Source of the DNA: an uncultured Latescibacterota bacterium
GTDB lineage: Bacteria > Latescibacterota > UBA2968
Length of the DNA stretch: 64,000 bases
Assembly: GCA_958295785.1 (NCBI GenBank)
Contig: OY282377.1
Coordinates: 2,246,394 to 2,310,393 of the forward strand
Reading direction: 5' to 3'
Below the pieces are notes generated by a model. It ran no database searches and was not told where the DNA came from. It was given only the letters and a program-made list of their open reading frames with translations. Shown piece by piece: positions 1 through 64,000 of the stretch. Position numbers and translations under genes: made by a program. The first letter of the stretch is position 1. Every line of letters begins with the position of its first letter.

Positions 1-281
1 AAAAAAAAGTAGGCGAGCGGGGTACAACTGCCTTAGCAGTTCAAAAATGCCGCTCTCATGCGCCGAGAGGCTGGCACAGCGCAAATCGCTTTGCGGGTCG
101 CACAACATGCGTTGGCCTGCAAGGTGGGTTGCAAAATAGATGTGGGTTGCGAGACAGCCTTGCGCGCTGTGCGCGATGGCATTTTTGCCATGGCTTCTCT
201 GAATGACTGCGGAACGGCAAGGAAATCATTTGCGGGTCGCATATCGCATCACATCAGGGCAACAGAAAATCAATTTAGGAT
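1..281 (+). repeat. MITE-like dispersed repeat, copy A (3' part)
   Basis: This is the right-hand part of a dispersed element that also occurs at 3181-3579, 11557-12028, 48343-48785 and 53127-53616. It carries the shared words for a GGGGTACAACTGC hairpin, a stretch reading GCCTTGCGCGCTGTGCG, and the right terminal repeat ending at about 281 in a variant of AAAATCAATTTAGTAT. Its left end lies outside the window. Small ORFs inside it differ between copies and look non-coding. Confidence 0.8.
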
Positions 282-755
282 AACCACTCCGAAAGACGCG
301 AAAGGGAAAACCGAGGGGTGCTAACCACTAACCACTGACCACTGATTTTTTTTCTCGTGTGGGCCGTATGTCGATATCGAGAGTAATTTATTGATTTCAT
401 CGCGCATTTGCAAGCATCCGAATATCCCGATAGGCCGCAGGCACAGGGGCTACATGCCTTTCCTTCGCTTCATCTGCGATCTGCCTTTCATCCGCGATCC
501 GCCTTTTATCTTCTATTTTCGGGCGGGCACGGGGGCACCGCCCCTACGTTTTTATTTTCGCTTCTTTCTTTTGTTTTCTTGTGCTTTCATCTGCGTTCAT
601 CTGGGTTTGTTTTTCGCCTTTCATCCGCGCAATCCGCGTCATCCGTTTCATCCGCGCCTCGATCTTCGCAACAATGGGCTTTTCACTTTTTGTCTTTTCC
701 CGTATATTTTGGTGGTTCACCACATTGTCCAACTTCTCAAACCGAAGGATATTCC
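282..755. other. Intergenic stretch made of short repeats
   Basis: No gene is supported here. The stretch holds a TAACCACT/TGACCACT run (about 322-346), a GGGGC/GCCCC hairpin element (517-564) and many TTCATCCGCG/ATCCGCC words (about 470-660). All of these recur elsewhere in the window between genes. The long upstream extension of the next ORF runs through this material and its predicted peptide is low-complexity, so I treat it as non-coding. Confidence 0.6.
517..564 (+). repeat. GGGGC/GCCCC hairpin repeat element
   Basis: A GC-rich palindromic unit of the form CGGGCGGGCACGGGGGCACC-GCCCCTACG. The same unit, in either orientation, occurs at about 3144-3172, 6941-6983, 15825-15863, 19576-19622, 19730-19757, 22790-22826, 62622-62654, 62810-62840 and 62869-62896, always between genes. 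The inner GGGGC-3nt-GCCCC can fold, so it may act as a REP-like element or weak terminator. Confidence 0.75.
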
Positions 756-1955
756 ATGGAAGGCATCTACCGTTTTGTGCTTACCGATGTCGAGCACGCG
801 CTTTGGACCGAATCGTGGACAGTCGATGAATCCACCCTGCCACTGGGCACGGGGCACACTTGGCGCGTGCAAAAAACCGCGCTCAAAGGCGGCTTGCAAG
901 ACGGGGTCGATCTCATTGAAATCGACAATGGCGCGTTGTCTGTGTTCGTCGTGCCCACGCGCGGCATGGGCATTTGGAAGGGTCTTTATCGCGGCATTCC
1001 CCTGGGATGGGAATCGCCCGTGCGCGACCTCGTCAATCCGGCCTTTGTCGATCTCAACGACCGAGGCGGCTTGGGCTGGCTCAAGGGGTTCAACGAGTGG
1101 ATCGTGCGCTGTGGCCTGGACAGCAATGGCGCGCCCGGCAGCGATGTGGTGATCGACAACAACGGCAACGAGGCCGAAGTGTTCGTGCCCCTGCACGGCA
1201 AAATCGCCAATCTGCCCGCGCGGCATGTGGAGGTGCAAATCGACCTGTCGCCGCCCCATCGCATCACGGTCTTGGGCATCGTGGATGAAACCATGATGTT
1301 TGGCCCGGCCCTGCGCCTGACCACGGCCCTATCGACCACCTTGGGTAGCAACAGCCTCACCATCGCGGATCAAGTGACCAATCTCAACGACAAGCCCGCC
1401 GAACTGCAACTCCTCTACCACTGCAACTACGGCGCGCCCATCTTGGAAGCAGGCGCGTCATTGGTCGCGCCGTTTAAAACCGTGTCGCCGCGCGATCCCC
1501 ATGCACAGCGCGACATCGAGACCTGCGACCAATTTTGCGGCCCCACGCCGGGCTATGTGGAGCAAGTGTATTTTTTCGAACTCACCGGCAAACGCGGGGG
1601 ACAAACCGCGGTCTTGCTCAAAAACGCCGATGGCAGCATGGGGTCGTCCCTCCACTTTTCGCGCAAGCAAATGCCGTATTTCACGCTTTGGAAAAACACG
1701 GCCTCCCTGCGAGATGGGTACGTCACCGGTCTGGAGCCGGCCACCAACTATCCCAATCCCAAACGCTTTGAACGCGACGCCGGGCGCGTGATCAGCCTCA
1801 ACGGCGGGGAAACGCACCACTGCGACCTCGCCATCGCGGTTCACGACACCAAACGCGACGTGCAAAATATCGAACGCAAAATCGCCCAAATGCAAAAAAA
1901 CGCCGCGCCAAAAGTATCGAAAAAAATCCTCTCGCGCCTGTCGTCAGTAGGATAA
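756..1955 (+). CDS. DUF4432 family protein (aldose 1-epimerase-like fold)
   Basis: Encodes a 399-residue protein that resembles the DUF4432 family, beta-sandwich proteins related to galactose mutarotases. Family members are thought to bind sugars, but their reaction is not established. Visible landmarks are a TRGMGIWKG segment near residue 70, typical of the family's sugar-contact region, and a GFNEWIVRCGL segment. The ATG at 756 is chosen because it has a GAAGGA-like ribosome site just upstream and begins the conserved region; the longer ORF runs back through repeat DNA. No signal peptide is visible, so the protein is probably cytoplasmic. It stands alone, with repeats on both sides. The family call is fairly secure; the substrate is unknown. 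Confidence 0.8.
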   Translation: MEGIYRFVLTDVEHALWTESWTVDESTLPLGTGHTWRVQKTALKGGLQDGVDLIEIDNGALSVFVVPTRGMGIWKGLYRGIPLGWESPVRDLVNPAFVDLNDRGGLGWLKGFNEWIVRCGLDSNGAPGSDVVIDNNGNEAEVFVPLHGKIANLPARHVEVQIDLSPPHRITVLGIVDETMMFGPALRLTTALSTTLGSNSLTIADQVTNLNDKPAELQLLYHCNYGAPILEAGASLVAPFKTVSPRDPHAQRDIETCDQFCGPTPGYVEQVYFFELTGKRGGQTAVLLKNADGSMGSSLHFSRKQMPYFTLWKNTASLRDGYVTGLEPATNYPNPKRFERDAGRVISLNGGETHHCDLAIAVHDTKRDVQNIERKIAQMQKNAAPKVSKKILSRLSSVG

Positions 1956-2090
1956 TCAAGCCTGTCATTCTGAGCGTAGCGTGCTCGGTTGCTTGCTGCC
2001 GTCCCTACGGCTGATGGGGCGGGGATTGATTACTGATTACAGGTTACTGACCTCTGAAAGTTCACGGCTAACCACTTTTTGGGAATTGTT
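1956..2090. other. Short intergenic region with repeat words
   Basis: Contains a TGTCATTCTGAGCG word (about 1963-1976) and several GATTACTGATTAC / ACTGACC / TAACCACT words that belong to the dispersed short-repeat families seen throughout the window. No promoter could be assigned with confidence. Confidence 0.4.
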
Positions 2091-2420
2091 ATGACCAAAA
2101 CGTTTGGCAAATTGTGCGAACAGGGCATCGGCAAAGTGCGCCGCTTTTTGCTGTTGCGGTTTCGCAAAGCGTATGTCGAGCAACAGGTTGAACGCCGGCA
2201 GGGCGAGTGCAATCAATGTGGCAATTGCTGCGAACTGTTGTTCAAATGCCCGTTTCTCATCAAAAACGATACGGGAGATACCCTGTGCAGCATTTATGAA
2301 AACCGCCCGAAACAATGCGCGGCATTTCCCATTGACAAGAGGTGTTTGTCAGAAGTCGATTTCGATTGCACTTATACATTTCTGCAAATTGAGCCGCAGG
2401 TTCAGCGTGCCGACACCTGA
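2091..2420 (+). CDS. YkgJ-type cysteine cluster protein (CxxCxxCC, putative metal-binding)
   Basis: A 109-residue cytoplasmic protein rich in cysteine. It has the CNQCGNCC signature near residue 40, followed by a KCPFL cysteine, a CSIYENRPKQC motif and a final DKRC. This spacing matches the Pfam zinc/iron-chelating CxxCxxCC family, whose cellular job is not known. ATG at 2091 is preferred over the in-frame TTG at 2079. The C-terminus runs into the leader of the next gene, 36 bases downstream, so the two may be co-transcribed. The family assignment rests on the cysteine pattern and is good; no function is inferred. Confidence 0.8.
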   Translation: MTKTFGKLCEQGIGKVRRFLLLRFRKAYVEQQVERRQGECNQCGNCCELLFKCPFLIKNDTGDTLCSIYENRPKQCAAFPIDKRCLSEVDFDCTYTFLQIEPQVQRADT

Positions 2421-2456
2421 CGGAACTCTGCGCCTCCCTCCAACGTTCTAAAAATC

Positions 2457-3116
2457 ATGCGCCATTTCTTGTTTATCCTGATGCTCTCTGCGCCCTGCGC
2501 GGCGCAATTGCGCGAACCGCCAGCGGCATTTACTATCGCCCGTCTCAAATACGACGGCGGCGGCGACTGGTATAACGGCCCGACAGAAATCCCCAATCTG
2601 CTCGCATTTATCGCGCAACACACGCCCATTCGCACCGCCGAACAAGAAGCCCAAGTCGCGCTGACAGACGAACACCTCTTCGCCTATCCCGTGCTGTTTC
2701 TCACGGGCCATGGCAACATCCGATTCTCAGAAGAGGAATTGCGGCGGTTGCGCCTGTACCTCGAGCGCGGGGGGTTTCTCTTTGCCAACGACGACTACGG
2801 GTTGGACAAGCCCTTTCGCAAAGAACTTCAACGCGCATTCCCGGACAAAAAGCTCGTCCCATTGCCCCTGTCTTTTGGCCTTTTTCAGACGCCGTTTCAC
2901 TTTCCAAACGGCTTGCCAAAAATCCACGAACACGACGGCGCCCCCCCGCAGGCTTTGGGGTTGTTTCACGAGGGCCGCCTGATCGTTTTTTACAACGTGA
3001 GCAGCGATATTGCCGATGGGTGGGATGATCCGGACGTACACAACGACCCGCCCGAAAAAAGACAAGAGGCCCTCAAAATGGGCACCAATGTGATTGTTTG
3101 GGCACTGACGCATTAA
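2457..3116 (+). CDS. DUF4159 domain-containing exported protein
   Basis: Encodes 219 residues. Residues 1-17 form a signal peptide (hydrophobic FLFILML, then CAA|Q). The mature part begins with the YDGGGDWYN motif (residues 32-40) and has a GHGNIRFSEEEL stretch followed by RGGFLFANDDYG, both characteristic of DUF4159. The fold is thought to be glutamine-amidotransferase/ThuA-like, but the function is unknown. The protein is probably periplasmic. The family commonly occurs with DUF4175, MoxR and TPR genes, and all three lie downstream here. A copy of the MITE-like repeat separates it from the DUF4175 gene. Confidence 0.85.
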   Translation: MRHFLFILMLSAPCAAQLREPPAAFTIARLKYDGGGDWYNGPTEIPNLLAFIAQHTPIRTAEQEAQVALTDEHLFAYPVLFLTGHGNIRFSEEELRRLRLYLERGGFLFANDDYGLDKPFRKELQRAFPDKKLVPLPLSFGLFQTPFHFPNGLPKIHEHDGAPPQALGLFHEGRLIVFYNVSSDIADGWDDPDVHNDPPEKRQEALKMGTNVIVWALTH

Positions 3117-3143
3117 AAGGAAAGATACAAGACGAGCGGTATA

Positions 3144-3172
3144 TGTAGGGGCGATGCCCCCGTGCTCGCCCG
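3144..3172 (+). repeat. GGGGC/GCCCC hairpin repeat element
   Basis: Copy of the dispersed hairpin unit (GTAGGGGCGATGCCCCCGTG...), lying immediately upstream of a 5'-truncated MITE-like repeat. Confidence 0.7.
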
Positions 3173-3180
3173 CAGTGTAT

Positions 3181-3579
3181 GAGGAATTGGGAACAGACGT
3201 TCCGTAGAGATCATGCGTTGCTCGTCTCAAGCATTTGGTCCTACAGCATCGTTTGTTGCCTTTGATGCGTTGGCTACGCCTGTGCCTACGGCGTGCGGCG
3301 ACTTCCTTTTTTTCAGCAGCAAAAAAAGGAAGCAAAAAATGCCGCTCTCAAACGCCGAGGGGTGCTCTGCACAGCGCAAATCGCTTTTGTAGGAGCACGA
3401 CATGCGCCGGCCTGCAAGGTGGGTTGCGAGATGGACTTGCGCGCTGTGCGTGATGGCTTTATCCGATGGTCTTTTGGGATGGCCTGGTTGCAATGGCTTC
3501 TCTAAATGACTGCGTAACGGCAAGGAGATCGCTTGCGGGTAGCATATCGCATCAGGGCAACTGAAAATCAATTTAGTAT
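3181..3579 (+). repeat. MITE-like dispersed repeat, copy B (5'-truncated)
   Basis: Begins within the GAGGAA...GGAACAGACGT section of the element, so it lacks the left terminal repeat. It keeps the right terminal repeat AAAATCAATTTAGTAT, ending at 3579. It fills most of the gap between the DUF4159 and DUF4175 genes. Compared with copy E it has lost internal blocks, including the GGGGTACAACTGC hairpin. Confidence 0.8.
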
Positions 3580-3629
3580 GACCTCTTACTTTTGGGCCGG
3601 GCGGCCGGGGTGACTCACCACTGATTTCC

Positions 3630-6600
3630 ATGACTGCACAATCCGCATATCAAAAACTCACGCACCGGCTCGCAAAGTTGCGCGTGCTGATCGCCGCGAA
3701 TCGGGTGCTGACCGGGGTGGGCATCGCGCTGGCCTTTGTGCTCGGCGCGGGGCTCGTGCTCATCGCGCTCGAATCCATCTTTTACATGCGCCCGATCCCC
3801 AAGCTCATTTTGGAAGGCGCGTGCGCGTTGGGCGTCGCGTTCCTCATCGGGTACTTCTGCGTCATGCCCATTGTCAGGCCGCCGAGCCTCGACGAGATCG
3901 CCCTGCGCGTTGAACGGCATTTCGGGGGGTTGCAACAGCACTTGATCAACGCGCTTCAGTTGTGGCGGCAACGCGAACGGGACGGGCACGCCACGGCATT
4001 GGTCGATGCCGCGATCATCCAAGCCGAAGAAGCCACGCATCACCTCGCTTATGAAACGCTCATCGACCGCAAGCCCCCCATCCGCGCGGCTATGGCGGCC
4101 ATCGCGCTCGCGGTGGTGGGCCTGTTGCTCCACGCGCTGTGGCCCAACGCATTGGCCGGCGCGGCGCAGCGCCTTGCGAGCCCCCAAACGCATTACACCC
4201 GCCCGCCCGATACGCACATTGTTATGCGCCCGGGCCATGTCGAGGTCATCGGGGGAGAGCCGCTCGCCATCACCGCGCAACTTTCGGGCGTTGTCCCGCG
4301 CACCGCACGTCTTTTTGTGCGCGAATCAGGCGGGCAAACCTGGGCGTCGTTTGTCTTGCCCGTCAAACAAATGGGCGCGTCTTATCACTTTCCCGCGGTC
4401 ACGCGATCATTTGACTATCGCCTCTCGGCCCACGACGCGCAAACCCCCATCTACACGGCGACTGTCCACCCGCGTCCAATTGTCGCGCACATCTCGCACG
4501 ATGACCGTTTCCCGCCCCATACAAATCTGCCCGACCGCATAGATCAACAAGGCGGCGATATTGTGGTCCCAATCGGCACAGAGGTCGCGTTGACCATCGA
4601 GGCCAACAAACCGATTGAGACCGCGTCGCTCGTTTTTGACGACTCTGCCCGATTGCCCGCTGCGGTGGCTTCATCGCAGGCCCATGTGATCTTTACCGTT
4701 GAAAAAGACGGGCGTTATCGCATCGGCTTGCGCGATTCGCAGAGGGTCGGCAACAAAGACCCGGTTTCATATCGCATCGTCGCGCTGCCCGATCATCCCC
4801 CCGAGGTGCGTTTGTTGCGCCCGGGCCGCGATATCGATCTCTCCGAATCCCTGCGCGTTTCCCTGCTTGCCGAAGCTTTTGACGACTACGGCGTTTCGCG
4901 TCTTGAAGTGCGCTATCGCACGGTGGATGACACTGGCAACGACCGGGTCATTCCAATCGCCACAACGCCCGCCCGCGAAGCCGAGGCGTCCTATCATTGG
5001 GACCTGTCCGTTCTCAACTTGTTGCCGGGCGATCAGGTATCGTATCGGATACGCGCGTACGACAACAACCCCGACCCATCGTTTGGCGAAACAGCCACTT
5101 TCACCATTCGCTTACCCAGCCTGTTTGAAATCCACGAAGCAGCGGAAAAAACGCAGCGCGAGAGCATTGAACAGATCGAAAGCGTTCAAGAACGCGGGCG
5201 CGAACTCGACCAACGCCTCAAAGCCCTCGCCCGCGAAATGCTGTCCAAAGACGCGCTGGGTTGGCAGGAAAAGCGCGAATTGGAAAAAGCACGCCAAACG
5301 CAGGCCGAACTCGCCGAAGAAATCGAAACCACAGCCGAGCAACTCGCCCGCGCCCTCGACCGGCTCGAAGACAGCGGGTTGCTCGAAGACGACACCCTGC
5401 AAAAACTCGACGAATTGCACGAATTGCTCTCGCAAATCCGCACGCCAGAACTGATGGAAGTGATGAAAAAATTGGATGAAGCCGTTCAAAATGCCGACGC
5501 GGAAATGGTGCGCGAAGCCTTGGAAGAATTTCAGAATGAGCGCGAAAAATTTCACGAGAATATCGACCGCGCCTTGGCCCTGCTCCAGCGCGTGCGGCAG
5601 CAACAAACCCTGGACGCGCTCGATCAAAAACTCGAAGAACTCGCCCATGCCCAAGACCAACTCACGCAGCACATAGAACGCGACCTATCGGACGACCTCG
5701 CACGGCGGCAAGGGCAAATCGCCCGCGACACCGAGCAGTTGCGCGAAGAATTGCACCGCGCCGCGCAGGAGATGGACAGCCCCACCGATGGCGACCTCGA
5801 CCGCATAGCCGACGCCATGCGCCGCAAAAAACTCGCCGAGCGCATGGATCGCGTGCGCGGGGACTTGGCCTTTGGGCAACGGCAAAGCGCGCGCAAAAGC
5901 AGTGCGTCAATCGCCGGCGATTTGCAAGCCCTCAGCCGGCGATTTGAGGACACCCGGCAGCGATTTATCCAGCGTCAAAAAGACGAGGTCGCCCGGGACC
6001 TCAACCGCGTATTGCACGATTTGATCGCCCTATCGCAGGCGCAAGAACGCACGGCCAAGCGCGCAGATGCGGCGCGAGACCGCAGCGATACAGCACCCCT
6101 TGCACGCGATCAGGCGCGCACCCTCGCAGGCGCGTCGCGCATGGCGGGCCGCGTGCTCGACGCGTCGCGGAAGAGCTTTTTCGTGCCGCCGAGCGCGCAG
6201 GCCGCGCTGGGCAATGCACTGAACAACATGGAAGAAGCCGCCGAGCACCTCAACGCGGGCAATGCCAATCAGGCGTCCAAACTCGCCCGCGAAGCCATGG
6301 GCGCGATCAACAGTGCCGCGATGATGGTGCAAAACGCGCTCGGCCAACTCGCGTCGTCGCAATCCGGCACGGGCTTTGAAGAAATGATGGCACAAATGGC
6401 CGCACTCGCGCAACAACAAGGGGAGGTCAATGCCCAAACGGAAAATCTATTTGGACAACCGGGCAAGGCCGGGCAACCTTCGTGGCAACGCCTCGCGGCC
6501 CAACAGCGCGCCATTCAGAACGCGCTCAATGCCCTGCGAGACGAATTGGCCCAACAACGGCGCGAGATGCTCGGGGACCTGGGCAAAATCGCGGGCGACA

Positions 6601-6923
6601 TGCGCGAAACCGCCCGCGAACTCGCGCAGCGACAGATTGCGCCCCAAACCCTGATGCGACAACGACAAATTCTCTCCCGCTTGCTCGATGCCCAACAGGC
6701 GATGCGCGAGCGCGGCAAGAGCAAAAAGCGACAGGCGCGCACGGGCGAAAATGTGGCCTATCGCGGGCCTGGATCGCTCCCCGCAAATTTGGGCGAAGCC
6801 GACAATCCGCTGCGCCGCCTGATGCGCGAGGCCCTCAAAGAAGGGTATTCCGCCGAGTACCAAGCCCTCATCCGACGGTATTTTGAAAACCTGATCGCGG
6901 AGGAAAGGCGGATCGCGGATTAA
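3630..6923 (+). CDS. DUF4175 family membrane protein with long coiled coil
   Basis: Encodes 1097 residues. The N-terminus has two closely spaced membrane helices (about 28-50 and 55-85) and a third near 150-170. A beta-rich extracytoplasmic part (about 190-490) follows, and then a very long, charged, Glu/Gln/Arg-rich coiled-coil segment (about 500-1060). This layout and the sequence match the DUF4175 family of FCB bacteria. Its molecular role is unknown; family members sit with MoxR, TPR and DUF4159 genes, as here. ATG at 3630 is used; the upstream signal is weak and lies in repeat DNA. The protein is probably an inner-membrane organiser with a large soluble rod. Confidence 0.85.
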   Translation: MTAQSAYQKLTHRLAKLRVLIAANRVLTGVGIALAFVLGAGLVLIALESIFYMRPIPKLILEGACALGVAFLIGYFCVMPIVRPPSLDEIALRVERHFGGLQQHLINALQLWRQRERDGHATALVDAAIIQAEEATHHLAYETLIDRKPPIRAAMAAIALAVVGLLLHALWPNALAGAAQRLASPQTHYTRPPDTHIVMRPGHVEVIGGEPLAITAQLSGVVPRTARLFVRESGGQTWASFVLPVKQMGASYHFPAVTRSFDYRLSAHDAQTPIYTATVHPRPIVAHISHDDRFPPHTNLPDRIDQQGGDIVVPIGTEVALTIEANKPIETASLVFDDSARLPAAVASSQAHVIFTVEKDGRYRIGLRDSQRVGNKDPVSYRIVALPDHPPEVRLLRPGRDIDLSESLRVSLLAEAFDDYGVSRLEVRYRTVDDTGNDRVIPIATTPAREAEASYHWDLSVLNLLPGDQVSYRIRAYDNNPDPSFGETATFTIRLPSLFEIHEAAEKTQRESIEQIESVQERGRELDQRLKALAREMLSKDALGWQEKRELEKARQTQAELAEEIETTAEQLARALDRLEDSGLLEDDTLQKLDELHELLSQIRTPELMEVMKKLDEAVQNADAEMVREALEEFQNEREKFHENIDRALALLQRVRQQQTLDALDQKLEELAHAQDQLTQHIERDLSDDLARRQGQIARDTEQLREELHRAAQEMDSPTDGDLDRIADAMRRKKLAERMDRVRGDLAFGQRQSARKSSASIAGDLQALSRRFEDTRQRFIQRQKDEVARDLNRVLHDLIALSQAQERTAKRADAARDRSDTAPLARDQARTLAGASRMAGRVLDASRKSFFVPPSAQAALGNALNNMEEAAEHLNAGNANQASKLAREAMGAINSAAMMVQNALGQLASSQSGTGFEEMMAQMAALAQQQGEVNAQTENLFGQPGKAGQPSWQRLAAQQRAIQNALNALRDELAQQRREMLGDLGKIAGDMRETARELAQRQIAPQTLMRQRQILSRLLDAQQAMRERGKSKKRQARTGENVAYRGPGSLPANLGEADNPLRRLMREALKEGYSAEYQALIRRYFENLIAEERRIAD

Positions 6924-6940
6924 AGGCAAAGGCAAGAGGC

Positions 6941-6983
6941 GAAAATAAAAACGTAGGGGCGGTGCTCCCGTGCCCGCCAGAAG
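6941..6983 (+). repeat. GGGGC/GCCCC hairpin repeat element
   Basis: Another copy of the dispersed hairpin (AAAATAAAAACGTAGGGGCG then GTGCTCCCGTGCCCGCC). It follows directly on the DUF4175 stop codon and is followed by GACGCAGTACCCCGCTCCGCG, a member of the GTAC hairpin-word family. Confidence 0.65.
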
Positions 6984-7095
6984 ATAAAAGTAGCGGTCAG
7001 TCCCCATGGTTTTTTCTTTTCGCGCTTTGTGCTGACGCAGTACCCCGCTCCGCGTCTTTCGCCGTGGTCAGCGACCAGAGAATTGAGGAAGTCAA

Positions 7096-8910
7096 ATGCG
7101 CCAATCCCTCCGCAGTTTGTGTCTCCTCGCAGTGCTCTCGCACTTTGCAGGCGTTGCGATGGCAGAGCTTTCGCCCGCACAGATCAACGCCGAACTCAAT
7201 CGCGCGATGGTGCTCGAAGCCAAAAAGGATTTGACGGGTGCTATCGGCATTTACCAACGCCTTTGCGAACAACTTCCCCATCGCGGCGATTTGGTTTCGC
7301 GCCTCGAAGCCGCGCTTTCTCGGGCCGGCAGATATGCCGAAGCCGCAGACCTGTCGCGCCAACGCTTGGCGGTTGATCCAGACGACATGGATACGCGCCT
7401 GCGCCTTGGGCAAGCCCTGCTCGCATTGGGCCAAGTGGATTCGGCGGACGCGCATTGGGATCGCGTGCTTCGACACGCGACCATCCTGACCCCGTTTGCC
7501 ATGGTTGCGGATCACTACCGCAGGCGCAACATGGACAGCCGCGCCGAACAGACGTACCGCCGCGCGCGCATCGCGTTCAAAGATGCCGCGCTTTTTGCGC
7601 GTGAACTCGCCGAACTCGCCGAACGCCAAGTGCGCTATCCCGATGCGGTGCGCGAATATCTCATCTATGCAGAGGACAATCCCCAATATCTCCCGATAGT
7701 CGAGGACCGCCTGCGCGATTTTGCCCACAATGGCGACCGACACGCCGAGGTTTTTGACCTGATGGCGTCCAGCATCTCGCTTTCAGATCAAAATCAACGC
7801 CGCCTGCTCATCGAATACGCCCTGCCCGCTGGATTTGCCGCGCAAACGCTCGCATTGTTGCAGTCTTATGACGCGCTGAATGAATGGACGTCCTTGTTTC
7901 GCATTGCGCGTTATAGTCTTGACCACGGCGATCCCACAACCGCCATTGCCGCGTATCAAACCGCGTACAATCGCGTGGATCGTGCGGATCTTAGAACACG
8001 CGCACAATTGGGCCTAGGCAAGGCGTGCGAACGCGCAAACCGCCCCGCGGATGCACAAACCGAGTACGACGCCCTCATCGCGCAATATCCCGAACGCGCC
8101 GAGGCCGACGAAGCCCGGTTTCGCATGGGCATGATTTTGCGCGACCACCGCAAGGACGCCGCCGGTGCCCAACAGGCGTTTCAAACCCTGATCCAGACCA
8201 ACCGCCGCAACACCTGGCGATACAAGGCCCTTTTCGCGCTCGCCGAAGGCCATCTCCAAGCCGACAACGCGGATGCGGCGCGGCGCGTCTATCATCAAAT
8301 CATCGCGGAAATGGCAAACGCGCCCGAAGAAACCGAAGCGCGTTTTCGATTGGCTGAATTGCATTTTCTTTTGGGGCAGATCGACGATGCACAAACCCTG
8401 CTCGATACCGTGCTCAAAGCAGATGTCAACCGCGACATTATCAACGATGCCATCGCCCTGTCTGCCCTGTTGCAAGAAGGCATGCGCGCAGATTCGACGC
8501 TGTTTCGCGCATACTCCCGCGCCTGCCTCAAGTTGCGCCAAAATGGTCACGCAGGTGCTCTGCGCGATTTTGAAGCCCTGTATCGCGCCCATCCGCAATC
8601 CTTTCTCGCGGATCGCCTGCTCGATCATCAGGCCCAAATACATGCGAATCAAAAACGCTATCCACAGGCCATTCAGACCTATCGCAAACTCATCGCGGAT
8701 CGACCCCACAGTCCGCTTTGTCCCGCAGCCCACATCACACAGGGCGCGATTTACGACAATCACTTGGGACAGTATTACGACGCGCAAAAAGCCTACGAAA
8801 CCCTGCTCGTGGATTATCCCATGAGCCTTGAAGCCGACATCGCACGCGAACAATTGCGGACGCTCGAAAGAAAAATTCAGAACATCACCGGGAAAAATGC
8901 AACCCCATAA
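7096..8910 (+). CDS. Exported tetratricopeptide-repeat protein
   Basis: Encodes 604 residues. It starts with a signal peptide (LCLLAVLSHFAGVAMA|E) and then consists of helical TPR-like units throughout, for example AELNRAMVLEAKKDLTGAI near the start, RADLRTRAQLGLGKACERA in the middle and QIHANQKRYPQAIQTYRKL near the end. ATG at 7096 has a GAGGAAG ribosome site. TPR proteins are protein-protein scaffolds; this one probably acts in the periplasm with the neighbouring DUF4175 and DUF4159 products. It is tightly placed in the same direction as the genes on both sides. No enzymatic motif was seen. Confidence 0.8.
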   Translation: MRQSLRSLCLLAVLSHFAGVAMAELSPAQINAELNRAMVLEAKKDLTGAIGIYQRLCEQLPHRGDLVSRLEAALSRAGRYAEAADLSRQRLAVDPDDMDTRLRLGQALLALGQVDSADAHWDRVLRHATILTPFAMVADHYRRRNMDSRAEQTYRRARIAFKDAALFARELAELAERQVRYPDAVREYLIYAEDNPQYLPIVEDRLRDFAHNGDRHAEVFDLMASSISLSDQNQRRLLIEYALPAGFAAQTLALLQSYDALNEWTSLFRIARYSLDHGDPTTAIAAYQTAYNRVDRADLRTRAQLGLGKACERANRPADAQTEYDALIAQYPERAEADEARFRMGMILRDHRKDAAGAQQAFQTLIQTNRRNTWRYKALFALAEGHLQADNADAARRVYHQIIAEMANAPEETEARFRLAELHFLLGQIDDAQTLLDTVLKADVNRDIINDAIALSALLQEGMRADSTLFRAYSRACLKLRQNGHAGALRDFEALYRAHPQSFLADRLLDHQAQIHANQKRYPQAIQTYRKLIADRPHSPLCPAAHITQGAIYDNHLGQYYDAQKAYETLLVDYPMSLEADIAREQLRTLERKIQNITGKNATP

Positions 8911-9033
8911 AAGCAGGGGTCAGTCCCTCGTGCCTGTTCGAAGATGGGACTACGAACAGGCGCGAAAAGGCGCGGAGGGGGTGGGGTTAATCCGCGCAAT
9001 CCCTTAATCCGCGATCAAAGGAGTAAAAAAGAT

Positions 9034-10443
9034 ATGGAAACGCTTGTACGGAAATGGGGCGATAGTTTGCCCCCGCATCAGGTAAGCGGAATGCTTTTAT
9101 CGGTGTGCGTCCGCGTTCTTATGTGGTTGCTTTGGCCTTTCTTCGCGTCTCGCGTCTCGCGTCTCGCCTTTGCCTTATGCCTAATTTTGACGCTGTCGTC
9201 CGTTTGCGCGGCGGCGATTGGCGGTGGGCAGGCCAATGTCGGCAAAGTGCTCATCCCAATGGATTTGTCGCAAACCGATCATCTCAAAGCCTACGGCATT
9301 GCGTTTTGGGCCTTGCAGGAGGGCCATCCCGTGGAGTGGTTGCTCAATTATCGGGGCGGTGCCTTTCTCATGGACTTCCACGAGACCATTGTGCGCGAAG
9401 CCCGGATACGCGCCGTATCCTTTCAGGCCATTTCAGCAGCGCAGGCCACGCGCATCTACGCCGATATCGAAGCGGCCAACATGAACCGCACGCGCCTTGA
9501 AAAAGCGCCGCGCATTGCGGTCTATACCCCGCCGCACAAACAGCCATGGGACGACGCCGTCACTTTGGCTCTGACTTATGCGGAAATTCCCTATACCACC
9601 TTGTGGGACGAGGGAGTGCTATCCGGCAAACTCGAGGACTACGACTGGCTGCACTTGCACCACGAAGACTTTACGGGACAATACGGCAAATTTTATCGCA
9701 GCCACGGTCGCCAACTCTGGTACCGGCGGCAACAGGCCGAGTTTGAAGCCCTGGCGCGCAAGTTGGGATTTGCCAAAGTCTCGCAACTCAAGGGCGCGGT
9801 TGCACAGGCCATTTACAACTATGTCGCGCAGGGCGGATTTCTCTTTGCCATGTGCTCGGCAACCGATACCTTTGACATTGCCCTCGCGGCCCGCGGGATC
9901 GATATTGTCGATGGCGTTTACGATGGCGACCCGCCCGATCCCCTGTCGCAACAAAAACTCGATTTTTCGCGCACAGTTGCCTTTGAAAATTTCGATCTGG
10001 TGATGAATCCGATGGAATACGAATACGCGGATATCGACCTGTCGCCCACGGAAATGAGCCAGGTCAAAAATGCCGATGTCCACGCCTTTTCCCTGTTTGA
10101 ATTTTCCGCCAAATACGATCCCGTGCCCGCGATGCTCACGCAGAACCACACGCCCATTGTGCCCGGCTTTTTGGGCCAAACCACGGCTTTTCGCAAAGAC
10201 CGCATCAAAAAATCCGTGACCATTATGGGCGATATCCCCGGTACAAACCACGTCAAATACATCCACGGCAACATCGGGCGGGGCACGTTCACATTTTACG
10301 CGGGACACGACCCGGAAGACTACCAACACTTTGTCAACGACCCCCCCACGCAACTCGCCTTGCACAAAAATTCGCCGGGCTATCGCCTCATCCTCAACAA
10401 TATTCTCTTTCCCGCGGCGAAAAAGGAGAAACGCAAGACGTGA
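9034..10443 (+). CDS. Exported DUF4159-like conserved protein, repeat-modified N-terminus
   Basis: Encodes about 469 residues if ATG 9034 (GGAG upstream) is used; ATG 9091 is a fair alternative. Hydrophobic segments at residues 20-36 and 44-60 end in a signal-peptidase-like VCAAA site, and the conserved mature protein starts around GKVLIPMDLSQTDHLKAYG. The C-terminal half has an NYVAQGGFLFAMCSATDTFD segment and GRGTFTFYAGHDPEDYQH, which resemble DUF4159/ThuA-like folds. Database relatives are, as I recall, sometimes labelled asparagine synthetase B, but I see no amidotransferase or synthetase motif. The codons for residues 36-47 come from a CGCGTCTCG tandem repeat otherwise found between genes. 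The function is unknown; it is probably part of the DUF4175/MoxR set. Confidence 0.7.
   Translation: METLVRKWGDSLPPHQVSGMLLSVCVRVLMWLLWPFFASRVSRLAFALCLILTLSSVCAAAIGGGQANVGKVLIPMDLSQTDHLKAYGIAFWALQEGHPVEWLLNYRGGAFLMDFHETIVREARIRAVSFQAISAAQATRIYADIEAANMNRTRLEKAPRIAVYTPPHKQPWDDAVTLALTYAEIPYTTLWDEGVLSGKLEDYDWLHLHHEDFTGQYGKFYRSHGRQLWYRRQQAEFEALARKLGFAKVSQLKGAVAQAIYNYVAQGGFLFAMCSATDTFDIALAARGIDIVDGVYDGDPPDPLSQQKLDFSRTVAFENFDLVMNPMEYEYADIDLSPTEMSQVKNADVHAFSLFEFSAKYDPVPAMLTQNHTPIVPGFLGQTTAFRKDRIKKSVTIMGDIPGTNHVKYIHGNIGRGTFTFYAGHDPEDYQHFVNDPPTQLALHKNSPGYRLILNNILFPAAKKEKRKT
9138..9170 (+). repeat. CGCGTCTCG short tandem repeat inside a coding region
   Basis: Three back-to-back copies of a 7-base unit (CGCGTCT) lie within the signal-peptide region of the 9034 gene. 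Similar GAGACGC / GCGTCTCGCC words occur between genes at about 21970-21995, 22628-22735, 24377-24400, 24818-24830 and 62606-62620. Confidence 0.6.
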
Positions 10444-10541
10444 GGAGTCCGTGGTGAGTCCCTGCACGGCCCCCCTCTGAATCGGGATTGAAGGATTAGA
10501 AGCCGTCATCCCACTTTGCACTTTCACTTCGAGGAAATCGC

Positions 10542-11537
10542 ATGCACCAAGTCACACGCGACAAAGACCTTCAGACCGTTGAACAGTTGAAAACCGCCTG
10601 CGATCAGATCACCGCTGAAATTGGCAAAGTGATCATCGGACAGCGGGACATCGTCGATCAACTCCTCATCGCCCTGCTCTGCGGGGGGCATTGTTTGCTC
10701 GTTGGCGTGCCGGGGTTGGCGAAGACCCTGCTCATCAGCACCCTTGCCCGCGCTTTGGACTTGTCGTTTAGCCGCATCCAGTTCACGCCCGACCTGATGC
10801 CGTCCGACATCACGGGCACCGAAGTCCTCGAAGAAGATCACGGCACGGGCCACAAAGCATTTCGCTTTGTCAAGGGCCCGTTATTTGCCAACATCATTTT
10901 GGCCGACGAGATCAACCGCACCCCGCCCAAAACGCAGGCCGCTTTGTTGCAGGCTATGCAAGAGCACGAAGTCACGGCTGGCGGCGGAACCTTTCGCCTT
11001 GAAGAACCGTTTTTTGTTTTGGCAACGCAAAATCCCATTGAACAAGAAGGCACCTATCCCCTGCCCGAAGCCCAACTCGACCGCTTTATTTTTAATTTGT
11101 GGATCGATTATCCCACCGAAGAAGAGGAACGCGCCATTGTCAAAGCCACCACAGGGGCGCAAACCCACGACATAAAACCCGTGCTCAATGCGGACCAAAT
11201 TCGCACCCTTCAGCAACTCATCCGCAAAGTTCCCGTTGCCGATCACATCGTCGAGCACGCGGTGGGGTTGGTTCGCAAAACGCGCCCCCAAAATGCAGAC
11301 GCATCCCGCGATATCGCGCGCATGCTCAGATGGGGCGCCGGGCCGCGCGCCTCTCAGTGCCTCATCTTGGGCGCCAAAGCGCGTGCCGTGATCAGCGGTC
11401 GCTTTGCCCCTTCTCTCGAAGACGTGTCTTTTGTCGCCAAACCCGTGTTGCGCCATCGCTTGGTCACGAGTTTCAACGCCGAAGCCGAAGGCATCACCAC
11501 TGCGGATCTGATCGATCAACTGCTGGCGGAATCCTGA
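10542..11537 (+). CDS. MoxR family AAA+ ATPase
   Basis: Encodes 331 residues, the usual MoxR length. Walker A is GVPGLAKT (residues 55-62), Walker B is ILADEINR (about 119-126), and sensor-1 lies in FVLATQNPIEQEG. MoxR ATPases act as chaperones that load metal or assemble VWA-domain protein complexes. ATG at 10542 has GAGGAAATC upstream. It follows the DUF4159/DUF4175/TPR genes in the same direction, so it is probably the ATPase of that set. The DUF58 and VWA-domain genes that normally follow moxR are absent; a MITE-like repeat and dnaE come next. Confidence 0.93.
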   Translation: MHQVTRDKDLQTVEQLKTACDQITAEIGKVIIGQRDIVDQLLIALLCGGHCLLVGVPGLAKTLLISTLARALDLSFSRIQFTPDLMPSDITGTEVLEEDHGTGHKAFRFVKGPLFANIILADEINRTPPKTQAALLQAMQEHEVTAGGGTFRLEEPFFVLATQNPIEQEGTYPLPEAQLDRFIFNLWIDYPTEEEERAIVKATTGAQTHDIKPVLNADQIRTLQQLIRKVPVADHIVEHAVGLVRKTRPQNADASRDIARMLRWGAGPRASQCLILGAKARAVISGRFAPSLEDVSFVAKPVLRHRLVTSFNAEAEGITTADLIDQLLAES

Positions 11538-11556
11538 AAATCCTCCAATGGGTGTT

Positions 11557-12028
11557 ATACCAAATTGAATAGTTGTTGTCCTCATGTGATGCGCTATGTT
11601 GCCAGCAAGCGATCCCCTTGCCGTTCCGCAGTCATTCAGAAAAGCCATCGCAAAAATGCGATCACAAAATACCGTCACACAAAGCCATCGCGCACAGCGC
11701 GCAAGGCCGTTTGGCAACCCACCTCCCTCTTGCAACTTTCTTCGCAGGCCAACGCATGTCGTCCTATTACAAAAGCGCTTTGCGCTGTGCCAGCCTCTCG
11801 GCGCATGAAAGCGGCATTTTTGAACTGCTAAGGCAGTTGTACCCCGCTCGCCTACTTTTTTTTGCTGTTGAAAAAAAGTCGGTCGCCGCACGCCGTAGGC
11901 ACAGGCGTAGCCAACGCATCGAAGGCAACAACCGATGCTGTAGGGCCAAACGCTTTACGTAAGTCTGTTCCCCATTCCTCATTCCTTGATGGGAGGCAGG
12001 ATACGGACAACCTAAAATCAAATTGGTG
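11557..12028 (-). repeat. MITE-like dispersed repeat, copy C (complete, inverted)
   Basis: A full-length copy on the minus strand, about 472 bp. The end near 11557 reads ATACCAAATTGAAT and the end near 12028 reads AAAATCAAATTGGTGT; these are the two terminal inverted repeats. It contains the GGGGTACAACTGC hairpin and the GCCTGTGCCTACGGCGTGCG block on the minus strand. It separates the MoxR gene from dnaE. ORFs within it are not conserved between copies. Confidence 0.85.
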
Positions 12029-12211
12029 TTAATCTGGGGTTGCTTTTTCCGCCCGCGCATTTTAGATTGAAGATCGCAATCCTCTCTCCCATTTCCCCGC
12101 ACGCCTTTCTCCCTTCATCTGCATTTATCCGCGTTCATCCGCGGTTGCTTTTCACTGGTTGCTTTTTTGAGATGTCCTTCCCCCAACATCTCCATTTACA
12201 GGAGTTTGTTG
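12029..12211. other. dnaE leader region
   Basis: Contains TTCATCTGCATTTATCCGCG-type repeat words (about 12113-12150) and then the AGGAG ribosome site (12200-12204), placed 7 bases before the dnaE ATG. No clear promoter hexamers were found. Confidence 0.45.
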
Positions 12212-15200
12212 ATGAAATCCTCTGACTTTGTCCATTTGCACAGCCACACCATGTACAGCCTGCTCGACGGCGCGTCCAGAATTGAAGACATGGCCCAAAT
12301 CGCGGCGGAATGGGGCATGCCCGCGGTTGCCATGACCGATCACGGCAACCTCTTTGGCGCGATTGATTTTTACCGCGCCATGCGCGATGTGGGCATCAAC
12401 CCGATCATCGGATGCGAAGTGTATTGCGCCCTCGGCAGTCGGTTTGACAGAAAATCCGCGCCCGGTCTTCAGAGCAATTCAAACCATCTGGTCTTGCTGG
12501 TCAAAAATGAAACGGGGTACAAAAACTTGATCAAACTCGTGTCTGCGGGGTATCTCGAGGGCTTTTACTACAACCCGCGCATTGACAAAGAATTGCTGCG
12601 CCAGCACGCGGACGGTCTGATTTGCCTCTCGGCGTGCATCGGCGGCGAAATTCCCTATTTGATCGAGCGCGAGGGGCATAAGGCCGCGCAAAAAGCGGTG
12701 GAAACGTACCGCGATATTTTTGGCGAGGATTACTATTTGGAGATTCAGCGGCACGGCATTGACAAAGAGAACAAAATCAATCCCGGCTTGGTCAAACTGC
12801 ACGAGGAGATGGGCGTGCCCTTGGTGGCGACCAATGATTCGCATTTTACCCGCGCCGAAGACCACGAAGCACACGCGGCCCTCGTCGCCATCCAAACGGG
12901 CAAAACCCTCAATGACCCCAAGCGCATGTGCTATCCCGAAGGCGTGTATTTCAAATCCGCGCAAGAGATGTACGAATTGTTTCGGGATATGCCCCACGTC
13001 TTGGAACCCACGCTCGAGATCGCCGAAAAATGCAATCTGGAAATCTCGTTTGACGAGTACCGCGCGCCGGATTTCCCCTTGCCGCACGGCTACGATTCGG
13101 CCAGCGAGTACTTGGGCCACCTCGCCCGCGAGTGCATGGCAAACCGCTGCAAAGCCATCACATCCGAACACGAGGCGCGTTTGAAGTTCGAGTTGGGCGT
13201 GATCGACCAGACCGGGTATCCGGGCTATTTTTTGATTTTGCACGATCTGGTGGAATTTTCCAACGCGCACGGCATTCGCGCAGGCGCGCGCGGGTCCGCG
13301 GTGAGCAGTTTGGTCGCGTATTCGCTGGGCATCACGGCGGTGGATCCCATCGAATACGGCTTGGTGTTCGAGCGGTTTTTGAATCCCGAACGAATTTCCC
13401 CGCCGGATATCGACCTCGACATTGCGGATCGCGACCGCGAGCGCGTGATCGACTACGTGGTGCAAAAATACGGGCGCGACAATGTGTGTCAGGTCATCAC
13501 CTTTGGCACGATGGGCGCCAAGGGCGTGATCCGAGACGTGGGACGGGTGTTGGACTTGCCGTTTTCAGAAGTCGATAAAATTTCAAAACTCGTGCCCGCA
13601 GAATTGAAAATGACGCTGAACAAAGCCCTGGATCAGGTGCCCGAGTTGCGCGCGACCTCAGAAGACGAAGGCACGGGGCAAAAAATGATCGGCATTGGCA
13701 AACAACTCGAAGGTCTGGCGCGTCACGCCTCCATCCACGCAGCCGCCGTGGTGATCACACCCGAACCCGTGACCGAGTTTATGCCCGTGTACAAAGCGCC
13801 CAAGGGCGGCGAGGTGATGACGCAATACAATATGCACCACGTAGAAGACTTGGGCTTTTTGAAGATAGATTTTTTGGGGCTTCGCAACCTCACGGTGATC
13901 GACGACGCGGTCAAAATGGTCAAGGCCAATTACGGCATCGAGGTCGATGTGGATAACCTGCCCTTAGACGACGAGGCGACCTATCGCCTGTTCGGCCGGG
14001 GCGATACAACGGGGATATTCCAGTTTGAAAGCTCGGGGATGAAGGGCTACTTGCAGCAACTCAAGCCCGATGCCATCGGCGATATTATTGCGATGAACGC
14101 GCTTTACCGCCCAGGCCCGATGCAGTACATCCCCAACTACATCGACCGCAAGCACGGCCGGGAAGACGTGAGCTATGACGACGAGAAGATGCGCCCGGCC
14201 CTAGAAGAAACCTACGGCATTATCACGTACCAAGAGCAAGTGCAACGGCTGTGCCGCGACTTGGCCGGGTTCACGCTCGCCAAAGCCGACGGCATTCGCA
14301 AAGCCATGGGCAAAAAATTGGCCGATGTGATGGAGCAGTATCGCATGGAATTTTTGGCCGGGGCCACGGGCCACGGCGTTAAAAAAGCCACGGCGGAAAA
14401 AATTTGGCGCGACATCGAGGTGTTCTCCGGCTACGGATTCAACAAAGCGCACAGCGCGGGCTATTCGATGGTGGCCTATCAATGCGCCTATCTCAAAGCG
14501 CGTTATCCGGCCGAGTTCATGGCGGCCAACCTCAACAGCGAAATTGGCGATATCGAGCGGCTGGTCGTTTTGATCGAAGAATGCCGACGCATGGGCCTCG
14601 AGGTCCTGCCCCCCGATGTGAATGAAGGGCAAGTCGATTTTGTCGCGTCCAAAAAGCAGATCCGAATGGGCATGGCCGCCATCCGCAATGTGGGGCGCGG
14701 CGCGGTGCAAGCCATTGTCGCGGCCCGCGAATCCGATGGCCCGTTCGAGTCCCTGTTCGATTTTTGCGACCGAGTCGATTCGCAGGCGGTCAACCGGCGC
14801 TGCGTTGAAAGCCTGATCAAAGCCGGCGCCTATGACTGCGTGCCCGGGCACCGCGCACAGTTGTTTGAAGCAGTAGATCGCGCCCTGGAAATGGGACAGT
14901 CCGCACAGTCGGATCGCGCACGCGGGCAGATTTCCCTGTTTGAATCCGCGGGGATGCAACCGCAAGTGGTCAACGACCGCTCCTTGCCCGACACAGTGGC
15001 ATGGACCGAGCGCGAACGCCTCGCGCACGAAAAGGACATGCTCGGCTTTTATCTTTCTGGGCACCCGCTGGCGCGATACCGCACGGATTTGGAGAAAATG
15101 GGCATCCTGTCAAGCGGCGACTTAGAGGGGTTGCCCGACGGCGCGGGCGTGCAGATGGGCGGCGTGCTGATCGAGGTCAAATCCCATACGGCGCGCGATG

Positions 15201-15697
15201 GCAAGCCCATGGCGTTTGGCACGCTGGAAGACCTGAGCGGCGCGGTTGATTTGGTGGTGTTTCCCGACAATTTTGAAAAATTGCGCGAGCGTCTCTCGGT
15301 CGATGAAATGGTGGTTTTGCAAGGCCGATTCTCCGCGCACAATGGGCGGCAGTCCGTGCAGGTCGAAAACGTGATCCCCATTGAACAGGCGCGCGAGCAA
15401 CTCGCCGATACGGTCAATGTCCTGCTACCGGGGGATTTTATTCGGATGGAACGCCTGCAATCCCTGCACACCGTATGCCTGAAACACCCGGGCGCGTGCC
15501 AGTTGCGATTGCATCTGAAATTGGAGCGCGACTCCCCCACCGTGATCCTGTCCCGCCGCGTTCAGGTCTTGCCCTCTGACGCGCTGTTGCGAGAAATTGA
15601 TGAACTCACAGACGGCAGGGCCAATGCCTGGGTCTCGACCGAAGCAACGCGCGCCCGCCGCGCCGCGAGACGCCAAGAGGCAGGGGTCGGTGGTTAG
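12212..15697 (+). CDS. dnaE: DNA polymerase III alpha subunit
   Basis: Encodes 1161 residues, the normal DnaE length. It is the replicative polymerase of the bacterial replisome. The N-terminal PHP domain keeps metal-binding residues (HLHSHT near residue 8, MTDHG near 45, NDSHF near 211), so it may still bind metal. The catalytic palm motif PPDIDLD places two aspartates at residues 401 and 403, after the IRAGARGSAVSSL segment. QISLF at 906-910 matches a beta-clamp binding motif. An OB domain (about 985-1070) completes the protein. ATG 12212 with AGGAG at 12200 is chosen over the upstream in-frame ATG. An intrinsic terminator follows at 15736. No second polymerase or dnaQ is nearby. Confidence 0.97.
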   Translation: MKSSDFVHLHSHTMYSLLDGASRIEDMAQIAAEWGMPAVAMTDHGNLFGAIDFYRAMRDVGINPIIGCEVYCALGSRFDRKSAPGLQSNSNHLVLLVKNETGYKNLIKLVSAGYLEGFYYNPRIDKELLRQHADGLICLSACIGGEIPYLIEREGHKAAQKAVETYRDIFGEDYYLEIQRHGIDKENKINPGLVKLHEEMGVPLVATNDSHFTRAEDHEAHAALVAIQTGKTLNDPKRMCYPEGVYFKSAQEMYELFRDMPHVLEPTLEIAEKCNLEISFDEYRAPDFPLPHGYDSASEYLGHLARECMANRCKAITSEHEARLKFELGVIDQTGYPGYFLILHDLVEFSNAHGIRAGARGSAVSSLVAYSLGITAVDPIEYGLVFERFLNPERISPPDIDLDIADRDRERVIDYVVQKYGRDNVCQVITFGTMGAKGVIRDVGRVLDLPFSEVDKISKLVPAELKMTLNKALDQVPELRATSEDEGTGQKMIGIGKQLEGLARHASIHAAAVVITPEPVTEFMPVYKAPKGGEVMTQYNMHHVEDLGFLKIDFLGLRNLTVIDDAVKMVKANYGIEVDVDNLPLDDEATYRLFGRGDTTGIFQFESSGMKGYLQQLKPDAIGDIIAMNALYRPGPMQYIPNYIDRKHGREDVSYDDEKMRPALEETYGIITYQEQVQRLCRDLAGFTLAKADGIRKAMGKKLADVMEQYRMEFLAGATGHGVKKATAEKIWRDIEVFSGYGFNKAHSAGYSMVAYQCAYLKARYPAEFMAANLNSEIGDIERLVVLIEECRRMGLEVLPPDVNEGQVDFVASKKQIRMGMAAIRNVGRGAVQAIVAARESDGPFESLFDFCDRVDSQAVNRRCVESLIKAGAYDCVPGHRAQLFEAVDRALEMGQSAQSDRARGQISLFESAGMQPQVVNDRSLPDTVAWTERERLAHEKDMLGFYLSGHPLARYRTDLEKMGILSSGDLEGLPDGAGVQMGGVLIEVKSHTARDGKPMAFGTLEDLSGAVDLVVFPDNFEKLRERLSVDEMVVLQGRFSAHNGRQSVQVENVIPIEQAREQLADTVNVLLPGDFIRMERLQSLHTVCLKHPGACQLRLHLKLERDSPTVILSRRVQVLPSDALLREIDELTDGRANAWVSTEATRARRAARRQEAGVGG

Positions 15698-15735
15698 CGG
15701 TCGGGAAAACAAGTGGTCAGCAGTGAGCAAAACAA

Positions 15736-15779
15736 AAGCCCCGACGATTTTTGTATCGTCGGGGCTTGTTATTATTTTT
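15736..15779 (+). terminator. Intrinsic terminator downstream of dnaE
   Basis: A 13-bp perfect stem, AAGCCCCGACGAT paired with ATCGTCGGGGCTT, closes a 6-base loop and is followed by GTTATTATTTTT. It lies 38 bases after the dnaE stop and ends that transcript. Confidence 0.9.
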
Positions 15780-15824
15780 CATCCTAACGCGGAACCCAAT
15801 CCCAAAAATCCCGATTCAGACAAT

Positions 15825-15863
15825 GGGCGGGCACGGGGGCACCGCCCCTGCGTTTTCACGCCT
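15825..15863 (-). repeat. GGGGC/GCCCC hairpin repeat element
   Basis: Copy of the dispersed hairpin lying between the convergent dnaE and rodA genes, just past the rodA stop codon. Confidence 0.65.
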
Positions 15864-15901
15864 TGCACTCAGCACTCGCCTTTCACCTGCGGATGCTTCT
15901 T

Positions 15902-17125
15902 TTAATAATCCTCTTTGTACCTGCTGGCGTAAATATTGAGCAGCAGGCCGCAGAGGCTTATGTTCATGATGAGGGTCGAGCCGCCGTAGCTCAAAAAGGG
16001 CAAGGGCAGGCCCGTGACGGGCATGACGCCGATGGTCATGCCGATGTTGACAAAAATGTGAAAGAGGAGAATGCTCGCCAAGCCCACGGCGACCAAGCTG
16101 GAGAAGCGGCTTTTGGCCTGCACGGCAATGGACAGGGCGCGCCAGAGGATGAACATAAACAACGCCAAAACAAAAACAGCACCGATAAACCCAAACTCTT
16201 CGCAGATCACGGCAAAAATAAAGTCGGTGTGTTGTTCGGGCAAAAAGGCGAGTTTGGTTTGCGTGCCGCCCAAAAATCCCTTGCCCGTAAGCCCGCCGGA
16301 TCCAATGGCGATTTTGGATTGGATAACCTGATACCCCGCGCCGAGCTTGTCTGTATTGGGATCGAGAAAGGTGAGGATGCGGCGTTTTTGATAGTCGTGA
16401 AGTTTGTTTTCCCACATATAGGGCGCGCCGATAGCGACAGCGAGATTGACAGATAGGAGGGTGATCGCGGTGAATAAGCGGGGGCGTCCAAAGAACACAC
16501 TGCCCAAAAGCACGATCAGCAACGGCAAGAGCGTCCAAAAATGAAAGGAGCAGATCAGGGTGAGAACGGGCGAGACGAAAAAAAACAAATGCAGGGGTTT
16601 GGCACCGGCCCAGAAGAACATGGGCAAGATCAGGGCACTAAACACCAAGGCCGTGCCCAAATCGGGTTGCTTGAAAACCAGGAGGATGGGAACGAGAACG
16701 AGCAACAGCGGCGGAACAAAGGTCAGCACCCGGTTCAGGTCGCGTTTGCGATAGGACAAAAAGCGCGCGAGCGCCAAGACGGTCGCGATCTTCGTCAATT
16801 CAGAGGGTTGGACGTAAATGGGGCCGATGCTGAACCAGCGTTGGTCGCCCCATTCGAACACGAGGATCAAAAGTGCAACCGCGAGGCCGTAGAAGATATA
16901 GGCAAAGGCGTAATAGATTTTGATGGGAATGGCCATGGCGATGACGAGGGCCACCCCTCCGATCAGCACCCAAGTCATCTGCTTTTCATAAATGTCGCTG
17001 GGCAGGCCCGAATCCCAATCGTAGCTGGCACTGTAAAGAGCGGTAACGCCCATGCCAAGGCCCAAACATATCGCTGCGATGAGGCCAATATCGAGGTCGC
17101 GTCTGACAAATCGAGAAAGGTTCAT
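15902..17125 (-). CDS. rodA: Rod-shape determining protein RodA (SEDS peptidoglycan glycosyltransferase)
   Basis: Encodes 407 residues with about ten membrane helices. SEDS landmarks include GDQRWFSIGPIYVQPSEL around residue 112, the FKQPDLGTALV segment, and GGLTGKGFLGGTQTKLAFLPEQHTDFIFAV near the C-terminal half, followed by PLPFLSYGGS. SEDS proteins polymerise lipid II together with a class B PBP, and PBP2 is encoded immediately upstream. ATG 17125 has GAGGTAAC. A gap of 102 bases separates it from mrdA and contains the GACGAATA and CACAACTGC..GCAGTT repeat words. RodA rather than FtsW is chosen because of the mreD-mrdA context. Confidence 0.95.
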   Translation of the reverse strand: MNLSRFVRRDLDIGLIAAICLGLGMGVTALYSASYDWDSGLPSDIYEKQMTWVLIGGVALVIAMAIPIKIYYAFAYIFYGLAVALLILVFEWGDQRWFSIGPIYVQPSELTKIATVLALARFLSYRKRDLNRVLTFVPPLLLVLVPILLVFKQPDLGTALVFSALILPMFFWAGAKPLHLFFFVSPVLTLICSFHFWTLLPLLIVLLGSVFFGRPRLFTAITLLSVNLAVAIGAPYMWENKLHDYQKRRILTFLDPNTDKLGAGYQVIQSKIAIGSGGLTGKGFLGGTQTKLAFLPEQHTDFIFAVICEEFGFIGAVFVLALFMFILWRALSIAVQAKSRFSSLVAVGLASILLFHIFVNIGMTIGVMPVTGLPLPFLSYGGSTLIMNISLCGLLLNIYASRYKEDY

Positions 17126-17227
17126 AGTTACCTCGAGATGGGATGCGATCCGCGGATGGGATTCAATCCCAAAGCGGGATGAACTGCTGTCGCAGTTGTG
17201 CCTCGTTCCGTTGATTCGCCGATTCGT

Positions 17228-19099
17228 CTATTCGTCCATTCGCGCTTTTTGATCATCGACAACCCATTTTTCGGCGGGTTTTGGGTCGGTGTAATCAAAA
17301 TAGGCCGCGAGCGTTTTTTGGGCAATGGGCGCGGCTATCGCGCCACCCGAACCGCCGTTTTCAACAATGACGACAACGGCAATGCGCGGGTTTTCCACGG
17401 GCGCGAATGCGGCAAACCATGCGTGGTCTTCCCCGTGCGGATTTTGCGCGGTGCCGGTTTTTCCCGCAACGGCACTATCGGGTAACTGAGCGCGGCGGCC
17501 CGTGCCGTATGGCCCGTTGACCACATCCCACATCATGCTTTGCACGGTTTTGATGGTCGATGCCGAAATGGAAAGCGGCGCGGTTTGGCTCTGCGTGCCT
17601 TTGATCACATAAGGCGTGGACAGCCGACCGGTTGCCAGCGCACTGACATAGCGCGCCATCTGAACGGGCGTTGCCAAAAGTTCCCCTTGCCCAATGACCA
17701 AGTTGAGCATGTTACCCCTTGCCCATGCGCCGTGCCGTTGTTCGTAATAGGTGCGGTCGGGCAACAGACCGCGCGCTTCGCCATCGCCGCCGGATGCAAT
17801 GTCGATATTTGTCACTTCCCCAATGCCAAACAGGTGGGCATATCGGTGCCAGTTTTCAATGCCCACTTCCAGGCCGAGTTGATAAAAAAAGACATCGCAC
17901 GATTTGGCGAGGGCCTGGCGCAAGTTGATTTTGCCACAGCCCTTTTTGTCGTGGCAGCCAAACCTGCGATTGCCAAAAACCATGCCCCCCCTGCACGGGC
18001 GAAAGCGATAATCGTCGGCTTGGAGCAGGCCCATGTCCAACGCCGCGATAGATGCGACCATTTTGAAGATCGACGCGGGCGGATATTCGCCCTGAAGGCT
18101 GCGGTTGAGCAAGGGGAGGGCCGGGTCTGTTTGCAAGAGACGCCACGCCTTGGCGTCGCGGATGGAACGCGGGTGAAAACTCGGTTTGCTGACCATCGCG
18201 AGAATTTCGCCGGTCTGTGGGTTCATCGCAACCAAACTGCCGCGCATGCTGTCGGCAAATGCGCGTTCGGCAACCCACTGCACGCGCCAGTCGAGCGTCA
18301 GGTGTATGTCTTCGCCGGGAATGGGGGGGGATGTTTTTTCGGGAAAATTGCCCACTTCGCGGCCCTTGGCATTGACCTCGATATACTTGACGCCCTCCTG
18401 CCCGCGCAGGCGGTCTTCAAAGAGCCGTTCGATCCCGCGTTTTCCAATTTGGTCGCCATAGCGATAGCCCAGGGTTTTCAACTGGGCATATTGCGATGGG
18501 CTGATCAGCCCCACATAGCCCAAGATGTGCGGCGCTAAGGGAAATGGCTGCGCTGACTCGGCGGCTATCTCAGCCGGAGGGTCAAAGATGGGATAGCCCC
18601 TTCGGGCTTCAATTTGGATTTCCACGCCCGGCAAATCGTAGCGGTTTTCTTTGACGACTGAAACGGTTTCAAAATCCACATCGCGCTTGAGATTGACCGG
18701 ATCGTAAAAATACAGATGGCGCGTTTTCAGTTTTTCCGCGATGCTTTCACAGGGCAAGTCCACGATTTGCCCCAGGCGTTTGAGGAGGCCATTGCACGCG
18801 CCTTCCTCAATATTGGCCAACAGGCGCGGGGGAATCACAGAGATGGCATAAGACGGGTGGTTATCGACCAAAATCGCGCCATTGCGGTCGCGGATCAGGC
18901 CGCGATTGGCCTGAATGGCGACCGGTTGCATGGTGTTTTTTTTGGACTGGATGCGATACTGTTCCCCGCCGGCAATTTGCAACATATAGAGACGCACGCC
19001 CAAAATGCCGAAGAGCAGGACCACCACCCCCTTCAGGATGTACGCGTGGCGTTCTCGCATGCTGTTGTCAAAGTCGCGGTGCATGGCGTCCCATTCCAA
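17228..19099 (-). CDS. mrdA: Penicillin-binding protein 2 (class B transpeptidase)
   Basis: Encodes up to 623 residues. An N-terminal membrane anchor (about 22-42) is followed by the PBP dimerisation domain and a transpeptidase domain. The active-site serine is in PASIFK (S343, K346), the second motif is SCD (400-402) and the third is KTGT (547-550). It cross-links side-wall peptidoglycan during elongation with RodA. The start overlaps the end of mreD by 32 bases (ATG 19099) or 17 bases (ATG 19084), suggesting translational coupling. The last residues MDE and the stop come from a GACGAATAG repeat word that is shared with the end of the SPOR gene. Confidence 0.95.
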   Translation of the reverse strand: MEWDAMHRDFDNSMRERHAYILKGVVVLLFGILGVRLYMLQIAGGEQYRIQSKKNTMQPVAIQANRGLIRDRNGAILVDNHPSYAISVIPPRLLANIEEGACNGLLKRLGQIVDLPCESIAEKLKTRHLYFYDPVNLKRDVDFETVSVVKENRYDLPGVEIQIEARRGYPIFDPPAEIAAESAQPFPLAPHILGYVGLISPSQYAQLKTLGYRYGDQIGKRGIERLFEDRLRGQEGVKYIEVNAKGREVGNFPEKTSPPIPGEDIHLTLDWRVQWVAERAFADSMRGSLVAMNPQTGEILAMVSKPSFHPRSIRDAKAWRLLQTDPALPLLNRSLQGEYPPASIFKMVASIAALDMGLLQADDYRFRPCRGGMVFGNRRFGCHDKKGCGKINLRQALAKSCDVFFYQLGLEVGIENWHRYAHLFGIGEVTNIDIASGGDGEARGLLPDRTYYEQRHGAWARGNMLNLVIGQGELLATPVQMARYVSALATGRLSTPYVIKGTQSQTAPLSISASTIKTVQSMMWDVVNGPYGTGRRAQLPDSAVAGKTGTAQNPHGEDHAWFAAFAPVENPRIAVVVIVENGGSGGAIAAPIAQKTLAAYFDYTDPKPAEKWVVDDQKARMDE

Positions 19100-19547
19100 T
19101 CACGCGGGCAAAGACAAACGACAATCCCGTGCCCAGCGCGGCGGTGTAAAAGCTGGTGCCCAACCCGATGCTCAAAATTTTGATCGGGTCTGAAGAAAAC
19201 AGAAAAAAAATAACATCGTGCAAAAGCGTGGCAAAAAACAGAATCACAGCCTGCACGCGCAGGGATTCTGCGACAATGCCAAGGCGGCTATACCCCACGC
19301 CAAAACCGATCAGGCTGTTGCCCAAGGCATTGATGCCCAAACGCACGCCTGGATCGTATAAGTCGATGAGCAAACCGGATGCAAACCCCAGCACAGTCCC
19401 TTCGATTTGCCCTCGGCTGATGGCGATAAACACCAGTGTTATGATCACGAGATCTGGCACAATCCCGTAAATGGCGAGGGCGCGCCCCCATGACGCTTGG
19501 AAAAGCAGAGCGAAAAAAATGAGCAGAATATTGCGGGCAATAATCAT
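19068..19547 (-). CDS. mreD: Rod shape-determining protein MreD
   Basis: Encodes 159 residues with five or six predicted membrane helices. It shows the MreD-like features of an N-terminal IIARNILLIFFALLFQ helix and a GFASGLLIDLYDPGVRLGINAL stretch (described here in part only). MreD belongs to the elongasome. It overlaps mrdA and is followed by rodA, the usual order. The mreB and mreC genes that normally precede it are not in the window; the upstream DNA is repeat-rich instead. The ribosome site is weak. The call rests on hydropathy, context and the short motifs, so it is good but not certain. Confidence 0.85.
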   Translation of the reverse strand: MIIARNILLIFFALLFQASWGRALAIYGIVPDLVIITLVFIAISRGQIEGTVLGFASGLLIDLYDPGVRLGINALGNSLIGFGVGYSRLGIVAESLRVQAVILFFATLLHDVIFFLFSSDPIKILSIGLGTSFYTAALGTGLSFVFARVIGMGRHAPRL

Positions 19548-19768
19548 TGGGGCAACAGGCGATTACGGAAGAAAGATGCGAAAATAAAAACGGAGGGGCG
19601 CGGCCCCCATGCCCGCCCGAAAAGGCGAGATACAAGGCGAAGGCAACCCCATAAGAACACGGATGAACGCAGGGGGAGCGCAGATGGCGCGGGGGCTGTG
19701 GGGGCACTCCGCGATCCAGACAAATGTGGGAACATGGCCCCGTGCCCGCCCGAAGACATTCGCGCCTT
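19548..19768. repeat. Repeat-rich gap with two GGGGC hairpin elements
   Basis: Holds hairpin copies at about 19576-19622 and 19730-19757 separated by other GC-rich repeat words. It lies between the lytic transglycosylase stop codon and the mreD start. No clear promoter for mreD was found. Confidence 0.6.
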
Positions 19769-21703
19769 CTATTCCGCAATTTCTCTGACGCGAATGCGCG
19801 TGCCAGCGCGCAGGTGCGATGGGCTTTGAATGCCATTCATGGATTGCAGGGCTTCAACGCTCGTATCAAAAGTGCGGGCGATCTCCCACAGGGTATCGCC
19901 TGCGCGCACCGTGTAAAAAATGGGCGAATCCGATGCGCCATCATTGGGTAGCCAAAGGGTGAGACGGTCGCCCGGGTGAATGGGGCGATGGGTATTGAGA
20001 TCGTTCCACGCGCGCAAGTGCGAGACCGTGAGGCCCTCGCGCTTGGCAATTTCCCACAGGGTATCGCCCGCGCGCACTGTAATGTTGACTTGGCGATAGT
20101 GCTTTGGGTCGGGCGTGAGGTCGATATTTTTTGTTCGCACGGCTGTATGAGACGAGTATTGCGCGCCGGGATACAGCGGAACCGTGAGTTTTTGACCGAT
20201 TTGCAACCGGCGCGGATTGGCGATGCCATTGGCCTCTGTCAGCGCGGTTTGCGACACCCCCATGCGAGACGCAATCCCGGACAGGGTATCGCCGCGTTTG
20301 ACCACGTAATCGACCATCTGGATTTTTTTGTGCGCGGGTATTTGGGCGTAATTGGCCCTAAATTTAGCGCCCGCGCCCTTGGGCACGCGCAACGCATAAG
20401 GGGTTCGGCGCGTTGCGGGCGGCGTGTATGCGCGGCGCAGGTCCGGGTTGAGTTGGCGCAGCCATGCGTAGGTCGTGCCCGCGCATTCTGCCGCCAAACG
20501 CAGGGATATGGGTTCTGTCACCGCGACTTTGTCATACGAGAGGGCGGGCTGATAGACGATATTTTCAAAGCCGAAAAACGCGGGGTCTTTGGCCATGATG
20601 ACCGCCGCCATGAACTTGGGTACGTGATTGCGGGTTTCTCTGGGCAGCGCGTGGATTTTCCAAAAATCCCGGGTTCTGGATTTTGCGATGGCGCCGTCCA
20701 TGCGGCCCTGCCCGCAGTTGTACGCCGCGACAACCAACCGCCAATTGCCAAAGTATTGGTAGAGGTGGGTGAGATGTCGCGCAGCAGCACGGGCGGCTTT
20801 TTCCGGATCCATGCGATCATCGCGGTACGTATTGCGCCGCAGGCCATAGAGCAAGCCCGTGCGGTACATGAATTGCCACATGCCCAAGGCCCTCACACGC
20901 GACTGCGCGCGCGAGTTAAATCCGCTTTCGACCAGGGCTTTATACGCGAGGTCTTGGGGGAGGCCATAGTTGCGGAAAACCGATTGGATCATGGGCAAAT
21001 AGGCGGTGGAGCGCGACAGGCAGAGCGCGAAAAACTCGCGCTTTTCCGTTTGGAAATAGCGGATATAAGCCAAGACTTCGGGGCGGAGGTCAATCGGCAC
21101 ATCGGCCTGCCCGGCCAGCACCCGGATTTTGAGTTCCCGATAGTGCGGATGGCGCGACAAGTCCGCGGCTATCGATTCGGGCAGGGCATCGATCAACAAT
21201 GCCACGGGCGCGTCCGGCGATATGGGCGCGCGGGGCAGGATCGCATAGTAGTGTTCGAGGGTAAAACGCGCCAGCGCGGCCCATTCTTTCGCCGTTTCGG
21301 GCGAGGGATTGGGAACAAAACGCCGGCGCAATGTGTGGGCTATCGCGTCGAGGTGTGCGCGTGTTTGCCCCGATGGGTGTTTGACCTTTTGAAGCATGTT
21401 GTAGAGCGGATCCTTAGCAGCGGCCTTTGTCTTTGTTATGACGGGTTCTGCTGCGACGGGTTCTACGACTTTTGCTGGTTCTACGACTTTTGCTGGTTCT
21501 ACGACTTTTGCTGGTTCTACGACTTTTGCTGGTTCTACGACTTCTGCTGTGGGTTTGGGAACATCCGGGACATCGGGGGCGCGCATGGTCGTCGAGGTGG
21601 CGCATCCCCCTGCGATTAGGGCAACGATCAGACACACCTGATATCGCGGAGAAAATTTTGAGTGATTGGGACGATTTTGCCTGTACAATAAATACCGTTT
21701 CAT
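19769..21703 (-). CDS. Membrane-bound lytic murein transglycosylase with three LysM domains (MltD-like)
   Basis: Encodes 644 residues. The N-terminus has a lipoprotein signal with lipobox IAGGC. A low-complexity linker with repeated PAKVVE units follows, and then an SLT domain with the catalytic glutamate in ALVESGFN and the typical ALGMWQFM motif. Three LysM domains end the protein, each beginning with a GDTL motif (VKRGDTLSGIA, VRAGDTLWEIA twice), and bind peptidoglycan. It cleaves murein glycan strands, probably from the outer membrane. ATG 21703 has GAGGGAAAGG upstream. It is upstream of the mreD-mrdA-rodA genes on the same strand, though separated by repeats. Confidence 0.92.
   Translation of the reverse strand: MKRYLLYRQNRPNHSKFSPRYQVCLIVALIAGGCATSTTMRAPDVPDVPKPTAEVVEPAKVVEPAKVVEPAKVVEPAKVVEPVAAEPVITKTKAAAKDPLYNMLQKVKHPSGQTRAHLDAIAHTLRRRFVPNPSPETAKEWAALARFTLEHYYAILPRAPISPDAPVALLIDALPESIAADLSRHPHYRELKIRVLAGQADVPIDLRPEVLAYIRYFQTEKREFFALCLSRSTAYLPMIQSVFRNYGLPQDLAYKALVESGFNSRAQSRVRALGMWQFMYRTGLLYGLRRNTYRDDRMDPEKAARAAARHLTHLYQYFGNWRLVVAAYNCGQGRMDGAIAKSRTRDFWKIHALPRETRNHVPKFMAAVIMAKDPAFFGFENIVYQPALSYDKVAVTEPISLRLAAECAGTTYAWLRQLNPDLRRAYTPPATRRTPYALRVPKGAGAKFRANYAQIPAHKKIQMVDYVVKRGDTLSGIASRMGVSQTALTEANGIANPRRLQIGQKLTVPLYPGAQYSSHTAVRTKNIDLTPDPKHYRQVNITVRAGDTLWEIAKREGLTVSHLRAWNDLNTHRPIHPGDRLTLWLPNDGASDSPIFYTVRAGDTLWEIARTFDTSVEALQSMNGIQSPSHLRAGTRIRVREIAE
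21456..21546 (-). repeat. 18-bp tandem repeat encoding PAKVVE units
   Basis: About five nearly identical 18-base units encode successive PAKVVE hexapeptides in the linker of the lytic transglycosylase. The DNA identity between units suggests recent copy-number change by strand slippage. Confidence 0.85.
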
Positions 21704-22045
21704 AGCCTTTCCCTCTCATCGAGAAATTTTTACGCATCGCCGCGCAATGGGAAACTGCCAACGCACGCCTTTGGACAACTGCTTGCGTTGAAAAAAAATT
21801 GAAGCGAAAACTCGGAACCACCGCGTCCTCAACTTAAGGCCGCACATCTACGCAACGGGGTACAACTGGCCGTTGAACGGACTTGAGCCCGTTGTACCCC
21901 ATTGCTCAGGCCCAGTTCATCGGCGAATAAAAAAATAAAGGTCGTGGGTTTTGGGGCGGTTGGGCGGCCTTCTCACGTCTTGCCTCTCGCGCCTTTGGGT
22001 TGGGCGGAGACTGACCACTTGGTGGCCGGGGCGGACTGGGGTCGT
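21704..22045. other. Intergenic region with a GTAC inverted repeat
   Basis: About 340 bases without a gene. It includes the leader of the lytic transglycosylase gene and, at 21857-21900, a perfect 10-bp inverted repeat GGGGTACAAC / GTTGTACCCC with a 24-base loop. Words such as CTCACGTCTTGCCTCTCGCG (about 21973-21992) belong to the dispersed short repeats. Confidence 0.55.
21857..21900. repeat. GTACAAC inverted repeat (hairpin)
   Basis: GGGGTACAAC at 21857-21866 pairs with GTTGTACCCC at 21891-21900. The GGGGTACAACTGC word recurs inside the MITE-like repeats and next to several gene ends (17180-17200, 22053-22075, 49697-49715, 62705-62745). Confidence 0.7.
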
Positions 22046-22672
22046 CTATTCGTCTATGAACTGCTGGGGCAGTTGTACTGCGCTTTTGGCGTGTATTCTG
22101 GTGCGAACCACATAAGCTTCGAGAAACCCCAGTGCTCGAATGGCGTGGCGCAGTTTTTCCGCTTGTTCGGGCGCGTGGCAGTTGCCCGCCTGAATTTTGT
22201 AGAGTTGCGTGTCGGGGTCGCGCTGAATATAGGTCAATGCCCGAGCATCGCGTTGGATTTGGTCGCGCAATGCCTCGGCTTGCCCGCGGTTACTCACCAC
22301 TGCGACCTGAACGCGAAATCCCGCCACTTGCCGCGTGGCTCCAGGTGACACCACCTCGTCCTGGGCTGGGGGTTGCAACAAAAAGTCGTCGTCCTCGAGG
22401 GTGTTCGGGTCAAAGTCCTCTCGCACCGCCACCGAAGCCTCCGGGATGGCGAGTTGGGGCTTTGAGCCACTACAGCCGATCAGGAGCACACACAATGCAA
22501 TCAAGGCAAGAGGTAGGCAACGAATTTCGCCCCCAAAGCCTGCCCTCGAATGTTTGAATCTCAAGACGCAAAAAACGCGAAACGCAGAGGCGAGGCCCCT
22601 GTGCCTGTCCGAAGTGGCAATACGCCTCTCCCATCCCGTCTTGCGTCTTCGGTTTGCCGGCTTAGGTCTCAC
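22046..22672 (-). CDS. SPOR-domain lipoprotein (start uncertain)
   Basis: The reading frame is 208 residues from ATG 22672, but the true start is probably further in. Residues 53-67 form a lipoprotein signal ending in LLIGC (Cys 67, bases 22472-22474), and everything before them lies in repeat-rich DNA. No ATG or convincing ribosome site lies just before the signal, so a rare start codon or a damaged 5' end is possible. The C-terminal part (FRVQVAVVSNRGQAEAL to LGFLEAYVVRT) is a SPOR domain, which binds denuded glycan strands. The last ten residues (QLPQQFIDE and stop) are encoded by the ACAACTGC..GCAGTTC plus GACGAATAG repeat. It is probably an envelope protein linked to wall remodelling. 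Confidence 0.72.
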   Translation of the reverse strand: MRPKPANRRRKTGWERRIATSDRHRGLASAFRVFCVLRFKHSRAGFGGEIRCLPLALIALCVLLIGCSGSKPQLAIPEASVAVREDFDPNTLEDDDFLLQPPAQDEVVSPGATRQVAGFRVQVAVVSNRGQAEALRDQIQRDARALTYIQRDPDTQLYKIQAGNCHAPEQAEKLRHAIRALGFLEAYVVRTRIHAKSAVQLPQQFIDE

Positions 22673-22935
22673 ATCTCGCGCCTTTCTGTTGGACAGCCTA
22701 TCGCTTTCAGCCCCGTCCCCTCTCCCATCTCATGTCTCGTATCTTAGCTATCGCGGCTGGCCGGGGGCTTATAGCTGATTGTATCTTGCCTTTTCGGGCG
22801 GGCACGGGGGCACCGCCCCTACGTTCCCAATCTCTCGCTTTTCGCCTTTCATCCGTGTAATCCGCGATCCGGCTTTAACCACTTTAAGAATGCCAGCAAA
22901 ATTTGTCAATCAATTTGTAATAAATCAGTGGTTTA
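22530..22935. other. Repeat-rich region between mtnA and the SPOR gene
   Basis: Contains CGTCTTGCGTCTTCGG / CTCATGTCTCG words, a GGGGC/GCCCC hairpin element (22790-22826) and TTCATCCGTGTAATCCGCG words. mtnA ends at 22936. The upstream part of the SPOR reading frame overlaps this region but looks non-coding. Confidence 0.5.
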
Positions 22936-23970
22936 TCATTCAAACCAGCGTGCGAACGCTTCCGCGTAATTGCCTTTTGCCACGCCTTTTTCCGTGATGA
23001 TCGCCGTGACGAGGTGGTTGGGGGTCACGTCAAATGCGGGGTTGTACACCTGAATGCCATTGGGCGCGGTTTGCCGGCCCATGCCGCGCGTGATTTCTTC
23101 GGTTGCGCGTTCTTCAATTGGAATTTGCACGCCGCTGGCGCGTTTCATATCAATGGTGGAGAGCGGCGCGGCCACGTAAAAAGGCACCTGATGCGCGTGG
23201 GCCAACAGGGCCAAACCGTAAGTGCCGATTTTGTTGGCAACATCTCCGTTTTTGGCAATGCGATCCGCGCCCACGACGACGCTGTCGATGTTTTTGTCGC
23301 GCAACACTGCGGCGGCCATGCTGTCGCAAATGACTGTGACATCAACCCCGCTCTGATTCAATTCCCAGGCGGTCAGGCGCGACCCCTGCAACAGAGGACG
23401 GGTTTCGTCCGCATAAACCGCGACCTGCTTGCCCGCTTCCACCGCGGCATAAACCACGGCCAAGGCCGTGCCGTAGTCGGCCGTGGCCAATCCGCCGGCA
23501 TTGCAGTGGGTCAGGACTGTGGAACGCGAAGACAGCAATTCGGCGCCGTGGCGACCGATCTGGCGGCATATCCGTTTGTCGTCTTCAAAAATTTCCTGGG
23601 CTTCTTTGAGCAAGAGATCGCGTTTTTCAGCGGGTGAACGCCCAGCCGCTTCGGCGACCACCTCTTCTTGCCGCTCGAGTGCCCAAAAGAGGTTGACGGC
23701 TGTGGGCCGCGTTTGGGCGAGTTTTTGAATGCTCTTTGCGACATGTGCATCGAAGTCGGCATTTTGAGCTATGGCTTCTTGCGCGGCAATGACGACCCCA
23801 TAAGCCGCTGCCACGCCAATGGCAGGCGCGCCGCGCACCCGCAAGTTGACAATGGCTTCTGCCACGGCTTTGACATCTCGACAAACGATAAATTGGTATG
23901 CTTCGGGCAACGAGGTCTGGTCGATGAGCCGCAAAGCATCATTTTCCCAAGTGAGGGTTGGAACGGGCAT
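22936..23970 (-). CDS. mtnA: S-methyl-5-thioribose-1-phosphate isomerase
   Basis: Encodes 344 residues from the ATG at 23970, which has GGAG nine bases upstream; the ATG at 23982 has none. The enzyme converts methylthioribose-1-phosphate to methylthioribulose-1-phosphate in the methionine salvage pathway. Family marks are RVRGAPAIGVAAAYG near residue 50, HCNAGGLATADYGTAL with the catalytic cysteine, and VVVGADRIAKNGDVANKIGT with the catalytic aspartate. It is a paralogue of eIF2B-alpha, but the motifs favour MtnA. It follows rsfS by 21 bases and is probably co-transcribed. No other methionine-salvage gene is nearby. Confidence 0.95.
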   Translation of the reverse strand: MPVPTLTWENDALRLIDQTSLPEAYQFIVCRDVKAVAEAIVNLRVRGAPAIGVAAAYGVVIAAQEAIAQNADFDAHVAKSIQKLAQTRPTAVNLFWALERQEEVVAEAAGRSPAEKRDLLLKEAQEIFEDDKRICRQIGRHGAELLSSRSTVLTHCNAGGLATADYGTALAVVYAAVEAGKQVAVYADETRPLLQGSRLTAWELNQSGVDVTVICDSMAAAVLRDKNIDSVVVGADRIAKNGDVANKIGTYGLALLAHAHQVPFYVAAPLSTIDMKRASGVQIPIEERATEEITRGMGRQTAPNGIQVYNPAFDVTPNHLVTAIITEKGVAKGNYAEAFARWFE

Positions 23971-23991
23971 GGCATCTCCCATGGTCGCGGG

Positions 23992-24360
23992 TCAAGCATT
24001 TATCAACGTATCGTCTTCAACGCGCTCTATTGGCGCGTCTCCCCACAGGCGTTCCAAGCCGTAAAACCGGCGCGATTCCGCCTGAAAAATATGGACAATA
24101 ATATCGACAAAATCGATCAGCACCCACTTCCGCATCTCATATCCCTCGACATGATAGGGACGCTGTCCCTCGGCCTTGAGACCCTCGATCACCGCGTCGG
24201 CCAAAGCGCGAACATGCACATCGGAAGTCCCGGTGCAGATCAGAAAATAATCGACAAAATCGGCAGTTTTACGCAGGTCAATCACGACAATGTCTTCGGC
24301 TTTGCGCGAAAGCAATTGCTCGACACAGGCGCGGCGAATCATCTCGATGGTATCTGACAA
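23992..24360 (-). CDS. rsfS: Ribosomal silencing factor RsfS
   Basis: Encodes 122 residues, the normal size. RsfS binds ribosomal protein uL14 and blocks subunit joining in starved cells. The signature stretches are DIVVIDLRKTADFVDYFLICTG (in part), RPYHVEGY and WVLIDFVDIIVHIF followed by R(R)FYGLERLWGDAP. I chose TTG 24360 because GGAG sits seven bases before it. The longer frame from 24390 also begins with TTG and runs into a CTTGCGTCTCACC repeat word. It lies between the HU gene and mtnA on the same strand. Confidence 0.93.
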   Translation of the reverse strand: MSDTIEMIRRACVEQLLSRKAEDIVVIDLRKTADFVDYFLICTGTSDVHVRALADAVIEGLKAEGQRPYHVEGYEMRKWVLIDFVDIIVHIFQAESRRFYGLERLWGDAPIERVEDDTLINA

Positions 24361-24456
24361 GACACACTCCACAAAAAAGGTGAGACGCAAGACGGAAGAT
24401 GTGATCCACGCGGATGGAGTAAAGTCGTCTATTCGTCTATTCGCTTACACTTGTTC

Positions 24457-24756
24457 TTAGAGTTCGTCCAAAGGCGTGTACAATGCTTTCTTGATCAGAA
24501 CGCCCGCTTTGAAATAGCTCTTCCGTCGGGCGGGCACATAAACGATCTCGCCCGTGCGGGGGTTGCGCGCAGCGGGTTTGGGTTTGGTCGGCTTGACACC
24601 CAACACGCCAAACCCTCGAATTTCGATTCGGTTTCCGTCAATCAGGTTTTCGCGCATAATGTCGAAAAGGGTATTCACCATCTCGTAAGCCAGTTGTTTA
24701 TTGATCCCCAAACGATCAGAAATTTCTAAGGCAATGGCTCTTTTAGTCGTTGTCAT
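24457..24756 (-). CDS. HU/IHF family DNA-binding protein
   Basis: Encodes 99 residues, a full-length HU/IHF monomer. The DNA-binding beta arm contains the RNPRTGEIVYVPA signature (about residues 64-76), and IRGFGVLGVKPTKPK precedes it. The N-terminal helices (KRAIALEISDRLGINKQLAYEMV in part) match the dimerisation body. It bends and compacts DNA. A promoter-like sequence lies 44-71 bases upstream (24800-24827). GACGAATAGACGAATAG repeat words follow the stop codon. HU cannot be told apart from IHF by sequence alone here. Confidence 0.95.
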   Translation of the reverse strand: MTTTKRAIALEISDRLGINKQLAYEMVNTLFDIMRENLIDGNRIEIRGFGVLGVKPTKPKPAARNPRTGEIVYVPARRKSYFKAGVLIKKALYTPLDEL

Positions 24757-24799
24757 TCAGCACTCCCATTTCACATGGTCTCGTCATGGCGTTGACGCT

Positions 24800-24827
24800 A
24801 ATATAGCCTGAAACCCATGAGACGCAA
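24800..24827 (-). promoter_or_regulatory. Candidate sigma-70-type promoter of the HU gene
   Basis: On the minus strand TTGCGT (24822-24827) and TATATT (24800-24805) are 16 bases apart, 44 bases before the HU ATG. The -35 box falls inside a GAGACGCAAGAC repeat word, so chance is possible. Confidence 0.35.
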
Positions 24828-24962
24828 GACAAAAATTGGGCAGATTCTATTAAAAAATATGGAGTTATGGTTTTCCGTTTGCCTCGCCACAATCCGTTTG
24901 CCCAAGTGGGCGTTGCGGCATTATTTTATGGCGTGATGAAAATAAAACAAAGGACGACCTTC

Positions 24963-25826
24963 ATGCGAACGGATTCTGAGGCCAGTGTAATCCATCGCGT
25001 TACCCGGTATGACGGGGCTATTGGCAAAGCTGTGGATGATGTTCTGGTCAAAGAAGAACCGCTCGAAATTCGCGTTGCCGGAGAACCCGTTGCCGCGACC
25101 ATGCGAACGCCTGGCGCAGATCGCGCCCTCGCGCTGGGCTTTTTGTACGCCGAAGGAATGATTCGCGAAATCGGCGACGTCGGGCGCGCAGGGCATTGCG
25201 GGCGCCCGGGGATGCCCGAATACGGCAATGTGATCGATGTTCTCCCACGCCCGGGCGCCCTCCTCGACCCCGAACGGATCCGCGCGAGCCGCCGGGGCAC
25301 CCTGATCTCGTCGGCGTGTGGGGTATGCGGGCGCGAGCAGATCGCCGATTTGATGCAGCGATGCCAGCCCCTTGCCGATGGGCGTTCCGTGCGGGCCGCG
25401 AGGATTTTTGCCGCACAGGATCAGATGCGCCAATCGCAGCGCGTGTTTGCACAAACAGGAGGCGTCCACGCCGCTGCCGCCTTTTCGGAACAGGGGGATA
25501 TGGTCGCATGTTATGAAGACATCGGTCGGCACAATGCGGTCGATAAGGTCGTCGGCTATATGCTCGAAACGCGCAACATAACAGAAGGCGAGGGCGTGCA
25601 GATGCTCACCGTGAGCAGCCGAGCGAGTTTTGAAATCGTGCAAAAAGCCGCTGTTGCCCGCATTCCAGTCGTGATCGCCGTATCTGCCGCGAGTTCATTG
25701 GCGGTCGATCTCGCCCGCGCCCTGGGCATCACCCTCATCGGCTTTGCGCGCAAAGACAGAATGGTGGTCTATACGGGAGAGGTAAGGGCGGTGCAAAGTG
25801 CAAAGGGGCTGACCGCTGACCACTGA
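24963..25826 (+). CDS. fdhD: Formate dehydrogenase accessory sulfurtransferase FdhD
   Basis: Encodes 287 residues from ATG 24963, which has AAAGGACG upstream; the frame stays open upstream but is not conserved. FdhD transfers sulfur from a cysteine desulfurase to the molybdenum cofactor of formate dehydrogenases. It shows the CGVCG redox motif (SSACGVCGR), GFLYAEGMI, VFAQTGGVHAAA and YEDIGRHNAVDKVVG, all typical. No formate dehydrogenase or molybdopterin gene lies in the window. The C-terminal tail (AKGLTADH and stop) is encoded by a CTGACCGCTGACCACTGA repeat, so the original C-terminus may have been replaced. Confidence 0.93.
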   Translation: MRTDSEASVIHRVTRYDGAIGKAVDDVLVKEEPLEIRVAGEPVAATMRTPGADRALALGFLYAEGMIREIGDVGRAGHCGRPGMPEYGNVIDVLPRPGALLDPERIRASRRGTLISSACGVCGREQIADLMQRCQPLADGRSVRAARIFAAQDQMRQSQRVFAQTGGVHAAAAFSEQGDMVACYEDIGRHNAVDKVVGYMLETRNITEGEGVQMLTVSSRASFEIVQKAAVARIPVVIAVSAASSLAVDLARALGITLIGFARKDRMVVYTGEVRAVQSAKGLTADH

Positions 25827-25960
25827 ATTTTACTCCTGTGGGAACTCCACTTGTAAATTTTAGGTCTAACCATTGATTGATCGCGCACAGGGACACCGCC
25901 TTCTACGATAGATGGGGGCGGGGACTAACCACTCTCCACTCTCCACTGCCCTTTGCTTAA
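25804..25960. repeat. TGACC(A/G)CT short-repeat cluster
   Basis: GCTGACCGCTGACCACTGA at 25810-25828 overlaps the fdhD stop. TAACCACTCTCCACTCTCCACT lies at about 25926-25947, before the AAGGAG ribosome site of the next gene. The same words are found at 322-346, 2030-2075, 15685-15715, 48786-48865, 62553-62586 and 62757-62776. Confidence 0.55.
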
Positions 25961-25969
25961 GGAGCAATT

Positions 25970-28900
25970 ATGACATCTGTTTTTCGCAACATACTCGGGG
26001 TTGCGCGTTATGAGCGCAAAATGCTTTTGAGAACCACAAAATTTCGCATTTTGGGCAGCATTGGCGTGTGTATTCCCGTGTTGCTCGGCATTGTCTTTGC
26101 CCTCATAGAAGCCAATGGGGTTGAATTGCCCATCGGAATGGATGCCTATATGCCGTTTTGGATGTACAGCTTTTTGCAGACTGTTGTCATCGCATTTATC
26201 GTGGGCGATTTCAGGGCGGCTGACGAACAGGCACATATTTACGAAGTGGTCGCAGGGCGTCCCGTTTCAACGGCGGAACTCGTTGCGGGAAAGTATTTGG
26301 GCATCGTGAGTGCGCTCGTTCTTTTGAGCCTTGGCGTGCTGATTTTGACCTTGGGCATCCAAGCGGCAAAGATCAGCATAACGGGCAATCCATTTAACGT
26401 CGAACCCTATATCGGCTACCTCGTGCTCATGAACCTGCCCGCCCTGATTTTTATGTCTTCTCTGACATTCTTTTTGGGCGCGTTGTTGCGCCGGCAAGCG
26501 GCGGTGGCCCTGATCGCGATAGGATATCTATTGGCCGTGATGATGTTTTTGGGCAGGCGATACGACGGCATCTACGACTTCGGCGCTTTTTTTCAGCCCT
26601 TGTATTACTCCGACTTGATCGGCCTGGCCGACGTGACGCAAGTGGGATTGCAACGCCTGTTCTACGTTTTGCTCGGCATTGGCTTTTTTGGCTTTTCAAT
26701 TGATCGCTATCCCCGCCTCGCCCATTCCCTGACCGCGCGGTGGTTTGGCCGCGGGTGCGCGCTGACCGGCTTTGGCTTGGCCGCGGGTCTCTACTTTTTT
26801 ATGGATGCGCGGGTTCAAGACGGGCAAGCCTATCGCCAATCCCTGCTCGCGCAACAAGAAGCGGTCGCACACCTTCCCGTCGCGGAAATCGCGCATTGCG
26901 ATCTAAACGTGACGCTTTTGGACAAAGACCCACTCGCTGCATCTGCCGCGCTCGCGCTGAAAAATCCGCATGAAACGCCGCTCGATACGCTGATTCTGTC
27001 CCTCAACCCCGGATTGAAAATTCAGAGCCTAACCCGCGGCGATGGAAAAGCGATAGCGTGGCAGCGAACCGGAAGCGCGATTCGCGTCATACCCGACTCG
27101 CCTCTAAAATCGGATCAGAAACTCGACCTGACGCTCAATTACGCGGGAGACATCGACACCGATGGGTTTGATCTCCAGCGGGAAAAGGGCAGGCCCAAAT
27201 TACGCAAACGCGAAGGGGCCATCAACAAAGGCACTTTGACCGCGTGGATCCGCGACGAGTCCATTTTTTTGCCGCCGCGCAGCCGTTGGTACCCGGTCGC
27301 GGGCGTGGATTACGGCTATGAACAAGCGCGCCCGGTCTCGTTCTCAACGGCGAACGTGCAGATCGCATTCCCCTTGGGTCTCGAAGTCATCACGCAAGGG
27401 CAGGTCGGCAAGACCGATACGCTCGATACGCGGGTAAGGCGGCAATGGGTCGTTGAAAAACCCGTGCCCGTTCTGTCGCTCAATGCGGGTATTTATCGCG
27501 TGTATCGCGCCACCATTCACGACATCGCATGCGCCCTTTACGTCCATCCCTCGCACCTGCGGCCCATCGAGTTTTTCGAAGGCACCGAAGAAGAGATCAC
27601 GCGCGCACTCGGTCAAATTGTGGATGCAATGGAACAGGAATCGGGCATGACATATCCCTATCCGAGCCTTTCGCTGGTGGAAATCCCCTTTCACATTCAG
27701 TGGTATTACGAGGGCTGGGAGGAAAAGGGCGGCCTGACGCAGCCGGGTGTGTTGATGATCGAAGAAGACGTGTTCATGCGGCAGCAATTCACCCGAAATT
27801 TTAAGCGTTATCAAAAAGGCGCTCGCGGCAAACGCGAACCCAAAGACATCAAAAAAGACCTGTTGGTACGCGCTGTTTTTTCCACCTTTTTTTCCAAAGA
27901 AGAAAGCGGCAAATCTTCCGGCGGCCTGTTCCGCAGCCCGGTTGTGCAGCTTTGGGCGTATGACAAGCAATTTGTGGGCGACCACTACGCGCTGCTCAAA
28001 AAGGGCATGCCCATGTATCTTCAGGACGATTTGAGCACCGACATGACCTCTGCGTTTTATTCCCGACGGCGCGGCGGTTTTGGCGACCGAGGGCGCGGTG
28101 GCCCCCGAGGCAACAGCAGGGGGTCGAGCGCGAGGTGGGACACGCTGGTCGCCAAAATGCAGCGCAAGTCGTTTGCCGAGTTGGACCCCGCAAAACAGGC
28201 CGGCCTCTATCGCCAAGTGCTCGACGCCAAAGGCCCCGCGCTCTTTCAGATGATAGAGTCCTTTTGGGGCGAAGAAACATTTCGCAATGTCCTGGACGAC
28301 ATCGACGAGAATCACAAATACGACGACATCGATTTTTCGACCTTTGAGCGCGCCGCCATAGGCGATACCACAGACAGCGAAAACAGCCAAAAACTACAGC
28401 GTTTGGTCAACGATTGGATCTTTGGCACAGAAATCCCGGGCTATACCCTCACGCGGGTCAAAGCCATGAAAATGGACGACGGCTTTGGCATGGTGGTCTA
28501 TCAATTGATCCTACGCATCAAAAACAGCGAACCGGGACGGGGCTATGTGCAAATTACGGCTTCGGGACGGGGCGATGAGGCCGTCAAGGGCGTGGAGATC
28601 GAAGGCGGGCAGGAAATTGAAGTGTCGATGGTGTTGTGGGATCAGCCCTTCCGCGTGATGGTCGAACCGTTTTTTGCGCGCAACCGCCGCCCCTTGGTCT
28701 CTCCGGTGCGCGTTCCCGAAAAGGTGGTAGAAGGATTTCCCGTCTCTTATGTCAAAGACGTGACCGGCGAAGCGTCTGGGCCGCTCGAGATCATAGTCGA
28801 TAATGACGATGACGGATTTTCGATGCCCATTCGCCGCGAGACGCGCTATTTTCGCCCCGGGCTCAAAGGCGACAACTGGCGCGAACACGTCATGCCAATG

Positions 28901-29392
28901 GCCTTTGGGCGATTTGAAACAAATTATCGGCGAAAGCGAGGGGGCGATGGCGCGCAACCGGCCGTGTGGACCGCGCGCATCCCCAAAGATGGCGAGTTCG
29001 ACGTGGGCTTTTATTTTCCCGATCCGTCCATGGCCAAGCGCCTGCGAATCGGCTCGCGCTTTACCCTCACGGTTTTTCACGGGGGCAAGGCCGATACGCT
29101 CAAAATGGAACGCGATCTGATGAAAGCCGGGTGGAATCACTTGGGGCGATACACCTTTGCCGAGGGGGAAGAGGCCGCGGTCGAATTGTCTGACCGCGCA
29201 GAGCGTGGCCTGTATGCCGATGCCGTGCGGTGGCGTTTTTTCGACCCGCAAAACCCCGATGCCTACGAAGACGAATTGCCCGCGTTTATGTTTGGACGCG
29301 GCAGAGGTGGGCCGGGTGGCCCCGGCGGCCGAGGCGATGGCGAAAGACGCGGCCCCGGGCGACGCGGCGGCGGGATCGGGTTGGATTTTTAA
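25970..29392 (+). CDS. ABC-2 type permease fused to a degenerate M1 peptidase-like domain
   Basis: Encodes 1140 residues. Residues 1-275 have about seven membrane helices and resemble an ABC-2 permease. Residues about 300-820 resemble M1 aminopeptidases (Ig-like strand region, then WEEKGGLTQPG near 582-592, in the place of the family's GxMEN loop). I find no HExxH zinc motif in the following 150 residues, so the domain is probably catalytically dead. An Arg/Gly-rich segment (RRRGGFGDRGRGG, 699-711) interrupts it, and another (about 1109-1137) ends the protein. ATG 25970 has AAGGAG. Permease-M1 fusions are known in FCB bacteria. It opens the RND/ABC efflux operon and needs an ATPase, which could be the one fused to the second RND protein. 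Confidence 0.82.
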   Translation: MTSVFRNILGVARYERKMLLRTTKFRILGSIGVCIPVLLGIVFALIEANGVELPIGMDAYMPFWMYSFLQTVVIAFIVGDFRAADEQAHIYEVVAGRPVSTAELVAGKYLGIVSALVLLSLGVLILTLGIQAAKISITGNPFNVEPYIGYLVLMNLPALIFMSSLTFFLGALLRRQAAVALIAIGYLLAVMMFLGRRYDGIYDFGAFFQPLYYSDLIGLADVTQVGLQRLFYVLLGIGFFGFSIDRYPRLAHSLTARWFGRGCALTGFGLAAGLYFFMDARVQDGQAYRQSLLAQQEAVAHLPVAEIAHCDLNVTLLDKDPLAASAALALKNPHETPLDTLILSLNPGLKIQSLTRGDGKAIAWQRTGSAIRVIPDSPLKSDQKLDLTLNYAGDIDTDGFDLQREKGRPKLRKREGAINKGTLTAWIRDESIFLPPRSRWYPVAGVDYGYEQARPVSFSTANVQIAFPLGLEVITQGQVGKTDTLDTRVRRQWVVEKPVPVLSLNAGIYRVYRATIHDIACALYVHPSHLRPIEFFEGTEEEITRALGQIVDAMEQESGMTYPYPSLSLVEIPFHIQWYYEGWEEKGGLTQPGVLMIEEDVFMRQQFTRNFKRYQKGARGKREPKDIKKDLLVRAVFSTFFSKEESGKSSGGLFRSPVVQLWAYDKQFVGDHYALLKKGMPMYLQDDLSTDMTSAFYSRRRGGFGDRGRGGPRGNSRGSSARWDTLVAKMQRKSFAELDPAKQAGLYRQVLDAKGPALFQMIESFWGEETFRNVLDDIDENHKYDDIDFSTFERAAIGDTTDSENSQKLQRLVNDWIFGTEIPGYTLTRVKAMKMDDGFGMVVYQLILRIKNSEPGRGYVQITASGRGDEAVKGVEIEGGQEIEVSMVLWDQPFRVMVEPFFARNRRPLVSPVRVPEKVVEGFPVSYVKDVTGEASGPLEIIVDNDDDGFSMPIRRETRYFRPGLKGDNWREHVMPMAFGRFETNYRRKRGGDGAQPAVWTARIPKDGEFDVGFYFPDPSMAKRLRIGSRFTLTVFHGGKADTLKMERDLMKAGWNHLGRYTFAEGEEAAVELSDRAERGLYADAVRWRFFDPQNPDAYEDELPAFMFGRGRGGPGGPGGRGDGERRGPGRRGGGIGLDF

Positions 29393-29479
29393 CGGGTGTT
29401 ACGCACAGATTGGACGGGCGCGGGGGGCCTCTCACCTTGCGTCTTACTTTTTTTTTCACTGATTTTTTGGAGGGCGAAC

Positions 29480-30547
29480 GTGGGGTTTGATTTTTGTCCA
29501 AAGCTGCTGTTGGCGGTTGTTCTTTGCGGCCTCGTGGCCTGCGACCGGCAAACAGAACAGCGCACGGTCGATCTGACCGTTCCGGTGACGGTGCAATCCG
29601 TAGAGACCGGAACCATTGAATCCATTGTAACGGCCACGGGAACTTTAAGACCCGTGCGCGAAGCGCAGATCGCCACGGAAATTCGGGGCAGCCTGTACTG
29701 GGGCAAGGGCAATAACAACCGCTTGCTCGTCAAGGGATCCGCGGTTAAAAAGGGGCAGGTCATTGCAACACTCGACAGCGACGAATGGGTGGTGGGCGCG
29801 CGGGTGGAGGCGCGCAAATTGGCGGTCGAAACGGCCATGCGGACGCTCAGAGAACAGGAAACCCTCTTTGACCGGCAACTCGCAACGGAAATGGCCGTTG
29901 AAAATGCGCGCAAAGCCTGGGCCGATGCCGATGCCAACTACCGAGATGCCCTCATCAAAATCGACAAAACCAAACTCGTCGCGCCCATTGGCGGCGCGCT
30001 GTCTGAACGCGCGGATATCACGCAGGGAACGCTGGTGAATGAGCGAACCTCTATCGCAAAGATCATGGATTATTCGCAGGTGTTTGTCGATTTGAAAATC
30101 CCCAACGCGCAGATCATCCATGTGAAATTGGGCCAGCGCGTTCGCGTGAGCAATTACGCCTTGCCTGACGCGGTTTTTGAGGGCGAGATCGCGGAGATGG
30201 ATCCCGCGCTGGATCCGACCACGCGCACGGTAAAAGTCGGGGGGATGGTGAACAATCCCGACCTGTTGTTGCGCGCGGGCATGTTTGTCAAAGCGGAAAT
30301 CGTCACGGAGTCGCGCCAAAACGTCGTTCTCATTGCGCGCCACTTGGTTTTGCGGCGACGCAATCAAAAGGTCGTTTTTGTCGAAGAAGAAGGCCGCGCC
30401 CAACAGCGCGAAGTCGAAACCGGCCTCGAAGACCGCGACCGCGTGGAAATCGCCGTTGGCCTTGAACCGGGCGAACAATTGATCACGAGCAATTACGAAA
30501 CGCTGAGGCCGAGAACCAGGGTGCGGGTCACGGGAGACGGGCGATGA
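29480..30547 (+). CDS. RND efflux periplasmic adaptor (HlyD/MFP lipoprotein)
   Basis: Encodes 355 residues from GTG 29480, which has a strong GGAGGGCG site; the frame upstream is not credible. The signal ends in a lipobox (CGLVAC), so the adaptor is anchored to the inner membrane. The lipoyl-like half-motifs are ATGTLRPVREAQIATEIRG and KLVAPIGGALSERADITQG, flanking a short helical hairpin; a beta-barrel domain (VDLKIPNAQ, TRTVKVGGMV) follows. It would link the RND pumps to an outer-membrane channel, but no TolC-like gene is in the operon. Its stop codon overlaps the next ATG (ATGA). Confidence 0.93.
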   Translation: MGFDFCPKLLLAVVLCGLVACDRQTEQRTVDLTVPVTVQSVETGTIESIVTATGTLRPVREAQIATEIRGSLYWGKGNNNRLLVKGSAVKKGQVIATLDSDEWVVGARVEARKLAVETAMRTLREQETLFDRQLATEMAVENARKAWADADANYRDALIKIDKTKLVAPIGGALSERADITQGTLVNERTSIAKIMDYSQVFVDLKIPNAQIIHVKLGQRVRVSNYALPDAVFEGEIAEMDPALDPTTRTVKVGGMVNNPDLLLRAGMFVKAEIVTESRQNVVLIARHLVLRRRNQKVVFVEEEGRAQQREVETGLEDRDRVEIAVGLEPGEQLITSNYETLRPRTRVRVTGDGR

Positions 30548-33500
30548 ATTTGCCGGAATTTTCAACGCGCTATCCGGTCACCGTTGCGATGGCTACCCTC
30601 GCGGTGGTGTTGCTCGGATGGATTTCCCTCGGGGGCTTGGGCACGGATCTCTTGCCCGATTTGCAAACGCCTGTCGTCACCATCGACCTGAGCGCGCCGG
30701 GCAAATCGCCCCGCGAACTCGAAGAGCGTTATACGCGCCGCCTCGAGCGCGACGTGAGCACCATTCAGGGCGTCAAGCGCGTGTATTCGATCACGCGATC
30801 CGGGCAAAGCGTGGTCGTGGCGGAATTTGCGTGGGATGCGGACCTGGATTTCGGCTTGCTCGACATCCAAAAAAAGGTGGGGCGTTATGCGACAAATGAC
30901 GACGTGTCGCAGTTGGATGTGACGCGAGAAGACCCCCTCGCCCGCGCGGTGATGCGAATTGCGATCACAGCCGAAGACGATGCCGAACTCGACGCGCTCG
31001 TGGGCACGGTCGATTTGCTGATCAAGCCCAAATTGGAAGCCCTCGATGGCGTGGCGTCCGCCGAAGTGGAAGGGGGCGCGGAAAAAGAAGTCCGCGTGAC
31101 GCTCGACCCCTATTTGCTCGAAGCCTTTGGGCTTGCGCCCGACGCCATCGTCAACCGCATTGGGCAGGCCAATGCCGACGTGTCTGGAGGCACGTTGCGG
31201 GAAAACCAGCAGTCGTATTTGGTCAAAGCACTGGGGCGTCTGGACGACATCAATGACGTGCGCGACGTCATCGTGGGGGAAAAGCGCGGGCAAGGAGGCG
31301 CGGTCTCGGGCGACCGCGTGCCGGTGCGCGTGCGCGATGTGGGCACGGTCGATTTGGTCTATCGAGAGCGGGAAACCATCGTGCGCCTCGACGGCCGCGA
31401 ATGCGTGGGCCTCGCCATTTACAAAGAGGCCGGAAGCAATACGGTCGCGGTGGTGCAAGCGGTGGTGGATGCGCTAGGCGATCTCGAAGCCGACCTGAGC
31501 GGGTTGCGCTTTACCACAGTCGAAAATCAGGCCCGATTTGTGGAAGACGCCGTGGGCGAAGTCAAAACCTCGGCCATCCACGGGGCGATTTTGGCCGTTT
31601 TCGCGCTGTTGATCGCCTTGCGGAGTTTCACCGCCACGCTGGTGATCGGGTTGGCGATCCCCATTTCCGTGCTGGCGACGTTCACGCTGATGTACTTCGA
31701 GGGGCTGACCCTGAATATCATGACCCTGGGCGGCTTGGCCTTGGGCGCGGGCATGCTCGTGGACAATGCGATAGTGGTCATCGAAAATATTTACCGCCAC
31801 CTCGAAACCGGCGAAGATGCGCGCACCGCGTCGCACCGGGGCGCGTCCGAAGTCGGGGTGGCGATTTTGGCCTCTACCATGACGACCGTGGCCGTGTTTT
31901 TGCCCATTGTCTATTTGCAGGGATTGGCCGGCGAACTCTTCAAAGATCAGGCGTGGACGGTCGCATTTTCCCTGCTGTCTTCCCTAGTCGTGGCAATGAC
32001 CGCGATTCCGATGCTGACCTCGCGCATTTTTCGCCGCGTGAAAACCGCGCGCACAACCGCGATTCGGTCGGGCACATACTACCGCTTGCTCAATGGCGTG
32101 TTGAACCACAAACCCGTGCTGCTCGGCATGGCGATGCTCGTGCTCGTTGGAACCGGGTACATCGCCCGCACGGTGCAGACCGAATTTATTCCGCGCGAAG
32201 ATCAGGGCTTGTTCCAGATCGATCTCACCTTGCCCGAAGGCGCACGCGTGGAATTGAGCGATCAGATCGCCCTGCGCGCCAAAGAGATCGTGGAAGCCAT
32301 CGGCGGGCGCGATGTCGCGCATGTGTACGCGCGCGTGGGCCTGGATCCAGCGCGAATATCCGGCGCGGACGACCCCTCGGGGCCCAATCGCGCGACCCTC
32401 TCGGTGGCGCTACGGCCCGACCGCACGCGCAATATCAGCGAATTGGTGCGCGATCTCGACCCCGCGTTGAGCGCGATGCCCGATATCGAAGTCAAATACA
32501 AATTGCACGAAACCGCGCTCGAAGGCGTGATGGGCGGGCAGGAGGCGCCCATTCAGGTGGAGGTGTCCGGGGAAAATCTCGACATTTTGGCGCGCATCAC
32601 CAAAGACCTCCAAGCGCGAATCGAGCGCCTGCCCTCTGTGTACAATGTGCGGACGAGCTTTCAGGGCGGGCAGCCAGAAGTCGATTTGGCGATCCGCGAT
32701 GAAGTGGCGGCGGCATTTGGCCTGACCACGCAGGCCATCAGCCGAACACTGGAACGACAATTGTCCGGCGAAGTCGCGGGCGAATTGTCCAAAGACCAGC
32801 GCACGCGCGATATTCGCGTCAAATATCGCGATGTGGATCTCAATGCCCTCCAAACCATCCGCATCGAAGGCGCGGAGGGCGCGGTCTTGACTTTGGGCGA
32901 TATTGCCGATCTCAATATCATCGAAGGCCCCCGCGAGATTTTGCGGGAAAACCAGCGGCGCGTGGGGCGCCTCACCGGGTATTTGACCGAAGGCCGCGCC
33001 TTGAGCGAAGCCATTGCCGAAATCCGCGCTGAAATAAAAACGATGGCCATACCCGCGGGGTATCGCATCGGCATTGGCGGCGAAGAGCGCGAGCGCCGCG
33101 AATCCTTTGAAAGCCTCAAATTTGCCCTCCTGCTTTCTATCGTACTGGTCTATATGGTCATGGCCTCGCTGTTTGAATCCGTCCTCCACCCGTTCACGGT
33201 GATGTTTTCCGTGCCCTTGGCCGGCGTCGGCGTGGTCTTTGCGTTTCATCTCTTGGGCGAGCCTTTAAGCGTGATGGCCTATATCGGCATCATCATGCTC
33301 GGCGGCATTGCGGTCAACGACGCGATCGTGCTCGTGGATCGCATCAACCAACTCAGGCGCGATGGCATGGGGTTGCGAGAAGCTGTCTTGCAAGGCGGGC
33401 AAGACCGCTTGCGCCCCATTGTGATGACGAGTGCCACGACCATTCTCGCCCTGTTGCCGATGGCACTCGGCTTTGGCGAAGGCGCGAAGTTGCGCGCGCC

Positions 33501-33609
33501 CATGGCCATTGCCGTCATTGGCGGCTTGGTGACCTCTACGTTGATGACCCTGCTCATCATTCCCACCATGTACGAGATGATCGACCGCCTGAGGGGGAAA
33601 TCGGCATGA
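30544..33609 (+). CDS. RND family efflux permease (AcrB-like)
   Basis: Encodes 1021 residues, the standard size. It has twelve membrane helices and two large periplasmic porter loops. The fourth helix has MLVDNAIVVIEN with Asp 407 at the position of the AcrB proton-relay aspartate and Asn 408 in place of the second one. The helix that carries the relay lysine in AcrB reads AVNDAIVLVD here and lacks it, as in many non-proteobacterial pumps. It exports drugs, metals or lipophilic compounds by proton antiport. It is coupled to its neighbours by ATGA overlaps at both ends, so it is probably translated with a second, non-identical RND subunit. Confidence 0.95.
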   Translation: MNLPEFSTRYPVTVAMATLAVVLLGWISLGGLGTDLLPDLQTPVVTIDLSAPGKSPRELEERYTRRLERDVSTIQGVKRVYSITRSGQSVVVAEFAWDADLDFGLLDIQKKVGRYATNDDVSQLDVTREDPLARAVMRIAITAEDDAELDALVGTVDLLIKPKLEALDGVASAEVEGGAEKEVRVTLDPYLLEAFGLAPDAIVNRIGQANADVSGGTLRENQQSYLVKALGRLDDINDVRDVIVGEKRGQGGAVSGDRVPVRVRDVGTVDLVYRERETIVRLDGRECVGLAIYKEAGSNTVAVVQAVVDALGDLEADLSGLRFTTVENQARFVEDAVGEVKTSAIHGAILAVFALLIALRSFTATLVIGLAIPISVLATFTLMYFEGLTLNIMTLGGLALGAGMLVDNAIVVIENIYRHLETGEDARTASHRGASEVGVAILASTMTTVAVFLPIVYLQGLAGELFKDQAWTVAFSLLSSLVVAMTAIPMLTSRIFRRVKTARTTAIRSGTYYRLLNGVLNHKPVLLGMAMLVLVGTGYIARTVQTEFIPREDQGLFQIDLTLPEGARVELSDQIALRAKEIVEAIGGRDVAHVYARVGLDPARISGADDPSGPNRATLSVALRPDRTRNISELVRDLDPALSAMPDIEVKYKLHETALEGVMGGQEAPIQVEVSGENLDILARITKDLQARIERLPSVYNVRTSFQGGQPEVDLAIRDEVAAAFGLTTQAISRTLERQLSGEVAGELSKDQRTRDIRVKYRDVDLNALQTIRIEGAEGAVLTLGDIADLNIIEGPREILRENQRRVGRLTGYLTEGRALSEAIAEIRAEIKTMAIPAGYRIGIGGEERERRESFESLKFALLLSIVLVYMVMASLFESVLHPFTVMFSVPLAGVGVVFAFHLLGEPLSVMAYIGIIMLGGIAVNDAIVLVDRINQLRRDGMGLREAVLQGGQDRLRPIVMTSATTILALLPMALGFGEGAKLRAPMAIAVIGGLVTSTLMTLLIIPTMYEMIDRLRGKSA

Positions 33610-36600
33610 CACTTGCGGGGTTTGCAGTGCGCCGGCCCGTCACCACGGCCATGTTTTTTTTGGGCTTGGGCCTGATGGGCGCGATCTCCCTCCATCGGTT
33701 GCCCGTGCAAATTTTCCCGGAAGTCGTTTTGCCCGAAGTCTTTGTCACGGCCAATCGGCAGGGCTATTCGCCCGAGCAGGTCGAGCGCGAATTGGTCGTG
33801 CCCATCGAAGCGGAAATCGGCAAACTCGATGACATCGAGGCGTTCGAATCCTTTTCCCGCGAGAACAGCGGCGGGGTGCGCGTTTCCTACGCGCCGGATG
33901 CGGACATGAAATTCGCGCTGTTGCAACTCGAAAGCCGCATAACGCGCCTGCAACCGCTCTTGCCCGAACGCACGCGGATCAATGTGCAACGCTTTGATTC
34001 GTCCGATCTCTCGGCCTCTGTGATGCAAATTCACGTCTTGGGCGAAGGCGATATCAACTGGCTGCGCGAATTTGCCGAAGAGAAAATCCGCCCGGAATTG
34101 GAAGCCGTGGATGGCGTGGTCAACGCACAAATTTTGGGCGGGCAACGGGCGGCTATCGAGATTATTGTGGATCCCGTGCTGTTGCAAGCGCACCAGCTTT
34201 CGATGTCGGATATTCGCAATCGCATCAATGCGTTTAATACGCGGCGGCAATATGTCGGGCGCGTGTACGACGGCGACCAGATGTATGCGGTCAGCATTCA
34301 GGGGCAGTTCGCGGACCTCGTGCAAATCCGTCAACTCGTGATCAAACCCGAATTGCCCCTGCACCTCGGCGACCTCGCGCAAATTCGCTACGGGCTTCAA
34401 GAGCGCACGGACTTGCAGCGCATCAACGGCAAGCCCGCAGTGGGCATTCGCATCCAAAAAGACGACGAAGCCAATTTGATCGCAGTCGCAGAAGAACTCG
34501 AAAAAACCATAGCGCGCATCAACGGGGACCTCGCCCATGAAAACATCCAACTCGCGATCGCGCAGAATCAGGCCGAGATTATGAACGAAGCCCTCAGCAC
34601 CCTCAAACAAGCCGCAGTCGTGGGGGGATTGCTCGGGCTTTTTGTTTTGTTCTTGTTTTTGCGAAATCTGCGCTTTGTCGCGGTGTTGCTCTTGGCGATT
34701 CCGTGTTCGCTGTTGCTCACGTTCAATTTGATGTATTTGTGGGATCTCAGCCTGAATGTGCTGTCCCTGTGCGGCCTCGCCCTCGCGGTTGGGATGTTGA
34801 CCGACAATGGCATCGTGGTCATGGAGAATATCTTCAAGCATTTTGAGCAGGGCAAATCCCCCCGAGAAGCCGCGCGATTGGGCACGGACGAGGTCGCCCG
34901 CGCCGTGCTCGCTGCAACCGCAACCACGGTGACGGTCTTTTTGCCCGTGGTTTTTATCCAAAGCGATTATCGGGATATTTTGCGCGAACTCGCGCTGTCG
35001 ATGACCTTTCCGCTGATCGCCTCGCTTTTGGTCGCCCTTACGCTCGTGCCCGCCCTCGCGTCCAAAACCCTGTCCCTGTCGTCGCGGCCCCCAACCGAAA
35101 CCGGCAGGCTGATCGAGATGTACACAATCTGCCTCAAAACCGGCTTGCGCCACCGGATCGGCGTGTCGTTGGGCATTGCGGGCGCGCTCATCATCACGCT
35201 GATCATTTCGTTGTTCTTTATGTTGCAACAAGATGTGCGGCGCGAAGAGAACCGGTTTACCGTGTATATCAGCACGCCCGAAGGCACGACCTTAGAGGCG
35301 TTGGACGCCGTTGTGGGAGAAGTCGAAAGCGCGGTGCGAGAACTTGCGGGCTTAGACCGCTTTGTCACCAGCATTCGGGAAACGCAGGCGAGCATCGTTG
35401 TCGAGCTTTTGCCCCTGTCTGAACGCCCCGACGAGATCTCGGTCGATCTCGTCAAGGAAAACCTCGAAGAGTCGTTCGGCAAGGTGCAAAACGCCGTTGT
35501 GAGCTACGAGGCCATCGCCCGCACGGGCAGGGGCGGGGGCCGCGGCGGCGGCGGGATTCGCGGAAGCAGTCGCGCCCGCTCATCGGGCGGGTTCAATTTA
35601 GAAGGCGGCGCGCCTTCGGAAACAGCGGTGATTCGCGGATACGATTTTTCGGTGTTGCAAATGATCGCCGACGATTTGGTCTATCGCCTCGAAGAAGTGG
35701 AAGAAATCGACCCCAACAGCGTGCGGGCCGATGCCGAGCGCGGCGCGCCCGAGGTGCATGTCTTGCCCGACGAAGCCGTGATGTTTGACCGCCGCTTGCA
35801 AGTGCGAAATGTGCTCAATGCCGTGGGCGACACCAATCCGCGCGGCGCGCGCACCACTGTTTCATTTCTCACGCCCGATGGCGCGGAAATCCCGATAGAG
35901 GTTCGCAATGTGGAAGACCCCGAAGACGAGGGGGAGGGCATTGCCGGGTTGCGCCAAACCCCGATCCTCGGCGCGGGCGGGACGTATTTGCCCCTCTCGG
36001 AAGTGTCGCATGTGCGCCGCGATCAGGGCCGCAGCATGATTTTGCGTACCGATCAATCCCGTCGCGTGATCGTGTCTTACCGCTTTGCCGCCGAAATTTT
36101 GGCGTCGCAACCCCTCTTGGACGCGGCCCGTGCGTACACGCGCGACGCGATCTCCCAAATGGTGTTGCCCACAGGGTATAGCATCGAGATCGTGGAGGCC
36201 GAGGCCGAGACGATTTACTACTGGATGATCGGCATTGCCGCGCTGTTGATTTTCATGATTTTGGCCTCGCTATTTGAATCGCTCTCCGCGCCGTTGATCA
36301 TTCTCTGCACCTTGCCCACGGCCATTATTGGGTCGTGCTGGGCGCTGGTCTTATCGGGCACCGGGCTGACCTCGCAAGAAGCGCCGATGGCGCTGCTGGG
36401 GTTTATCGTGTTGCTCGGCATTGCCGTCAACAATGGGATCGTGCTGATCGACGCGATAGGCAACCTGCGCTATCGGCGCGGGTTCAGGCGCGAGCGCGCC
36501 GTGCTATCGGCTTCCCGCTCGCGCGTGCGCCCCATTTTGATGACCTCGGCAACCACCATTTTGGGCGTGTTGCCCCTGGCGCTCAAATTTGGCGGCGATT

Positions 36601-38306
36601 ACGAAATTTGGCCCCCGTTTGCCATTACCGTGCTCGGGGGGATGGCGGTTTCCATGGCGTCAACCCTGGTCTTTATTCCCGTGGTCTATATGGGCATCGA
36701 CCAAGTCAAAGCATGGCTGGCGGATATCGGTTGGATCGGGATCGGGCTGGGAACCGCGGCCGCGGCGGGCTTGACCTATCTGATTGACGACTATTACGAG
36801 AGTTTGTTTTGGACGTGCCTTTTGGCACTGCCAGCGTGGATGACGTGTATGGGCGCGGTGTGGCTGGTGCAGCGCGTTCACCGCGCGCGTCTCGCCGCAC
36901 GCGATCAAATTGGCGATGTGGCATATCTCCAGATTCGCAATCTGACGAAAATTTACGGCGCGCCCGGTCAGTTCAGGCGCGAATGGGACCGGTTTCAGCG
37001 GCGCGAACAACGCGGGGGGCGTTTCATGGTTGACCCGCGGGACAGCCTGTGGTGGAAATTGCCCATGTTGGCCTTGCTCGTTTATTTGCAGACCTATTTT
37101 GAAGAGGGCACATGGATCTTTTTGACCGGTCTCGGCCTGTGGGGCCTCGTCCGCCATCTCGGCTCGGGCATCGCGGACCTGCGCGGTTGGAAGGTCGAGA
37201 ACCGATGGGTGTTGCAAATTGCCCGATTGACCCTCCCGCTGGCCTTTTTGGCCTATATCCATTGGCGGCTGGCCCTGCCGTCTTTGACCGTTGCCTGCGC
37301 GGTGGTGTATGTGCTCTATCGCCTGACCGCTTTCTTGGCAAACCGCGTCGCGTCTGGGCGCGTCAATCCAGAAAATATGCCGGGGCGATTGGGCACGCTC
37401 AAGGGCATCGCGTATCGCGGCGCGGCTGCCGCGCCCATCATCGGCGTCCCCCGCCCGCAATTTCGCGCCCTCAGCGGCGTGAGTCTCGATATTCCGCGCG
37501 GGATGTTTGGGCTTTTGGGCCCCAACGGCGCGGGCAAGACCACGCTGATGCGGATCGTGTGCCGGGTTTTGTCGGCAAATTACGGATCCGTGCTCGTCAA
37601 TGGCACGACGCCGCTCAATCGCCAAAACACGCAAGGCGTGATCGGCTATCTGCCGCAGCACTTCGGCCTCTATTTGCACATGTCTGCGTGCGATTATCTG
37701 GAATACCGCGCCCTGTTGGAGGGGTTCAAAGACGGGGCCGCGCGGCGCAAGCGCGTTCAGGAGTGTTTGGAACAGGTCAACCTGTGGGACAGGCGAGACG
37801 ATCAAATCGGCGCGTTTTCAGGTGGCATGAAACAGCGCGTGGGCATTGCCCAAACCCTGTTGCACCTGCCGCAGGTCATTGTCGTGGATGAGCCGACAGC
37901 GGGCTTGGATCCGCTCGAGCGGATTCGGTTCAGAAATTTGCTGGCGCGATTTAGCCAAGAGAAGATCATTATTTTTTCCACGCATATTGTCGAAGATATT
38001 TCCGGCAGTTGCAACCGCTTGGTCGTGCTCGACCAAGGCAAAGTGCGCTACGCGGGAACGCCGTCTGAGATGCGCGAACTCGCGCGCGACAAGGTGTGGG
38101 AAGCCCTGTTGAGCGAAGCGCGTTTTGATGCGTTGGAACGCGATTTGGATCTGATTACCCACGTGCGCGTGCCAGACGGGATTCGCGTGCGTTACCTCGC
38201 CACATCACCCCTTTCCGAAGCGCGTGCGGTTGAACCCAATCTCGAAGACGCGTACCTCTACCTCTTGCGACATGGCGATGAATACAAACAAACTGACTTG
38301 GCGTGA
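33606..38306 (+). CDS. RND permease fused to an ABC ATPase that is split by a membrane insertion
   Basis: Encodes 1566 residues. Residues 1-1035 are a complete RND permease (Asp 400 in MLTDNGIVVMEN; AVNNGIVLID in the C-terminal half) with an Arg/Gly/Ser-rich linker at about 639-663. Two extra membrane helices (about 1043-1090) follow. An ABC ATPase then begins with LQIRNLTKIYG (1108-1118), stops, and resumes with FRALSGVSLDIPRG (1286 onward). The 167 residues between hold about four membrane helices. The rest of the ATPase is intact: Walker A GPNGAGKTT (1305-1313), Q-loop LPQHFG, signature FSGGMKQRVG, Walker B VIVVDEPTAGLDP and H-loop STHIV. The reading frame is continuous. The next permease gene overlaps its end by 35 bases. 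I know of no named system with this architecture. Confidence 0.9.
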   Translation: MTLAGFAVRRPVTTAMFFLGLGLMGAISLHRLPVQIFPEVVLPEVFVTANRQGYSPEQVERELVVPIEAEIGKLDDIEAFESFSRENSGGVRVSYAPDADMKFALLQLESRITRLQPLLPERTRINVQRFDSSDLSASVMQIHVLGEGDINWLREFAEEKIRPELEAVDGVVNAQILGGQRAAIEIIVDPVLLQAHQLSMSDIRNRINAFNTRRQYVGRVYDGDQMYAVSIQGQFADLVQIRQLVIKPELPLHLGDLAQIRYGLQERTDLQRINGKPAVGIRIQKDDEANLIAVAEELEKTIARINGDLAHENIQLAIAQNQAEIMNEALSTLKQAAVVGGLLGLFVLFLFLRNLRFVAVLLLAIPCSLLLTFNLMYLWDLSLNVLSLCGLALAVGMLTDNGIVVMENIFKHFEQGKSPREAARLGTDEVARAVLAATATTVTVFLPVVFIQSDYRDILRELALSMTFPLIASLLVALTLVPALASKTLSLSSRPPTETGRLIEMYTICLKTGLRHRIGVSLGIAGALIITLIISLFFMLQQDVRREENRFTVYISTPEGTTLEALDAVVGEVESAVRELAGLDRFVTSIRETQASIVVELLPLSERPDEISVDLVKENLEESFGKVQNAVVSYEAIARTGRGGGRGGGGIRGSSRARSSGGFNLEGGAPSETAVIRGYDFSVLQMIADDLVYRLEEVEEIDPNSVRADAERGAPEVHVLPDEAVMFDRRLQVRNVLNAVGDTNPRGARTTVSFLTPDGAEIPIEVRNVEDPEDEGEGIAGLRQTPILGAGGTYLPLSEVSHVRRDQGRSMILRTDQSRRVIVSYRFAAEILASQPLLDAARAYTRDAISQMVLPTGYSIEIVEAEAETIYYWMIGIAALLIFMILASLFESLSAPLIILCTLPTAIIGSCWALVLSGTGLTSQEAPMALLGFIVLLGIAVNNGIVLIDAIGNLRYRRGFRRERAVLSASRSRVRPILMTSATTILGVLPLALKFGGDYEIWPPFAITVLGGMAVSMASTLVFIPVVYMGIDQVKAWLADIGWIGIGLGTAAAAGLTYLIDDYYESLFWTCLLALPAWMTCMGAVWLVQRVHRARLAARDQIGDVAYLQIRNLTKIYGAPGQFRREWDRFQRREQRGGRFMVDPRDSLWWKLPMLALLVYLQTYFEEGTWIFLTGLGLWGLVRHLGSGIADLRGWKVENRWVLQIARLTLPLAFLAYIHWRLALPSLTVACAVVYVLYRLTAFLANRVASGRVNPENMPGRLGTLKGIAYRGAAAAPIIGVPRPQFRALSGVSLDIPRGMFGLLGPNGAGKTTLMRIVCRVLSANYGSVLVNGTTPLNRQNTQGVIGYLPQHFGLYLHMSACDYLEYRALLEGFKDGAARRKRVQECLEQVNLWDRRDDQIGAFSGGMKQRVGIAQTLLHLPQVIVVDEPTAGLDPLERIRFRNLLARFSQEKIIIFSTHIVEDISGSCNRLVVLDQGKVRYAGTPSEMRELARDKVWEALLSEARFDALERDLDLITHVRVPDGIRVRYLATSPLSEARAVEPNLEDAYLYLLRHGDEYKQTDLA

Positions 38307-39024
38307 GTTGCTTTTCTCGGTCGGCAAATTGCACGGCCTGAGCATGAAAATCGCGTTGCACCGCAAAGTGATTTTTATGTGCTGCGGCGTTTTGGGCTAT
38401 TACGCGATTTTGTACGCGTTTGCCATCTGGCGCCCGGGCGAGGGGTTTTCCGTAGAGCAAGCTCTGAACGTCTTGGTCGAAGTGCCGGGCACAGTGCTCG
38501 CGATCTATTTGACGATGGATATGGTCGCGGGCGAGCGCGACAGAGACACGCTCGAAATCCTGTTCAGCACCGCGATTAGCCACTACGCCACATGGACCGT
38601 GCGGATTGTGTCGATTTGCGCCGTGCTGTTTGCCACCCTGATGGCGATGAGCACCATCTCCTATTTTTTCTTTGCCGAGTTCCCTTATATCATCGGGGGA
38701 TTAAACGCCTTTTTCCCCGCGTTTTTTATGGTGGGGGTCACGTTTCTCTTTTCCGTTTTGTGTCGCAGCAGCAATGCGGCCGGCATGATCTCCGTGGGCA
38801 TTTTGATCGCGATTTTGCTTTTGACCGCGGTGCAAGTGGACGATAATGCGCTGGCCAACACGCCCTACGACCTCTTTCTCAAACCCTTTGAAGCGCCCTC
38901 CGATCTGGATCCAAACTTGTGGACAAACCGCGTGATACTCAACCGCACGGGCATTGCCCTATTGGGCACCCTGTGCATCTTCCTCGCCCTCAGGCGCATG
39001 ACTGACCGCGAACGCCTGCTGTGA
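38272..39024 (+). CDS. ABC-2 type transporter permease
   Basis: Encodes 250 residues with six predicted membrane helices. The MDMVAGERDRDTLEILFSTAIS segment after the second helix is the typical cytoplasmic loop of ABC-2 permeases that contacts the ATPase. ATG 38272 (alternative 38278) overlaps the end of the RND-ABC fusion gene, which suggests coupled translation and a physical complex with that ATPase. The substrate is unknown. It is the last gene of the efflux operon; a two-way terminator lies at 39160. Confidence 0.88.
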   Translation: MAMNTNKLTWRELLFSVGKLHGLSMKIALHRKVIFMCCGVLGYYAILYAFAIWRPGEGFSVEQALNVLVEVPGTVLAIYLTMDMVAGERDRDTLEILFSTAISHYATWTVRIVSICAVLFATLMAMSTISYFFFAEFPYIIGGLNAFFPAFFMVGVTFLFSVLCRSSNAAGMISVGILIAILLLTAVQVDDNALANTPYDLFLKPFEAPSDLDPNLWTNRVILNRTGIALLGTLCIFLALRRMTDRERLL

Positions 39025-39159
39025 TCCCGCCCTGTTGCGAGATGTGAGGATCCGCAGATGACGTCGTGTATCGACAAATCAATTATCTGAAACGAGAAGT
39101 CGGGCGTCTGTGGCAAATGTTGCATCGCAAATAAACGCCCCCCAATCCACGCAAAACAC

Positions 39160-39193
39160 AAAAAAGCGACGATCCAAAGATCGCCGCTTTTTT
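39160..39193. terminator. Bidirectional intrinsic terminator
   Basis: AAAAAAGCGACGATC pairs with GATCGCCGCTTTTTT (one mismatch) around a CAAA loop. The A-run and T-run serve both strands, ending the plus-strand efflux operon and the minus-strand GHKL gene. Confidence 0.85.
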
Positions 39194-39318
39194 GTACGAA
39201 CTATCGCGGGTCAAGTTTATCGCGTTGTTCAGACGCATCTGAAACATCGCATTCGATTGAGTCTTTGCCCAAGTTCCCAATGGGACGTTTTGAACCGTCG
39301 GCACATCGGCGGTTCATA

Positions 39319-42300
39319 TTACATCTTAACCTCTTTGGGCTCAATTCCGAATTTTTTGCATTCCTCCTTAACATCATCAGGAATCCCCGGTGCTACAAGT
39401 ACGCTACGTACTTGATCACACGACAGTCCATATTCGACAGCGGCAAGATGCTTATACTTCACGGCTTGCCAGACTCCAACATAATTCTCGGATTGAATAT
39501 GTGTTTCCACTTCCACAGTTACGGGATTTCCAACACTATCTTTCAATAAGATGTCCACCCGATCCTTTGACTGAAACGTATGCTCAATCTCAACCAATTT
39601 CAATCCTTCACCAAGTTGAGAGGGATTATTCGCCAATTTTTTCTTTAACTTCTTATGTTGTTCACCCTCCCCGCCACCACCGCGACCACCATGACCTCCT
39701 TTGCTACTGCCGGACGCCTTAGGCCAATGACCACCACCCTGGCTTTCACTATTCGTACTCGGCAGTGGCTCATCAGATATCCCGCCTGTCGAATCACTGT
39801 CTCTGCTACCTGTTTCTGTGTTCTCTCCGCCCAGTGGATTTTCGGGTTCAGGTCCATCCGTTGTAGGATCCGCGGATCCGTCTTCAGTTCCACCATGAGT
39901 TTCGGTCGGTGTTTCCTCACCTTCCTTAGAATCCGGCTCTGAGGATGACACACAAAAATCCGCTCTAAGACCTCTCTGTTTCCAGCGTGCGGTAACCTTG
40001 TCGCGATTTTTTGTCAGTAAATCCTCGACAAACCCACGCAACTCCTTGACATCAAAATGATCCTGTAAGGCATCACCAATAAGTTCGGCATATTCGCATT
40101 CGTCGGCCCCGAGTCCTAGCCAGAGTTTCGCGTCTTGACCTGTCGTGTCCAAAAAACTCTGACGCGGATTTGGATCGGAAACTGAAATTCCTTTCAATTT
40201 GTACGTCATGCTTAGTTCTTTGACTGAGCGAACTGACAATTGATCTAAAACTTGGTCAGATTTAACTTTCTCGCATAGGCGCGGTGATTCAAGAAAGGCA
40301 TGAATGTACGGGTGCAGGTTTCGCACTTTCGCTGACCAATCCTCAACTTTTTCTTGATCGCCTTCCGGGTCAAATTCGACCTCGGCCCGAGAGCAACCTT
40401 CTACGTTCAGATATTTGGCAAGTTCCAATAAACCATCGTCAAACACCCAAAATGGAACCTCGCCTTCAAAAAGCCGAGCGAGATAATCATGATCCTTCCA
40501 AACCAATTCTTGCAAAAAGAAAAAGCCCCATTCGTTGCCCTTCTTGCCAAGCCAACATTTGCCGTTGCGTGTTTGATTCCATTTTTCTTCCCACTGTCCA
40601 CTACTGCCCTCTTGTAAAGACTGCCAGAGGCGACGATAAAGAATTTTAATACGCTTACGAACGTTCTCGTCGTCAGCGCGTTCTCCAGACGTAACCTGTT
40701 GGATGCCGCGAACGTAGTCCAAGAAAGATGCTTGCTCAGAAACCCTCAAAGCAGTGAAAAATGGCTTTAGCGTTTCCGCGTAATACGTTTTGAGGTAACC
40801 ACGATCATTGTCAAAGAGATGCCCCTCATCCTCCCAAAATACTTCATCCGTTTTCCACCAGCGGGGTTGGGGGTTCGGAGTGAAGATGAGGGCTTCTTCC
40901 CCGAATTTCTCGTGTGGACGTGCGCCTTGTCCCTCAAGGAAGCGATATAGTGGTTCGACATTTTTGATGCTCACCTTTGTACTACCCGATAAGGTTTGAA
41001 GGTAGTTGAGCACACTTTCCGTATTGGCATTCCGATGTACCGTCAACTTCTCAGCCAGCCATTTTACGGGTTCATCGCTAAGATCAAAATCAGGGTGCAG
41101 GTAAGCCACGCTATCCCCTAACACCCTACGATTTTCACGAGTTGGCTCGAAACACTGGGCAGGAAGATGAAGGTTCCCCTGTTCGTCGGGAAGCCAAGGT
41201 GCTTCCTTGAGTTGACTATAGAATGTAGCATCAAAGGGTTTTGACCGATTTTTGTGATAGAACCAACTATAGGTGCCTTGGAAGAAGCCAGTTCTCCTAT
41301 AGTCTGATGGAATCACTTTGACCAATAGCCGCCAAAGAACTTGTGAAAGACCGACTTCTCGGTGATTGCTAATTTTAGCCAACACCTTCTCCAAACCATG
41401 GATGTCAGAATCTTCAATAGTTTCCTTTCCTGTGTTAGGTGCCCCTTTAAGATTCCGTGCATCAAGTTCGTGCTGGTTTTCGTCGTTGAGGGGAAAGCTC
41501 TGTTTAATAACTCGCGGGGTATCCATAGTACCAATTTCTTTCAAAAACCGGAGCCAATTTTTCGGATTGGCATTGCTGTCCATATACCCATCATCTACAA
41601 ACCAAACGTCATCGCACACGGAAAAGTAGGTTTCCAAATCCGCATCACCTGTGTAGGCTTCCGGCATATAGGCGTCGCAAGGTTTTACAAATTGACAGAC
41701 TTCTCGTTCAACACCGCAATAAGTCTGTAGAATTGGAGTATTGCCGATCTTTTCTCTCAGATTTTTACGCTCTGCTTCCGGAATCTTGTCCCAAATCTTA
41801 AAAATGTAACGAACATGTAGGCGGTTTTGCTCCACAGAAAGTTTGTCAGTTTTAGAATATTGCGGAAGAATCCATTTGTAGATCATGTCTTCAGGACGCA
41901 ACGGGCTAACCCCTAGATCTTTTAAGAAGGCTTCAATGTCGTTACGTTCATCTCCTTCAAGGAGTGCTGACCGGAAAATAGGCAGTTCGCCGAGGAAGGG
42001 TTTGATTTCTTCACGCGCTTCATCCGTATCAGGCGGAAAGAATACCAACTGGTCGCTGCCATACACATGCCTTCCATTTTCAAGTCGAACCAAGGGCAGC
42101 TTTTTGATCCGCTCCAATTCTGACTTCTGTCGGTTCAAATAGGCATACAAGGAACGTAGCCATCTGTCACATCTGCCCTTGAACCAGTCAAGTGATTGCT
42201 TTTCAAGCCAGCGCAACATTTGGCTGACACTTACTTCTCGCACACCTGCCTCGCGCATAACCTTAAAGCACCGGCGAAATTCTTCCGTATCTCGTATTTC

Positions 42301-43095
42301 TGGATGCAACCAACTGCTATCTGGATACAACCAACCGCATTCAACCAATTGTCGCAGAGAGTCAGTATGGGGGTAGAACACGCTATCAGCTTTCGCATAC
42401 CTCTCGTTTTGCGTTGGGACAAATGCGCCTTTCCTCATCGCCTTCCGCGACGCCTCAGCGATAGGGCCAAACACTGCCGGCACACTGTCAGCTTCCAGAG
42501 GCAATACATCAAAAAATGCCGGTTTAAGCAATCCACCCGCTTTCAACTGTTCCAATACGTTAGGAAGAAAATTGGCGGTTTCTTTCACTAGCCACTTATT
42601 CCAGAGATTATCAGGTGGAATATTGTCACGGGCGGGCGTTGTCTGATACCGTGCCTGAATGAGAAATCGCAGGTGTGTTTCTTTTTCTGTGGGCAGGTAA
42701 GAAAATAAAACACAGCTATCCATCGCTGTAATTTGACCATCGAGTAGCTTAAATGCAACTTCAATAGGTTGTTGTTTCGTCGCTGACCGTTGAATACGCT
42801 GTCGTTCTTCGTCATCTTCTGCCTGCTGCAAGAGTTCATTGATCACATCTTTTGGAGGCTGAACATCCTTGCGAAAAATTAGGAATGTCTCCGGCGGTTG
42901 ATCGTCACCGTTCACCTCAACTTGATATACATTCTGAATCTTGTCGTAAAGACAGCGGCGAGAAAAATAAGAACCCATCTGTTCATCTTGCTCATCATAC
43001 CATTGAACCGTTTCGAGATGATGGAGAAATAGCAAGGCTCGCTTTTCCAGATCGCAAAGCCGCTTTTTTAATTTCACAATGTCTTCTTGACGCAA
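39319..43095 (-). CDS. C-terminal fragment of the interrupted GHKL-ATPase/nuclease-like protein
   Basis: This is the long intact remnant, 1258 residues from the first internal ATG; the parent frame continues upstream to 43149. It is mostly alpha/beta sequence without recognised motifs. A low-complexity acidic/Gly/Ser linker (about 1060-1142) is followed by the C-terminal nuclease-like domain (1143-1258). Without the ATPase part it is unlikely to work in its original role. Its base composition and codon use differ from the GC-rich genes on either side, which suggests horizontal origin. Confidence 0.7.
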   Translation of the reverse strand: MRQEDIVKLKKRLCDLEKRALLFLHHLETVQWYDEQDEQMGSYFSRRCLYDKIQNVYQVEVNGDDQPPETFLIFRKDVQPPKDVINELLQQAEDDEERQRIQRSATKQQPIEVAFKLLDGQITAMDSCVLFSYLPTEKETHLRFLIQARYQTTPARDNIPPDNLWNKWLVKETANFLPNVLEQLKAGGLLKPAFFDVLPLEADSVPAVFGPIAEASRKAMRKGAFVPTQNERYAKADSVFYPHTDSLRQLVECGWLYPDSSWLHPEIRDTEEFRRCFKVMREAGVREVSVSQMLRWLEKQSLDWFKGRCDRWLRSLYAYLNRQKSELERIKKLPLVRLENGRHVYGSDQLVFFPPDTDEAREEIKPFLGELPIFRSALLEGDERNDIEAFLKDLGVSPLRPEDMIYKWILPQYSKTDKLSVEQNRLHVRYIFKIWDKIPEAERKNLREKIGNTPILQTYCGVEREVCQFVKPCDAYMPEAYTGDADLETYFSVCDDVWFVDDGYMDSNANPKNWLRFLKEIGTMDTPRVIKQSFPLNDENQHELDARNLKGAPNTGKETIEDSDIHGLEKVLAKISNHREVGLSQVLWRLLVKVIPSDYRRTGFFQGTYSWFYHKNRSKPFDATFYSQLKEAPWLPDEQGNLHLPAQCFEPTRENRRVLGDSVAYLHPDFDLSDEPVKWLAEKLTVHRNANTESVLNYLQTLSGSTKVSIKNVEPLYRFLEGQGARPHEKFGEEALIFTPNPQPRWWKTDEVFWEDEGHLFDNDRGYLKTYYAETLKPFFTALRVSEQASFLDYVRGIQQVTSGERADDENVRKRIKILYRRLWQSLQEGSSGQWEEKWNQTRNGKCWLGKKGNEWGFFFLQELVWKDHDYLARLFEGEVPFWVFDDGLLELAKYLNVEGCSRAEVEFDPEGDQEKVEDWSAKVRNLHPYIHAFLESPRLCEKVKSDQVLDQLSVRSVKELSMTYKLKGISVSDPNPRQSFLDTTGQDAKLWLGLGADECEYAELIGDALQDHFDVKELRGFVEDLLTKNRDKVTARWKQRGLRADFCVSSSEPDSKEGEETPTETHGGTEDGSADPTTDGPEPENPLGGENTETGSRDSDSTGGISDEPLPSTNSESQGGGHWPKASGSSKGGHGGRGGGGEGEQHKKLKKKLANNPSQLGEGLKLVEIEHTFQSKDRVDILLKDSVGNPVTVEVETHIQSENYVGVWQAVKYKHLAAVEYGLSCDQVRSVLVAPGIPDDVKEECKKFGIEPKEVKM

Positions 43096-43149
43096 TCTCT
43101 CTTTGAAAGGCAGGCGAAAGACTGTTCTGCCTCGATCAACTAACTCTAT

Positions 43150-44241
43150 TAGGACTTACGCAATCCCCATTGGAATATGAGGTGCTTTGAGTTGTTGTCT
43201 CAAGAAGTCAGCCACCCCCCGGTATTTGACTTGATAAATGGTTTGTCCTGTTTGATAGGCCACCTGCGCGAGTCTTATCCAAACGAACATCGCACACCCA
43301 ATATGATTTCGTACCATGCGTGCCAACCGGCATTGACACTTTTCAAGCCCGGTTACCTGTTTGACTTCGCGGTGAAATGGCTCAATTTTCCATCTTTGGT
43401 GACACACCTGTTGTACCACTGAAGAATCGTTTTGAGCATGGTCGTTCGTTACGACATACGCCGTGCGTCTGGCAACAGACGCCACCCGGAATAATTTCAC
43501 TTTGTGGTCTTTGGGGAACCCTCTGATTTTAATGGACTTGCCTTGTTTGCGTTGCGCTTTCGTCCAAGTTAAGCTATCTACGCGCTGGTAGGGGATTGTG
43601 CCTGCCGAATCGTCCACGCGCCGGTTCGTCTTGAGGGGACAGTAATAGGTTTTTTGCATCTGCTCTCTGTGTAGCATGACTGTTTTGGTCGCATACCAAC
43701 TGTCCATCAAGACCCCGGTAAAAGGAAGGCGCTTCTGATAGACCAACGCAGAGAGCATGTCCTTGAGATGATCCAATTTGGTTTTGCCATCGCCTTGCGG
43801 GTCATAAATCCGATAGTCAATCAACCAGAACCGATCCTGTTGCGGATTGACATAGACACATGTGACCCCCCCGATGCCATTGATGACGCCTTGGGCGTTG
43901 CCGCTATATTGACGGCGCACTAACGCGATCTTGCGTGCGTGTCGCTTGTCTAAAACCGTGTCATCAAAGATCACATAGCCTTCAGGCGTCAGCGCGATGT
44001 GGTCTTTGACGTGTTCCCACACCAAGCGGGGTGGGATACGATCACCGGCGAGATAGCGGTTGATCCTATCATGACTGAACCCTTCGCTATGGTCGGCGAA
44101 ATGGGTCAAGGTATCGTTGAGGGGACTGCTAAGCAGATACTGACAGTAATCCAAACGCGTCGGTTGGCGCATTGATACCTCCTCAAAGTGATAAATTTTA
44201 CGGAATTGCACCCTTTTTTAACTCAGCATGCGTAAGTCCTA
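43150..44241 (-). mobile_element. IS701-like insertion sequence
   Basis: A 1092-bp element with perfect terminal inverted repeats TAGGACTTACGCA (43150-43162) and TGCGTAAGTCCTA (44229-44241). It is flanked by a 5-bp direct repeat TCTAT (43145-43149 and 44242-44246). Removing the element and one repeat rejoins the host reading frame exactly, so its insertion is the cause of that break. Confidence 0.93.
43156..44172 (-). CDS. IS701-family-like DDE transposase
   Basis: Encodes 338 residues from ATG 44172, which has a GAGGAGG site; an upstream in-frame ATG exists at 44211. It shows the DDTVLDK motif with the first catalytic aspartate, GIGGVTCVYVNP, the second aspartate in GVLMDSWYAT, and the glutamate in a WKIEPFHREVKQ segment. 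This pattern is typical of IS701/IS4-related transposases common in cyanobacteria. It appears complete, so the element may still be active. Confidence 0.92.
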   Translation of the reverse strand: MRQPTRLDYCQYLLSSPLNDTLTHFADHSEGFSHDRINRYLAGDRIPPRLVWEHVKDHIALTPEGYVIFDDTVLDKRHARKIALVRRQYSGNAQGVINGIGGVTCVYVNPQQDRFWLIDYRIYDPQGDGKTKLDHLKDMLSALVYQKRLPFTGVLMDSWYATKTVMLHREQMQKTYYCPLKTNRRVDDSAGTIPYQRVDSLTWTKAQRKQGKSIKIRGFPKDHKVKLFRVASVARRTAYVVTNDHAQNDSSVVQQVCHQRWKIEPFHREVKQVTGLEKCQCRLARMVRNHIGCAMFVWIRLAQVAYQTGQTIYQVKYRGVADFLRQQLKAPHIPMGIA

Positions 44242-44423
44242 TCTATAACTCTTGAAGCCATATCATCAATATCAATACCTTCTGGCTTCGTGAGATCTCG
44301 GATACGAAAACGCTCATCACCAGAGTAGATCTCTGGAAGGTCCGTGTAATTATAGACCGCTTTGAAGCCGATACCGAAAGTACCGATTTGCGTCAGATCT
44401 TTATTGCTTAAATACTCTGTAAA

Positions 44424-45134
44424 TTAAGTTATTCTAAGTTTTGAATTGTCTGGATAAACGCGTTGATAATGGGTATTCATCTTGTCTCTGGCCTTGGGCA
44501 AAGTGAACTGCCAATTCAAGGGGATGCCCTTGGCCTCCCGCTCCTGAAAGAAGGCCAAAACTTCCCGGCGTAGTTCCGCCTGCGTCGCAATGCGCCTATT
44601 CAAACATCCTCGCGCCAGAGCCGAAAATTCGATCTCGATCATGTTGAGCCAACTCGCCGACTTGGGGGTAAAGAAGAACTCAAACTTCTGCGCGAGGGCA
44701 AACGCCTCATCGGCCGGCAAGTAACGATAGAAGGCATGGCGGGTATGCGTATTGAGATTGTCTTGCACCAAGCGGATTTTCTCCGCTTGTGGCCAATGCT
44801 GTGTCAGCGCCTGACAAAAGTGGGTGTATTCCTTCATCGTGCGCCGGGGATAGATTTCGGCAAGCCGTTTGCCGGTTAAAGGCTCAATGGCAGCCAACAG
44901 CGCACGCGAGCCGTGTTTGGTATAGGCATCATGTTCTTTGGTCACTTGGCCTGTTGTCAGGGGCAAGGGATCCAGGACTTGTCCGATGAGAAAACAAGGA
45001 CGTTCATCAAAGCAGACCACAGGAACGTTGGGATCATAAGGTTGGTCATACAGCCAAAGCAAGGCTTCCATGCGTGCGAGAAAGGACGCATCCACTTTGC
45101 GGATACACCAGGTTTTCTTCAAGTGGGGCTTCAA
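44424..45134 (-). CDS. IS630 transposase, catalytic (DDE) part, copy 1
   Basis: Encodes 236 residues. The DDE residues are visible in VVCFDERPC, VQDNLNTH and WLNMIEIEFSALAR. The frame begins with TTG 45134, overlapping the stop of the helix-turn-helix ORF, and lies in its -1 frame. A run of seven A on the coding strand just before the overlap is a likely programmed frameshift site that would give one full transposase of about 380 residues. Confidence 0.9.
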   Translation of the reverse strand: MKPHLKKTWCIRKVDASFLARMEALLWLYDQPYDPNVPVVCFDERPCFLIGQVLDPLPLTTGQVTKEHDAYTKHGSRALLAAIEPLTGKRLAEIYPRRTMKEYTHFCQALTQHWPQAEKIRLVQDNLNTHTRHAFYRYLPADEAFALAQKFEFFFTPKSASWLNMIEIEFSALARGCLNRRIATQAELRREVLAFFQEREAKGIPLNWQFTLPKARDKMNTHYQRVYPDNSKLRIT

Positions 45135-45553
45135 TTCGTTTTTTTGAGACTCGTCTTGACATGCGTGTGTGAGAGATGCTCACAAGAGCCCAATGCCACG
45201 CAGTGATCCGCCAAGAGGCGCAACGTCCATCTGCCATGGCCTGCCGGGGGGGTTGAACAGGCCAAGGCGGTGATTTGGGCCCGTTGCTTGCCGGTCATCT
45301 CCACCGGGCGTCCTGGCCGCGGGGCATCTTTGAGGCTGTCCAAGCCGAGGGTGCGGTATTTCTTTGCCCAATGACTCAGGGTCTGCCCGGTCATGCCGAG
45401 GGTTTGAGCCACTTGGGTGTAGGTTTTGCCTCGGTCAAGTTCAAGCAAGCCCAAGGCGCGTTTGTAGATTCGGGCTTTTTGGTCGCCTTTGGTGATCAAG
45501 GCGGTCAAAGTGTCTCGGTCTGTGGGGGTGAGTTGGACGTGTTGTTTGGGCAT
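45131..45553 (-). CDS. IS630 transposase, helix-turn-helix part, copy 1
   Basis: Encodes 140 residues from ATG 45553, with an AAGGAGG site seven bases upstream. It contains a Tc1/IS630-type DNA-binding region (TYTQVAQTLGMTGQTLSHWAKKY, in part) followed by the DAPRPGRP linker. It ends in SLKKTN at the poly-A slip site and overlaps the catalytic ORF by four bases. Confidence 0.9.
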   Translation of the reverse strand: MPKQHVQLTPTDRDTLTALITKGDQKARIYKRALGLLELDRGKTYTQVAQTLGMTGQTLSHWAKKYRTLGLDSLKDAPRPGRPVEMTGKQRAQITALACSTPPAGHGRWTLRLLADHCVALGSCEHLSHTHVKTSLKKTN

Positions 45554-45622
45554 GCGAACGCCTCCTTGAAATAATTGAAATTCCAAAGTATTTAATTTAC
45601 AGAGTATTAAATACTCTGTAAA

Positions 45623-46333
45623 TTAAGTTATCCTAATTTTTGAATTGTCTGGATAAACGCGTTGATAATGGGTATTCATCTTGTCTCTGGCCTTGGGCAA
45701 AGTGAACTGCCAATTCAAGGGGATGCCCTTGGCCTCCCGCTCCTTAAAGAAGGCCAAAACTTCCCGGCGCAGTTCCGCCTGCGTCGCAATGCGCCTATTC
45801 AAACATCCTCGCGCCAGAGCCGAAAACTCGATCTCGATCATGTTGAGCCAACTCGCCGACTTGGGAGCAAAGAAGAACTCAAACTTCTGCGCGCGGGCAA
45901 ACGCCTCATCGGCCGGCAAGGAACGATAGAAGGCATGGCGGGTATGCGTGTTGAGATTGTCTTGCACCAAGCGGATTTTCTCCGCTTGTGGCCAATGCTG
46001 TGTCAGGGCCTGACAAAAGTGGGTGTCTTCCTTCATCGTGCGCCGAGGATAGATTTCGGCAAGCCGTTTGCCGGTTAAAGGCTCAATGGCGGCCAACAGC
46101 GCACGCGAGCCGTGTTTGGTATAGGCATCATGTTCTTTGGTCACTTGGCCTGTTGTCAGGGGCAAGGGATCCAGGACTTGTCCGATGAGAAAACAAGGCC
46201 GTTCATCAAAGCAGACCACAGGAACATTGGGATCATGAGGTTGGTCATACAGCCAAAGCAAGGCTTCCATGCGTGCGAGAAAGGACGCATCCACTTTGCG
46301 GATACACCAGGTTTTCTTCAAGTGAGGCTTCAA
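45623..46333 (-). CDS. IS630 transposase, catalytic (DDE) part, copy 2
   Basis: Encodes 236 residues with the same DDE motifs as copy 1. Differences include His for Tyr in QPHDPN, Asp for Tyr in KEDTHF and Ala for Thr in FFAPKS. The reading frame is intact. A run of eight A on the coding strand at the overlap with the helix-turn-helix ORF would permit the same -1 frameshift. Confidence 0.9.
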   Translation of the reverse strand: MKPHLKKTWCIRKVDASFLARMEALLWLYDQPHDPNVPVVCFDERPCFLIGQVLDPLPLTTGQVTKEHDAYTKHGSRALLAAIEPLTGKRLAEIYPRRTMKEDTHFCQALTQHWPQAEKIRLVQDNLNTHTRHAFYRSLPADEAFARAQKFEFFFAPKSASWLNMIEIEFSALARGCLNRRIATQAELRREVLAFFKEREAKGIPLNWQFTLPKARDKMNTHYQRVYPDNSKIRIT

Positions 46334-46752
46334 TTCGTTTTTTTTAGACTCGTCTTGACATGCGTGTGTGAGAGATGCTCACAAGAGCCCAATGCCACGC
46401 AGTGATCCGCCAAGAGGCGCAATGTCCATCTGCCATGGCCTGCCGGGGGGGTTGAACAGGCCAAGGCGGTGATTTGGGCCCGTTGCTTGCCGGTCATCTC
46501 CACCGGGCGTCCCGGCCGCGGGGCATCTTTGAGGCTGTCCAAGCCGAGGGTGCGGTATTTCTTTGCCCAATGACTCAGGGTCTGCCCGGTCAGGCCGAGG
46601 GTTTGAGCCCCTTGAGTGTAGGTTTTGCCTCGGTCAAGTTCAAGCAAGCCCAAAGCGCGTTTGTAGATTCGGGCTTTTTGGTCTCCTTTGGTGATCAAGG
46701 CGGTCAAAGTGTCTCGGTCTGTGGGGGTGAGTTGGACGTGTTGTTTGGGCAT
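46330..46752 (-). CDS. IS630 transposase, helix-turn-helix part, copy 2
   Basis: Encodes 140 residues from ATG 46752 with an AAGGAGG site. The frame is also open upstream across the IS end into the host gene fragment, giving an artificial 241-residue fusion whose first 80 or so residues belong to the GHKL ATPase. That fusion is a by-product of insertion, not a real gene. Confidence 0.88.
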   Translation of the reverse strand: MPKQHVQLTPTDRDTLTALITKGDQKARIYKRALGLLELDRGKTYTQGAQTLGLTGQTLSHWAKKYRTLGLDSLKDAPRPGRPVEMTGKQRAQITALACSTPPAGHGRWTLRLLADHCVALGSCEHLSHTHVKTSLKKTN

Positions 46753-47125
46753 CAGAACGCCTCCTTGAAGTAATTGAAATTCCAAAGTATTTAATTTACA
46801 GAGTATTAAACCTATCGAACAGATGCTGAGTACATCTTTTTCACTGAACTGACCTCCATCATTCCAAACCAACAACTCATTCTCACCCAATTGCAATTCC
46901 ATGTGCCGACTTTTGTTGTCGTCAGCATTCTGAACGAGTTCATAGACGAAATGCGTTTTGTCACTGTAGAGTTGAGGATAAACGCGGAGATGACTTTTTG
47001 CTGTTCCGTAGTCTTCTTTGTGCTTTTTTGTGATGCGTTTGTAATCTGACGCCATAATTTGTTCCTTTCTAAAAAATTGGACAAAGAGCCAATATTTCCC
47101 TGTCCGTCATTCCCTCCATTTGAAT

Positions 47126-48103
47126 TTATACCCCATCCCCACCAGCCAATGCCTCTTCAATTGCGCGGCAGTGCCAGAACGCTTTGTTATCCCAGCCGAA
47201 CCGCCACGGGCGCGATGTGGCAAACCGATCGGGCAGGGCTTCTGACAGTAGCGCGAGTGTTTGCACAATGGCAGTGAATTGATGGGTGTCCAACTTGTGG
47301 CGTTCCGCGTGCGCGCTGTAATGGGGAACGAGCGCGTCCGCTATGCGGTGCAACGCGGCGTTTGCATCTGCCTCGCGCCACCCAGTTGCTTTTGGCAACC
47401 GCGACAGCAAATAGACCGCGTCCATCGTTGAAAAACCCGGCCCCCCGTGCCAAAAGCCATCCGCGCCCTGTAGAGGTAGCATGGCATCCACAATGCGATC
47501 TGCTTGCGGCGGCAACCGATCCATCCCCATGTGAATTAGGCTATACGCAAACGTGCGGCTGATATTGGCAGGCCCCTCATTCGGCCACGTTCCCAGCAAT
47601 AGATGCTGTTGTGCGGTCAGTTCTTCGTAGAAAGCCTCGGCCCACGCGGCATCCGGATGCCCGACCAGCATGGGCACATGCGCGAGCACCTCGTGATGCG
47701 TGTCGCCCGATGCTTTCCACGTCTTGAACCACTGCCTGAGTCCGCCAACCGTCATCGCGCCGCGCTGTTCCTCGGGGAACCGTGCGACCTGAGCACCAAG
47801 GATGTTGAGCACGCGAACCGCGTTCCAAAACGCTATTCCCCGCCGCGGTTTCGTCCGGGGCGGAAAGGCAAAGGATCCGTCCTGTGCATTCTGCTGTGAC
47901 TGGATCCATGCGATCCATTTCGCCCGATCACACGCGGCCTCGTCAACCGCGTCCATGCTGAACAAAATATAGGCAATAAAAAGGGAACTCGACAGGCTAG
48001 GCGCGGGCGCATCGCCGTTGCGAAAAGCCCCCGCGTCATCGAGGTAGAGAGATTCTGCCCAAGCGATCAGGTCGTCGCGGATGGGATCGAGAGAAAGGGT
48101 CAT
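47126..48103 (-). CDS. Alpha/alpha-toroid (terpene cyclase/prenyltransferase-like) protein
   Basis: Encodes 325 residues from ATG 48103, which has GAGGA upstream; ATG 48154 with GGAG is an alternative. Repeated units such as WIQSQQNAQDGSFAFPPR and MLPLQGADGFWHGGPGFSTMDAVYLLSRL resemble the QxxDGSF-type repeats of squalene cyclases and prenyltransferases. No DxDD catalytic motif is visible, so it may only share the toroid fold. No signal peptide was seen. It lies 70 bases upstream of the broken GHKL gene on the same strand, but its higher GC content suggests a separate origin. The function is unknown. Confidence 0.65.
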   Translation of the reverse strand: MTLSLDPIRDDLIAWAESLYLDDAGAFRNGDAPAPSLSSSLFIAYILFSMDAVDEAACDRAKWIAWIQSQQNAQDGSFAFPPRTKPRRGIAFWNAVRVLNILGAQVARFPEEQRGAMTVGGLRQWFKTWKASGDTHHEVLAHVPMLVGHPDAAWAEAFYEELTAQQHLLLGTWPNEGPANISRTFAYSLIHMGMDRLPPQADRIVDAMLPLQGADGFWHGGPGFSTMDAVYLLSRLPKATGWREADANAALHRIADALVPHYSAHAERHKLDTHQFTAIVQTLALLSEALPDRFATSRPWRFGWDNKAFWHCRAIEEALAGGDGV

Positions 48104-48342
48104 TTGGTCCTCAAAAAATTGTCCATCACACTCCTCCCTCACAGGCCATGACATCGGCATCTCCTGATTTGACCTCGGCGACCGCTTTCGCGATTTGCGT
48201 TTCGACGCAATCGGGATCATTATTCCTCATCTCGTCCCGAAGTCGATCAACTGCCACAAAGTCCTTTTTTTTTGCCTATTGATAAAAACGGCAACGTTCC
48301 ACCGGCAACACAACCGCCACCATCTGCCCATCTCCATCTCTA
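48104..48342. other. Leader region upstream of the toroid gene
   Basis: About 240 bases with no supported gene of their own. The frame of the toroid gene stays open to 48220, including a possible start at 48154, so part may be coding. The remainder borders the left end of a MITE-like repeat. Confidence 0.4.
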
Positions 48343-48785
48343 ATACCAATTTGATTTTTAGTTGTCCGTATCCAGCCTCCCATCAGGGAGGAATGAGGAA
48401 CAGACGTTTCGTAGTGCTCATGCGTTGCTCGTCTCAAGCGTTTGGTTCTGCCCCCTCGTTGGTTGCCTTTGATGCCTTCGGCGTCAAACGCTCAAATTAT
48501 TCGCGTTTTCATACTTTTTTTCAACAAAAAAGTAGGCGATCGGGGTACAACTGCGTAGCAGTTCAACCGCTTTTGTAACAGGACGCCATGCGCTGGCCTG
48601 CAAGGGGGGTTTGAGGGAGGTTGGTTGCGAGACAGCCTTGCGCGCTGTGCGGGATGGCATGATCTGGTGGTCTTTTGGAATGGCCTTGTTGCAATGGTTT
48701 CTCTGAATGACAGTGTAACGTCAAGGGAATCATTTGCGGGTCGCATATCGCATCACATCAGGTCAACAGAAAATCAATTTAGTAT
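48343..48785 (+). repeat. MITE-like dispersed repeat, copy D (complete)
   Basis: 443 bp, with left terminal repeat ATACCAATTTGATTTT at 48343 and right terminal repeat AAAATCAATTTAGTAT ending at 48785. The two are imperfect inverted repeats of each other. It shares the AGGGAGGAATGAGGAACAGAC, GGGGTACAACTGC and GCCTTGCGCGCTGTGCG blocks with the other copies, and lacks part of the middle compared with copy E. No transposase is encoded. Confidence 0.88.
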
Positions 48786-48865
48786 GATAACTGATGGCTG
48801 ATAACTGATGGCTGATAACTGATGGCTGATAACTGATGGCTGATAACTGATGGCTGATAACTGAT
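48786..48865 (+). repeat. 14-bp tandem repeat array
   Basis: 5.7 perfect copies of GATAACTGATGGCT directly abut the right end of MITE copy D. There are no spacers. The unit resembles the GATTACTGATTAC / TGACCACTGA words found in other gaps, so the array is probably a locally expanded version of that family. Confidence 0.9.
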
Positions 48866-48889
48866 TTTCAGCATCTATCGGGGCGTTCA

Positions 48890-48933
48890 GGACAAAAACA
48901 AAAAAGGTCGTGAGGGGGCAAATCCTCACGACC
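48890..48933 (-). terminator. Intrinsic terminator of the outer-membrane barrel gene
   Basis: On the minus strand a perfect 10-bp stem, GGTCGTGAGG with CCTCACGACC, is followed by TTTTTTGTTTTTG. It lies about 50 bases after the stop codon at 48983. Confidence 0.88.
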
Positions 48934-48982
48934 CTTTGCTTTTCTGAAATTCAAATAACTCCCGAATACAGGGCATCCAATT

Positions 48983-49615
48983 TTACCTGAAAAACACCGA
49001 CATCCCCAGCGTCACAAAATGGCGCGTGGTGCGGTCGCCATTGGCAAAGAGGACCGAATACCCATACATGGCATTCAGGGCCGTGCGTTTTGAGACCCTT
49101 TTGCGAACGCCTGCGCCGCCGCCCAATTCACTGACATTGCCCCATCCCCAAAAATCGCGTGCGGCAAAGACTTCTAAAAATGGAAAGGCGCGCTTTTCAA
49201 TTTTGATGGGCAGATTCAATCGGTAGAAACCCGATACCGAAGACCCGAATCCCTCATTCGCGGCCCCATAGCGCCCGCGCACATCCACGGTTGTATTGTC
49301 GAGCACTTGAATTTGATCTTGCGATCCGGGCAAACCGCGCCGTTCAAACCGATCGCGAGTTCCCGCGACAAATGCCCCGCCAATTTGGTGCCAGGGGTTG
49401 ATGGCATAGGCCACTTGAAGGCCCGCGCGATAGAAGAACTGATCGCCGGAAATTCGCCAAGAGATAATCGGCGTCACTTCCAACTGCCCTGCGCGGATAG
49501 GGCCTGTGTTGATTCCGCCATCGCCTTCGTTTTCGTCTTCCCCGACAATATCGGCCCGAGCAGGCGTGCCCAAAGCCAACAGACCAACAGCCAAGTACAT
49601 CAGCCAGCGTTTCAT
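48983..49615 (-). CDS. Outer-membrane beta-barrel protein, function unknown
   Basis: Encodes 210 residues from ATG 49615, which has an AGGAGGAG site. Residues 1-21 are a signal peptide (MYLAVGLLALGTPARA|D). The mature protein shows alternating polar/hydrophobic strands with aromatic girdles (RISGDQFFYRAGLQVAYAI, RFYRLNLPIKI-like segments) and ends GMSVFFR, as expected of an eight- to ten-strand barrel. No family motif was recognised. It has its own strong promoter (49656-49684) and terminator (48890-48933), so it is a single-gene unit. Confidence 0.7.
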   Translation of the reverse strand: MKRWLMYLAVGLLALGTPARADIVGEDENEGDGGINTGPIRAGQLEVTPIISWRISGDQFFYRAGLQVAYAINPWHQIGGAFVAGTRDRFERRGLPGSQDQIQVLDNTTVDVRGRYGAANEGFGSSVSGFYRLNLPIKIEKRAFPFLEVFAARDFWGWGNVSELGGGAGVRKRVSKRTALNAMYGYSVLFANGDRTTRHFVTLGMSVFFR

Positions 49616-49655
49616 AGCGTCTCCTCCTGAAAGGGGTAATCCCGGCGTTTCGGTT

Positions 49656-49684
49656 AAAATATCCAAAAACAGCGCGGTTGTCAA
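49656..49684 (-). promoter_or_regulatory. Sigma-70-type promoter of the outer-membrane barrel gene
   Basis: On the minus strand TTGACA (49679-49684) and TATTTT (49656-49661) are separated by 17 bases, about 40 bases before the ATG. The -35 box is a perfect consensus. Confidence 0.7.
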
Positions 49685-49827
49685 TCGTCAGTTGGCGAAT
49701 CGACGGGGTACAACTGCGAAAGACGCGCAGCGGGTTTCAACGCGTCGCTGTCCAGACACGTTCACGGCGCGAAAGGGATGCCGTCTATTCTGGTGTCTTG
49801 GAAAAACGGCCTCGCGGACAAATTGGC

Positions 49828-49856
49828 TTGACTTGGTTTCATGTTCCCCATTTATT
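49828..49856 (+). promoter_or_regulatory. Candidate sigma-70-type promoter of gmd
   Basis: TTGACT (49828-49833) and TTTATT (49851-49856) are 17 bases apart and end 46 bases before the gmd ATG. Confidence 0.5.
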
Positions 49857-49902
49857 GTCGCATGGACAGCGATCATTTGAATTAGAAAGGACGACCTCTC
49901 TC

Positions 49903-50898
<996 letters not shown>

Positions 50899-50900
50899 AT

Positions 50901-51956
50901 ATGCCACGCATTGGACGCGCCGCAGTGATGAGCGGCGAAAAATTTGAAATCCGCGAATATCCGGTTCCCGATCCGGAACCGGGATCCATTTTGCTCAAAC
51001 AAGAACTCGCCGGCATCTGCGGCACAGACCTGCACAACTGGGAATACCGGCGTTTGCAGGGCGAAATCATCCTCGGCCACGAAAACGTCGGCATCATCGA
51101 CAGCATGGGCGCGGGTGCGGAAACCGATTATCTGGGCAATCCCCTCGCGCCCGGGGATCGCGTTCTATTCGCGCCCGGCACCAATCGCGGCGCGTACGGT
51201 TTTCTGCAAGCCGAAGAAGCCCCTTATTTGCGCGGCGGGTTTGGCGAATACATTTATTTGTGGAATCCCGACACAGTGGTGCTCAAGACCGATATGCCCG
51301 CCGAAGTCGCGGTCATTACCGAGCCGTTTACCATTGGCGTCCACGGCGCGATGCGCTCGGGCCTGCAATTTGGCGATACAGTCGTCGTGCAGGGTTCGGG
51401 CGCGATTGGCCTGCTCACACTCGTTGCAGCCAAAGTCAGCGGCGCGGGTCGGCTCATCATGGTCGGCGGGCCCAAAGGCCGGTTGGAATTGGCCGAACGC
51501 CTGGGCGCGGATCTCACCATCGACATTGCCGACATACCCGATCCCGAAGAACGCACCAAAAATGTGCGCGAGAACACACCCCGCGGCCAAGGCGCGGACG
51601 TGGTGTTTGAATGCGCGGGATTTTTGCCGGCCATTCCCGAAGGCGTCACGTTTTTGCGGCACAGCGGCACGTACGTCGCCATGGGGCATTTTGTCGATGT
51701 GGGGTCTTTTGACTGCAATCCCAATCAGATGTTTATGCGCCGCAACCTGCGCCTCGAAGCCGTGTGGGCGAGCACCCCCGAACACTTTGTGCGCGCGCTT
51801 CCCATTCTCGAGCGCAACGAATACGCCTTTGCGGACCTGGTCAGCCACACCATCCCGCTCAACCGCGTGGCCGAAGGCTTCAACGCCCTGCACAGCGGGT
51901 ATCGCCTCGACGACAAAGACGCGATCAAAATTGCGATCAAAGGCGGGTTGGTGTAA
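50901..51956 (+). CDS. Zinc-type medium-chain dehydrogenase lacking the structural-zinc cysteines
   Basis: Encodes 351 residues from ATG 50901, with AAAAGGAG seven bases upstream. Catalytic zinc ligands are suggested by CGTDLHNW (Cys in the first position) and the GHE of LGHENVG. The Rossmann motif is GSGAIGLLTLVAAK. The lobe that normally carries four structural cysteines has none (DRVLFAPGTNRGAYGF follows the GDRV-type segment). It oxidises an alcohol or polyol with NAD(P); the substrate is unknown. It is coupled to gmd (two-base gap), so a role in sugar metabolism is plausible, but I cannot show it. Confidence 0.85.
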   Translation: MPRIGRAAVMSGEKFEIREYPVPDPEPGSILLKQELAGICGTDLHNWEYRRLQGEIILGHENVGIIDSMGAGAETDYLGNPLAPGDRVLFAPGTNRGAYGFLQAEEAPYLRGGFGEYIYLWNPDTVVLKTDMPAEVAVITEPFTIGVHGAMRSGLQFGDTVVVQGSGAIGLLTLVAAKVSGAGRLIMVGGPKGRLELAERLGADLTIDIADIPDPEERTKNVRENTPRGQGADVVFECAGFLPAIPEGVTFLRHSGTYVAMGHFVDVGSFDCNPNQMFMRRNLRLEAVWASTPEHFVRALPILERNEYAFADLVSHTIPLNRVAEGFNALHSGYRLDDKDAIKIAIKGGLV

Positions 51957-51994
51957 AACAATCCCTTGCACATACTTTCTTAAGGAGAACCAAA

Positions 51995-52975
51995 ATGATT
52001 GGATTTGATACGCTCAAGGCGGCGATGCGGTTGCGGGATGAAGCCGGCTTTAACGAGCAACAAGCGCGGGCCTTGGTGGACACTTTTGCCGAAGGGCTCG
52101 GCGAGGATATCGCGACTCGGGATGGGTTGGAGAAAATGGAAACTTCTCTGCATGCCGAGATTGCGTCTATGCGGAGCGATATGGAGAAAATGGAAACTTC
52201 TCTGCATGCCGAGATTGCGTCTATGCGGAGCGATATGGAGAAAATGGAAATGACCCTGCACGGCGAGATTGTGTCTGTGCGGAGCGATATGGAGAAAATG
52301 GAAACTTCTCTGCACGGCGAGATTGCGTCTGTGCGGAGCGATATGGAGAAAATGGAAATTTCTCTGCGAAACGACATGGAGAAAATGGAAACGACCCTGC
52401 ACGGTGAGATTGCGTCTCTGCGAAACGACATGGAGAAAATGGAAACGACCCTGCACGGTGAGATTGCGTCTCTGCGAAACGACATGGAGAAAATGGAAAC
52501 TTCTCTGCGAAACGACATGGAGAAAATGGAAACTTCTCTGCGTGCCGAGATTGCGTCTGTGCGGAGCGATATGAAGAAAATGGAAATTTCTCTGCGAAAC
52601 GACATGGAGAAAATGGAAACTTCTCTGCGTGCCGAGATTGCGTCTGTGCGGAGCGATATGAAGAAAATGGAAATTTCTCTGCGAAACGATATGAAGAAAA
52701 TGGAAACGACCCTGCGCGGTGAGATAGAGAAAACCGAGGCAGTCCTGCGTGCCGAGATTGGGGTTCTACATGACAAACTGGAGAAAACCGAGGCAACCCT
52801 GCATGGCGAGATTGTGTCTGCGCGGAGCGATATGGAGAAAATGGAAACTTCTCTGCGTGCCGAGATGCGGGCCCTTGAACTGCGGATGACGATCAAGTTG
52901 GGGGGCCTGCTGGTGCTCGCCCTCGGCCTGATGACCATGCTCAACCGACTGTTCGGCCCCACAGCAACTCCTTAG
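51995..52975 (+). CDS. Repeat-built coiled-coil protein with C-terminal membrane anchor (DUF1640-like)
   Basis: Encodes 326 residues from ATG 51995 (AAGGAG). Residues 1-40 (FDTLKAAMRLRDEAGFNEQQARALV, in part) resemble the N-terminus of DUF1640/CCDC90 proteins. About 240 residues of heptad repeats follow, built from EKMETSLHAEIASVRSD-type units, and then one C-terminal helix (LGGLLVLALGLMTML). The predicted product is a long trimeric or dimeric coiled coil tethered to the membrane. The DNA units are nearly identical, so length probably varies between strains. No other domain is seen and the function is unknown. It follows the dehydrogenase by 38 bases. Confidence 0.8.
   Translation: MIGFDTLKAAMRLRDEAGFNEQQARALVDTFAEGLGEDIATRDGLEKMETSLHAEIASMRSDMEKMETSLHAEIASMRSDMEKMEMTLHGEIVSVRSDMEKMETSLHGEIASVRSDMEKMEISLRNDMEKMETTLHGEIASLRNDMEKMETTLHGEIASLRNDMEKMETSLRNDMEKMETSLRAEIASVRSDMKKMEISLRNDMEKMETSLRAEIASVRSDMKKMEISLRNDMKKMETTLRGEIEKTEAVLRAEIGVLHDKLEKTEATLHGEIVSARSDMEKMETSLRAEMRALELRMTIKLGGLLVLALGLMTMLNRLFGPTATP
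52125..52860 (+). repeat. Tandem coding repeats in the coiled-coil gene
   Basis: Units of 21 and 42-45 bases (GATATGGAGAAAATGGAAAC followed by CTGCATGCCGAGATTGCGTC and variants) are repeated about 14 times, many without any change. The pattern indicates expansion and contraction by recombination or slippage while keeping the heptad phase. Confidence 0.9.
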
Positions 52976-53126
52976 AAGCTGTTTTAAGACGAAATAGGCC
53001 CCTCCTCCGGCCCTTCCCGCAACGGGGAGACGTTATTCCCCCTTGTATCTTCCTCTTGGGCACAGGCGTCTTTTGACCCGCAAAAAACGAACGCTTTGGC
53101 TATCGGGGATCTTAAAACAACTCCTT
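52976..53126. other. Intergenic spacer
   Basis: About 150 bases between the coiled-coil gene and the MITE-like repeat copy E. Nothing further was recognised. Confidence 0.4.
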
Positions 53127-53616
53127 ATACCAATCTGATTTTTATTTGTCCTTATCCCGCATCCCATCAGGGAGGAATGAGGAACAGACTTCTGTACGGA
53201 TCATGGGTTGCTTGTCTCAAGCATTTGGCCCTACAGCATCGTTTGTTGCCTGTGATGCGTTGGCTACGCCTGTGCCTACGGCGTGCGGCGACCGACTTTT
53301 TTTCAGCAGCAAAAAAAGTAGGCGAGCGGGGTACAACTGCCCTAGCAGTTCAAAAATGCCGCTCTCAAACGCCGAGAGGCTTGCACAGCGCAAAACGCTT
53401 TTGTAACAGAACGACATGCGTTGGCCTGCCAAGTGGGTTGCAAAATGGATGTGGGTTGCGAGACGGCCTTGCGCGCTGTGCGTGATGGGTTTGTTTGATG
53501 GCCTTTTGGGATGGCATTTTTGCTATGGCTTTTCTGAATGACTGTGGAACGTCAAGGGAATCATTTGCTGGCAACATATCGCATCACATCAGGTCAACAG
53601 AAAATCAATTTAGTAT
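53127..53616 (+). repeat. MITE-like dispersed repeat, copy E (longest, complete)
   Basis: 490 bp from ATACCAATCTGATTTT to AAAATCAATTTAGTAT. It is the longest copy and serves as the reference for the family. It contains the AGGGAGGAATGAGGAACAGAC block, GCCTGTGCCTACGGCGTGCG, the GGGGTACAACTGC..TAGCAGTT hairpin and the GCCTTGCGCGCTGTGCGTGA block. Confidence 0.9.
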
Positions 53617-53640
53617 TGGCTTTTGTTCCCGTGTAGCGCA

Positions 53641-53683
53641 CAAAAAAACGGCGATGGACAAAATATCCACCGCCGTTTTTTTG
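53641..53683. terminator. Bidirectional intrinsic terminator of the TonB/PorV operon
   Basis: AAAAAAACGGCGATGGA pairs with TCCACCGCCGTTTTTTT (one mismatch) around a short loop, with T-runs on both strands. It lies about 95 bases after the last stop codon of the minus-strand operon. Confidence 0.88.
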
Positions 53684-53775
53684 TGCTCTGTGGGCGAGTT
53701 TCTCGCGAGTTTCTCGTCAAGACATGCTTTGTGATTTTTGTCCCTTTCGCGGAAAAAAATGTCCAGACCATTGGT

Positions 53776-54891
53776 TCAGAAACTGATTGCCGCACTCACT
53801 ATATGCACGGAATCAAAGAAGGAAGCATTGAAATGCTTGAAGGCATAATCAATGTGAACGCCCCTCCCGGACTCGGTTTTGTAATTGATGCCGCCGCCGA
53901 AGGAATAGTCTTCGGTATCGTGGTTGTACTTATACCCGCCGCGCAGGGCAAAACCCATCGCAGTGGTCGCGGGCTTGAACCGATATTCCATCCCCAAAAG
54001 CGTGCGCTCGTCGAAGTCTATGGGGCTGTCGATCTCGGTAACGAGTTCGAGGTGATGCGGCGCGGGCGTTCGGCCAGATAGGGAAATCAGATCAAAGACA
54101 AACCCAAGGCGAAATGCCCGGGGCAACTCGAACCGCTCGCGCTGAAACTCCTTTTCCTGGCTGAAGTTTCGCACGCTCATCGCAATTGCCAAATTCCGAA
54201 AGCCCGTGTTGAAATACGTGCCGATATCCACGGCAAACGCATTGAGATCATTCGACCGGGTCTGTTGCGAACCCGCGACAAAAACCGTGCTTTGCCCCAG
54301 GTTTTGATGGGCAAACCGCGCCATTGCGCCCACAGAGAACCGATCCGTAATCTGAAATCCCCATCCCGCGGACAAGGCGTAATTCGTCGTGGTGAACGTG
54401 CCCGTCTCGGTGTACCCCGCGCTGGCCGGATCGCTGTTGATCGCCGTGCCATTTATCTCGCCCGCGTCGTGCGTGATAAAGCCCACGCCAAACGTGCCGG
54501 GCGCGTTTGGGATTTTGAACACCGCGCCCGCGACTTGGTGGTTGGTTTCGGCAATCCATCGGGCATGGGTAAAAAACGCCTGCCGTTGATGGACAAAACC
54601 GAGCAAACCGGGGTTGAGAAACAAAGCGCCGGGCGCGTCGCCGATCAACCCCGCGCCCGCATCGGCCATGGCGCCGCGCCGTGCGTCTGGGGAAAATGCG
54701 AGAAACACAAAACCGCTCTGCCCGGCCTTCACGCCCGAGGGGCGGACTTCTTCCTGATTGGGATAAATGGGCTCTATATCGCGAATTTTTTCCCCGCCGA
54801 GAACGCGCGGATCCTCAAATTGCGCGCTGGCCTGCACACCCGGCAGGGCGAATGTCAGCAGACAGGCCCAGATCATTTTGCGAAATTTCAC
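53776..54891 (-). CDS. PorV/PorQ-family outer-membrane protein
   Basis: Encodes 371 residues from GTG 54891, which has AAGGAGG seven bases upstream; the longer frame is not credible. A signal peptide (IWACLLTFALPGVQASA|Q) is followed by a long barrel of about 14 strands. The ARRGAMADAGAGLIGDAPGALFLNPGLL segment (in part) and the HARWIAE stretch match the PorV/PorQ family, and the protein ends in AAISF. PorV is part of the type IX secretion shuttle in Bacteroidota; members in other FCB phyla have undefined roles. It is the third gene of a three-gene operon, 26 bases after a protein with a sorting-type C-terminus. Confidence 0.85.
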   Translation of the reverse strand: MKFRKMIWACLLTFALPGVQASAQFEDPRVLGGEKIRDIEPIYPNQEEVRPSGVKAGQSGFVFLAFSPDARRGAMADAGAGLIGDAPGALFLNPGLLGFVHQRQAFFTHARWIAETNHQVAGAVFKIPNAPGTFGVGFITHDAGEINGTAINSDPASAGYTETGTFTTTNYALSAGWGFQITDRFSVGAMARFAHQNLGQSTVFVAGSQQTRSNDLNAFAVDIGTYFNTGFRNLAIAMSVRNFSQEKEFQRERFELPRAFRLGFVFDLISLSGRTPAPHHLELVTEIDSPIDFDERTLLGMEYRFKPATTAMGFALRGGYKYNHDTEDYSFGGGINYKTESGRGVHIDYAFKHFNASFFDSVHIVSAAISF

Positions 54892-54917
54892 AGTTGCCTC
54901 CTTGTCTCGTTGCGAGC

Positions 54918-57140
54918 CTATCGAACCACCACGAACTTCTCGATGTCGGTTTCGCCCGTGTCGGGGTTGGTAATATGTGCGACATACACGCCGCTCACGA
55001 TGAACTGGTTGTTGTCGTTTGCCATCAGAGGCCACTCTTCGTCGCCGGATCCGGAAACGTGGTCGATCCGCGTAACCAAGTCGCCCTGAAGCGTAAAAAT
55101 TCGGATGATCGCCCGCGCGGGCAGGTTCACAAAGAGCAACTTGTTGGGCTGTCCCGTGAAGTTCGCCCCTCCCGCGGACAAATCGCCGCCCAAAATGCTG
55201 TAGGGATTGGGCACGATGCGAACCCGCGTCAGATCATTGACCGGCGCAGAAAATGGACTCACGCCATCGCCGAGGCCGCGCGTGGCAAAAATGCTGCTTT
55301 CCCGCCCATCGGCATCCACCGCAGTGACCGCATAAAAATACCGCTCGCCGCGAACGACCTCTGTGTCGGTAAAGTTGGTTTGCGAGATGAGCGTGTTGCC
55401 ATTGACCGGAATCGGCGGATCGGGCAAGTTGGTTTCATGCCCGATCATTTTGTAAAGATTGTAGCCCGCCGCGTCGGGAACCGCGGCCCATTCGATCTCG
55501 TTTTGCGCGGGGCCCGAGTTGTAGGTCACATTGGAAGGCCACGACGGCCCGAGCGACAGACGGGGCGAAACCCCGATGGGCCACGAGACTTCCTTCCCCT
55601 GCACTGTGCCGCTGACCACGCGGCGGTTCGCCCATGCCTCTCGCGCCAGTTCCACGCCCTTCATCAGGGAATCCCGACCGCTGTTGAGGAAAGCCTCTTT
55701 GTCTTCAAGGGGAATTGACCCGTTGACCCACTGCGCGCCAACGCGCTTGTTCTCGTCTGCGTGTGGGCCGGCCACAATCCACGCTTCGACGATGTGGACC
55801 CACTGGCCGGGTTGCAAATCCCACGGCCCCCACGCAATCTGAAACGCCCACATATCGACAGACGTGGGTTTGTGGTCGGGCGCGTCACTTTGGAAAATTC
55901 GCTGATCGCGCGTCGTGCCAGGCTCGACGATGAAATCGTACACCTCGGGGCGGCTGTTGCCATCTGAAGACACCCAGTTGGAGCCTTCCACGCGCTTGAT
56001 CAGACGGGGTTGCGCGGTTTCAGCGGTGTTTGCCTCGTTGAGAAACCAGTTGTTGGCATCGGACATATCCTCAAAGGTCGTGGGATTTTGCGACACGTAG
56101 AGCCACACCTTGCCCTTGTATTCGGACTCTAAAAATTCGCCCGCCGAGACCCGCGCGGCCTTGGCCAACTCGAGGGCATCGTGGCCTTCGGGAGGCGCGG
56201 GTTCGCCGCGGTCATCGCCATCGGCGCGATACCCGTCTTTGATCGCCGAATCGCCGTCGCGTGCGTAGAAGAGCTTTTGCTCGTCATCGTAAAAATAGAG
56301 TTCGTCCCATTCGCCCAAAGCGCCGAGGTTTGCCGTGCGGTGGCGCGCGCCAACTTCTACGGCGCCTTCATCGCGCACCTCGCCGGCCGGCCCTTGGCCC
56401 CCGCCGCGTTGCCAATAGAGGTTTTGCCCGATGTACAGATCGTCAAATACCGGATTGGCTGTGCTCGATTCCGGGCTTGGCGCAGACCCGCGCGCGCCGA
56501 CTCGTGAATCCGGCACATTGGGCGGGTCCGGGCGGCCATAACTGCGGATCAAAATGAACATTTCATCTTGCTCTGGGCTTTGCCATGCGTAAAGCCTGCG
56601 CCGCTCGGTCAGTCCGCCAGCGTATGAGACCTCGAGTGGGATCATCAGGTCGGAGGTCAAATCCGCCACCACTTGATCGTTGCGGTTCGCAAAAATCGTC
56701 CACAGCGCCTGCGACAAAGTCACGCCATCCTGCGTCACGGTGGGCGGTTGGTTGCGGTAAATTTTTGGCGTGATGCCGTCGCTGAGTTCAAAATGCGTGC
56801 GCGTAAAATCCCGCGCGTCCTGTTTGTAGTCGTTGACAAATTTTGTGAATTGCGTGCCGAGCAATTCGGGCTGATCGCCCTGGAACGGTTCAAAATAGGA
56901 CGGCACGTTGAAATTTTCGACGGCAAATTGCCACCAGCCATCCATCACTTGGGTATTGACCGTTCTGACATCTGGGTTGGTGAACCCAGTCGCGCGGCCG
57001 CCCGGCGAATTGATGGTGACGAAATAGTCGATATTGGGCCACGAGCCCCACATTCTTCCGATCCATTGCGCGGCGGCATCGCTCAATGGAATGAGCAACG
57101 CCGCGCACACCAAAAGCATTGCGATTCGTCTTTGGGTCAC
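54918..57140 (-). CDS. Large exported protein with FlgD/T9SS-like C-terminal sorting domain
   Basis: Encodes 740 residues from GTG 57140, with AGGAG six bases upstream. Residues 1-25 form a signal peptide (MLLVCAALLIPLSDAAA|Q). A long unrecognised region follows. An Fn3-like domain (about 545-640: NEIEWAAVPDAAGYNLYKM, GERYFYAVTAVDADGRES) comes next, and then a FlgD-like Ig domain with IVPNPYS and a final SGVYVAHITNPDTGE...FVVVR, typical of secreted FCB proteins. The central part contains WDLQPGQWVHIVEAWIVAGPH. It sits between the TonB receptor (42-base gap) and the PorV-like barrel, so it is probably a surface or secreted partner of these. Confidence 0.8.
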   Translation of the reverse strand: MTQRRIAMLLVCAALLIPLSDAAAQWIGRMWGSWPNIDYFVTINSPGGRATGFTNPDVRTVNTQVMDGWWQFAVENFNVPSYFEPFQGDQPELLGTQFTKFVNDYKQDARDFTRTHFELSDGITPKIYRNQPPTVTQDGVTLSQALWTIFANRNDQVVADLTSDLMIPLEVSYAGGLTERRRLYAWQSPEQDEMFILIRSYGRPDPPNVPDSRVGARGSAPSPESSTANPVFDDLYIGQNLYWQRGGGQGPAGEVRDEGAVEVGARHRTANLGALGEWDELYFYDDEQKLFYARDGDSAIKDGYRADGDDRGEPAPPEGHDALELAKAARVSAGEFLESEYKGKVWLYVSQNPTTFEDMSDANNWFLNEANTAETAQPRLIKRVEGSNWVSSDGNSRPEVYDFIVEPGTTRDQRIFQSDAPDHKPTSVDMWAFQIAWGPWDLQPGQWVHIVEAWIVAGPHADENKRVGAQWVNGSIPLEDKEAFLNSGRDSLMKGVELAREAWANRRVVSGTVQGKEVSWPIGVSPRLSLGPSWPSNVTYNSGPAQNEIEWAAVPDAAGYNLYKMIGHETNLPDPPIPVNGNTLISQTNFTDTEVVRGERYFYAVTAVDADGRESSIFATRGLGDGVSPFSAPVNDLTRVRIVPNPYSILGGDLSAGGANFTGQPNKLLFVNLPARAIIRIFTLQGDLVTRIDHVSGSGDEEWPLMANDNNQFIVSGVYVAHITNPDTGETDIEKFVVVR

Positions 57141-57182
57141 ATTTTTCTCCTGTGTGAGTGGAACCACATCTGCGTTCCTAAT

Positions 57183-60100
57183 TTAGAAGCTAAACCGAGC
57201 GCCGAAGGTAATGTCTCGGCGGTCGCTGAAGAGGAGCGAGGGCCGGCGCATGTCTGGAAAGTCTTCGACATCGCTGCCCGGGCGTTTGCCCTCTTGCAAT
57301 TTGCCGTTTGAATCCAAGGTCCAGCCGAGGGATTCCATATACGCTCGGAAGCGATTGCCGGTGTTTGTGCCCGAATATTCAAAGGCCCTGCCGCCGCCGT
57401 AACTGCCCACGCCGGTTCTGGGCGTGTCTTCGGGGTTGAGCCCAAATACGTCGCTGCGATTGCCTCCGCCCAAAGTGTGCGTGTTTTTGAAATTGAGCGG
57501 ATTGGAAATTTCCACAAAGAGCATCGGCGCGCCCGGCAAGTCGAACATCTTGGCGATGCGAAGGTGGCCGGCGTATTCATCGACCCATTGCGCGTTGAGC
57601 ACATTGATCAGCGACGCATCCGCATTGCCCGGGTTGTAGTTGAACCACTCGCCCGCCTCGCGCTCAAAGTAGAACCCGAGATTCCAACCGCCCTTGAGCA
57701 GGTTTTGATCCCCGCCGTAATCCAAGGGCGTTCGGAAATTGCCGCCCAGCTTGATCTGCGGCTTGGCGCGAAACGGGGGCGCGGCATTGTTGGGATTGTC
57801 TTCGATCACGGTTCTCGAGGGCGTGGATACGGTCTTCACATCGCGAATATGCCGCCAAGACGTGTTGCGAACCCGCGCTTGGCGAATGTCGTACGAGAGG
57901 AAGCCCGTAAAGAACTTGCCCCGCGTCTTCTGCAATTTCAATTCTAGGCCGCGCGCATCGGTTGCAAAGGCGTTTTGCGTGTTGCGCGTGTTGCGCCCAT
58001 TGAATTGCATCCAGTTGCGCGCGTCTGTCCACGATTCGTTTTCGCCATCTTTGAAATAAACCGTCCCCGTCAACAAATACTGTCCGCGGAAACTGCGCTC
58101 GTACCCCATTTCGTACTGAATGGTGCGCTCCATCTTCATCCACGGATTGCCCAAAAACTCCAGCGACTGCCCCAAACCGCTCTGCGTGCGATACATGTCG
58201 CGCGTGTTCACGATCTGGTTAAAATGCCCGTAGTTGATGAACATTTTGCTCAAATTCGTAATTGGATAGGACGCGCCAAACCGGGGGCTGAAGGCGTAGT
58301 CAGTCGGTGGGCGCACCTTGCGGGCCGCGCGATACACCGCTTCGGCGTCTCGCCCAAACCACGGCGCGTGGGTTTCGTTTGGCAGATCGAAGTAGAGGTC
58401 GGGCCTGTGCCAATCGAGGCGCGCGCCGGCATTGACCACGATATCGCGGTACTCCATCCTGTCTTGAAAAAAGACCCCGCCGTAGATCGGGGTTTTCACA
58501 AAATAATTGTTGTGGTCGCCGGTCGCGCCGCCCGAAGGCACGTCCGATTCGTTGAGAACCCCATCGCCGTTGATGTCGCCATTGCTGGGCAAGTCCGGAT
58601 CATTGCGCCCGGTCCACGGAAAGACCACATCGCCCGTCGCGTCGATGCGCGGGCCGGAATACTCATCTTTGTAAATCGGATCGCCGTATTCCGGAACCGC
58701 AGCGGGCACATAGCCCCGGTTCTCGTGCAGGTTGAAGTGATGCACCTGCACGCCGGTTTTGATCTGGTGGTGCGGCGTGATCTGGCTGGTGAAATCAGCC
58801 GTCAGATCGAGTTCGTCGATAGTGGACCAATCGCCCGCACGGCTGTTGCCGCCGCCGCCCTGTAGGCGAAACACATTGAGGATATCGTTGCCGCCGGGGT
58901 TGTAATTCCAGCCAAAAGGCGCCTCGTTTAGGACCACGGCCCCGCGCGCTCGGGCCGCATCCGCGCTGTTCTCATCGACTTGTTCTCTCGACCCGTCTGT
59001 GTGTATCGCTATGGATGGCGCGTTGGACCGCTTTTGCGGATGCCATTGCGAGGTCCAATCCGCGCCGCCAACCCGCGCCGTCACATTGTAAAACGCCTTG
59101 GCCGAGAGGGTGTGCGTCCAAGAGAGCAAGCCGTGATTGCGCGTGATTTGCAATTTCTGATAATCCGCAGAGGGCATGAACATGCGCGAGTGGGAATAGT
59201 TTTCAAACACCGACTGCTGCGTGCGCTGCGGCACGCCCACGTTGTTGCCCTGATGGCTGCCGTGTTGAAATCCGCGGATATACTGGACGCTCAACTTGGT
59301 CGTGGGCGTGGGGGCAAACGTCAACTTGAGTTGCGTGGTATTGTCCCTGTAGGAAACCGTGCCCACGTCAAAGGGATAGGCCATGCGCTCTTTGCGGCTG
59401 GACGCGGTGAATCCAATTTTGTCCTTCAAAATGGGGCCGCCGACCGTGGCATCCCACAGATAATCGAAATCCCGGTCTTCGGGATTTGCATTGAACGGCC
59501 CTTCGGCGTATGGATCGTTCCCATCATAAGACCGGTGTTGCCAGTCCCATATCCCCTTGGCCTGCTCAACGGTGGTAATGGGATCTTTCCCCGCGACGCC
59601 AGACAGCCACTGCTTGCCGCCGGCCGTGCGATTGGCGAGTTCCTGATTCCAGCCGATAAAGTCCGGGGATCCATCCCCGTTGCGGTCTTCTGTGGGCGTC
59701 ATCGATTGGAAACGCCCGACATCCCACCAGTTTTCTTCGGCGTAAAGATTGGGGCCAAAATGCTTTTTGCCCGCGGGATTGTAACTGCCTTCTGCGGATC
59801 CGAAATACCGCGTGGGTTCTTTGGTGACGAAGTTGACCACGCCTGCGCGGATGTTGCCGTATTCGGCATTAAACCCGCCCGTGAGCACCTGCACTTGCTT
59901 GACCGCGGTTTTTGAAAACGACGTGTAAGCGCGCTGGTGCCGATTGTCAGATGCGGTCACGCCGTCCATGTTGAAACCGATTGCGGTCGCATCCTCGCCG
60001 CGAATCGCAATACCCCATGCATCGGTATCCAAGCCCACTTGCGTGGCGATCTGATCGCGAATGCGCGGGCCAACCGGAATCGATTCGAGTTGATCCTGCG

Positions 60101-60527
60101 TTATCGCCTGCTGGGCATAAGACACGTCCATCTGAACCGGGTCGAGATCCGCGGTGACCACGATGGCCTCCAATTCCACGGTCGATTCTTTGAGTTGAAA
60201 ATCAACCGTCGCCGTGCGATCTAAGAGCACTTCCACCTCGGTCTTGGAAACGCCCTGATACCCCACGAGTGAGGCTCGCACTTCGTACATACCGGGCGAC
60301 ACGCGCAAAATGAAATATTCGCCGTTGACATCGGCCGTCGCGCCCATGTTTGTGCCGGCGACAACGATATTGGCCCCCGGCAACGGCTCGCCCGAATCTG
60401 CTTCTGTCACGCGCCCGGCAATTTTGCCCGTGGTCTGCGCGTGCAAAGCAACAGGTGCGGCGAGCAACACCGCACACACCATACCCGCCAGAAAACCCAG
60501 CGGGCGAAAACCACAAGCGTACTTCAT
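57183..60527 (-). CDS. TonB-dependent receptor with carboxypeptidase-like N-terminal domain
   Basis: Encodes 1114 residues from ATG 60527 with an AAAGGAGG site. Residues 1-30 are the signal peptide (ending ALHA|Q). Residues 31-115 form a CarboxypepD-regulatory-like domain (GKIAGRVTEADSGEPLPGANI in part). The plug follows (about 130-235, with VGPRIRDQIATQVGLDTDAWGI in part and the GGFNAEYGNIRAGVVNFVTKE signature), and then a 22-strand barrel ending in the aromatic C-terminus GARFSF. It probably takes up a bulky nutrient across the outer membrane, although the associated genes suggest a surface-protein role instead. It is first in its operon, with a promoter at 60570-60598. Confidence 0.93.
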   Translation of the reverse strand: MKYACGFRPLGFLAGMVCAVLLAAPVALHAQTTGKIAGRVTEADSGEPLPGANIVVAGTNMGATADVNGEYFILRVSPGMYEVRASLVGYQGVSKTEVEVLLDRTATVDFQLKESTVELEAIVVTADLDPVQMDVSYAQQAITQDQLESIPVGPRIRDQIATQVGLDTDAWGIAIRGEDATAIGFNMDGVTASDNRHQRAYTSFSKTAVKQVQVLTGGFNAEYGNIRAGVVNFVTKEPTRYFGSAEGSYNPAGKKHFGPNLYAEENWWDVGRFQSMTPTEDRNGDGSPDFIGWNQELANRTAGGKQWLSGVAGKDPITTVEQAKGIWDWQHRSYDGNDPYAEGPFNANPEDRDFDYLWDATVGGPILKDKIGFTASSRKERMAYPFDVGTVSYRDNTTQLKLTFAPTPTTKLSVQYIRGFQHGSHQGNNVGVPQRTQQSVFENYSHSRMFMPSADYQKLQITRNHGLLSWTHTLSAKAFYNVTARVGGADWTSQWHPQKRSNAPSIAIHTDGSREQVDENSADAARARGAVVLNEAPFGWNYNPGGNDILNVFRLQGGGGNSRAGDWSTIDELDLTADFTSQITPHHQIKTGVQVHHFNLHENRGYVPAAVPEYGDPIYKDEYSGPRIDATGDVVFPWTGRNDPDLPSNGDINGDGVLNESDVPSGGATGDHNNYFVKTPIYGGVFFQDRMEYRDIVVNAGARLDWHRPDLYFDLPNETHAPWFGRDAEAVYRAARKVRPPTDYAFSPRFGASYPITNLSKMFINYGHFNQIVNTRDMYRTQSGLGQSLEFLGNPWMKMERTIQYEMGYERSFRGQYLLTGTVYFKDGENESWTDARNWMQFNGRNTRNTQNAFATDARGLELKLQKTRGKFFTGFLSYDIRQARVRNTSWRHIRDVKTVSTPSRTVIEDNPNNAAPPFRAKPQIKLGGNFRTPLDYGGDQNLLKGGWNLGFYFEREAGEWFNYNPGNADASLINVLNAQWVDEYAGHLRIAKMFDLPGAPMLFVEISNPLNFKNTHTLGGGNRSDVFGLNPEDTPRTGVGSYGGGRAFEYSGTNTGNRFRAYMESLGWTLDSNGKLQEGKRPGSDVEDFPDMRRPSLLFSDRRDITFGARFSF

Positions 60528-60569
60528 GTGCTACCTCCTTTGAAGGGGTTGGAGTGTGATATTGATGCC

Positions 60570-60598
60570 AAACTATGACCTAAAATTGGCTTTGTCAA
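60570..60598 (-). promoter_or_regulatory. Sigma-70-type promoter of the TonB receptor operon
   Basis: On the minus strand TTGACA (60593-60598) and TAGTTT (60570-60575) are 17 bases apart, 42 bases before the receptor ATG. The perfect -35 box is again combined with a weaker -10 box. Confidence 0.6.
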
Positions 60599-60608
60599 GC
60601 GGGATATC

Positions 60609-62540
60609 TTACCACCCGTTAATTTTGTGCCCTCGCCCCGGAAACCAAATAAAATCCACGATTGCACCGCAGGCAATGGCCGCCAGAAAGCCGATCATGA
60701 ACCCCATAAAAAGCGGTGTATTGCGCCGGTAATTTTCAAGACCGCCAAAGCGCAAAATCAATGTTTTGGTCAACCAGACCATAAAAATAGACGCAATGCC
60801 ACTGCGTAAAACATCGGATGCTGAAATGGCAAACCCAATGGGATGCAGCACCAGCGCCGGGAAACGGTAGCGAAGCGCGTAGAGCCCGAGCGTCAAAACC
60901 GCGCCAAACCCCAGAAAGCCCAAGCGCGTCCAGTCGGTTGCAAACGCATTGTCTCGAATCCGGCTGGCCGCAAGACGCCACACCCCAATCCCGCCATCGC
61001 CAGAGCCATTAAAACTCACGCTGCCGAAATTGTAGCTGCCCACCGTATAGTTGCCCTGAAAAATAATAAATGTGAACACCGCCAATGCACCGGCGATAAA
61101 AGCCAGTCCCACAGCCAGCGGGACGCGCCTGCGCCGCCTTTGATCCATGGCCATCCCAAGGCTGGGAATGTGCGCGAGCGTTGTCACGCCCAGGGTTTTG
61201 GCATCGCCGATAAAGGTGTAGGCCAGGCCGAGTGCCATGGCATTCATCGGCCCGATCCCAGCCGTGCCCAAAAGGTGCCAGGTGAACGCCTGCGCCGTGA
61301 TCGGCGTTCTCAAATAAATCAGCCCCGTCTCCACAATAATGCGCGCAAGCCCAATGTAGAGCACCAGCGTGGCGCCCCAGAAAGTGAGCGCGCTCCATCC
61401 GGAAAGCCCGAGTTGGACAAAAAACAAAACGCTAAAGAGCACACAGGCCAAAAAGATAAAGACGGCCGCGCGATAGGAAAAAAGCTCGCCGGAATCATCT
61501 ACATCGCCGCCGCGCGCGGTAAAGGCTTTCCGACAAACCGCAGACAGGTGATCGCGCGCAACCCAAAGCCCCCAAACCACAAATACCAGCAAGCCGCCAA
61601 AACTCTGCCATCCCACGGCCGGATGATAGGAACACCACGGGTCAGACGACCCCATCTCAAATCCCAAACGGTTCATCAGCCCCACTTGTAGTACTGTGAG
61701 CAGATGGAAAAACCAGATGCTGAACAGTACATTGGATTCGGTAAAATAGCCAAACGCAATGGTCATGGGATTCGCCTTAAACCGCAGGTATGGAAATCCT
61801 TCGCCAATGAAAATTTGCCGGTCGGTATTGGCCTTGATCGGCGGAATCAGATCTGTGAACCACGAAGCGATGTCCCAGGCAAATACGCAGAAAACCACAA
61901 AGAACCCGATTTTGAAACGCGGGTCGCGCCACAAGGCCATAAGCGCGCCCTGTTGTCCGCTTTCTCCGGTGAGTTTTAGAAGGCCAGCAGACAGGGGAAA
62001 CGGCAAACGCTCGCAATCCATCCACTGCCGCCGAAAGACGACCACGAGACAAAAATTGGCCGTAAAAAACGCGACAAAAAAACAACCCCACCAGAAAAGC
62101 GGCGACATCCAACTCACCCACGGGAAAGGCGCACCCGGCGACAGACCCTCATAAAAGGCAATCGCGGCGTGGCGATCTGCAACGACAGACCATTCGGGCA
62201 AGCGCGTAAGCAGCGTATCGGCCCAGCCATTTTCCGGAGACGCAAAATAGACCGGCGCGGTGATGACCCCGAGAAAGTACCCCGCAAGCCATTCGCCCTG
62301 TGCAAGCGCGGCAACCATCCCCATCGAAGCGATGAGAATGAGTTCGGAAGGCGCGAGTCCCCTTTGCGTGCGCGAAAAACAGCTATTGACGAGGAGCAAT
62401 GCGAGAAACGGCAGGAGAATGGCAACGGAGAGATGCGCGTAATCTGCACGCGCAGAACGCAAGATATACGTGGTATAAGCGGGCCAGAGGCTAACGAGAA
62501 CAGATGTGAATAACCCGATGAGAAAAGCGCGTAGCGTCAA
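60609..62540 (-). CDS. DUF6785-like polytopic membrane protein
   Basis: Encodes 643 residues from TTG 62540, with GAGGAGA upstream. About 14 membrane helices cover the whole length. The N-terminal LIGLFTSVLVSLWPAYTTYIL helix, the PSELILIASMG loop and the WVSWMSPLFWWGCFF segment resemble large membrane proteins annotated DUF6785/DUF6784 in Poribacteria, Planctomycetes and related groups. These are distantly similar to oligopeptide transporters; the substrate is unknown. No ATPase or binding protein lies next to it. The family name is from memory of the general pattern, so it should be checked. Confidence 0.65.
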   Translation of the reverse strand: MTLRAFLIGLFTSVLVSLWPAYTTYILRSARADYAHLSVAILLPFLALLLVNSCFSRTQRGLAPSELILIASMGMVAALAQGEWLAGYFLGVITAPVYFASPENGWADTLLTRLPEWSVVADRHAAIAFYEGLSPGAPFPWVSWMSPLFWWGCFFVAFFTANFCLVVVFRRQWMDCERLPFPLSAGLLKLTGESGQQGALMALWRDPRFKIGFFVVFCVFAWDIASWFTDLIPPIKANTDRQIFIGEGFPYLRFKANPMTIAFGYFTESNVLFSIWFFHLLTVLQVGLMNRLGFEMGSSDPWCSYHPAVGWQSFGGLLVFVVWGLWVARDHLSAVCRKAFTARGGDVDDSGELFSYRAAVFIFLACVLFSVLFFVQLGLSGWSALTFWGATLVLYIGLARIIVETGLIYLRTPITAQAFTWHLLGTAGIGPMNAMALGLAYTFIGDAKTLGVTTLAHIPSLGMAMDQRRRRRVPLAVGLAFIAGALAVFTFIIFQGNYTVGSYNFGSVSFNGSGDGGIGVWRLAASRIRDNAFATDWTRLGFLGFGAVLTLGLYALRYRFPALVLHPIGFAISASDVLRSGIASIFMVWLTKTLILRFGGLENYRRNTPLFMGFMIGFLAAIACGAIVDFIWFPGRGHKINGW

Positions 62541-62897
62541 GAGAAAGTCTCCTCAAACAGTCAGCAGTCAGCAGTCAGCGGTTAGTCCCTACCCATCCAC
62601 CCACAAAAGCGAGACACGAGACTGTAGGGGCGATGCCCCCGTGCTCGCCCAAAGATACAAAAAGCAGGGGTCAGGAGGCAATCCCCATCGGTTTTGCCTT
62701 TCGCGTCGTGAACTGCTGGTGAAGCGTCGCAGTTGTACCCCGCTCCGCGTCTTTGGTAGTGGTCAGTGGTCAGTCCACCCATCCACACGCAAAAACGAGA
62801 CGTGAGACCGTAGGGGCGATGCCCCCGTGCTCGCCCAAAGAGACAGACAAGATGCGCGGATAGAAACATAGGGCAATGCCCCCGTGCTCGCCTGAAA
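62541..62897. other. Repeat-filled intergenic region
   Basis: No gene is supported. It holds GTCAGCAGTCAGCAGTCAGC (62553-62580), three GGGGC/GCCCC hairpin elements (62622-62654, 62810-62840, 62869-62896), a GAACTGCTGGTGAAG..GCAGTTGTACCCC hairpin word (about 62708-62742) and GTGGTCAGTGGTCAGT (62759-62774). It is one of the densest repeat clusters in the window. Confidence 0.7.
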
Positions 62898-62940
62898 GCA
62901 AAAACAAAAGCCCGAGTTCACTGCGAACCCGGGCTTGTTT
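62898..62940 (-). terminator. Intrinsic terminator of the Ig/dockerin gene
   Basis: A stem of AAGCCCGGGTTC paired with GAACTCGGGCTT on the minus strand (one mismatch) is followed by TTGTTTTTG. It lies about 100 bases after the stop codon at 63033. Confidence 0.8.
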
Positions 62941-63032
62941 TGTGGCGAGTAGCGATTTTATTTTTCGCACTCGTTCCTACGAAAATGATGGCAGAGCATC
63001 TCCCCTTCCCGTTGCGGGGGAGGGGTCAACGG

Positions 63033-64000
63033 TCACTCCCCAAAACTGGCGTCGAAGATCCAGAAATCGTCAGTCCCAATTACGCCATCGCCATTGAGAT
63101 CGTAGCGAGCGTCATATCCGTCTTCACCGAGCCGCGTCCCATACTTGCCGACAAAGCCGATGAAGTCCGCGAAATTGACTTGACCATTGCCGTCGAAATC
63201 GGGCGAGGGCAAACGCACTTCCATGACGAAGGTCAGCGAGACGAAGTCGCCATCCGCGTCCGAGGCGGTGACTATGTACTCGGTTTCGGCCATCGCTTTG
63301 AGCGGCATGCCGGAAAGGGTGCGCGTGGTCGGGTCGAAACTCAGGGCATCCGGTAGGTACGGGAATATGAAGTAGGTGAGGGGGCCATCGCCACCGGTCG
63401 CTTGGGGTAGCGTTAGGGGATCGATCTCCTGATTGACGAGATAGCTCTGTGCGGCAATGCTCGTATCGCCAAATGTCGGCATCAAGTCCGCCATGACCGC
63501 GACGGTGAACGCGAATGTCGCCGCATCGCCATCTTTATCTGTTGCGGTCAGCGTATAGGTCATTTCTCCCATCGCCTTGATCGGTGTGCCAGATACCCCG
63601 AACGTCTCGGCGTCAAAGGTCAGGCCAGCGGGCAGGTCGGGCGTCAGCGCGTAGGCCAATGCGCTATCGCCACCGGTGGCTCGCGGTAGGGTCAGGGTCT
63701 CGATTTCTCGATTCTGCACATAAACCTGCGCGGCGATGGTCGTGTCGCCAAACGAAGGCAACAAATCCCTATCTATGACGATGAAGAAGGATGCGGATCC
63801 CTCGTCTTGGTTTTCGTCCGTCACGGTCAGGTTGTAGCGCGTCTTGGCCTGCGGCTCGGTCGGAGTGCCGGACAGGATGCCGCTGTGTTTGTCCTCATCC
63901 CCCGGTGCCGTGTAGGTCAGGCCGGGCGGGAGGTCGGGCAACGAGTAGGTCAGTTTTCCGTCGCCGTCGGTCACTGTTGGGAATATCACTGGGGTGATGG
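63033..64000 (-). CDS. Surface protein with putative-Ig (He_PIG) repeats and dockerin-like C-terminus (partial)
   Basis: The frame is open to the window edge, so the 5' part is missing; 322 residues are visible. At least three repeats of about 90 residues each carry an LTLPxATGGDxxLTY start, LPxGLTF and SGTPxKAMGEMTYTLTATDxDGD, typical of He_PIG/cadherin-like Ig domains. The C-terminus has two EF-hand-like calcium loops (DFDGNGQVNFADF and DLNGDGVIGTDDF), which form a dockerin type I-like module. In cellulosomes dockerins bind cohesins; in FCB and Poribacteria-like genomes such tails are common on secreted proteins of unknown partner. The product is probably extracellular. Confidence 0.85.
   Translation of the reverse strand, partial: ITPVIFPTVTDGDGKLTYSLPDLPPGLTYTAPGDEDKHSGILSGTPTEPQAKTRYNLTVTDENQDEGSASFFIVIDRDLLPSFGDTTIAAQVYVQNREIETLTLPRATGGDSALAYALTPDLPAGLTFDAETFGVSGTPIKAMGEMTYTLTATDKDGDAATFAFTVAVMADLMPTFGDTSIAAQSYLVNQEIDPLTLPQATGGDGPLTYFIFPYLPDALSFDPTTRTLSGMPLKAMAETEYIVTASDADGDFVSLTFVMEVRLPSPDFDGNGQVNFADFIGFVGKYGTRLGEDGYDARYDLNGDGVIGTDDFWIFDASFGE

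Follow-up and report, generated by a model that had tools for sequence, protein, structure and literature searches.

The 1140-residue protein encoded at 25970–29392 of the analysed window, 64,000 nucleotides of a single-contig 5.66-Mb genome, carries, on an ABC-2-like permease, a domain that is a true M1-fold pseudoenzyme. It belongs to a conserved operon of an ATPase, the permease/pseudo-M1 protein, an adaptor, an RND permease and an RND-ABC fusion, which mixes two kinds of pump that are usually separate. The following parts of the protein are referred to below:

25970..29392, + strand: ABC-2-like permease/pseudo-M1/Golvesin_C protein, 1140 aa (open reading frame, stop included; Pfam; relatives)
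25970..26839, + strand: membrane part, residues 1-290, with seven predicted TM helices, N-terminus in and C-terminus out (family-averaged hydropathy, loop charges)
26867..28450, + strand: M1-aminopeptidase-fold domain without a zinc site, residues about 300-827 (AF2 model, VIA-align, hhalign)
27716..27748, + strand: WEEKGGLTQPG, GxMEN-equivalent loop, residues 583-593 (alignment columns)
27839..27889, + strand: helix of residues 624-640 replacing the HExxH helix, without zinc ligands (model helix 325-341, column composition; putative register)
27992..28030, + strand: LLKKGMPMYLQDD, former NEGFAxY helix, residues 675-687 (alignment, hhalign)
28223..28234, + strand: D752-A-K-G755, former catalytic-Tyr site, Y-x-K-G (60-row alignment)
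28904..29230, + strand: Golvesin_C domain, residues 979-1087 (PF25275, E 1.1e-13)

A preliminary description of this DNA had placed an M1 peptidase-like domain after the permease, at 27700–28300. Profiles, hhalign and the predicted fold bear out its identity, and the domain covers the quoted stretch, although its actual span is larger (about 26867–28450). Both analyses proposed there, a profile alignment to the M1 family and a structure prediction, were run and both return M1 homology or fold. Of the 60 family members, 55 have a Peptidase_M1 (PF01433) match at E ≤ 0.1, the strongest at 2.2e-9, while the window protein alone scores 15.9 bits against a Pfam cut-off of 27.7 bits. The family profile retrieves M1 structures from the PDB, the best at about 1e-7, including tricorn factor F3 and the zinc metalloprotease 6a8z (D. 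radiodurans M1), and hhalign of the family with 10 M1 proteins (four permease fusions, described below, and six others) gives a probability of 99.7% and an E-value of 1.6e-26. An AlphaFold2 model of residues 300-1140, built from 60 sequences, reached a mean pLDDT of 84.5 and a pTM of 0.80, and all 50 Foldseek matches listed for the ectodomain model are M1 aminopeptidases. Since whole-protein Foldseek TM-scores are modest (best match 0.43), we quote VIA-align Z-scores for the ectodomain model together with rmsd and length: Z 25.2 with rmsd 4.6 over 481 residues for IRAP (4pj6_B), and Z 24.9 with rmsd 3.2 over 393 residues for D. radiodurans M1 (6iff_A). A second structural look covers model residues up to about 685. 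As modelled, the ectodomain has the M1 peptidase fold.

The sites that make M1 proteins enzymes have gone. Residue-level comparisons used a 60-row alignment of the window protein and 59 of 77 usable relative rows; these 77 remained from 83 relative ORF pieces at 80 loci after six N-containing or short pieces were dropped, and the 18 usable rows omitted by choice are mostly near kin of retained ones. HExxH, reported earlier as not to be found after the loop, is absent from the whole window ORF, from 32 of 32 relatives and from all 83 relative ORF pieces, two sets that overlap and of which the second includes pieces not spanning the HExxH site. The helix that replaces the HExxH helix carries no zinc ligands; its residue register is our best placement, because hhalign is uninformative in that region. 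The WEEKGGLTQPG loop does occupy the GxMEN position, as had been proposed, and P592 is present in 60/60 rows, Q591 in 54/60 and W583 in 48/60. Together with P592, E571 and E599, the latter just past the loop, are invariant (60/60). The GxMEN motif itself was found in 0/32 relatives and 0/83 relative pieces. Further on, the position of the third zinc-ligand Glu does read LLKKGMPMYLQDD, with the Glu replaced by Lys678 (nt 28001-28003); no row of the 60 has Glu at 678. The former NEGFAxY helix reads KKGMPMY in the window and often N-x-A-x-E-x-Y in distant members, and its Tyr683 is kept in 44/60. The catalytic Tyr, two residues ahead of KG, has become Asp752 (Tyr in 0/60), and K754 of the same motif is kept in 57/60. 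Judged from these alignment columns, HExxH, the third zinc-ligand Glu and the catalytic Tyr have been lost family-wide.

Zinc ligands and a catalytic Glu elsewhere in the domain, the finding that would contradict such a loss, were sought over the 60 members and not found. No conserved His/Glu set exists in residues 612-690, the two former zinc helices, across the 60 members: some His occurs there in 33/60 rows and H-x3-H in two (L048, L064), neither of which is conserved. Inspection of the acidic and His columns for an alternative zinc site gave no ligand set in the former helices. A cryptic metallopeptidase in which other residues make the zinc site is thus very improbable in our assessment. 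The invariant acidic residues E571 and E599, the common H529 (54/60) and the Glu frequent at position 681 (42/60) could be read in its favour, but E571, E599 and H529 all lie outside the two former zinc helices, and the HPGH-type stretch that contains H529 is also present in fusions that carry HExxH.

The domain is maintained. Compared with two same-genus relatives, the M1-like part gave dN 0.117/dS 1.12 and dN 0.121/dS 1.15 (dN/dS about 0.10; dS is saturated against a third relative, L046), and this low ratio points to a conserved pseudoenzyme and not a decaying gene. By part, dN came to 0.117 (M1-like), 0.093 (permease) and 0.074 (C-terminal). Of four M1 segments compared for conservation within the M1-like part, the GxMEN-equivalent strand and loop (residues 568-600) rank first, at the 97th percentile, and the HExxH-equivalent helix stands at the 34th; these percentiles are recomputed values, scoring gaps as a letter being prone to inflate gap-rich columns. 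Such a pattern would be expected of a groove edge that is still doing something after metal chemistry was given up, and structural reasons for it are possible. The combination of a conserved GxMEN-equivalent loop and a variable HExxH helix favours, as far as sequence goes, a binding role, in keeping with the earlier suggestion of a binding or regulatory domain.

PF25275 (Golvesin_C) is matched in 60/60 family members, and in a search of the family profile against the PDB this part matches the C-terminus of xanthan lyase 6f2p at E 3.6e-12. ABC2_membrane Pfam matches of the window protein all fall below the cut-offs; as indirect support, the family membrane profile matches L156, a fusion that bears HExxH, at E 2.3e-10, and ABC2_membrane_4 scores above its cut-off in another such fusion, L157. 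In family-averaged hydropathy, six stretches exceed the threshold before residue 280, and since the stretch 151-190 is long enough for two helices, we read the membrane part as having seven TM helices. Predicted inside loops contain more Lys + Arg overall than the other loops, but the last loop preceding the ectodomain has a Lys + Arg content equal to that of an inside loop. With about seven TM helices and an N-terminus inside, the ectodomain is predicted to be periplasmic, a topology that rests on hydropathy.

Homologues of the permease/pseudo-M1 protein were found in 31 of the 60 genomes searched as relatives, the protein's own genome included. A scan of genome contigs matched 302 relatives, of which the best 80 were retained; it used one peptide pattern taken from the C-terminal part, so relatives lacking that part are missed. 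Among these best 80 of 302, the closest named relatives (80-81% identity) come from MAGs titled as Latescibacterota and one as Gemmatimonadota, and by record title the set includes Latescibacterota, Gemmatimonadota, Acidobacteriota, Bacteroidota, KSB1, Krumholzibacteriota, Zixibacteriota, Calditrichota and others. The Bacteroidota carriers in it include strains of Marinifilum, Prolixibacter and Labilibaculum; these cultured carriers make the system testable outside the uncultured Latescibacterota. A scan of viral contigs gave three pattern matches, none of which encodes a relative. Two loci, L099 and L075, have two permease/pseudo-M1 frames in tandem, the second in L075 running off the contig.

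The likely ancestry of the family is indicated by permease/M1 fusions that still bear HExxH. A PF01433 search of 11 genomes reached through family loci, in which part of the long M1 ORFs were read, yielded four such ORFs (L156-L159) in at least 3 of the 11 genomes. Their HExxH is intact and their M1 domain scores above the Pfam cut-off, and the GxMEN motif is missing from all four as well. The pseudo-M1 family profile aligns with each of L156, L157 and L158 as a single stretch that begins in the membrane half and extends into the M1 part, and with L159 in pieces. A permease-M1 ancestor was therefore probably shared, with the zinc site lost in one branch. A PF01433 search of the window's own genome for a canonical M1 protein gave 0 matches at E ≤ 0.001, with 8 of 14 control genomes positive; this search detects clear members only, because the window protein is missed too.

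The genes around the permease, and the parts of the fusion at the end of the operon, are as follows:

24867..25826, + strand: FdhD, flanking gene (neighbour comparison with same-genus loci)
29396..30547, + strand: RND/HlyD-type periplasmic adaptor (TIGR01730, E 7e-55)
30544..33609, + strand: RND permease 1, 1021 aa (ACR_tran, E 1.2e-233)
33606..38306, + strand: RND permease 2 fused to an ABC ATPase, 1566 aa (ACR_tran 4-1031, ABC_tran 1289-1432)
36927..36959, + strand: strand 1 of the nucleotide-binding domain (NBD), LQIRNLTKIYG, residues 1108-1118, before the insert (alignment, structural alignment, motif spacing)
36960..37457, + strand: hydrophobic insert within the NBD, about 165 residues (alignment; four model helices)
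37458..38303, + strand: remaining NBD, with Walker A, signature, Walker B and H-loop motifs present (alignment, motif scan)

Sequence long enough upstream is present at 61 of the 80 loci, and all 61 have an ATPase gene immediately ahead of the permease; downstream, 57 of the 80 loci extend for more than 7.5 kb, and 53 of them have the adaptor, RND1 and RND2 genes in that sequence. Two of the four exceptions (L056, L060) have the adaptor/RND genes upstream on the other strand, and no RND genes are present downstream within the available sequence of L074 (adaptor only) and L084 (none). In the Acidobacteria loci L054, L056 and L060 the adaptor/RND genes and the ATPase/permease pair are arranged divergently. 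At one distant locus (L067:11346-12833) an outer-membrane efflux protein gene (PF02321, E 9e-45) stands between permease and adaptor, and three other distant loci have frames of similar length in this place, a likeness of length only; between permease and adaptor in the window there is no outer-membrane factor gene.

The window itself departs from the common arrangement at its upstream end. The order FdhD, ATPase, permease is found in five same-genus loci; in the window the permease comes next after FdhD, and the ATPase gene is gone from the gap 25827-25969. The genome's own stand-alone ATPase gene (L125) is located at C1:3197237-3198139, about 0.9 Mb off and in another gene neighbourhood. It is one open frame with 83% identity to the gene of a relative and thus probably provides the partner in trans. 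One might take the missing neighbour and the missing HExxH as signs of a peptidase gene in decay or of a mis-assembly, an explanation to which we give next to no credence: dN/dS is low, the same motif loss recurs in every relative examined, the relocated ATPase gene is open and close to its relative as just described, and relatives of several phyla have full-length frames.

At the other end of the operon, a hydrophobic insert of roughly 165 residues splits the NBD of RND2 behind strand 1. From strand 1 to Walker A there are 186-207 residues in the fused proteins (16/19 with the pattern found), as opposed to 22-23 in stand-alone ATPases (42/74 with both motifs found). The strand-1 pattern was missed in L025, L169 and L170, of which L025 was aligned by MAFFT, and L163 gave no match to the H-loop pattern. 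A strict hydropathy scan of the insert picks out one TM-like stretch in the window copy and 1-4 in relatives, and the model has helices at 113-129, 133-157, 165-187 and 190-214 with low pLDDT (about 50-62). This RND-ABC NBD model, made from an alignment of the window sequence and 31 of 45 listed rows, has a mean pLDDT of 74.2, a pTM of 0.59 and values of about 93 at strand 1. The structural alignments listed begin at model residues 65-72 and thus include strand 1; that to LptB (4p31_B) covers 220 residues at rmsd 1.9. The structural match of strand 1 is support and not independent proof, because the input alignment pre-set its register.

A match to the RND-ABC fusion that reaches the NBD was obtained in 29 of the 31 permease genomes, the remaining two (G022, G023) being cut by a contig end, and in 1 of 29 genomes without the permease (G029); this count over the 60 genomes scored four candidates per genome at E ≤ 1e-100. 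The fusion was also present in 11/11 further genomes, the match starting at residue 1-7 in ten of them and at residue 82 in the other. Fusions with a split NBD occur in genomes of several phyla.

What the dead domain does can be proposed from its position and conservation. We lean towards a role in which the M1 domain, periplasmic by prediction, holds cargo for the exporter. The old aminopeptidase groove, bordered by the conserved GxMEN-equivalent strand and loop, would face the periplasmic side and, together with the Golvesin_C domain, would grip cargo without cutting it; candidates would be a peptide end, a lipopeptide or a glycoconjugate. Cargo leaving the ATP-driven permease might be handed on in this way to the adaptor/RND duct, whose genes lie alongside. 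Several observations count against this reading: conservation of the GxMEN-equivalent segment could have a structural cause, and the M1-like part evolves faster than either of the other two parts of the protein; to these come the scattered His of residues 612-690, the Lys + Arg content of the last loop before the ectodomain and the lack of downstream RND genes at L074 and L084. It is possible, if rather doubtful, that the domain is a scaffold only, which attaches the ABC permease to the adaptor/RND complex and has no part in cargo binding. The loss of all catalytic features, the close linkage to the adaptor and RND genes and the greater conservation of the Golvesin_C segment than of every same-length M1-like stretch (gaps scored as a letter) would suit a scaffold, but that the GxMEN-equivalent strand and loop should be the best conserved M1 segment tested would not. 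Ectodomains of BceAB-type permeases act as sensors that switch the pump, and the large ectodomain on an ABC-type permease likewise recalls a sensor; that a peptide or antibiotic sensed by the dead domain should switch its pump nevertheless seems to us improbable, the gene searches around the loci having covered the operon's own genes.

Under the cargo-holding reading, the ABC and RND parts may be viewed as one machine, for which gene order and the fused protein are the basis. More tentatively, and with rather less conviction than for cargo holding itself, we suggest a hybrid exporter in which RND2, a subunit with its own ABC ATPase, couples an ABC-2-type transporter and its dead M1 'hand' to an RND tripartite duct, both physically and energetically; about four helices inserted behind strand 1 would thread the NBD of RND2 through the membrane. 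If true, ATP-driven and proton-driven export of one cargo would be combined, and the RND-ABC fusion makes it testable whether ATP hydrolysis and proton flow can drive one duct. In the open-licence PMC literature, the matches listed contain no description of the permease/pseudo-M1 protein, the RND-ABC fusion or such a hybrid exporter. Taken together with the mixed ABC/RND genes around it and with the split NBD, the pseudo-M1 domain deserves experimental attention.

Among known proteins, the nearest in architecture are the fusions L156-L159, which like the window family join a membrane part to an M1 domain and have a Walker A ORF directly upstream. They differ in keeping HExxH and Y/F-x-K-G, in having 11-13 TM-like segments and in lacking a Golvesin_C match, whereas the window family has about seven TM helices, no zinc site and a Golvesin_C domain. 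The NCBI product name 'ABC transporter permease/M1 family aminopeptidase' presumably fits fusions of the L156-L159 type. The M1 aminopeptidases (D. radiodurans M1 6iff, tricorn F3, IRAP) share the fold at Z of about 24-25, but the zinc ligands and the catalytic Glu and Tyr have been lost in the window family. Each component class of the window locus is standard in RND tripartite pumps or GldA/DrrA-type ABC ATPases; the locus differs in combining RND and ABC, with one RND subunit that has an ABC NBD split by a hydrophobic insert. In the available portion of PMC11266112, the yeast M1-family protein Tma108 is listed among pseudopeptidases and its substrate pocket is used for binding, although, unlike the window protein, it is associated with nascent chains and keeps most active-site residues. 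Dead peptidase domains on exporters are already known for the C39 fold: according to the accessible part of PMC8277102, the C39-like domain of HlyB, in which Tyr replaces the catalytic Cys, recruits and chaperones cargo. HlyB resembles the window protein in carrying a dead peptidase domain on an exporter and differs in its cysteine-peptidase fold, N-terminal position and type 1 secretion (PMC8277102), the window protein having an M1 fold, a predicted periplasmic location and an ABC/RND locus. The pseudo-M1 domain would act like that of HlyB, but on the periplasmic side, and the M1-fold case, kept over several phyla with hybrid ABC/RND genes, would then be a second, independent retired protease that grips cargo.
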